Origin: a virus
Virus record (IMG/VR): IMGVR_UViG_3300021963_000535
Span: 1 to 27,364 of that record
Reading direction: 5' to 3' (one strand)
DNA length: 27,364 bases
The notes beneath the pieces are model-generated. The model was given only the letters and a program-made list of their open reading frames with translations, did not search any database and was not told the origin of the DNA. Both the position numbers and the translations under genes were made by a program. This document shows, one piece after another, positions 1-27,364 of the stretch; position 1 is the stretch's first letter; every line of letters begins with the position of its first letter.

Positions 1-1
1 C

Positions 2-112
2 CGTGATTCATTACGCAACACCCTAAAAATAGCAAAAGATGAACTCCGAGAACGAACCGAAGAAACCTACCAAGCGTGGAAGGAAGCCGAAAGGTCTGGG
101 GGATGTGATTGA
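2..112 (+). CDS. C-terminal end of a gene entering from the left edge (hypothetical)
   Basis: Frame 2 is open from the window edge to TGA at 110-112, while the other two forward frames hit stops within the first 30 bases. The 36 visible residues are charged and helix-like (KDELRERTEETYQAWKEAER) and end in SGGCD. The last 74 nt overlap the next gene in another frame, which is longer than the overlaps elsewhere here. In a genome packed this tightly the first 38 bases are expected to be coding, which supports this frame. No function can be assigned. Confidence 0.5.
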   Translation, partial: RDSLRNTLKIAKDELRERTEETYQAWKEAERSGGCD

Positions 113-440
113 AAACATCACCGAAGCCACAGGAATCAAAGCAGCGGTAGAATGGTTTAGCGAAGCAACAGGCGTGGACTGCGGATGCGATGCCCGTAAG
201 GAGAAGCTCAACAAGCTATTCCCCATCCACAACCCAGAGTGCTTGACAAAGGAGGAGTACGAGTTCATCGGTACTATCATCGGTCAGCGCAAGCTCACCT
301 ACGCCCAGCGTGAGCAGATAGCCCAGATTCACGCACGGGTATTCCGCCACAAGTATGTAGTGCCTTGCACCTGCTCACCCAAGTTGTGGGCAAAGTGGAT
401 AAACAACCTTACGGAACTCCACGCAGCGTATGAAGTTTAA
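39..440 (+). CDS. Cys-rich conserved phage protein, unknown function
   Basis: A 133-aa protein with a basic N-terminus (KRGRKPKGLGDVIE), a DCGCD motif near residues 47-51, a PECL motif, and a CTC motif near residue 118. The clustered cysteines suggest metal binding or a structural role. I recognise the GLGDxIExITxATGI plus DCGCDxRKxxLN pattern from Bacteroidota phages, where it has no assigned function. There is only one in-frame ATG, and the basic N-terminus supports that start even though it overlaps the preceding frame by 74 nt. The gene ends with an 11-nt overlap with the nuclease-like gene. Confidence 0.75.
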   Translation: MNSENEPKKPTKRGRKPKGLGDVIENITEATGIKAAVEWFSEATGVDCGCDARKEKLNKLFPIHNPECLTKEEYEFIGTIIGQRKLTYAQREQIAQIHARVFRHKYVVPCTCSPKLWAKWINNLTELHAAYEV

Positions 441-900
441 GGCCAGAAAGTTCGTGCAGGCATCCTATGACCGCAACGATGATTGGGGCAAGGAGGTCCT
501 GCTGCGCTGGCTCAAGTCATACGGCTCACGTTTCACCATCCTTGACAAGGAGAAGGAGGACTACAAGGTGGACATTGTGGTGCTTGATACCAAAGCCGAC
601 AAGCTGATGAGCTTTGAGGTGGAGGTGAAGCACGGCTACCCGTTCACCGATGAGGAGTCCTTTAAGTTTGATTCGGTTAGCTTCTTGGGTAGGAAGAAAA
701 AGTACGGTGACTTCTGGTATGCTATTGTGTGTGCAGAAACCGAAGCCATACTGATTGCCCATTCGTATGAAATCTACAAGGAGGAGTACCGTGAAATAAA
801 AACGATAGCAACAACCGAGCGCAATGGCTTGGATGAGTTCTATCGTGTTCCTAAATCTAAATGTATTTTCTATGCCAATACCAGAACCCAAAGCAGGTGA
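430..900 (+). CDS. PD-(D/E)XK nuclease-like protein
   Basis: A 156-aa protein. The core KVDIVVLD (D48) is followed after a beta-strand-like stretch by FEVEVKHG, in which E65-V-K67 fits the ExK half of a PD-(D/E)XK active site. A conserved-looking Glu (E22) lies in the first helix. This layout (E, D, ExK within about 70 residues, then strand and helix) is typical of restriction-endonuclease-like folds, so a DNA-cleaving or DNA-processing role is inferred. It could act in recombination, host DNA degradation or defence. The start ATG forms an 11-nt overlap (ATGAAGTTTAA) with the upstream gene. Confidence 0.55.
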   Translation: MKFKARKFVQASYDRNDDWGKEVLLRWLKSYGSRFTILDKEKEDYKVDIVVLDTKADKLMSFEVEVKHGYPFTDEESFKFDSVSFLGRKKKYGDFWYAIVCAETEAILIAHSYEIYKEEYREIKTIATTERNGLDEFYRVPKSKCIFYANTRTQSR

Positions 901-1009
901 GAAGCAGGCTGACTACATCCAGCGTTGTATGGAGGTAACGTCAGGCGAAGCTGAATCAACAGAACAGGCGTTAGCAATCTGCTACGCCAAATGGAAGGAG
1001 GGCAAATAG
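872..1009 (+). CDS. 45-aa phage protein with RCM...AICYxxW signature
   Basis: I choose the ATG at 872, because the in-frame upstream codons lie inside the nuclease-like gene and encode an unlikely hydrophobic run. The product begins MPIPEPKAGE and contains YIQRCM and QALAICYAKWKE. This Cys/Trp signature (PxPKxGE, RCM, AxCYxxW) is one I recognise from phage proteins of Bacteroidota, sometimes attached to head or protease proteins. Its function is unknown. The stop codon lies inside the loop of the downstream terminator hairpin, so the gene ends its transcription unit. It overlaps the previous gene by 29 nt. Confidence 0.7.
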   Translation: MPIPEPKAGEKQADYIQRCMEVTSGEAESTEQALAICYAKWKEGK

Positions 1010-1020
1010 CCCTCTTTTTT
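998..1020 (+). terminator. Intrinsic terminator after the 45-aa gene
   Basis: GAGGGC (998-1003), loop AAATA, GCCCTC (1009-1014), then six T (1015-1020). The 6-bp stem is perfect and can extend outward by pairing upstream purines with the T-run. The TAG stop codon of the 45-aa gene sits at the loop, so termination directly follows translation. Confidence 0.85.
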
Positions 1021-1040
1021 ATGCAATAAATATCCATTTT

Positions 1041-1058
1041 GCCCATAGTGTTGTGGGC
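1041..1058. promoter_or_regulatory. Inverted repeat overlapping the -33 box (candidate operator)
   Basis: GCCCA (1041-1045) and TGGGC (1054-1058) form a 5-bp inverted repeat separated by 8 bases that contain the TTG -33 element. A dyad over a promoter box is a common operator layout, but half-sites of 5 bp can arise by chance. No candidate repressor is encoded in this window. Confidence 0.3.
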
Positions 1059-1080
1059 GTGAACGCTTTGCGTACATTTG
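1051..1080 (+). promoter_or_regulatory. Bacteroidota-type promoter (TTG-N19-TAnnTTTG)
   Basis: TTG at 1051-1053, a 19-bp spacer, and TACATTTG at 1073-1080 match the Bacteroidota vegetative sigma consensus (-33 TTG, -7 TAnnTTTG). It lies just after a terminator and 23 bp upstream of the ATG at 1104, as expected for the start of a new transcription unit reading into the small membrane protein, methyltransferase and exonuclease genes. This is the best promoter in the window. Confidence 0.75.
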
Positions 1081-1090
1081 GGTATCATTT

Positions 1091-1103
1091 AAAACCAATC
1101 AAA
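1091..1103 (+). promoter_or_regulatory. A-rich leader AAAACCAATCAA before the ATG at 1104
   Basis: The 12-mer AAAACCAATCAA (1091-1102) ends two bases before the ATG. The identical 12-mer precedes the exonuclease start and a shorter version precedes the gene at 3747. There is no Shine-Dalgarno purine run. It probably acts as an A-rich translation-initiation context, as is usual in Bacteroidota. Confidence 0.5.
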
Positions 1104-1223
1104 ATGAAACAAATATCTGCACACCAAGTCAAGGTCTTCTTTGCGAAGCTCATTGCCTCTATCGTTATCATTGGCTGCCTTATGGGGTCAATGGCTATTG
1201 TTGAACTAATTGCTGGACTGTAA
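1104..1223 (+). CDS. 39-aa single-pass membrane microprotein
   Basis: ATG at 1104 follows the promoter and A-rich leader, and TAA at 1221-1223 shares one base with the next ATG (TAATG). The product starts MKQISAHQVKVFFAKL, followed by one hydrophobic segment rich in Ile, Val, Ala and Gly (about residues 16-34), which predicts an inner-membrane protein with a basic N-terminal side. As first gene of the promoter's transcript it would be expressed early in that unit. Its function is unknown; a superinfection-exclusion or host-membrane role is only a guess. Confidence 0.65.
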   Translation: MKQISAHQVKVFFAKLIASIVIIGCLMGSMAIVELIAGL

Positions 1224-1537
1224 TGCTATTTGAAATTGATGACCTTCAGATGTGGCTTGAGGACTCTCACGAGATGCCGCAAGCGTATTGGGATGCCGTA
1301 GAAGCAGGAACCGACCAAGAATACCTTGCGGAATGGCTTGGCTACGAATCGCCAATGAAGATGTACACATACGAAATGATTATTGAGTACAAGGAGGAAT
1401 CCTACAACGAGGATGGCTACACCAATACCACGAGCTACCCTACCTCTCACATCAGCAACCCACCTACCAAGATGGATATGCAGTTGTACTACAAGTGGAT
1501 TAATTGGGCAACGTCCGTAGCCGCAGATGAATACTAA
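1223..1537 (+). CDS. Acidic hypothetical protein
   Basis: A 104-aa, strongly acidic protein rich in aromatic residues (Tyr, Trp). The first half is probably helical (DDLQMWLEDSHEMPQAYWDA). After a central KMYTYEMIIEY strand there is a low-complexity Thr/Ser/Pro stretch. I do not recognise the family. It is coupled to the membrane microprotein by a 1-nt overlap and to the next gene by an 11-nt overlap, so it is very likely translated. Small acidic phage proteins of this kind often bind host factors, but nothing in the sequence shows that. Confidence 0.7.
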   Translation: MLFEIDDLQMWLEDSHEMPQAYWDAVEAGTDQEYLAEWLGYESPMKMYTYEMIIEYKEESYNEDGYTNTTSYPTSHISNPPTKMDMQLYYKWINWATSVAADEY

Positions 1538-1715
1538 AATGAAAACACCATTCACCGTGTTCTTTGAGAACCATCCCGAATTTAGCGATGCAACGAAGGA
1601 GGCTTTTCTTCACTTTGAGCGCAACACAATCCAATCAGCCTACTTCTTGGGTAAGGTGCAGCACGATTCAGGCAAGTCAGAAGAAGAATTTTTTGATACG
1701 TTATATGAAAATTAA
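1527..1715 (+). CDS. Small hypothetical protein upstream of the methyltransferase
   Basis: A 62-aa protein with TPFTVFFENHPEFSDATKEA and a polar, mostly helical remainder. Two starts are possible: ATG 1527, giving the 11-nt overlap (ATGAATACTAA) that recurs here, and ATG 1539, just after the upstream stop. I prefer 1527 because of the repeated overlap pattern, but the four extra residues carry no other evidence. The 3' end overlaps the methyltransferase start by another 11 nt (ATGAAAATTAA). The family is not recognised. Confidence 0.65.
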   Translation: MNTKMKTPFTVFFENHPEFSDATKEAFLHFERNTIQSAYFLGKVQHDSGKSEEEFFDTLYEN

Positions 1716-2946
1716 CCAACTTGACCTGTTCAGCGGAATCGGTGGATTCCATCTTGGCTTTGAGAGAGCAGGATATGAAGTCACATCTTACTTCTCGGAG
1801 ATAGACCAACACGCTATTGCAGTTTACAAACATCAATTCCCAACCTCTACTTATGTCGGATCAGTTACAAATGTTCGGGGAGCAGACCTTCCCCGAATTG
1901 ACCTCATCACTTTTGGAAGTCCTTGCCAAGATTTCTCATTGGCAGGAAAACGAGCTGGGATGGAAGGAGAAAGAAGTTCTCTTGTCCTCCAAGCAATCCG
2001 CCTTATTAGCGAATGCCGACCAAGTGTATTTGTGTGGGAAAATGTTAAAGGCACGTTCTCCTCAAATGATGGCGCAGACTTTTGGGCAATTATCCAAGCC
2101 TTTACCAACATTGGGGGTTATAGACTTGAATGGCAACTGCTTAATACAAGTTGGTTTCTACCCCAAAATAGAGAGCGGATATACCTTGTCGGATATTCTA
2201 CAACCACAGGGGGAGATTGGCGAGGAGTATTTCCTATCGGAGAAAACAACCGAAAGGCTAATGAGTTACAGGGACAATACCTACAAGCCAATACAATCCT
2301 CGCAAGATATGATAGCGGATCAAACGGAACGTATATCGGTGAACGTGAACTCGCTCCACAAGTAATAGACAAGCGAGGCAACGAGAAGAAAGGCACAAAT
2401 GCCTCTACGCTTGTCGCTGGATATTATAAGCAGCCATCTGACGGAGATTACTTGAAGGTAAAGCAAATCGGCACAAGGCGTGATTCCAATGGCGGAACGC
2501 AACCATATCAGCAAGACCGAGTATACGATGCCGATGGAATTGTTCCTGCCCTGAATCAGGGCAAAAGTGATTTGATTATCAAAACAAACTACACAAGCAA
2601 AGCCTTAAACGAAACAATAGAGAACAGTGATTTGATAGAAGGAGAACCGCAAGCTCTTGATTTGTACAATCGTGTAGCAAGAAGCGAATCACCAACCCTC
2701 ACTGAACCACACCATAACTCTCTACGGATGTTTGATGGCTACCGCATCCGAAGGCTCACGCCCATTGAATGCGAACGCTTACAGGGATTCCCCGATGACC
2801 ATACCGCCTTTGGCAACTACGATGGTGTAGTAAAGCCAATGAGCAACACCCAACGCTACAAGCAATGTGGAAACGCAGTAACGGTAGATGTTGTGTCGGC
2901 AGTTGCAAAAAATTGTTTACCTTTATTCAAAACCAATCAACAATGA
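1705..2946 (+). CDS. DNA (cytosine-5)-methyltransferase
   Basis: A 413-aa C5-methyltransferase that transfers a methyl group from AdoMet to cytosine in a specific DNA sequence. Motif I is DLFSGIGGFHLGFERAG (residues 7-23), motif IV is GSPCQDFSLAG with catalytic Cys74, motif VI is ENV at 112-114, motif VIII is QNRERIYLVGY at 154-164, motif IX is RRLTPIECERLQGFP, and motif X is GNAVTVDV near residue 389. The target-recognition region lies between VIII and IX. I start it at ATG 1705, because upstream in-frame codons belong to the previous gene and motif I normally lies near the N-terminus. All key residues are present, so it should be active. It probably protects phage DNA from host restriction. 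Its target sequence cannot be read from the protein. Confidence 0.95.
   Translation: MKINQLDLFSGIGGFHLGFERAGYEVTSYFSEIDQHAIAVYKHQFPTSTYVGSVTNVRGADLPRIDLITFGSPCQDFSLAGKRAGMEGERSSLVLQAIRLISECRPSVFVWENVKGTFSSNDGADFWAIIQAFTNIGGYRLEWQLLNTSWFLPQNRERIYLVGYSTTTGGDWRGVFPIGENNRKANELQGQYLQANTILARYDSGSNGTYIGERELAPQVIDKRGNEKKGTNASTLVAGYYKQPSDGDYLKVKQIGTRRDSNGGTQPYQQDRVYDADGIVPALNQGKSDLIIKTNYTSKALNETIENSDLIEGEPQALDLYNRVARSESPTLTEPHHNSLRMFDGYRIRRLTPIECERLQGFPDDHTAFGNYDGVVKPMSNTQRYKQCGNAVTVDVVSAVAKNCLPLFKTNQQ
2929..2942 (+). promoter_or_regulatory. A-rich leader AAAACCAATCAA before the exonuclease start
   Basis: The same 12-mer as at 1091-1102 lies at 2929-2940, followed by CA and the ATG at 2943. Here it also encodes the last methyltransferase codons (KTNQ), so its preservation suggests selection for the translation start of the next gene. 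Confidence 0.5.
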
Positions 2947-3713
2947 AAATCATAGAACTACTTGATGGCAGCACTTGGGATTTAGAAACCATCAAATCCA
3001 AGATGCACGATGATGACTTTTACTACGGCAACCTGTCAAAGAATGCCCTGTCATCTTCAGCTTGTAAATTATTATTAACCTCACCGAAGACCTACCACTA
3101 CGTTACCAAGTACGGCAGCGAGGATTCTGATGCCTTCTCGGTAGGTAGGCTCGTTCACCTGATGGCTCTTGAGCCGCATCGTGTGGAGGAGTACAACGTG
3201 ATTGAGGTGCAAAGCAAGAACGCAAAGGCGTGGCAGGAAGCAAAAGGCCAACGCAACATCTGCACCCGTAAGGAGATGGATGAAGCACAACGCATTGCTG
3301 ATGCCCTACTTCGCAACGAATACTTTTTGTCAATGATTCAAGGCTGCGAGTTTGAGCAACCAGCAATCGGTATGATAGAAGGGATGCCATTCAGAGCAAA
3401 GGCAGACATCATTGCTGATGGGTTCTTGGCTGACCTAAAGACCACCACTGACCTACGAGCATTCCCTTACTCGGCAAAGAAGTACGGCTACGATGTACAG
3501 GCGTTCATCTACACTCGGTTGTTTGGTGTGCCGATTGACAAGTTCTACTTCATCGCTATTGACAAGGCGAGCTTGGATGTGGGTATCTACTCCATCACTC
3601 CCGAGTTTGTAGCAGAAGGCGAACGCAAAACGCTTGAGGCAATTGAACTGTACAAGCAGTTCTTCATCTTGGGTGAGGACTTGGACTCTTACACCATCTT
3701 CGGAGAGTTATAA
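2943..3713 (+). CDS. RecE/Cas4-like PD-(D/E)XK exonuclease (DUF3799-type)
   Basis: A 256-aa protein. The N-terminal SSSACKLLLTSPKTYHY is typical of this family. SVGRLVHLMALEP carries the G..H element (H72). FRAKADIIADGFLADLKTT gives the catalytic D155 and D164-x-K166, and YDVQAFIYTRLFG carries the Q..Y motif (Q186). The set matches phage and prophage RecE-like 5'-3' exonucleases used in single-strand-annealing recombination. No annealing protein is recognisable in the window; it may lie upstream. The ATG at 2943 overlaps the methyltransferase stop (ATGA), and longer in-frame upstream sequence lies inside that gene. A hairpin follows the stop directly. Confidence 0.85.
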   Translation: MKIIELLDGSTWDLETIKSKMHDDDFYYGNLSKNALSSSACKLLLTSPKTYHYVTKYGSEDSDAFSVGRLVHLMALEPHRVEEYNVIEVQSKNAKAWQEAKGQRNICTRKEMDEAQRIADALLRNEYFLSMIQGCEFEQPAIGMIEGMPFRAKADIIADGFLADLKTTTDLRAFPYSAKKYGYDVQAFIYTRLFGVPIDKFYFIAIDKASLDVGIYSITPEFVAEGERKTLEAIELYKQFFILGEDLDSYTIFGEL

Positions 3714-3734
3714 GGAGTCGGATACGACCCCTTT
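3714..3734 (+). terminator. Short hairpin after the exonuclease gene (weak terminator or attenuator)
   Basis: GGAGTCG (3714-3720), tetraloop GATA, CGACCCC (3725-3731), then TTT. The stem has one A/C mismatch and only three T, so it is at best a weak terminator. It begins directly after the TAA stop. Confidence 0.35.
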
Positions 3735-3746
3735 AAAACCAACAAT
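3735..3746 (+). promoter_or_regulatory. A-rich leader AAAACCAACAAT before the ATG at 3747
   Basis: A shortened copy of the leader seen at 1091 and 2929: AAAACCAA is shared, then CAAT and ATG. Confidence 0.4.
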
Positions 3747-4169
3747 ATGATACTACACTACGTCAAACAATGGGAGGAGCGCAAGCATCTCCTTGAGCAA
3801 TGGCTAACTAAGAACGAGCCTAACTCTTATCAGGACATCTATGAGACTCTGTTTCGCTCGGTCGTAACAAAGCCACAGAAAACCTACTCACAATTAACTA
3901 ATTTCAACGAATGGAATTGGAACAGGTTTGTAAAGATTGATGATGGAGAATATCAGGGAAATCAAATCTTCATCTTGTGCAGCAATGTATACGAACCCGA
4001 ATTGACTGACTACATCTTCACTTCAGTTGCCTATGGCTCTTGCAGCGGATGCGATACCTTCCAAGCGATTCAGGAATCAGAAGACAAGGCCGAACGAGTG
4101 AAGGGATATATGACTCTTGCTCTGCATATGGTTCAAGAAACGAAATCATTTAACACCAACGAGAAATGA
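3747..4169 (+). CDS. Conserved phage protein with YGSCSGCDTFQAI motif
   Basis: A 140-aa protein. A helical N-terminus (HYVKQWEERKHLLEQWL) is followed by a beta-rich part with DDGEYQGNQIFILCSN and a signature YGSCSGCDTFQAI close to residue 105. The SCSGCDT cysteine pair looks like a conserved metal-binding or redox element. I recognise the combination DYQG plus YGSCSGCDT from many phage hypothetical proteins of unassigned function. It is one of the few genes here not overlapping its upstream neighbour, and it has its own A-rich leader. Its stop overlaps a possible downstream ATG (ATGA at 4166). Confidence 0.75.
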   Translation: MILHYVKQWEERKHLLEQWLTKNEPNSYQDIYETLFRSVVTKPQKTYSQLTNFNEWNWNRFVKIDDGEYQGNQIFILCSNVYEPELTDYIFTSVAYGSCSGCDTFQAIQESEDKAERVKGYMTLALHMVQETKSFNTNEK

Positions 4170-4291
4170 AAACCGAGTATCCGCCTGCGGTTAAGTGGTG
4201 GAAAATAAATAAAGATAGAAATGAAAAACAACTTATTTGTAATCCTATTGACCGCATTGTTTGTCACGCTCAAACTGACCTCCGTTATTGA
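4166..4291 (+). CDS. Possible 41-aa protein overlapping the membrane protein gene
   Basis: An ATG overlapping the previous stop (ATGA) opens a 41-codon frame beginning MKTEYPPAVKWWKINKD. It would fill an otherwise empty 51-nt gap in a nearly gapless genome. It then runs 71 nt into the next gene in a different frame, where its sequence looks less protein-like. No family is recognised. It may instead be an untranslated leader. Confidence 0.25.
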   Translation: MKTEYPPAVKWWKINKDRNEKQLICNPIDRIVCHAQTDLRY

Positions 4292-4379
4292 TTGGTCTTG
4301 GCTTTGGGTACTCTCTCCTGCGCCAATTAGTTTTGGTATTGGATTCGTTCGTGGATTTATTAAAGCCTTACGGAAATGA
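4221..4379 (+). CDS. 52-aa membrane protein, WSWLW family (paralogue of the gene at 26190)
   Basis: The product has an N-terminal hydrophobic segment (LFVILLTALFVTLKL), a short loop with IDWSWLWVLSP, and a second hydrophobic segment ending in a basic tail (FIKALRK). This predicts a two-pass inner-membrane protein. The LKLT...WSWLWV.SP pattern is widespread in phages and is sometimes annotated as transmembrane Fragile-X-F protein; its role is unknown. A longer relative lies in the lysis region at 26190-26396, which raises the possibility of a membrane or lysis-related function. The stop overlaps the next ATG (ATGA). Confidence 0.7.
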   Translation: MKNNLFVILLTALFVTLKLTSVIDWSWLWVLSPAPISFGIGFVRGFIKALRK

Positions 4380-4597
4380 AAGCAACACTCGTATACAACC
4401 TACCCGATGAGCAAGAGGAGTTCCAAGATGCAGTCAATGGAGCTAAATGGAAGTACGCTATGTGGGTAATGGATAACGAGCTGCGAGCCTTAACCAAGTA
4501 CGCTCCTGATTCAATGCCCGATATGGAACACGAAACGTATGAGAAGATTCGCAACACCCTACACCGCATCCTAAACGAAAACGAACTAACCCTATGA
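4376..4597 (+). CDS. Conserved small phage protein
   Basis: A 73-aa protein beginning with a strand-like MKATLVYNLPDEQEEFQDA, followed by helices with WKYAMWVMDNELRALTKY and a C-terminal THE-like element, YEKIRNTLHRILNENELTL. The pattern NLPxExEEFxxAxNGxKWKxAxWxxDxxLRxxxKY is one I recognise from many Bacteroidota and other phages, without a known function. ATGA overlaps on both sides mean that it is translated in a coupled string with its neighbours. Confidence 0.75.
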   Translation: MKATLVYNLPDEQEEFQDAVNGAKWKYAMWVMDNELRALTKYAPDSMPDMEHETYEKIRNTLHRILNENELTL

Positions 4598-4860
4598 GAG
4601 AGCAATTTATGCGTATCGCAATGGCGAGGCTACGCAGCACCTATCCGTTTAAACCCCAACGCCAAGCAGTCGCTGCTCGTATGTGGGTAACCTATCTTGA
4701 ACGCTACGCAGCAAAGCAATGGGAGCGTGAGCAGATGCGCCAAGTTCGTGCCTGCGCTATGCACGCAGCACAACAGGAGTGGGAGCTGATGGAGGAGGAA
4801 CTAAACAAGCGGATGGACATCATCGGAACGAACGGAAACGAAGGAGAACACTACAAATGA
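4594..4860 (+). CDS. Basic helical hypothetical protein
   Basis: An 88-aa protein, almost entirely alpha-helical in character, rich in Arg, Ala, Gln and Met (MRIAMARLRSTYPFKPQRQA, QWEREQMRQVRACAMHAAQQ), becoming acidic at the C-terminus. It might bind nucleic acid, but there is no recognisable motif. It sits between two genes with ATGA overlaps at both ends, supporting translation. Confidence 0.6.
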   Translation: MREQFMRIAMARLRSTYPFKPQRQAVAARMWVTYLERYAAKQWEREQMRQVRACAMHAAQQEWELMEEELNKRMDIIGTNGNEGEHYK

Positions 4861-5387
4861 TGCTCTACATTGTAACGCCTTGTTCACGACCAGAGAACCT
4901 CGCACAGATTCGCAAGTCAATTCCATCCGCCTTTACTTGGGTGGTGATGATGGATGCCTCTACCGACCACAAAGCACCAAGCGGTGCAAACGTAACCCAT
5001 TACTCAAAGAAGACAGGACATTGGGGTAACCCCCTGCGCAACGAGTTCCTTGACCTATACCAAGACCAGTTCACCGAGAACGACTGGGTATACTTTCTGG
5101 ATGATGACAACATCCTCCACCCGAAGTTCATCCAGCAGATTGAATCGCTCCTGTATCTAAATGCTGGCATAGTCACTTGGGGGCAAGAGGGAAGGCTCCG
5201 CCCTACCGACCAACCAAGAATCGGTAACATAGACACCGCCTCTTTTATGTTCCGACCCACAAAGACCAACAAGCTACGCTTTGAAAACATCTACGAGGCC
5301 GATGGTATGTTCGCACAGGCAGCAACAAGGCTAACCAATCTTATCTGCGTAGAGGCGTACCTTTGCTACTACAACGCCCTGCGATGA
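4857..5387 (+). CDS. GT-A type glycosyltransferase
   Basis: A 176-aa protein starting MMLYIVTPCSRPENLAQIRK, typical of the first nucleotide-binding strand and loop of GT-A enzymes. WVVMMDAS is followed by GHWGNPLRNEF and by WVYFLDDDNILHPKF, whose DDD supplies the DxD metal and sugar-nucleotide motif (near residue 82). GNIDTASFMFRP and EADGMF resemble acceptor-side motifs. The layout is GT2/GT43-like, and the protein is short but appears complete. Longer in-frame upstream sequence lies inside the previous gene, so the ATG at 4857 (ATGA overlap) or at 4860 is the start. The acceptor is unknown: modified DNA bases, phage proteins or host surface sugars are all possible. Confidence 0.8.
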   Translation: MMLYIVTPCSRPENLAQIRKSIPSAFTWVVMMDASTDHKAPSGANVTHYSKKTGHWGNPLRNEFLDLYQDQFTENDWVYFLDDDNILHPKFIQQIESLLYLNAGIVTWGQEGRLRPTDQPRIGNIDTASFMFRPTKTNKLRFENIYEADGMFAQAATRLTNLICVEAYLCYYNALR

Positions 5388-6241
5388 ATACAGTAAACTC
5401 ACTATCGGGAGGTAAGACCTCATCGTATATGGCGGTACACTATCCTGCCGACATTGAGCTATTCTCGTTGGTGCGTACCAATAGCGAGAAGTGTTTGTTC
5501 CCAGATGCATCAATAAGGCAGCAAGTATCCGACCGCATAGGACACGAATTTATTGGAACGCTTGAGCAAGATGAAATCATCTACACGATGCTTGACCTTG
5601 AGCAATACATAGGTCGCAAGATTCAATGGATAAGCCCCAAGACCTTTGAAGATGTTCTTGCCTCCACAAGAGGGACAAAGCCTGATGGAACGGAGTATCG
5701 CTATCTACCAAACGTGATGATGCGCTACTGCACAACTGAACTAAAGGTGAAGCCAATCACACAATGGCTATACGATAACACCGAACTACCTGTGAGGATG
5801 CGTATGGGCTTTCGTGCGAGCGAACAGGAACGAGCGCAGCGTATGCTGCTCCGTCAAACTGAAGGCATTGAATACGCAAAGGTAATTGTCGGAAAGAGCA
5901 AGAGCCGAAACAAATGGAAAGACGTTACCTATCGTGTAGCAGAGTTCCCATTGATAGAAGACAATATCTACAAAGACACCATTGAAGCCTATTGGCAAGA
6001 CAAGCCTGTACGCTTTGCCTATATGAACAACTGCGTGGGATGCTTCCACCGAAGCCCAATGCTCCTCAAGCATATGAGCGACAAAGCTCCCAATAAGTTT
6101 GACTGGTTCATTGAGCAGGAGCAACACGGAGCGCAATGGAAGAAAGAAACAACATACGCAAAAATCAAAGCACACAAATCGCAGCATACGCTATTTGATG
6201 ATGACTTCAACTCTTGCGATTCAGGATACTGCGGACTATGA
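5384..6241 (+). CDS. PAPS-reductase/DndC-like PP-loop ATP pyrophosphatase
   Basis: A 285-aa protein. The N-terminal VNSLSGGKTSSYMAV contains the PP-loop SGGKTS (residues 8-13), which binds ATP pyrophosphate. MMRYCTTELKVKPI (C116) matches the conserved Cys-Thr-xx-Leu-Lys segment of PAPS-reductase-like proteins. NNCVGCFHRSP gives a CxxC pair (C217, C220), and the C-terminus ends CDSGYCGL, suggesting a metal or Fe-S site. The family adenylates substrates and includes sulfur-transfer enzymes such as DndC, but phage members are mostly of unknown role. Its ATGA overlaps with the glycosyltransferase and HNH genes suggest a shared pathway, possibly DNA or tRNA modification. The start is ATG 5384 rather than the in-frame upstream ATG inside the glycosyltransferase gene. 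Confidence 0.8.
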   Translation: MNTVNSLSGGKTSSYMAVHYPADIELFSLVRTNSEKCLFPDASIRQQVSDRIGHEFIGTLEQDEIIYTMLDLEQYIGRKIQWISPKTFEDVLASTRGTKPDGTEYRYLPNVMMRYCTTELKVKPITQWLYDNTELPVRMRMGFRASEQERAQRMLLRQTEGIEYAKVIVGKSKSRNKWKDVTYRVAEFPLIEDNIYKDTIEAYWQDKPVRFAYMNNCVGCFHRSPMLLKHMSDKAPNKFDWFIEQEQHGAQWKKETTYAKIKAHKSQHTLFDDDFNSCDSGYCGL

Positions 6242-6498
6242 AGAACCACACCAAAGTCTACCTCAAAGCAATGGGCTACGACACCACCGACTGGATTCCC
6301 TGTGAGGTATGTCAAGCAACTGCGGTAGACATCCACCATCTGGAGGCTCGTGGTATGGGAGGGAGCAAACAGGCGGACACCATAGAAAACCTAATGGCTC
6401 TATGTAGGCAATGCCATAACGAGTACGGAGATAAGACCCAACACAAGGAGATGCTGAAGGCAGTCCACAACCACCACTTGTCAAAAAGGGTTATTTAG
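6238..6498 (+). CDS. HNH endonuclease
   Basis: An 86-aa protein. CEVC (C22, C25) and CRQCH (C56, C59) form the zinc-binding ribbon. DIHHLEARGMGG gives the catalytic HH at 33-34, and NLMALCRQCHNEYG gives the conserved Asn51 and final His60. This is a compact stand-alone HNH nuclease. Such genes commonly sit beside terminase genes, and in some phages the HNH protein is needed for genome packaging, which the position here (just upstream of TerS and TerL) supports. The start is ATG 6238, overlapping the previous stop (ATGA). Confidence 0.9.
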   Translation: MKNHTKVYLKAMGYDTTDWIPCEVCQATAVDIHHLEARGMGGSKQADTIENLMALCRQCHNEYGDKTQHKEMLKAVHNHHLSKRVI

Positions 6499-6520
6499 TT
6501 GAATTATACAATTCCATACA

Positions 6521-6820
6521 ATGCCATTTGAAAAAGGAGTAAGCGGCAACCCTGCGGGCAAACCAAAGGGAGCAGCAAACAAAACGACCAACAAAATACG
6601 TGAGGCATTCCAGAACCTCATTGAAGCCAACCTTGAGAATATGACCCTATGGCTAACGCAGGTAGCTGCTGATGACCCAAAGGGCGCACTTGACCTGCTG
6701 AACAAGATGGCGGAGTACACGACACCCAAGCTCGCACGGGTGGAGAACTCACACGAAGCAGCAGATGAACTCACCCAAATTAAAGTAGAGATTGTCCGTA
6801 CTCCAAGTCAAGACAAGTGA
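6521..6820 (+). CDS. terS: Terminase small subunit-like DNA-binding protein (DUF5681-type)
   Basis: A 99-aa protein beginning MPFEKGVSGNPAGKPKGAAN. This FxKGxSGNPAGRPKG signature is found in phage proteins encoded just upstream of the terminase large subunit. The rest is helical (IREAFQNLIEANLENM, DLLNKMAEYTTPKL). A small terminase function in packaging-site recognition is inferred mainly from position and the basic N-terminus. A 22-nt AT-rich gap precedes it, and it overlaps TerL by 29 nt in a different frame. Confidence 0.75.
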   Translation: MPFEKGVSGNPAGKPKGAANKTTNKIREAFQNLIEANLENMTLWLTQVAADDPKGALDLLNKMAEYTTPKLARVENSHEAADELTQIKVEIVRTPSQDK

Positions 6821-7952
6821 ACTCTTTGAAAGGAACTACACCGCCCCCACACGGATAGTAGTCAATCAAGGCGGTTCTCGTTCTGGTAAGACCTATTCCA
6901 TCTTGCAGATGCTTATTGTCATCGCAATGCAGGAGAAGGGTAAGGTCTTCTCTATTGTACGTAAGTCCCTCCCATCGCTCAAGATGACCGCATACCGTGA
7001 CTTCTTTGAGATACTGAACAAACTTGATTTGTACGATGAGGCTCGCCATAACAAGAGCGATTACACCTACACCCTAAACGGCAACCTCTTTGAGTTCATT
7101 TCGCTTGACCAACCGCAGAAGAAGCGTGGAGCAAGACGTGACTACCTATTCTGCAACGAGGCCAACGAGCTTTCTTGGGAGGACTTCTTTCAGCTCTTGG
7201 TTCGTACCACAGGCAAGATATGGATTGACTACAACCCATCAGATGCGTTCCATTGGATTTACGACCGCCTGCTGACCCGTGATGATGTAACGTACATACA
7301 AAGTACCTACAAGGACAATCCGTTCTTGGATGCCTCCATCGTGGCGGAGATTGAACGCCTCGCAACAACCGATGAAGACTACTGGCGCATCTATGGCTTG
7401 GGTGAGCGTGGTATGAGCCGTGCTACCATCTTCCAGTTTGGAGCAACAGACGTACCCACTAACGCAAGGCTCTTGTCTATGGGGATGGACTTTGGATTCA
7501 CCAACGACCCTACCGCACTCGTGGCAGTATACGAAGCAGATGGATGCCTGTATCTTGATGAGCTACTCTATCAGACAGGGCTAACCAACAACGACATTGC
7601 CAACGTGCTTACCTCGCTGGGGGTAGACCGAAGGAGTGAGGTGTATGCCGATAGCGCAGAACCCAAGTCTATTGAGGAGCTATACCGCAGGGGCTTCAAC
7701 GTAAAGCCCACCGCAAAGGGTAACGATAGCGTGAACGCTGGCATTGACATAATGAAACGCTACAAGCTATTCATCACACCACGCAGCAAGAACCTTGAAA
7801 AGGAGCTGCGCAACTACAAGTGGACAGAGGACAAGAACGGCAACCTGCTGAACAAGCCCATTGACGCATTCAACCACGCTATTGATGCCGCACGATACGC
7901 TATCTTTAGCAAGAAAAACAACCCCAACTTCGGGCGATATTCAGTACGATGA
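6792..7952 (+). CDS. terL: Terminase large subunit (packaging ATPase/nuclease), TTG start
   Basis: A 386-aa protein. Walker A is GGSRSGKT (residues 27-34) and Walker B is DYLFCNEA with catalytic Glu near 123. The RNaseH-like nuclease domain shows GMDFGFTNDP (D233), YADSAEP (D287) and PIDAFNHAIDAARYAI (D358, D365). It belongs to the Terminase_3-type packaging motors, which pump DNA into proheads and cut concatemers. In this frame a TAG at 6786-6788 closes the upstream side, and the only standard start codon before Walker A is TTG at 6792, so the start is well determined unless a frameshift joins it to TerS. The 386 aa is slightly short but complete. Confidence 0.95.
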   Translation: MSVLQVKTSELFERNYTAPTRIVVNQGGSRSGKTYSILQMLIVIAMQEKGKVFSIVRKSLPSLKMTAYRDFFEILNKLDLYDEARHNKSDYTYTLNGNLFEFISLDQPQKKRGARRDYLFCNEANELSWEDFFQLLVRTTGKIWIDYNPSDAFHWIYDRLLTRDDVTYIQSTYKDNPFLDASIVAEIERLATTDEDYWRIYGLGERGMSRATIFQFGATDVPTNARLLSMGMDFGFTNDPTALVAVYEADGCLYLDELLYQTGLTNNDIANVLTSLGVDRRSEVYADSAEPKSIEELYRRGFNVKPTAKGNDSVNAGIDIMKRYKLFITPRSKNLEKELRNYKWTEDKNGNLLNKPIDAFNHAIDAARYAIFSKKNNPNFGRYSVR

Positions 7953-8869
7953 TTTTTGTAGCAGGCAAACTGGGTGGCGTATTCTACCACCGACTCCAAG
8001 TACCATACGAAGACCTAATGCTTCGGGGTTATATGGTCAAGTTCGGGCAGCTTGATGAGCTGGACAAATACAAGGGTGCTATCACGCACCTCGTTGTCAA
8101 TCGGGGCGTAGCCACCAAGAATCACCGAGCATTCAGAGCGATGCTCAACAAGTACGGCATCAAGCTGATTCTTGACCTTGATGACTGGTGGGTATTGCCT
8201 CGCCATCACGCCAACAGGAACGCTCTTAAAACGAGCGACATCCTATGGACAATAAAGATTGCTGATGAAATCCACACGACCAATCCATTCCTCGCAGAGC
8301 ATATACAGAAGGAGAACCCATACGTCCCCATCTGGGTACTGCCTAATGCCATTGACACACGCAGGGAGCAGTGGACAGATATTGAAAAGGTAGAGGGCTT
8401 TAACGTGGGTTATATGGGTGCGTTGCACCACGATGATGATTTGGCCTACAATCGCATCAATTTGGCTGGCCTTAACTCGTACACCATTGAGTACTACAAA
8501 GCCTCGCTAAACGCTTCTAATGAGTTTGAACGGGCTGACCACACCACCTACGGCAAGTTGTACAAGCAGATTCACGTCAGTATCGCACCTCTTGCCCCGA
8601 GTACCTTCAACAAATGCAAGTCAAACCTCAAGGCGATTGAGGCTGGTTTCACCAAGACGTGCATCATTGCGCAGGATATGCACCCCTACACGCCCTTCCT
8701 AAACGAGAACAACGCCATCTTGTGCAAAGGCCCAGCCCATTGGGAGGAGGAACTCAAGAACCTTGACCCAGCAAGATGCGCTGAATTAGCAGAGCAACTG
8801 CATAAGGACGTGCAGTTCTACACCATCCAGAATATAAACGACACACGCCAGCAATGCTTCGCACAATAA
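7949..8869 (+). CDS. GT-B type glycosyltransferase (GT4-like)
   Basis: A 306-aa protein. An N-terminal Rossmann-like half has MIFVAGKLGGVFYHRL and LILDLDDWWVLP. The linker carries IWVLPNAID, a typical GT4 element before the second domain. The C-terminal half has FNVGYMGALHHDDDL and VSIAPLAPSTFNKCKSNLKA followed by EAGFTKTCIIAQDMHPY, matching the conserved donor-binding region (K..K..E.G...I.....P). It is linked to TerL by an ATGA overlap and to the tail gene by 16 nt, so it is expressed with virion genes. It may glycosylate a virion protein or a host surface glycan. The donor sugar is not predictable. Confidence 0.8.
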   Translation: MIFVAGKLGGVFYHRLQVPYEDLMLRGYMVKFGQLDELDKYKGAITHLVVNRGVATKNHRAFRAMLNKYGIKLILDLDDWWVLPRHHANRNALKTSDILWTIKIADEIHTTNPFLAEHIQKENPYVPIWVLPNAIDTRREQWTDIEKVEGFNVGYMGALHHDDDLAYNRINLAGLNSYTIEYYKASLNASNEFERADHTTYGKLYKQIHVSIAPLAPSTFNKCKSNLKAIEAGFTKTCIIAQDMHPYTPFLNENNAILCKGPAHWEEELKNLDPARCAELAEQLHKDVQFYTIQNINDTRQQCFAQ

Positions 8870-9501
8870 ACGTCCCCAGCGTATGGGCTGACATCAAGCT
8901 CAAGGACTTTCAACGCTTTATGGGAGCTAACCCCACCGATGAAACGGCTGATGATTTAGCCCTGTCCATCTTCTGCGGCATTGACAAGGATGAGCAGAGC
9001 CTGTTCCCCGTGAACGAGATTGAGGACATCAAGACCATTATGGCAGGGGTATTCATCCAGAACCCAGAGCTGCAACGCTTCGTGAAGATAGGTGGCGTGG
9101 AGTACGGATTCCATCCCAAGCTGGAGGACATCAGCATCGGTGAGTTCGTGGACTTGGAGGAGTATATGAAAGACCCCATCAAGAACGCAACCAAATGGAT
9201 GGGCATCTTGTACCGCCCCGTTACGAAGAAGGTATTGAGCCGACACGAGATAGAACCATACCATCCCGACAAGCACGATGGTGCTGCGTTTGAGGACATC
9301 ACGATGGATGTAGTGCAAGGGGCGCTGCTTTTTTTTTATCGTTTAGAGATAGGACTGCAGATATCTTCTCTGACCTATTTGAAACAACAGGTGGAACAAG
9401 AGAAGTCCTTGATGCCCGAAGTGCCTTTGGAAAGCGATGGGGATGGTACGCAGTCCTCCATCAGCTTGCTGCAGGGGCTATACAAAATCTTGACAAAGTA
9501 A
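8854..9501 (+). CDS. Tail assembly chaperone-like protein, zero-frame product
   Basis: A 215-aa protein. The N-terminal region reads VPSVWADIKLKDFQRFM, followed by an acidic region and the segment GALLFFYRLEIGLQ. The last ends over a run of nine T (9329-9337) that is an ideal slippery site. In Bacteroidota phages I recognise this family as a protein whose gene is followed by a -1-frame part, like the G/GT pair of lambda that loads tail protein onto the tape measure. The zero frame continues 55 codons past the slip site and ends ...LLQGLYKILTK, which also looks like real sequence. Position supports a tail role, although five genes separate it from the tape measure gene. Confidence 0.7.
   Translation: MLRTINVPSVWADIKLKDFQRFMGANPTDETADDLALSIFCGIDKDEQSLFPVNEIEDIKTIMAGVFIQNPELQRFVKIGGVEYGFHPKLEDISIGEFVDLEEYMKDPIKNATKWMGILYRPVTKKVLSRHEIEPYHPDKHDGAAFEDITMDVVQGALLFFYRLEIGLQISSLTYLKQQVEQEKSLMPEVPLESDGDGTQSSISLLQGLYKILTK
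9328..9338 (+). other. T9 slippery site for -1 frameshifting
   Basis: The zero-frame codons are CTT TTT TTT TAT. T9 (9329-9337) lets both ribosomal-site tRNAs re-pair perfectly after a -1 slip, and the next codon becomes TTA at 9336-9338. A weak stem, AGAGA (9345-9349) with TCTCT (9367-9371), begins 6 nt downstream and could stimulate slipping. A run of nine T also permits transcriptional slippage. Confidence 0.7.
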
Positions 9502-9596
9502 CCGAGCTGCCCTTGTATCAATGCCTGACGTGGATTACCTACGAGGCGGATAGGGCAAGACTTGAGCAGACCATATCACGACAACGTACCCGATAA
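9336..9596 (+). CDS. -1-frame extension of the tail assembly chaperone (GT-like)
   Basis: After a -1 slip at the T9 run, translation gives 86 more residues to TAA at 9594-9596, for a fusion of about 247 aa. The extension contains TADIFSDLFE, then FGKRWGWYAVLHQLAAG, then VTELPLYQCLTWITYEADRA. The WGWY and 'T.LP...CLT...YE' pattern is one I recognise from the frameshifted or second part of this family. The frame has no ATG, GTG or TTG start: it opens after a TGA near 9291 and contains none before the conserved segment. So it can only be made by frameshifting or slippage. It overlaps the zero-frame product for about 165 nt and fills the 110-nt gap before the next gene. Confidence 0.75.
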   Translation, partial: LSFRDRTADIFSDLFETTGGTREVLDARSAFGKRWGWYAVLHQLAAGAIQNLDKVTELPLYQCLTWITYEADRARLEQTISRQRTR

Positions 9597-9610
9597 GTGG
9601 TTTTCTATTT

Positions 9611-10078
9611 ATGAAGTACGGCTACTATCAAGTGTGTGAGGCTCTGCAATCAGCAGCCGAATCCGCATCATACGTCAACTCGGTAACGTGGGGCAACATC
9701 TTTGACGTTGATATGCGCAAGATGACCCTGTTCCCTCTGTGCCATATCCTCACGGGAACGGCTGAAATCCAAGAGCGCACCGTCACCTACTCCATTGACG
9801 TGCTGGTGATGGATGTGATGGACTACTCCAAGCAAGACCCGAATGTTGAGCCGTACTCGTTTCAAGGCGTAGCCCAGAAGCAAGACATCTACCATCGCAG
9901 CCTGTTCACCTTGCAAGAGATGATTGCATCAATGCGCAGGGGTGACCTATACACCGATGGCTACCGCTTGGTCAACGACCCCGTGTGCGAGCCTTTTGAT
10001 GAGGACTTTGAGAACACGCTCTGCGGATGGAAGTGTACGCTGCAGATTGAAACACCAAACCCAACCATCATCTGCTAA
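9611..10078 (+). CDS. Tail/neck structural protein, conserved in Bacteroidota phages
   Basis: A 155-aa protein with SYVNSVTWGNIFDVDMRKMTLFPLCHIL, then beta strands (VTYSIDVLVMDVMDY), a helix FTLQEMIASMRRGDLYTDGY and a C-terminal strand region FENTLCGWKCTLQIETPNPTIIC. The order VNxVTxGxIFDVDxxKxTxFPLxHI plus GxTxxxxIxxPNxxxIC is one I recognise from phage proteins placed between the chaperone and HK97-gp10-like genes. A tail-completion or neck role is inferred from position. The stop shares one base with the next ATG (TAATG). Confidence 0.65.
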   Translation: MKYGYYQVCEALQSAAESASYVNSVTWGNIFDVDMRKMTLFPLCHILTGTAEIQERTVTYSIDVLVMDVMDYSKQDPNVEPYSFQGVAQKQDIYHRSLFTLQEMIASMRRGDLYTDGYRLVNDPVCEPFDEDFENTLCGWKCTLQIETPNPTIIC

Positions 10079-10593
10079 TGGCACGGCAGACAGGCAACCC
10101 CAACCTAAAGAAGGCAGAGAACACCCGACTTGCGTTAAACAAGTTCGGGAAGTATCTGGTTGCTGAAAGCCGCAAGAACCTAACCAAGAAGAAAAAGAAC
10201 GTCACGGGCAACCTATACCAGTCACTTGCATACGAAATCACAACTGGCCCTAATAGCCTTGATTTTGACTTCTTGATGGCGGAGTATGGTGAGTGGGTAG
10301 ATAAAGGCCGTAAGGCAGGGAAAATGCCCCCATTCGGAGCGATATACGCTTGGACTGCTCGCAGACGTTTGCAGTTCAAAGACAATAGCGGCAAGTTCCT
10401 GTCGTATGCTGAAACCGCACGCAAGGTGATGATAAAGATTAAGGCCAAAGGGATTGAGCCTTCTAACTTCTACTCACGCCCTTTTCAGCTTGGCTTTGAA
10501 AAACTACCCACCGAAATACAGGAGGCATACGGACTTGACGTGGAGGACTTCCTTGAGTTCACCATCAACGCACTAAACAAAAAATACAAGTAA
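10078..10593 (+). CDS. HK97 gp10-like tail completion/neck protein
   Basis: A 171-aa, basic protein with GKYLVAESRKNLTKKKKNVT, then the signature MAEYGEWVDKGRKAGKMPPF, IYAWTARRRLQF, and IKAKGIEPSNFYSRPF. The 'Y..WVDKG' then 'W...R' and 'GI.PS.F..P' order is the usual one in phage neck or tail-completion proteins of the HK97 gp10 type, which sit at the head-tail junction. Start and stop are both joined to neighbours by 1-nt TAATG overlaps. Confidence in the exact role is moderate because the match is by pattern only. Confidence 0.65.
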   Translation: MARQTGNPNLKKAENTRLALNKFGKYLVAESRKNLTKKKKNVTGNLYQSLAYEITTGPNSLDFDFLMAEYGEWVDKGRKAGKMPPFGAIYAWTARRRLQFKDNSGKFLSYAETARKVMIKIKAKGIEPSNFYSRPFQLGFEKLPTEIQEAYGLDVEDFLEFTINALNKKYK

Positions 10594-11864
10594 TGGCTAT
10601 CACTATCACCCAGCAGCCACCGACTATCAGCTTCGCAGGTAGCCCTATGGTCTACTCGGTAAGCTCTAACAACTCTGGCAACGCAGGATTCAAGTACGTT
10701 GCTGATGTGTTCATTTGGTTTGGTGCTTCGGGTAGCGTACCTGTAAGCTACACCTACCGCCTCATCAAGCGCAAGGAATCGGTCAGCAACCTCTACGGGT
10801 ACTTTGATGTGAGCAATATCGTAAGCTCGTACCTATCGCAGACTAACATTGACCACGCAGCAGGAACGGCTACCGACAACGAGCAGACCGTCTGCAACGT
10901 ACAGGTCAAGTTCCGTGAGTATACCACCGCAGGAGGTATCGGTTCTGTTAGCGCAACAAGCAATACCATCCAAGCCTACGATGGGTACACCGAGTTCGTA
11001 GATGGCGTAAATGATACTACCACCACAGGGGTGATGACAAGCGGCAGCAGCCAGCAGTACATCCAGCTTGAGCAGGCTATGACCATCGGCATCGTGCCTT
11101 CTCTGGTCAATGGTATGCGTGTGGAGTATTCCGATGGGCAAGCAGCAGTAGTTGATGTGGCTGACTTCGGTGCGGTAAACTCTACCGACTCCACCGACAA
11201 GCTATGGTTCGTGCCAGCAGGCGTAGCCAACCTCAACGATTCGGTCATTGACCCGAAGCCAGAGGATGTTACTGACCTGCAGTACTACGACCTCTCGCTT
11301 GGTAACCTTGTCAGCACCGCTTACGCCCAACGAGTAAAGGCAGATGGAGGCACTTGCGAGGGGCTGAACTGCCTTGATGCTGAACTGCTGGAGCTGGGGG
11401 TAGATGATGCCGAGTACACCACTCGCTTCTATCCTACCTGTGAGCCACGCTATACGCCCATCACCATCGCCTACCAAAACAAGTACGGGGCTTGGGACTA
11501 CATTGTGGCCTTCAAGAAGTCGGTTGAGTCAACCCGTACCGACAAGAAGCGATACGCCACCAACATCGGAACCATAGGCAGCAGCACGTGGACATACGAC
11601 CCCACTACGGCTTCGCCTAACAAGACCTACAACAACTTCGGCACGGATAGCATCACCCTCAACACGGGCTTCTTGAACGATGGCTACAACCAGATGGTCA
11701 AAGAAATGCTCCTATCTAACTCCGTATATTTGGTGGAGGAGGAGCGATACGTTATCTTGAACGATACGCAGGTGGAGTACAAGACCAGCCTTAACGACAA
11801 TCTGGTGCAGTACACCTTCAATATGACCTACGCAGCACAAGTCAAAAACCGAGTATGGCTCTAA
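10593..11864 (+). CDS. Beta-rich tail/baseplate protein with an inserted ADGGT motif
   Basis: A 423-aa protein, Thr/Ser/Tyr rich, with repeated beta strands. The first half looks like a beta-sandwich (PPTISFAGSPMVYSVSS, RLIKRKESVSNLYGYFDVSN). Residues 244-273 carry AQRVKADGGTCEGLNCLDA, a motif also found in two other proteins of this window. It is placed just before CEPRYTPITIAYQNKYGAWD, a conserved segment of this family, so it looks like an insertion at a loop. Position between neck proteins and the tape measure suggests a distal tail or baseplate component. It overlaps the next gene by 10 nt. Confidence 0.65.
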   Translation: MAITITQQPPTISFAGSPMVYSVSSNNSGNAGFKYVADVFIWFGASGSVPVSYTYRLIKRKESVSNLYGYFDVSNIVSSYLSQTNIDHAAGTATDNEQTVCNVQVKFREYTTAGGIGSVSATSNTIQAYDGYTEFVDGVNDTTTTGVMTSGSSQQYIQLEQAMTIGIVPSLVNGMRVEYSDGQAAVVDVADFGAVNSTDSTDKLWFVPAGVANLNDSVIDPKPEDVTDLQYYDLSLGNLVSTAYAQRVKADGGTCEGLNCLDAELLELGVDDAEYTTRFYPTCEPRYTPITIAYQNKYGAWDYIVAFKKSVESTRTDKKRYATNIGTIGSSTWTYDPTTASPNKTYNNFGTDSITLNTGFLNDGYNQMVKEMLLSNSVYLVEEERYVILNDTQVEYKTSLNDNLVQYTFNMTYAAQVKNRVWL

Positions 11865-14419
11865 CGCTTCAAACATCTACTGGCTACCTTGACATCTTTG
11901 AGGATGAGGGCATCAGCGTTGACTACAACATCGCTGACCTGCGTGACCCTGCGGTCATCTTTAGCCCCATATCCAAGAGCTTCAGCGTACCAGCAACAGA
12001 CGCAAACAACCAATTCTTCAAGCACTACTACGATGTCAGCGTAGCAGGGGGATTCAACCCATACGCCAAGCAGGATGTAACGTTGTACTCGGATGACGTT
12101 ATTGTCATTGAGGGCTACCTCCAACTGCTTGACGTGGCTATGGAGCAAGGCGTACCTACGCAGTACCAAATCTTGGTGGCTGGTGAGAACGCTCGCTTCG
12201 CCCGTGAGGTAGGCGAGAAGGAACTGCGTGACCTTGACCTTGACACCTACGTGCATACGCTATCCTACGAGAACATCACCGATAGCTGGAATCTTGACCT
12301 GTTTAGTGGCGATATCATCTATGCTCCTGTTGACACCCGTGTCTTTGCATCGGATACGCTCTTTGCTCCGCAGCAGTTGTTCACCCCTATGTGGGAGTCT
12401 GACTTCTACCCAGCCATTAAGACCAGCGTGCTATTCAACCAAATCTTTGCGGATGCTGGCTATACGCTAAAGGCAGGTGAGGGTATTATGGGTGATGACA
12501 ACTTCACCGAACTCTACACCCTTTGTTACTCAAAGGATAGCCTCGTTCCTTTAGAGGCCACGTTCAACAACCGTCTTGCGCAGGTGTACTCCAGTGGCAC
12601 GTTGTCCATCCCTGACCTTACTGGCGCCTCACCGACCAAGATTGTACTCAATACGGAGGTCTACGACAACGGAAACAACTTCAACACTACCACCAACGCC
12701 TACGAGCTACCGATTGTAGGGGAGTACAAGTTCAACATTCAGGGTAACATCACCTCGCCTTCAGGCTTGTATATGTACCAAATCACGATGTACTTGGGCA
12801 GCGTTGCTATCCAAACAAAGGATGTAGTAACGGCAAGTGCATTCTCTATTGACTTTGCGCATACGTTTACCACCATCGCAGGTAGCAACCAAGTGACATT
12901 CCGCATCGGAGGAATAGAATCGGGTGGTACGCTTGGGGCTAACTGCCAGATGACGGTGATATCGGCACCCGACTTCCCATCCAACTTTGACATCACGCCT
13001 TCTATGTTCCTGCCGAAGATGAAGCAAAAGGACTTCCTCGCAGGGGTGGCAAAGATGTTCAACTTGGTATTCGTGCCGAGCAAGGAGATACCCAACGAAA
13101 TCGCAGCCTACTCGTATAGCGAATGGATTGCTGCTGGGCAGGTGGTTAACTGGAACGAGGTCGTTGACATCAGCCAACCCATCACCATCAAGCCCACTAC
13201 GGAGCTGCAGGGTAAGAGCATCAAGATGCGTATGGCGCAAGGCAACTCCCTTTTGGATGTGGCCTACGAATCAGCATACAAATATCCTCACGGAAGCGTA
13301 GAGGTAAACGACACGAACAACGAGTTCGCAGAGGGTGAGATTGTCATTGAAGCCCCGTTTGCTGCTACCATCACCAACCGAATCAATAGCAACACGACCT
13401 TTGAGGTCATCCAAATGTTTGATGGGGAAGGTAAGCCTGTGGACTCACCCCCTCGTATGTTGTACTTTTTAGGCACTAACGATACGAGCGACTACTACAT
13501 CTTTAGGGCTTCGGATGGTACGTTCCAAACGCAAAGCCAATACCCTATCTTCTCGGTCAGCAGCGGTACGTTCACGGCAACATACGGAATCCCACAACTG
13601 GAAGGCGTAAAGCCCCCGAAGAACAACCTGCTCACCGAGTACTACTCCACCTACCTGCTTGAGCTATACGCTACGGATGCGGTGATGATGGAGGTCAGCG
13701 TAGTGCTTGAACCGATTGAGGTCTTTGGCTTGAGCCTAAACGACCAAATCTACTACGATGGGGAGTACTGGAGGATTAACAAGTTATCGGGCTACAACCC
13801 CGATACGATGACTGCGAAGGTAGAGTTGTTCCGTGCCTCGTTTGTCAACTCCTCGCTATGCGCAAAGACCATCACCTCGCTGAATAACAACGGCACAATC
13901 ACCTTCAGCGGAGCAGCTACGCAGGAGTGCTGCGAGTTCTACGGCTACCGATGGGTGGACAACGCCTGCTACTGGCGCACCAGCAAGTACGTCAAGGCAG
14001 CGAGTGCTGGGTTGGTAGGATTGGAGAAAGCCCCTGTCGCTAACGTGAAGACCACTACGAGCCGCCCTACCGATACCAAATACTGGTACGAAGCAACAAG
14101 TGCCGAAGAAGATACCAATTTCAGGTGCGTGGCTTTGCATAACTACGCCACCCCTCTATTCGCAATGGAGGAAGGCGAACGACAGATTGTACGCATTAGT
14201 GCCGTATGCAGCACCTACTCGTACCAAATGGACTACTCTATTGAGCGTGGCGCAGGAGGCGATACCATCACGGCTATCAACCCAAGCATCGGTGACCGCT
14301 ACAACGTGTCAATTCAAACGGCTAATGGCTTTGCATCGTACCTACAACTGGACTATGTGGGTGGCGTAGCAGTCGCAGAAACGTGGAGCATAATGGCTGA
14401 AAGACAACAACTGCTATGA
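11855..14419 (+). CDS. Large tail/baseplate structural protein
   Basis: An 854-aa protein. The N-terminal ISVDYNIADLRDPAVIFSPI, then SKSFSVPATDANNQFFKHYY and a VIEGYLQLLDV strand, match a conserved N-terminal region of large tail proteins in Bacteroidota phages. The middle is beta-rich (residues about 230-370 resemble an Ig or carbohydrate-binding sandwich). MFLPKMKQKDFLAGVAKMFN marks a conserved helix seen in baseplate-hub-like proteins. The C-terminal part has a Cys/Trp-rich patch (ECCEFYGYRWVDNACYW). It probably sits at the tail tip and might help in host contact. The stop overlaps the next ATG (ATGA). Confidence 0.65.
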   Translation: MALTLQTSTGYLDIFEDEGISVDYNIADLRDPAVIFSPISKSFSVPATDANNQFFKHYYDVSVAGGFNPYAKQDVTLYSDDVIVIEGYLQLLDVAMEQGVPTQYQILVAGENARFAREVGEKELRDLDLDTYVHTLSYENITDSWNLDLFSGDIIYAPVDTRVFASDTLFAPQQLFTPMWESDFYPAIKTSVLFNQIFADAGYTLKAGEGIMGDDNFTELYTLCYSKDSLVPLEATFNNRLAQVYSSGTLSIPDLTGASPTKIVLNTEVYDNGNNFNTTTNAYELPIVGEYKFNIQGNITSPSGLYMYQITMYLGSVAIQTKDVVTASAFSIDFAHTFTTIAGSNQVTFRIGGIESGGTLGANCQMTVISAPDFPSNFDITPSMFLPKMKQKDFLAGVAKMFNLVFVPSKEIPNEIAAYSYSEWIAAGQVVNWNEVVDISQPITIKPTTELQGKSIKMRMAQGNSLLDVAYESAYKYPHGSVEVNDTNNEFAEGEIVIEAPFAATITNRINSNTTFEVIQMFDGEGKPVDSPPRMLYFLGTNDTSDYYIFRASDGTFQTQSQYPIFSVSSGTFTATYGIPQLEGVKPPKNNLLTEYYSTYLLELYATDAVMMEVSVVLEPIEVFGLSLNDQIYYDGEYWRINKLSGYNPDTMTAKVELFRASFVNSSLCAKTITSLNNNGTITFSGAATQECCEFYGYRWVDNACYWRTSKYVKAASAGLVGLEKAPVANVKTTTSRPTDTKYWYEATSAEEDTNFRCVALHNYATPLFAMEEGERQIVRISAVCSTYSYQMDYSIERGAGGDTITAINPSIGDRYNVSIQTANGFASYLQLDYVGGVAVAETWSIMAERQQLL

Positions 14420-14565
14420 ATATAGGTTCTTTAATTAACGCTTTGAAGGGTGACCACTACGGAATCTGCGAGGAGATTGAAATCGCAAAGGGCAAGTGGG
14501 AAGTCATTGAAAGCTGGGCAGAAGCAAAAGAGCAAATCAAAAGGCAATGGCGGTTGAGAAAGTAA
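14416..14565 (+). CDS. 49-aa hypothetical protein upstream of the tape measure
   Basis: ATGA overlap at 14416 with the previous stop, and TAA at 14563-14565 overlapping the tape measure start by 19 nt. The product begins MNIGSLINALKGDHYGICEE and continues with a charged helix (IESWAEAKEQIKRQW). The family is not recognised. It fills the gap exactly and has start coupling, so translation is likely. Small proteins in this position may help tape measure assembly, but that is only a positional guess. Confidence 0.6.
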   Translation: MNIGSLINALKGDHYGICEEIEIAKGKWEVIESWAEAKEQIKRQWRLRK

Positions 14566-16268
14566 TCAAGCTAAAGGTTGAAAATGGGGAAGCCTTGCTC
14601 AACATTGAGGAGGTCAACAAGGCTCTTGCCGATACCAATAAGCAGACCGACAACCTAAACGAAACAATGTCTTCGGCAACGGAGTCCATTGATAAGTTTA
14701 CCAACGGAGCAGCATCTGGCTTCAAGGCCGTAGTAAGTGGCGTTAAAACCTTCTTGGGTTCACTAACTACCCTGAAGGGAGCGTTAATCGCTACTGGCTT
14801 GGGAGCTTTGGTCGTTGCACTCGGCTCACTGTTTACCTACTTCACGCAGACCTCACGAGGAGCTGACCAGTTCGCCAAGATTATGGGTGGCGTTAGCGCA
14901 GCGGTAAAGGTCGTTTTAGACCGTGTAATCGGTTTAGGTGAGTCGCTTGTTAAGTTGTTCAGCGGTGACTTCAAAGGCGCAGTAGAGGGCGTTTCTAAAG
15001 CCTTCAAAGGATTGGGTGATGAGATAGCCCGTGAAACCAAAGAAGGCGCACGTCTTGCAGAGCAGCTTGATGCGATTGAAGATAGGGAGCGTGACCTCAT
15101 CAAGCTACGAGCAGAGGCTAACCGAGAAATCGCAAAGGCTCGCCTGATTGCTGATGACCAAACCAAGTCCATCCAAGAGCGTGAGAAGGCAGTCCGTAGG
15201 GCATTCACCCTTGAGAACAACGTAGCAAAAGCCGAGCAAGCCAATGCTCAATCCTACGTTAAGTACCTAAAAGACCGCATTGCTCTTGGCGAATCAACAG
15301 ATGAGGACTTGCGTAGCCTTGCAGAAGCGGAAGCAAAGGTCAATGAACTGCGTACCGAAAACCTGCGCAGGAACAAGAAGCTGGAAACCGAGCTGAAAGG
15401 ACTCCGCACGGAGGCTAAAGCAGCAGCCGATGAAGAAGCAAAGGCCCTTGATGAACGCACCAAGAAAGAAATTGAAGCAGGTGAGGAGCGTAAAAAGGTA
15501 GAGCGTGAGGTTGCTGAAATGCAAAAGAAGACGGCTGATGAAAAGAAGCTGCAGCTAATGCAGGCAAAAAGCGCCTACAACGATGCGTTAGCCTCATTCC
15601 GTGCTTCAAATATGACTGCCCAGCAACAAGAGCTTGCAGCAGCAGAGCAGCAATATCTGGCACTCACTACCCTCGCCATCAAAGCAGGCAAGGACACTAC
15701 TGCCGTAACTGCCGAGTACGAGGAGAAGAAGAAGCAAATCAAGAAGAAGTACGCTGATGAGGAGCGTAAGCGTGAGCTTGAGCAGGCAGCCAAATCTGTA
15801 GAGCTTGTTAGTCAGTCACTCGGTGCTATCGCTGGTCTTGTAGAGGCGCTCAATAAGGACAACAAAAAGAACGCAGAGAAGAACTTTAAAATCACCAAAG
15901 CCCTTCGCCTTGCGGAAGCCATCGCAAACACCGCTGCTGCGGTTATGAGCCAGCTTACGGTAGGCCCAGCAGGATTCGTTCCTGCAGGTATTGCTGCTGC
16001 AACGGGTGCTGCACAGATAGCAACAATCGCTGCCACCAAATTCCAACCAGAGGGAGGCGGTACGCCATCACGCATTAGCACACCGAGTGTGCCATCTACG
16101 TCTGCTACGGCATCACCGATGATACCCAATATCCAGTTCGCTGGTACAGAAAACCAACTTGCAGGTCTGCTCGGACAACCGATGCGAGCCTACGTGGTGA
16201 ACCAAGACATACAAAGTGCTAACCAGCTTGAGCGCAAGATTCGCTCCAGCGCAACAATCGGAGGATGA
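14547..16268 (+). CDS. Tail tape measure protein
   Basis: A 573-aa protein. The N-terminal 75 residues form a helix-rich lead-in. A glycine/alanine-rich hydrophobic segment (LKGALIATGLGALVVALGSL, about residues 76-98) is typical of the tape measure part that can insert into the host membrane. Residues 155-415 are a long charged coiled coil (ELERKA-rich). A second Ala-rich region (AIANTAAAVMSQL, AAATGAAQIATIAATKF) follows, and the C-terminus is Ser/Pro/Thr rich. At roughly 0.15 nm per residue the tail would be about 85 nm long. It is one of the longest proteins encoded here and follows the baseplate-type genes. Confidence 0.85.
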   Translation: MAVEKVIKLKVENGEALLNIEEVNKALADTNKQTDNLNETMSSATESIDKFTNGAASGFKAVVSGVKTFLGSLTTLKGALIATGLGALVVALGSLFTYFTQTSRGADQFAKIMGGVSAAVKVVLDRVIGLGESLVKLFSGDFKGAVEGVSKAFKGLGDEIARETKEGARLAEQLDAIEDRERDLIKLRAEANREIAKARLIADDQTKSIQEREKAVRRAFTLENNVAKAEQANAQSYVKYLKDRIALGESTDEDLRSLAEAEAKVNELRTENLRRNKKLETELKGLRTEAKAAADEEAKALDERTKKEIEAGEERKKVEREVAEMQKKTADEKKLQLMQAKSAYNDALASFRASNMTAQQQELAAAEQQYLALTTLAIKAGKDTTAVTAEYEEKKKQIKKKYADEERKRELEQAAKSVELVSQSLGAIAGLVEALNKDNKKNAEKNFKITKALRLAEAIANTAAAVMSQLTVGPAGFVPAGIAAATGAAQIATIAATKFQPEGGGTPSRISTPSVPSTSATASPMIPNIQFAGTENQLAGLLGQPMRAYVVNQDIQSANQLERKIRSSATIGG

Positions 16269-17227
16269 AAATCTACGAACTGATTTTAGAAGATGACAAT
16301 CTGATGGGCGTTGACGCTATCAGCATCGTTGAAAGCCCAGCCATAGAGGAGCAGTTCATTGCTCTGTCAAAGCAGCAGGTGCAGTTCAAAGTACAGAACG
16401 AGGACAAGCGTATCTTGATTGGAGCAGCCCTCGTACCCAATAAGCCCATCTACCGCATTGATGAGAAGACAGGCGAGGAGTACTACGTCTACTTCAGCGA
16501 GGCTACCATCCGAGCAGCAGCCGAGTTGTATATGATTAAGGGCAACCAGAACAACGCTACCCTTGAACACGCAGAAGAACTCAACGGCCTATCGGTGGTG
16601 GAGTCTTGGATTATTGAGGATGAGGACAAGGACAAGACCCGTGCCTACGGCTTGGACTACCCTGTCGGCACTTGGGTTGTGATGATGAAGGTCAACAACG
16701 AAGCCATCTGGACAGAGTACGTCAAGGAGGGCAAGGTCAAAGGCTTCAGCATTGAGGGCTGGTTTGCGCAGCGTGAGAAGATGCGTGGCGAGAACCTGCA
16801 GGATGTACTCAACCAGATTGAGATGGCAGAGGCAGAGCATATCCTTGAGCAGTACATCTTCGGTTCGGTTCGTGCTATCATCAAAAAAGATGGCCGTAGA
16901 AAGGCTGGCAAACGCCTTGAGATGGAATCCTACTCGGACTACCCAGAGGCCGTGCGTAACAACGCCAAACGAGGCGTAGAGCTGAACGAGAAGAACGGCA
17001 ACAAATGCGCTACCGATGTGGGCAAGATTCGTGGTCAGCAGCTCGCTGACGGCAAGCCTGTGTCTGTAGAAACCATCACCCGTATGTACTCGTACCTATC
17101 AAGAGCCGAAGAATACTACGATGAGAACGACACGCAAGCCTGCGGCACTATCAGCTACCTGTTGTGGGGTGGTCTTGCTGCAAAGCGTTGGGCAGAATCT
17201 AAACTCAAAGAATTAGGCCGTATATGA
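16265..17227 (+). CDS. XkdF-like prohead serine protease with a C-terminal extra domain
   Basis: A 320-aa protein. The start MKIYELILEDDNLMGVDAIS with IVESPAIEEQFIAL is typical of XkdF-like proteases. LIGAALVPNKPIYR and a candidate His102 (TLEHAEEL) precede VKGFSIEGWF, whose Ser162 is the likely nucleophile. It should cleave scaffold and capsid precursors during head maturation. After a linker (about 200-220) a second domain (222-316) has YSDYPEAVRNNAKRGVELNE and SRAEEYYDENDTQACGTISY with LLWGG. I recognise this domain from phage head proteins, with no known activity. It sits directly after the tape measure (ATGA overlap), an unusual place for a protease. Confidence 0.8.
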   Translation: MKIYELILEDDNLMGVDAISIVESPAIEEQFIALSKQQVQFKVQNEDKRILIGAALVPNKPIYRIDEKTGEEYYVYFSEATIRAAAELYMIKGNQNNATLEHAEELNGLSVVESWIIEDEDKDKTRAYGLDYPVGTWVVMMKVNNEAIWTEYVKEGKVKGFSIEGWFAQREKMRGENLQDVLNQIEMAEAEHILEQYIFGSVRAIIKKDGRRKAGKRLEMESYSDYPEAVRNNAKRGVELNEKNGNKCATDVGKIRGQQLADGKPVSVETITRMYSYLSRAEEYYDENDTQACGTISYLLWGGLAAKRWAESKLKELGRI

Positions 17228-17853
17228 GTACTATCCTAAACACCTCGTACAAAGTTCAGACTGACGTATCAACAGATGCTGAACGCCTCACCTACGGAAT
17301 TGAGGAAGGCGCAATCGTATCTACCGAAACGGGGTACTGGATTGTGCGTAATGGTGCGTGGGTAAACCTTAACGTAAGTAATGCTGCTGGGCTTGGCTGG
17401 GTGCGGTGGGATGACAATCAGTACACCTCCAGCAACAAGCTCACGTTTGCTGATGGTGTGGCTGCTCGCCTTCCAAACAACGGGGGCAATATCATATCGT
17501 ACCTCAATACCCCAAGCGACCTGTACAACCCTACCACAGGGCGTGTGTATGGAATTGCAGAAAACGACACCTACATCGCAACAATCGTATTCAAGGCAAG
17601 CGCAGCAAACGCCAATACCACATACGGTGAGCTACGCCTTGAAGGAGGCAACGGGACACCATACGAGCGTTTGGCATCTACAATTTCATTCCCACGTGGT
17701 AACGCAGTTGAGCATCCATTCCACCAAGTGTTCCAATACTACGTGGATGAGGACTTCATCACGAACGGCAACTACTGGCAGCTCACGGCAGTCGGTGGGG
17801 CTATCCTCGTATGGGACATCATCTTCTTTATTCAACGCACACAATCACGATGA
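17224..17853 (+). CDS. Beta-rich structural protein (decoration or head-fibre candidate)
   Basis: A 209-aa protein. After a polar N-terminus come aromatic-rich beta strands: GLGWVRWDDNQYTSSNKLTF, RLPNNGG, NDTYIATIVFKASA, FPRGNAVEHPFHQVFQYY, and AVGGAILVWDIIFFIQRT. This order resembles a jelly-roll or TNF-like sandwich. No family is confidently recognised. Its place between the prohead protease and scaffold genes suggests a head decoration or fibre protein. The ATGA overlap with the next small gene supports co-translation. Confidence 0.5.
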   Translation: MSTILNTSYKVQTDVSTDAERLTYGIEEGAIVSTETGYWIVRNGAWVNLNVSNAAGLGWVRWDDNQYTSSNKLTFADGVAARLPNNGGNIISYLNTPSDLYNPTTGRVYGIAENDTYIATIVFKASAANANTTYGELRLEGGNGTPYERLASTISFPRGNAVEHPFHQVFQYYVDEDFITNGNYWQLTAVGGAILVWDIIFFIQRTQSR

Positions 17854-18005
17854 AAGGATTTAATCAAGGCCCAAAGCCACCCGTACCACAGAACAACAAG
17901 CGAGGCTGCCTATGCAAAGACAAGGTGACCTACTCTACCAAGTGCTGCGACAAGGGCGATATGTGGACTCAAGGAATTGGCTTTATCGGGGGCAAAGGCC
18001 AATAG
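17850..18005 (+). CDS. 51-aa Cys-rich microprotein (RGCLCKD...CCD)
   Basis: The start is ATG 17850, overlapping the previous stop (ATGA). The product contains KRGCLCKDKVTYSTKCCDKG and ends with QGIGFIGGKGQ. The RGCLCxDxxTYSxxCCDGSxxAQGIG pattern is one I recognise as a frequent small gene in Bacteroidota phages. Four cysteines in a CxC...CC arrangement suggest a small metal-binding or disulfide fold. Its function is unknown, but its recurrence near head genes hints at a virion or assembly role. The gap to the scaffold-like gene is 37 nt, AT-rich, with no promoter match. Confidence 0.75.
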   Translation: MKGFNQGPKPPVPQNNKRGCLCKDKVTYSTKCCDKGDMWTQGIGFIGGKGQ

Positions 18006-18042
18006 TAAAATCCCCAAATATCAATCTATTTATTTTTTAGTT

Positions 18043-18603
18043 ATGAATCTGCAAGACGTATTCAAGAAAATTGAGCTGGCTCTGACACCCGAAAAGGTGG
18101 AGCTTGCCTCTATGACGTTGGCTGATGGTACTATGGTGGAAGCCGAAGTATTTGAGGCTGGCGCTAACGCATTCCTCGTTGATGGTGAGGGCAACCGAGT
18201 TGCCGTACCCGTTGGCGAGCATAAACTTGAAGATGGCAAAATCCTCGTTGTTGAGGAAGAAGGCATCATCAAGGAAATCAAAGAAGCCGAAATGGAGGAA
18301 TCTATTGAGGTTGAAATTGAAGCCGCTGAAGAAGTAGCTCCCGAAATGACTATCGGTGACCTTGCTGCAATGGTTGATTCACTCCGTGAGGAAGTTGAAA
18401 TGATGAAACAAGAGATGGGTAAAAAGCAAGAGATGGCTGAAGAAGTCGTTGAAGAAGTACCCGTAGCTGAAGTTGCAATGGCTGCCCAAAAGCCAATCGT
18501 TGCTGCTCCAGTAGAAAAGAAACACGAACTGAAATTTCACATCGGTGCAGAGCGTGTTGCAACAACCAAAGACCGAGTGTTCTCCAAACTTTTCAATAAT
18601 TAA
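18043..18603 (+). CDS. Scaffold-like head assembly protein
   Basis: A 186-aa, very acidic protein. A short N-terminal domain (MNLQDVFKKIELALTPEKVE, GEHKLEDGKILVVEEEGIIK) is followed by a long Glu-rich helix/coiled coil (residues about 90-150), then an Ala/Val/Pro linker and a basic C-terminal end (KKHELKFHIGAERVATTKDR). An acidic coiled coil with a basic C-terminus right before the capsid gene is the classic scaffold layout. The basic tail would bind the capsid shell. I start at ATG 18043, since the in-frame upstream ATG falls inside the previous microprotein gene. Confidence 0.75.
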   Translation: MNLQDVFKKIELALTPEKVELASMTLADGTMVEAEVFEAGANAFLVDGEGNRVAVPVGEHKLEDGKILVVEEEGIIKEIKEAEMEESIEVEIEAAEEVAPEMTIGDLAAMVDSLREEVEMMKQEMGKKQEMAEEVVEEVPVAEVAMAAQKPIVAAPVEKKHELKFHIGAERVATTKDRVFSKLFNN

Positions 18604-18614
18604 ATCTTAAAACA

Positions 18615-19547
18615 ATGCCCACGACTACGAGCATTACGACTACCTACGCAGGTGAGTTTGCAGGCAAATACATTTCTGCAGCCCTCTTGTCAGGTGACAC
18701 CATCGCCAAAGGCGGTATCACGGTTAAGCCTAACGTAAAGTACAAAGAAGTACTGAAGAAGGTAAACCTTAACGACATCGTTAAAGACCAATCTTGCGAC
18801 TTCACCGATACCTCTACCTTGACTTTGACTGAAGCTATCCTTCAGCCCGAGTTCCTGCAGGTAAACCTTGAGCTTTGCAAGAGCGACTTTGAATCAGATT
18901 GGGAAGCCATCCAAATGGGCTACTCTGCATTTGACCAGTTGCCTACTTCATTCGTTGACTACTTCATCGGCTACAACGCTGGTAAAGTTGCCGAGTGGGT
19001 TGAGAGCAAAATCTGGACTGGTGCTACTGCCAACGCTGGTGAGTTCAACGGATTCCAAACCCTGCTTGCTGCTGATACGACTGTAATTGACGTGACCGCT
19101 GCTACGGGTGGCATTACGTCTCAGAACGTCATCACGGAGATGGGTCGTGTACTTGATTCGGCCCCGAACGCAGTATACGGTAAGGATGACCTGTACCTGT
19201 ACGTACCGACCAATGTTTACAAGGCTTACGTACGTGCTCTGGGTGGCTTCGCTTCTTCAGGTCAAGGTGCTAATGGTGTTGACAACAAAGGTACTTTGTG
19301 GTACGCTGGTCAAGACCTGTTCTTTGACGGGGTGCGTGTATTCCACGCTCCTGGCTTGGGAAGCAACAAAATGGTACTTGCTCAAAAGAGCAACCTATAC
19401 TTCGGAACTGGGCTTTTGAACGATTCTCAGGAGTGTAAGGTCTTGGACATGAGCGACTTAGATGGTAGTAAAAATGTCCGTTTCATTATGCGCTTCACGG
19501 CTGGTGTACAGGTAGGCTTCGGTGCTGACGTTGTTTACTACGCCTAA
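18615..19547 (+). CDS. Major capsid protein (HK97-fold type)
   Basis: A 310-aa protein following the scaffold-like gene by 11 nt. Features are the extended N-terminal arm, FADxTDTxxL-type segment (SCDFTDTSTLTLTEAIL), QVNLELCKSDFESDWEA, GKDDLYLYVPTNVYKAYVRA and a C-terminal beta segment with FGADVVYYA. The arrangement (E-loop like region, P-domain, A-domain) and the length fit the major capsid proteins of Bacteroidota siphophages. Its high use of GCT and GGT suggests strong expression. It is followed at once by a GC-rich terminator hairpin. Confidence 0.85.
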   Translation: MPTTTSITTTYAGEFAGKYISAALLSGDTIAKGGITVKPNVKYKEVLKKVNLNDIVKDQSCDFTDTSTLTLTEAILQPEFLQVNLELCKSDFESDWEAIQMGYSAFDQLPTSFVDYFIGYNAGKVAEWVESKIWTGATANAGEFNGFQTLLAADTTVIDVTAATGGITSQNVITEMGRVLDSAPNAVYGKDDLYLYVPTNVYKAYVRALGGFASSGQGANGVDNKGTLWYAGQDLFFDGVRVFHAPGLGSNKMVLAQKSNLYFGTGLLNDSQECKVLDMSDLDGSKNVRFIMRFTAGVQVGFGADVVYYA

Positions 19548-19569
19548 TCCGCTGACTGATTAACCATAG

Positions 19570-19604
19570 GGGGGTGGTGGTTTCAAAGCCCCATCCCCTT
19601 TTTT
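19570..19604 (+). terminator. Terminator after the major capsid gene
   Basis: GGGGGTGG (19570-19577) pairs with CCATCCCC (19591-19598) through one G/T wobble, and is followed by six T (19599-19604). It lies 22 nt after the capsid stop and 17 nt before the tail tube gene. It would raise capsid transcript level relative to downstream genes. Confidence 0.75.
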
Positions 19605-19620
19605 AATTCTAAAAAACAAA

Positions 19621-20172
19621 ATGGCTTGTACTTTAACTCTGGGGCGCATTGAGCCTTGTAAAGACCAAGTAGGCGGATTGAATGCCGTTTACTTCATCAA
19701 CTCACTCAACCTCGCACAGGTTGAATATGACACGGCTGACACCGATGTCATTGACCAACTCGCTACGGCTGCGATTTCTGCTTACTGCTACGACCTCAAG
19801 GGTACGTCTAACTTTGAGCAGGCTATCAACTCAAGCCGTGACAACGGCACGACCTTCTTTGAGCAGGTTCTGAACATCGTGCTGAAGAAGCAAGATGCGG
19901 ACACGCACAAGGAAGTGAAGCTCTTGTCTTGGGCGAAGCCTGTAGTTGTCGTAGAGGACAACAACGGTAACGCTTGGGTAATGGGCTTGGAACACGGAGC
20001 AGAAGTAACTGGAGGCTCTATCGTAACGGGTGCTGCCTTCGGTGACCTGACTGGCTACAACATCACGTTGACTGGTCAAGAGCGTGTACCTGCAAACTTC
20101 TTGCTGGGTGCAGTACCTAACAATCCGTTCGCTGGACTTTCTGGTACGAAGCCTACGATTGTACGGGGTTAA
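19621..20172 (+). CDS. Major tail tube protein
   Basis: A 183-aa protein with MACTLTLGRIEPCKDQVGG at the N-terminus, then AVYFINSLNLAQVEY, YCYDLKGTSNFEQAINSSRDN, GTTFFEQVLNIVLKKQD, WVMGLEHGAEVTGGSIV and GDLTGYNITLTGQERVPANF. I recognise the order LxPCKDxxGG, LKGTSNFEQxIxSSxxNGTTFFEQxLxI, and TGGxxxTGxAxGDLxGYxxT as the conserved tail tube protein of Bacteroidota siphophages. It lies between two terminators, as expected for an abundant virion component, and far from the tape measure gene. Confidence 0.8.
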   Translation: MACTLTLGRIEPCKDQVGGLNAVYFINSLNLAQVEYDTADTDVIDQLATAAISAYCYDLKGTSNFEQAINSSRDNGTTFFEQVLNIVLKKQDADTHKEVKLLSWAKPVVVVEDNNGNAWVMGLEHGAEVTGGSIVTGAAFGDLTGYNITLTGQERVPANFLLGAVPNNPFAGLSGTKPTIVRG

Positions 20173-20186
20173 TGCTTATATTTGTC

Positions 20187-20212
20187 TTGTACTACTGAAC
20201 GGAGTAGGACAA
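20187..20212 (+). repeat. Hairpin in the 3' region of the tail tube transcript
   Basis: TTGT (20187-20190) and CTACT (20192-20196) pair with AGTAG (20203-20207) and ACAA (20209-20212), leaving one A/G mismatch and a 6-nt loop GAACGG. It precedes the terminator hairpin at 20226 by 13 nt. It is probably a second 3' UTR stem and may stabilise the mRNA end. Confidence 0.45.
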
Positions 20213-20225
20213 ATGGATGGGATAA

Positions 20226-20252
20226 GGGGGGCGAAAGCCTCCCTTTTCTTTT
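20226..20252 (+). terminator. Terminator after the tail tube gene
   Basis: GGGGGGC (20226-20232), GAAA tetraloop, GCCTCCC (20237-20243) with one G/T wobble, then TTTTCTTTT (20244-20252). A GNRA loop on a 7-bp GC-rich stem with a T-tract is a strong intrinsic terminator. Confidence 0.85.
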
Positions 20253-20293
20253 GACACTTACCCCACTTTGTAGTCACTTGGGGTTATTTAGAT

Positions 20294-20791
20294 ATGATAT
20301 TCCTGTCATACAACGCCCAACAGAGCATCACTTTGCCCATCCGCAACTGGAAGTACGGCAATGATGACCTAACAAACTACGGTGACTACTGGCGAATCCA
20401 AGCCAAGTTCATCAACAAAGACACCCGTGAGGTCATCACATACACGCTCGTTGCGCCTACGTTTGATGAGGACACCCGTGAGCTTACGTTCACCTACAAC
20501 TCCGCCAACCTTGATGCGGAAGTGCCGTATGTTATGCGCCTTGAAGACCAACGCTACGCAGCAGGAGTCGCAAACCAATACGAAGACCGAGTTATTGCAG
20601 ATGCAGGAACGATAGAATCACTATCTTGCGTAACAACTGCGCTCACCGAATTGGGTGCAGATGATGCAAAGGTGCTGGCGATTGATAAGATTTATATGCT
20701 GCCGAGTGGTGATACCATCAGCACATACCAGCCCGTGCTTGACACCACCGAAAAAACAATGAACAACGACTTTGTAATCTATGGCGAGTAA
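20294..20791 (+). CDS. Small beta-rich structural protein carrying an ADGGT-type motif
   Basis: A 165-aa protein. Residues 1-90 look like a beta-sandwich domain (YWRIQAKFINKDTREVITY, ELTFTYNSANL, VPYVMRLEDQRY). Residues 96-126 carry YEDRVIADAGTIESLSCVTT and ALTELGADDAK, a copy of a motif shared with two other proteins here. The N-terminal part resembles the Ig-like domain of small tail or head structural proteins in Bacteroidota phages. Position between tail tube and portal suggests a virion part. The gene begins 42 nt after a terminator and ends with an 11-nt overlap (ATGGCGAGTAA) with the portal gene. Confidence 0.55.
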   Translation: MIFLSYNAQQSITLPIRNWKYGNDDLTNYGDYWRIQAKFINKDTREVITYTLVAPTFDEDTRELTFTYNSANLDAEVPYVMRLEDQRYAAGVANQYEDRVIADAGTIESLSCVTTALTELGADDAKVLAIDKIYMLPSGDTISTYQPVLDTTEKTMNNDFVIYGE

Positions 20792-22802
20792 CATCAAACT
20801 CATCAATCTGGCTTCGTACACAAGCCCGAAAATCAGCGAAAGCCCACGCTTAAGCTGGGTGGAGTATGGAGATGACAACAACTACTTTGAGTACTTGATT
20901 GACCGCTTCAACGGAAGCCCCACCAACAACGCAGTAATCGCTGGCGTGGTGGATATGATTTACGGCAAAGGCGTAAACGCAAGCAATGCGGCAGACAACG
21001 CTGCTGGCTTTATGGAGCTGCGCAGGCTCATCACCCCAGAGCAGCTCAAGCGTGTGGTCAATGACTTCTATATGCTCGGCAACGCTGCCTTTCAGGTGGT
21101 CTACACCGCTGACAAGAGCAAGATTGCAGAGGTATACCATATGCCTGTTGAAACGCTGCGTGCAGAGAAGTGCAACGATGAAGGCGAAATTGAGGCCTAC
21201 TACTACGCATACGACTGGAGCAAGGTGCGTAACAAGAGCCAAGCAGAGCGCATCCCAGCGTTCGGCTACGGAGCAGCAGGCGAGAAGATTGAAATCCTCT
21301 ACATCCGCCCATACCGCAGCGGCTCGTACTACTACTCACCTGTGGACTATCAAGGCGGCTTGCCTTACGCAGAGCTGGAGGAGGAGATTGCCAACTACCA
21401 TATCAACAACATCAAGAACGGACTTGCTCCGTCAATGATTATTAACTTCAACAACGGCATCCCACCGCAGGAGGAGCAGGACAACATTGACTTTGCCATC
21501 CGCCAGAAGTGGAGTGGTAGCAACAACGCAGGCAAGTACATCCTTGCGTTTAACGATGACTCGCAGAAGGCAGCTACGATTGAGCCTGTAACGCTATCGG
21601 AAGCCCACCTGCAGTACGAGTTCTTGAGCCGTGAATCCTCACAGAAGATTATGGTTGCGCATCGTGTTACCTCGCCTATGCTTTTCGGCATTAAGGACAA
21701 CACGGGATTGGGCAACAACGCTGAAGAAATCAAGAATGCGTTTCAGTTGATGGACAACGTAGTGGTACGCCCCAAGCAGGAAGAAATCCTCAAGGGCATT
21801 GACAAGCTGCTTGCCTACAACAAGGTCAACCTTGACCTGTACTTTGAAACGCTAACGCCTATTGAGTTCACGGATATTGACGTGGTTGACGCAGCAACAG
21901 TCCAAGAGGAAACGGGAGTGGACGTAGCCGAAGCGGTAACGCCACAGGCACAGGAGGAACTCATCCAGAAGGAGGCATCGTACAATGGTGCGCAGATTGC
22001 CAGCTCGCTGGACATTATGCGTGCCGTACAGGAGGGCGTTCTGTCGCAAGACCAAGCCATCACCTTCCTTGTGCAGATGCTTCAGTTTGACCCACAGGTC
22101 GCACGAGCGTTGTTCGCTGGTAACTCATCATCTGTAATTACGCAGATGAAGTCGCAGAAAGGAGGAGGGGATAGCCGCCCTTTTCTGAAGGAGGAGCTTG
22201 CTGCTGAACTGGTAGCCAAGCTCCAAGAGATTGGAGAATCGGAGGAAGACTTGCTCAAGGACTTTGAGCTTGTTGATGCGGAGCTGGTTGATGATGAGGA
22301 GGCAGAGTACGATGTAGAGTCGTACCTGAACTCACGCATTGAGCTTGCTGCGCAGGATAAGAGCGAGCAAGATACGGAGCGTTACAAGGTTCGTTACTTC
22401 TATACCATCGGAACACGCAGGTCACCCAACGGCACAAGCCGTGTGCTTTGCTCTACGCTGATGAATGCTGCCCGTGTATACCGCAAGGAGGACATTGAAG
22501 CGTTAAGCTCTAACGGAGGAGCAGAGGCTCAAGGCAAGCCGTATAGCGTATGGCTCTACAAGGGGGGTGCTAACTGCTACCATCGCTGGGAGCGTAGGGT
22601 ATACCGCAAGAAGCTAACGAAAGATGGCAAGGTATGGGGAGGCGGAACGCTAAACGGAACGGATATCATCAACGTAAACGAAGCGGTACGGCAGGGCTTC
22701 AAGCTACCGAAGAACGCCAAAGAGGTAGCCATTGCACCCATTGAATCGGACTACTCTGGCTACACGGCTGACTACGCCCGTAAGCACGGCATACCCAAAT
22801 AG
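20781..22802 (+). CDS. Portal protein with a C-terminal extra domain
   Basis: A 673-aa protein. The N-terminal SWVEYGDDNNYFEYLIDRFNG is a portal hallmark in Bacteroidota phages. NAVIAGVVDMIYGKGVN, then FYMLGNAAFQVVYT and YHMPVETLRAEK, give the core. Further hallmarks are RVTSPMLFGIKDNTGLGNNA (hairpin region) and a long helix (QEEILKGIDKLLAY). Portals form the dodecameric ring for DNA entry. The last 150 residues (about 525-673) are a separate domain: YFYTIGTRRSPNGTSRVLCS, VYRKEDIEALSSNGGAEAQG, and YSVWLYKGGANCYHRWERRV. I recognise this end from head proteins with MuF-like tails. It is not required for the portal fold. A linker rich in Glu/Asp separates the two parts. Confidence 0.85.
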   Translation: MASNIKLINLASYTSPKISESPRLSWVEYGDDNNYFEYLIDRFNGSPTNNAVIAGVVDMIYGKGVNASNAADNAAGFMELRRLITPEQLKRVVNDFYMLGNAAFQVVYTADKSKIAEVYHMPVETLRAEKCNDEGEIEAYYYAYDWSKVRNKSQAERIPAFGYGAAGEKIEILYIRPYRSGSYYYSPVDYQGGLPYAELEEEIANYHINNIKNGLAPSMIINFNNGIPPQEEQDNIDFAIRQKWSGSNNAGKYILAFNDDSQKAATIEPVTLSEAHLQYEFLSRESSQKIMVAHRVTSPMLFGIKDNTGLGNNAEEIKNAFQLMDNVVVRPKQEEILKGIDKLLAYNKVNLDLYFETLTPIEFTDIDVVDAATVQEETGVDVAEAVTPQAQEELIQKEASYNGAQIASSLDIMRAVQEGVLSQDQAITFLVQMLQFDPQVARALFAGNSSSVITQMKSQKGGGDSRPFLKEELAAELVAKLQEIGESEEDLLKDFELVDAELVDDEEAEYDVESYLNSRIELAAQDKSEQDTERYKVRYFYTIGTRRSPNGTSRVLCSTLMNAARVYRKEDIEALSSNGGAEAQGKPYSVWLYKGGANCYHRWERRVYRKKLTKDGKVWGGGTLNGTDIINVNEAVRQGFKLPKNAKEVAIAPIESDYSGYTADYARKHGIPK

Positions 22803-22834
22803 TCGCAACATCTGATTCTTTAGGTTTATTAAAT

Positions 22835-23335
22835 ATGGCATACGCCCTTTTTGTATCACCAGACGACATCGTAAAGCGCACGGGTATTTCGGGCAACGTA
22901 GACCGTGACCAGATGGTGCAGTTTATTAAGACCGCACAGGACATCCACATCCAAGCGTTGCTGGGTACTGCCCTGTACGACAAGCTGAAGAACGATGTGC
23001 TGGCAAACACCCTCACGGGCAACTACCTCACCTTGATGACCGAGTATGTTCAAGACGTGCTGGTTCACTACACGATGGTTGAGCTGATGCCTTTCTTGGC
23101 CTACAAGTTGAGCAACGGGGGTGTATTCAAGAAGCAGAGCGAGAACTCTGAAGGCATTGACAAGAGTGAGCTGGAGTACCTCATCCAAAAGGAGCGAGAT
23201 ACGGCAGAACACTACGGAAGACGTTTGGTCAGCTACTTGACCTTTTACGGAAGTTTAACCCCAGAGTACTACGCCAATCAGAATGGCGAGATGTACCCAA
23301 CAGACGGACAATCATTTCACGGATGGTACCTATGA
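22835..23335 (+). CDS. Head-tail connector (gp6-like adaptor)
   Basis: A 166-aa, mostly helical protein beginning MAYALFVSPDDIVKRTGISGN. FIKTAQDIHIQALLGTALYD is typical of adaptor proteins that bind the portal from below. Further helices read VQDVLVHYTMVELMPFLAYK and ERDTAEHYGRRLVSYL. Position directly behind the portal gene supports the assignment. The start follows a 32-nt AT-rich gap (TTTAGGTTTATTAAATATG), so it probably starts translation on its own. The stop overlaps the next ATG (ATGA). Confidence 0.75.
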   Translation: MAYALFVSPDDIVKRTGISGNVDRDQMVQFIKTAQDIHIQALLGTALYDKLKNDVLANTLTGNYLTLMTEYVQDVLVHYTMVELMPFLAYKLSNGGVFKKQSENSEGIDKSELEYLIQKERDTAEHYGRRLVSYLTFYGSLTPEYYANQNGEMYPTDGQSFHGWYL

Positions 23336-23403
23336 AGTACGGAGTAAAGCGGGAGAATATCCAGAAGCTGAAGTTGTTTTTAAGTAAAGCGAAAAAGAAA
23401 TGA
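23332..23403 (+). CDS. 23-aa basic microprotein
   Basis: ATGA overlaps at both ends (23332-23335 and 23400-23403). The product is MKYGVKRENIQKLKLFLSKA followed by KKK: a basic amphipathic helix. It has 9 Lys/Arg in 23 residues. The overlaps at both sides are strong evidence for translation in the phage's coupled style, although a gene this short could also be a leader that allows coupling between the adaptor and the next gene. Function is unknown. Confidence 0.5.
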   Translation: MKYGVKRENIQKLKLFLSKAKKK

Positions 23404-23717
23404 ACCTTATCAGCTGGGGTATTGTCTATTGTTCCTCTTGGTTCGGTCAAGTGGATGAAACGACTTTATCTATACAAAACGAGTCAGCACCTCCGTGCTT
23501 TGCTCCTGTTAACGAAATCGCTGATGAGTTCGTTGAACGAGTTACTGCTGATGGAGGTGTTGTAGAAGGCTACGATTGCTTGGTAGGGGCATTGCAGGAT
23601 TTAGGAGAAGACACCTACTACGATATTTTTGATACTTACATCCAGCGTATGACCGATGACGGAGCAACATTGGAGGGAGAAGAATGCTTGATTGACCAAC
23701 TATTTATTTTGAACTGA
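23400..23717 (+). CDS. Small protein built of two ADGGT motif copies
   Basis: A 105-aa protein. The N-terminal third has MNLISWGIVYCSSWFGQVDE and TTLSIQNESAPPCF, a beginning I recognise from small proteins beside fibre genes in Bacteroidota phages. The rest is two tandem copies of a motif: FVERVTADGGVVEGYDCLVG (residues 44-63) and YIQRMTDDGATLEGEECLID (80-99). Single copies occur in proteins at 10593-11864 and 20294-20791. It is joined to the fibre gene by TGATG, so it probably works with the fibre as an attachment or assembly factor. Confidence 0.65.
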   Translation: MNLISWGIVYCSSWFGQVDETTLSIQNESAPPCFAPVNEIADEFVERVTADGGVVEGYDCLVGALQDLGEDTYYDIFDTYIQRMTDDGATLEGEECLIDQLFILN

Positions 23718-25336
23718 TGAGCAGTTTTTTTGATGAGGCAAGCCTCGTAATGATTCCTTCGGGATACAAAGACCAAAAGGTGTACTCGGTGAAGCCTTTG
23801 GATGGGTCGGGTGACCTTACGTTCAGCCGTGCCTCAAGTGCAACCCGTGTTGCAAGTAATGGCCTTATTGAGAAGGTGCGGACTAATGTGATGACCTATT
23901 CTCAGGACTTCTCAAACGCCAACTGGGTTCCATTTGATGCATCAAGAACAGGAAGCCAAACTGACCCGAACGGAGGCACTACGGCATCTTTGTACACATC
24001 GCTAACCAATTCCGCTAACTTATCAGCGAACTTTGCTACCGCAAGCTCAAGTCCTTATACGTTTTCTATTTACATCAAGGGAACATCAAGCGGTTCAGTT
24101 TCTTTGCGTGTAGATAGCGGAAGTACGGCTGCTCAAAATAACATCAGTTACACGACCTCTTGGCAGCGTTTTACATACACGTTTACGGCAGGTGCTTCTA
24201 CAAGTTCTTTTGTTCTTGGTGGATATGCTTCGTTCACAACTGGTGAAGGTATTTACGTTGCCTTTGCTCAAGCGGAACTTGGCGACATCGCAACAGACTA
24301 CATCGCCACCACCACCGCAGCAGTAAGCGTTGGCCCCGTTAGCGGGTTACCCCGTTTGGACTACCTTAATAGTTCTTGTCCTCGTTTGTTGCTTGAACCC
24401 CAGCGGACGAATCTTGTAACGTACTCGGAGCAGCTGAACACGGGTTCGGGTGGCACAACTCCCGTTACTGCAAACACCGCAGTAAGCCCCGATGGATATA
24501 CCAATGCCGACACGATTGGTACGGGATATTGGACAAAATCAACCTCGCAATCGGCTGGTACTTATACGCTTTCAGTTTTCGCCAAATATCAATCTGCTGC
24601 TACGTTCGGTTTATATATCTACGATGGTGCTTACTATCAAGGTACATTTAACCTACAAACGGGTGTTGCTACACCTGCTTCGGGTTCACCAACCGTTTCA
24701 ATGGTTAGTTACGGCAACGGATGGTACCGATGCACTTTAACGGCTACAACGGCAAACACGATTAGCGAAGTTGGTTTTGGTTCGGGCAATTTCTACGGAT
24801 ACGGATTACAACTTGAAGCGGGAGCCTACGCCACCTCGTACATCCCCACATTGGGAGCAGCGGTGACAAGGGGGGCGGACTTAGCTCAAAAGACCTCTGC
24901 TTCTGCTCTTATCGGTCAAACCGAAGGAACCATCTTTTGGGAGATTGAAGTATTTACCGCACCAAATATTGGCGCAGAAGACATTTTGGTTGTTGATAAT
25001 GGAGCAGCTACGGACTTGCTATATCTATCAAAAGGAACGAACAATTCTTTAATTGGTGATGTGTATGTTGCTTCGGTTCGCCAAGCGTTTTTCCAAAGTT
25101 CCGTACTATCTATTGGAACCCACAAAGCAGCCCTCGCCTACGCCAATAATAATACCGCATTCTTTGTTGATGGCGTTCAAGTAGGAACTACCGATACATC
25201 GTGCAGCGTTCCAGCAATGAGCCGAATCCAATTAGGAAACGGAGTACTTGGGCCATCTATCAATAAAACCGCACAACTGCTTTTATTCCCGACCCGCTTA
25301 ACTAACGCCCAACTGGCAGAATTGACCACGCTATGA
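23717..25336 (+). CDS. Receptor-binding tail fibre with carbohydrate-binding and LamG-like modules
   Basis: A 539-aa protein. The N-terminal LTFSRASSATRVASNGLIEK is a common fibre anchor. Two tandem jelly-roll modules follow: residues about 55-200 (RTNVMTYSQDFSNANW to DIATDYIATT) and 229-382 (RTNLVTYSEQLNTGSG to EAGAYATSYIPT). Both share 'TNxxTYS' starts and 'YxxxYI' ends. Residues about 402-539 look like a concanavalin A/LamG-type domain (GTIFWEIEVF, NNTAFFVDGVQVG, LLLFPTRLTNAQLAEL). The protein likely binds host surface glycans. It has no visible enzymatic site. It uses AT-ending codons more than the tail genes do, which could reflect recent exchange. Confidence 0.75.
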   Translation: MSSFFDEASLVMIPSGYKDQKVYSVKPLDGSGDLTFSRASSATRVASNGLIEKVRTNVMTYSQDFSNANWVPFDASRTGSQTDPNGGTTASLYTSLTNSANLSANFATASSSPYTFSIYIKGTSSGSVSLRVDSGSTAAQNNISYTTSWQRFTYTFTAGASTSSFVLGGYASFTTGEGIYVAFAQAELGDIATDYIATTTAAVSVGPVSGLPRLDYLNSSCPRLLLEPQRTNLVTYSEQLNTGSGGTTPVTANTAVSPDGYTNADTIGTGYWTKSTSQSAGTYTLSVFAKYQSAATFGLYIYDGAYYQGTFNLQTGVATPASGSPTVSMVSYGNGWYRCTLTATTANTISEVGFGSGNFYGYGLQLEAGAYATSYIPTLGAAVTRGADLAQKTSASALIGQTEGTIFWEIEVFTAPNIGAEDILVVDNGAATDLLYLSKGTNNSLIGDVYVASVRQAFFQSSVLSIGTHKAALAYANNNTAFFVDGVQVGTTDTSCSVPAMSRIQLGNGVLGPSINKTAQLLLFPTRLTNAQLAELTTL

Positions 25337-25725
25337 AATTCCTAAAATACGAGTTCACGCCCACTCAATGGGCTACGGCTAAAGCCAAGATTGAAACAAC
25401 GGGTACTGACCCCGAAGGCGAAACCTACACCACTTGGAACTCCGAGCTGGTTACGGCAGTAGTTGAGTTGGGCTACCTCTGCACCGAATGGGGTACCGAT
25501 GAGGAAGGAAACCAAGTTTGCTTGAAGACCTCACCGAAGTACGCAGTAGACATCCTGTGGACAGGTGAGCCTCTTGCTACCTCATTTGCCTCTTACGTTG
25601 TATGGCCTGCTCCTTGTGGGGTTCACATCATCGCTGGATGGGAGCAAGCATACGCAGAGGAATACTGCAAGGCTAACCCCGAAGCAGCATACTGCCAACC
25701 TCCTGTACCTCCTGTTGAGCAATGA
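25333..25725 (+). CDS. Conserved phage protein following the fibre gene
   Basis: A 130-aa protein starting MKFLKYEFTPTQWATAKAKI, continuing with AVVELGYLCTEWGTDEEGNQ and the signature KYAVDILWTGEPLATSFASY with VVWPAPCGVHIIAGWEQAYA. The C-terminus is Cys- and Pro-rich (PEAAYCQPPVPPVEQ). I recognise the KYAVDILW...YVVWPxPCGVHxFAGW pattern as a common hypothetical next to fibres in Bacteroidota phages. It is possibly a fibre chaperone or distal tail part, inferred from position only. It is linked to both neighbours by ATGA overlaps. Confidence 0.65.
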   Translation: MKFLKYEFTPTQWATAKAKIETTGTDPEGETYTTWNSELVTAVVELGYLCTEWGTDEEGNQVCLKTSPKYAVDILWTGEPLATSFASYVVWPAPCGVHIIAGWEQAYAEEYCKANPEAAYCQPPVPPVEQ

Positions 25726-25895
25726 CAAAGGAATCTGCTGATTCGGTAATTACGTCTTGGTCGCTGACAGGCGCAGGGCTGCTTGTAGGCTACGTTCATC
25801 AGGCGTTAGGTCTTTTGGTACTATTGGCATCACTTGCCTACACTTTGTGGAAGTGGCGCAGGGATTGGCTAAAGGAGAAGAATCGTGCTAATTGA
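25722..25895 (+). CDS. 57-aa holin-like membrane protein
   Basis: ATGA overlap with the preceding gene. The product has a polar start (MTKESADSVI), a hydrophobic stretch SLTGAGLLVGYVHQALGLLV running on to LAYTLWKW (two short or one long membrane segment, about residues 13-44), then a basic tail RRDWLKEKNRAN. Small size, membrane segment and basic C-terminus before an endolysin gene fit a holin. It overlaps the next membrane protein by 11 nt, suggesting a pair. Confidence 0.55.
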   Translation: MTKESADSVITSWSLTGAGLLVGYVHQALGLLVLLASLAYTLWKWRRDWLKEKNRAN

Positions 25896-26073
25896 GCGAC
25901 TCTTTAAGAATCCCAAGACCACCATCTTGGGACTTCTTATTATTGGGCTATGCTTTGTGCTTGTCTTCTATGAGCGAGCTACCCTTACGGAGGTATCTGC
26001 GTTCCTGATGGGTGCGTTTGCACTTATGTTTTTAAAAGACCCTAACGATGGCAAAGCAACAGGCGGTAAGTAA
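25885..26073 (+). CDS. 62-aa holin-like membrane protein, GTG start
   Basis: The start is GTG at 25885, giving the 11-nt overlap pattern. The product MLIERLFKNPKTTILGLLII has two hydrophobic segments (about 13-29 and 37-52) separated by YERATLTEVSA, then a polar tail with DPNDGK. I recognise the LFKNPKTT(I/V)LGL...ATLTEV..FL.G..AL.F...P pattern from small phage membrane proteins. A holin or antiholin role is inferred from position. No other start codon fits the membrane segment better. Confidence 0.6.
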   Translation: MLIERLFKNPKTTILGLLIIGLCFVLVFYERATLTEVSAFLMGAFALMFLKDPNDGKATGGK

Positions 26074-26176
26074 GTTCATCAGCAAGAGCAAGAAGCGAGG
26101 CAAGCATTCAAAGAGTGCAAGCAGCAACAAGCGGAGCAAGAACTACAAGAAGCCCTACACAGGTCAGGGTAAATAA
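26048..26176 (+). CDS. 42-aa highly basic microprotein (KSKKRGKHSKS...KNYKKPYTGQGK)
   Basis: The start ATG 26048 lies inside the end of the membrane protein gene (26-nt overlap). The product is Lys/Ser/Arg rich, ending KRSKNYKKPYTGQGK. I recognise this 'KxKKxGxHAKxKxSxxKxSKNYKKxYxGQGR' type of microprotein in many Bacteroidota phages, including crAss-like ones, usually near lysis or structural genes. The composition predicts nucleic acid or membrane binding; the function is unknown. Confidence 0.75.
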   Translation: MAKQQAVSKFISKSKKRGKHSKSASSNKRSKNYKKPYTGQGK

Positions 26177-26189
26177 TTATATTTGGGGT

Positions 26190-26396
26190 ATGAAAACAAG
26201 TTTTGCCACCCTGCTCACCGTAGCATTTATCGTTCTGAAATTGACCAACTACATCACTTGGTCTTGGTTGTGGGTTTTCTCACCGCTTTGGATTTCTGCA
26301 ATTATCGTAGTCATTTTCTTGGGTGCAGCTCTTTTGTTGCAAAGAAAGGAGAAGCGTAAATCAATTGAGCAAATAAAGGAGCGACTCAAGTTGTAA
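26190..26396 (+). CDS. 68-aa membrane protein, WSWLW family (paralogue of the gene at 4221)
   Basis: MKTSFATLLTVAFIVLKLTN, ITWSWLWVFSPLWIS, then a second hydrophobic segment (AIIVVIFLGAALLL) and a charged helical tail QRKEKRKSIEQIKERLKL. Two membrane segments are predicted, with a cytoplasmic basic tail. The LKLT...WSWLWV.SP...S pattern matches the 52-aa protein encoded at 4221-4379. Location in the lysis region next to two holin-like genes suggests a membrane function in lysis or its timing. The start is ATG 26190. The longer in-frame ATG lies in the preceding gene and adds only unlikely residues. Confidence 0.7.
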   Translation: MKTSFATLLTVAFIVLKLTNYITWSWLWVFSPLWISAIIVVIFLGAALLLQRKEKRKSIEQIKERLKL

Positions 26397-26580
26397 GATT
26401 TGGTTGGCGTATTCGGATAACGCCCGATTAAAGGAACAATACGGCTCACTTTTGTGCAGTATAATGCACATTAAGCATAATCCTTGAGCTGCAACACCCT
26501 GTATCGTGAGCCGCAATAATTCTTCGCAGTACGTTTAAAAGCAACAACCTAACTCACAATATCGCATATCGCAATCCGCA
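26397..26580 (+). other. 184-nt non-coding gap before the endolysin
   Basis: This is the largest gap in the window and has no plausible gene. It holds a short inverted repeat GGCGT (26406-26410)/ACGCC (26420-26424) without a T-tract, the structured element at 26442-26513, and a tandem heptamer ATATCGC (26559-26572). No promoter of the TTG-N19-TAnnTTTG form is seen. Confidence 0.5.
26442..26513 (+). repeat. Long-range inverted repeat with an inner hairpin
   Basis: CGGCTCAC (26442-26449) is exactly complementary to GTGAGCCG (26506-26513). Inside lies a hairpin GTGCA (26454-26458)/TGCAC (26465-26469) with a 6-nt loop. Together they could fold as a branched RNA or act as a DNA site. It lies in a gene-free stretch directly upstream of the endolysin. 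It is not terminator-like, since there is no T-run. Confidence 0.35.
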
Positions 26581-27009
26581 ATGACCAAGAACTTCACCCT
26601 CGCTGAACTGACCAAAACGTCTACGGGGCTCCCTAACGCTTTACCGAAGCACTTGGAACCCAACCTTCGTGCGCTTGCAGAAAACGTCTTACAACCTGCG
26701 AGAGATGCCTTAGGGCCGTTGCAGGTAACAAGTGCGTACCGCAGTCCTGAAGTGAATCGTAGAGTAGGGGGCGCATCCAAATCGCAGCACGTGCAGGCTC
26801 AAGCGGCTGACCTGAAGTTCAACGGAGGCAATGATGTGTTATTTAAATGGATTGCCCGAAACCTTGAGTACGACCAAATTATTTGGGAGTTTGGGAATGA
26901 TGTGGAGCCTGCTTGGGTTCACGTCAGTTACGTAGAGGGCAAGAACCGAAAACAAAAACTAAAGGCAGTAAAAGTCAATGGCAAAACCAAATACATCCCC
27001 TTTCGATGA
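26581..27009 (+). CDS. Peptidase M15-type endolysin (peptidoglycan peptidase)
   Basis: A 142-aa protein. N-terminal FTLAELTKTSTGLPN is the usual Peptidase_M15_3 entry. VTSAYRSPEVNRRVGGASKS precedes the zinc ligands His70 (SQH) and Asp77 (AAD). The third ligand is His114 in AWVHVSY. All three ligands are present, so it should be an active zinc D-Ala-D-Ala or L-Ala-D-Glu peptidase that cuts peptidoglycan cross-links or stems at lysis. It has no signal peptide, so it depends on the holin-like proteins. The last 32 nt overlap the next microprotein gene. Confidence 0.85.
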   Translation: MTKNFTLAELTKTSTGLPNALPKHLEPNLRALAENVLQPARDALGPLQVTSAYRSPEVNRRVGGASKSQHVQAQAADLKFNGGNDVLFKWIARNLEYDQIIWEFGNDVEPAWVHVSYVEGKNRKQKLKAVKVNGKTKYIPFR

Positions 27010-27091
27010 ATGGCTCAATCAACTTGAGGAAATTGAAACGCCTCCTGCTTGCTCCATTGATGACCCCTCTTGTGATAGCTGCGGGTCTTAA
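26978..27091 (+). CDS. 37-aa Cys-rich microprotein overlapping the endolysin and lipoprotein genes
   Basis: ATG 26978 begins 32 nt before the endolysin stop. The product contains SPFDEWLNQLEEIETPPACS and ends IDDPSCDSCGS. The acidic helix followed by a Cys-rich CSIDxPxCDSCGS tail is a pattern I recognise from small phage proteins in this position. It overlaps the downstream lipoprotein gene by 86 nt in a different frame. Its role is unknown. Confidence 0.55.
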   Translation: MAKPNTSPFDEWLNQLEEIETPPACSIDDPSCDSCGS

Positions 27092-27364
27092 CGGATGCCG
27101 TACTGCTCAACCCATCCTCGAGAGTGTGATTGTTCGGGACACGGTGATTGTCACCGAAACAAAGTACCTGTTGGACACATTGGAGGTGCTAAAGGACACG
27201 ACCATCTACCAAGACAAGGTACGCCTTCAACTCAAGTACATAGACCGAAAGGTCGTGGTTGAGGCTACGTGCTTGCCTGATACCATCCGAGTGACCCAAA
27301 CAAAGGTGGTCACCAAGCAAGAGCCGAAGAAGAATGGATGGAACTTTGATGAGATTGTCTTCAC
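27006..27364 (+). CDS. Spanin-like lipoprotein, truncated at the window edge
   Basis: ATG 27006 overlaps the endolysin stop (ATGA). The product has a basic start (LRKLKRLLL), a hydrophobic core (APLMTPLVIAAG) and LNGC as a lipobox ending at Cys31, which predicts a lipid-anchored signal peptide. The visible mature part is rich in Thr/Val/Asp beta strands (VIVRDTVIVTETKYLLDTLE, TTIYQDKVRLQLKYIDRKVV). That DTVxVTET...DTTIYQD pattern occurs in Bacteroidota phage lysis genes. It fits an outer-membrane-anchored spanin subunit. At least 119 codons are visible. The lipobox has Asn at -2, which is atypical. Confidence 0.65.
   Translation, partial: MNGSINLRKLKRLLLAPLMTPLVIAAGLNGCRTAQPILESVIVRDTVIVTETKYLLDTLEVLKDTTIYQDKVRLQLKYIDRKVVVEATCLPDTIRVTQTKVVTKQEPKKNGWNFDEIVF

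Follow-up and report, generated by a model that had tools for sequence, protein, structure and literature searches.

The late lysis operon of this phage appears to end in four overlapping genes, encoding an endolysin, two small cysteine-rich proteins that we call micro1 and micro2, and a lipoprotein resembling a unimolecular spanin (u-spanin). The overlap is real, and we consider it likely that selection preserves micro1, micro2 and the lipoprotein and that the genes act by the mechanism proposed below. The window, that is, the whole stretch of DNA analyzed, comprises 27,364 nucleotides of a viral record (IMGVR_UViG_3300021963_000535). Comparison with relatives indicates that the signal peptide of the lipoprotein, along with the first half of its mature domain, is written over micro1 and micro2 in the next reading frame. 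Since micro1 is under selection and the cysteine codons of micro2 fix wobble bases of the lipoprotein gene, we regard the entire stretch from 27006 to 27262 as dual-coding. In lysis cassettes, gene overlap is familiar from spanin pairs; at this locus, about 250 bases of a spanin-type gene also encode two microproteins without a visible membrane segment, and both frames appear to be held by selection.

Layout of the overlapping genes

The original prediction had placed the endolysin end at 27009, a 37-aa frame at 26978 to 27091 and the lipoprotein start at 27006, and every one of these coordinates is exact (Table 1). The endolysin frame closes with a TGA stop at 27007 to 27009, and 32 nt at its 3' end are shared with micro1. 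The lipoprotein starts at an ATG (27006 to 27008) and continues through the signal peptide (27006 to 27095) to the lipobox Cys codon (27096 to 27098); its gene is truncated where the viral record ends, before the C-terminus. The ATG of micro2 lies three bases past the micro1 stop. No inverted repeats were found near the junction.

Table 1. Features of the lysis region and the overlapping genes in the window
Feature	Position	Strand	Basis
Small membrane protein, holin candidate	25722..25895	+	Inferred from sequence and place
Small membrane protein, holin candidate	25885..26073	+	phrog_5595 match (function unknown); role inferred
68-aa membrane protein, Tmemb_185A-like	26190..26396	+	PF10269 above cut-off
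Endolysin, Peptidase_M15_3 type, 142 aa	26581..27009	+	Pfam PF08291 E 8.5e-19; PHROG endolysin phrog_894 E 8.4e-33
micro1, 37-aa Cys-rich microprotein without hydrophobic segment	26978..27091	+	ORF from ATG to TAA, frame 2; selection; standalone homologues
u-spanin-like lipoprotein, incomplete at window end	27006..27364	+	Frame 3; complete relatives with C-terminal hydrophobic helix
Dual-coding stretch, lipoprotein (frame 3) over micro1 then micro2 (frame 2)	27006..27262	+	Four-fold-site divergence, pN/pS and wobble tests
micro2, 55-aa Cys/His-rich microprotein	27095..27262	+	Same frame as micro1; stop avoidance and fixed wobble bases

Relatives were taken from IMG/VR, 80 being fetched first with the lipoprotein as the query and more being added later. 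The main set holds 135 distinct loci, one of 136 having been dropped because it had no Cys codon. Ratios of pN/pS were calculated from 104 representatives of a single length class (111 of the 130 loci that were classed), and four-fold sites were compared in 65 representatives of 79 loci. A divergent clade contributed 34 loci, after 2 of 36 were dropped for different spacing. Counts across loci are not statistically independent because the sequences are related, and a tree-based count of changes and the second clade serve as safeguards.

The contact with the endolysin varies with endolysin type

The endolysin is exchanged among relatives: of the 130 loci that were typed, 108 carry the M15 type and 22 an amidase (the Amidase_2 assignment having been checked by Pfam for two of the 22), and micro1 and the lipoprotein are retained. 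Where M15 is replaced by Amidase_2 (L010, L018, L023 and the other amidase-type loci), the junction of the swap lies at the micro1 N-terminus. This end of micro1 tracks the endolysin type, reading FDxWL in 107 M15 loci, with the truncated L065 as the sole exception, and LxDFIN in the 22 amidase loci. The start codon of micro1 is ATG in M15 loci, and in amidase loci it is TTG in 20 and ATG in 2.

The distance from the endolysin stop to the first lipoprotein ATG was −1 in 3, +2 in 73, +14 in 31 and +649 in 1 of the 108 M15-type loci; in the 22 amidase-type loci it was +27 in 21 and +15 in 1, and there the lipoprotein lies in the same frame as the endolysin. The prediction that all three frames are used at 27006 to 27009 holds for the window but not as a general feature, as relatives with an amidase endolysin lack the contact. 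Comparison of the loci thus indicates that the three-frame contact is a local detail of M15-type loci. The spacing of +649 stems from an insertion in L098 (3347 to 3970), where a GIY-YIG/NUMOD homing-endonuclease gene (Pfam E 1.1e-6, PHROGs E 3.8e-16) separates the endolysin from micro1 and overlaps the endolysin end; the block of micro1, micro2 and lipoprotein is intact.

micro1 is conserved beneath a drifting signal peptide

The original prediction located the lipoprotein signal peptide within the stretch that encodes the microprotein, and indeed only the last four bases of the signal peptide lie outside micro1. The micro1 stop falls at the same place, seven bases ahead of the codon for the lipobox Cys, in 133 of the 134 loci covering it (L118 being the one locus of 135 that does not). 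The micro1 motif is retained in 131 of the 133 loci that cover it, the exceptions being L065, in which micro1 is not intact and the lipoprotein is retained, and L214, which has lost one Cys. The L065 lipoprotein gene (3061 to 3468) encodes its own short signal peptide next to a truncated micro1. The micro1 motif is present in L099 and the stop is lost, giving a single 93-aa micro1-micro2 frame (1623 to 1904).

We rejected an open micro1 frame as sole evidence for a gene: random synonymous recoding of the lipoprotein in 132 loci left the frame open in 62% of cases, and openness is therefore weak evidence. The motif C-x(4-12)-C-x-S-C, on the other hand, arose in 0.2% of such recodings (132 loci). 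At four-fold sites of the lipoprotein gene, divergence was 6.5% in the overlap versus 44.7% downstream. Over the shared bases, pN/pS was 0.33 in the micro1 frame and 2.34 in the lipoprotein frame; the mature lipoprotein gave 0.22, and the third frame gave 1.47 and had stops in all 104 representatives. The substitution pattern therefore identifies micro1 as the conserved frame, over which the signal peptide drifts, and indicates that micro1 is a genuine protein gene under selection.

The substitution pattern, together with the standalone copies of micro1 described next, bears out the claim of the original prediction that 27010 to 27091 codes for two proteins. Two kinds of relatives had been named as contrary evidence. 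A micro1 frame closed in relatives was encountered as a truncation in L065 only, 1 of the 133 covering loci. Relatives with a later lipoprotein start do exist, but the start still lies within the micro1 frame, and the overlap therefore stands.

micro1 also occurs apart from the lipoprotein

A search with the DNA pattern for DNPxCDSCG matched 72 viral stretches and nothing in the genome collection. Among 198 distinct micro1 sites, 192 lie under a lipoprotein frame, five do not (L423, L441, L468, L483 and L449) and one (L500) is cut by the contig end; the motif search leaves out the exceptions L065, L099 and L214 by construction. Four further records (L477, L492, L499 and L450) are extra records of standalone micro1 sequences, and L445 is the record of L423 itself. 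The standalone genes resemble the window micro1 in the W-[LV] segment and in the ending CxxDNPxCDSCGS, the latter being the search criterion, and differ from it in overlapping no lipoprotein gene.

In L423, micro1 (1925 to 2026) lies about 0.9 kb after the lysis genes and near the terminase gene, and its stop shares bases with the start of a GroES-like gene. A GroES-like gene (phrog_13932) follows micro1 in both L423 and L441, and the bases after the micro1 stop in L468 and L483 are identical to those in L423 and L441. The L423 lipoprotein belongs to the same family (47% identity), has its own short signal peptide and follows directly after an amidase-like endolysin; its gene has stops in the micro2 frame. 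The fifth copy (L449, 5101 to 5274) encodes a 57-aa micro1 with a longer N-terminus, starts within the 3' end of a phage endonuclease I gene and has an HNH gene upstream. Since standalone copies exist, and in L423 stand separate from the lipoprotein, micro1 is best described as an independent small gene, one that on this comparison does not depend on the lipoprotein overlap. As for the order of states, the lipoprotein presumably came to be overprinted on micro1. Because in the outgroup L423 the two are uncoupled, with a lipoprotein of this family free of the overlap and the microprotein encoded elsewhere, the locus would be a clean natural case of overprinting.

One might instead take micro1 for a mere leader whose translation tunes lipoprotein synthesis, as could be suggested by the lipoprotein start lying within the micro1 frame in loci covering the start, and by the start-stop contacts that M15-type loci show with the endolysin. 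We regard this as quite improbable: the amino acids of micro1 are conserved, not just its translation, and the standalone copies overlap no lipoprotein.

A second microprotein extends the dual coding to 27262

The dual coding that the original prediction described for 27010 to 27091 is real but incomplete, since it extends to 27262 by way of micro2, a second microprotein that had not been listed. The micro2 frame contained no stops in the 135 distinct loci, against 2.3 to 2.8 expected per locus from recoding. This avoidance was seen neither in the late part of the same lipoprotein gene (1.84 stops observed versus 1.4 to 1.6 expected) nor in the same phase of 24 window genes (499 observed versus 451 expected). 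From the Cys codon to the micro2 stop, lipoprotein codons standing before AA, AG or GA never end in T.

Individual wobble positions were likewise fixed. At the codons overlapping micro2 Y3, C4, C11, C13 and C19, the lipoprotein wobble base was T in 135 of 135 loci. The lipoprotein residue itself varies at Y3 (A/R/N), C4 (T/S/G) and C13 (I/V/T), whereas at C11 it is always Ser and at C19 nearly always Ile. Wobble changes counted on a tree of 133 sequences had a median of 6 per degenerate codon for the 54 codons inside micro2 versus 23 for the 21 codons beyond it (Mann-Whitney p 2.7e-4), and codons with zero changes occurred only inside micro2. In the divergent clade, four of the same T bases and the C for Pro8 were fixed in 34 of 34 loci, and each locus had exactly one Cys at micro2 position 18 or 19 (18 and 16 loci, respectively). 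The Cys/His core of micro2 was kept in 190 of the 192 overlapping sites found by the micro1 motif; Cys4 is missing from L101 and a core Gly from L102. At all 188 distinct micro2-core sites, the lipoprotein frame lies over micro2.

Averaged over all codons, the micro2 frame had a pN/pS of 1.52, as for a non-coding frame, and the constraint became visible only in the site-by-site tests. We had read the frame as non-coding from this average, a reading overturned by stop avoidance and wobble tests in two clades. If micro1 were the only gene and the micro2 frame open by an accident of lipoprotein codon choice, the average ratio and the lack of a family match for micro2 would follow naturally. Such an accident is nevertheless very improbable, as stop avoidance is missing later in the gene and in the 24 window genes, wobble bases at the Cys, His and Pro codons are fixed in both clades, and the outgroup L423 has stops in this frame despite sharing the lipoprotein family. 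Moreover, the wobble base changes often, 23 and 25 times, at lipoprotein codons 36 and 48, where the usual substitutions leave micro2 Leu38 and Arg50 as they are. Both the open frame and the residues kept against the overlapping gene thus mark micro2 as a gene, and the comparison indicates that micro2 is a selected protein frame. Its set of Cys and His residues looks like a metal site.

Given that micro1 and micro2 share a single frame, are both Cys-rich and form one 93-aa frame in L099, which has no intervening stop, they could be parts of one protein made by readthrough of a TAG or TAA that sets the ratio of the short to the long form. That they are one protein is unlikely. Standalone micro1 ends at the same CDSCGS-stop with unrelated sequence beyond, and both stops are in use (TAG in 175 loci, TAA in 17). 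In addition, the base before TG of the micro2 start was A in 93, T in 91, G in 8 and C in none of 192 loci, which a start codon requires and a sense codon does not; C is absent at this position even though Gly and Ser are most often encoded by GGC and AGC in 19 window genes. We therefore treat micro1 and micro2 as two genes; the micro2 start directly abuts the micro1 stop in 2 of the 192 loci.

Neither micro1 nor micro2 had a significant match in PHROGs, Pfam or phage genomes. As two microprotein families without an hmmscan match in PHROGs or Pfam, they are likely to be missed by gene callers averse to overlaps.

The lipoprotein has the layout of a unimolecular spanin

A hydrophobic signal and a lipobox Cys are present in the window (LNGC) and in relatives. 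A hydrophobic stretch of 18 residues starting 22 to 27 residues from the C-terminus was found in all 184 complete relatives (Kyte-Doolittle mean at least 1.57, average 2.12); these overlapping relatives were selected for a Cys codon in the lipobox position, and the set is thus no test of that Cys. The helix also appears in an AF2 model of the lipoprotein, although this model is poor (pLDDT 49); with pLDDT values of 49 and 66, the structure models did not have the quality needed for a fold search. All 184 complete lipoproteins carry one periplasmic Cys. There was no significant match to a spanin family in PHROGs or Pfam and none in the phage collection, and 16 pattern matches in the genome collection included no confirmed relative.

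According to a spanin survey, u-spanins, with phage T1 gp11 as the prototype, combine an N-terminal lipobox, a C-terminal membrane helix and a place in the lysis cassette, all of which the lipoprotein shares (PMC6139136). From this layout and its position we infer that it functions as a unimolecular spanin. It departs from the known examples in three respects: an invariant periplasmic Cys in the relatives tested, a gene lying over two microprotein genes and the lack of a family match. In the same survey, all 58 u-spanins lack a periplasmic Cys, a shared trait of the surveyed proteins rather than part of the definition (PMC6139136). The lipoprotein would thus represent a spanin-like family whose periplasmic cysteine is invariant, a directly testable trait. 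A 2025 survey states that Bacteroidetes phages use unimolecular spanins only (PMC12596118).

In embedded or overlapped Rz/Rz1 spanins, the lipoprotein gene likewise lies over a second lysis-cassette gene in a different frame, and overlapping frames beside an endolysin are typical of them. It is nonetheless barely credible that the outer-membrane lipoprotein belongs to a two-component spanin of this kind with micro1 or micro2 as its inner-membrane partner. Such a topology is contradicted by inspection of the alignments, which revealed no hydrophobic segment in either microprotein, and a C-terminal helix is already present in the lipoprotein family itself. The original prediction was thus right in not counting the microprotein as a classical inner-membrane spanin; its framing in terms of a spanin pair becomes unneeded, because complete relatives of the lipoprotein have both the C-terminal helix and the lipobox Cys. 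Among the matches listed in our literature search, no title or abstract start described a spanin-type gene overlapping soluble microproteins, which is not proof of absence.

Proposed mechanism and a possible origin of micro1

In the mechanism that we favor, ribosomes ending micro1 would restart three bases on, at the conserved NTG, to translate micro2, and translation of the lipoprotein would begin independently inside micro1. The lipoprotein would be exported and lipidated at the lipobox Cys; its lipid would then anchor it in the outer membrane and its C-terminal helix in the inner one, so that it could fuse both membranes after the endolysin has cut the wall. micro1 and micro2 might perhaps remain cytosolic as thiol proteins.

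The end of micro1, C-[SN]-[IV]-D-[ND]-P-x-C-x-S-C-G-S, resembles the C-terminal redox tail of the class Ia ribonucleotide reductase NrdA, as seen in the NrdA of phage MD-2021a (ACSIDNPDCEACQ) and in the chain of PDB 5im3, which ends in ACSIDNPDCEAC plus one residue and which we take to be from Pseudomonas aeruginosa. The matches were not significant (E 3.8 and 1.1); the position of the Cys pair, at the very C-terminus of a tail containing DNP, agrees. Unlike the NrdA tail, micro1 is free-standing, without a reductase body. An NrdA-tail query matched in 3 records only. The NrdA domain PF02867 was not found in 14 related records whose completeness is unknown, and a thioredoxin-like match was present in 1 of the 14. 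As the match is not significant and the search of these 14 records found no reductase domain, we treat it as a lead only. Neither the micro1 nor the NrdA-tail motif spellings matched in the literature searched.

A C-terminal cysteine pair of the NrdA-tail kind is reduced by redoxins (PMC5704485). The resemblance suggests a thiol function for micro1, and the endonuclease I neighbor in L449 would fit a role in nucleotide supply. Taken further, micro1 could be a phage-borne, free-standing copy of the NrdA redox tail acting on host redoxins or the host reductase, which in this phage group was captured between endolysin and spanin, with the spanin signal peptide then overprinted on it and micro2 arising over the periplasmic domain. 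We find this sequence of events rather doubtful; if it were true, about 285 bases would serve three proteins.

Probable host and candidate lysis genes upstream

The best 15 of 1453 terminase matches were, by name, to Parabacteroides, Bacteroides and Flavobacterium phages, and a 573-aa protein taken as the tape measure matched only Nonlabens and Bacteroides phages (6 records). Because both proteins match phages of this group, the host is probably a member of the Bacteroidota. Upstream of the endolysin, the first of the two candidate holins (25722 to 25895) had no PHROGs or Pfam match above the cut-off. The Tmemb_185A-type protein had matches in 464 phage records. A very basic protein of 42 to 43 aa is kept in the lysis region of the window (26048 to 26173), L010 (4258 to 4386), L018 (651 to 782) and L423 (92 to 220).
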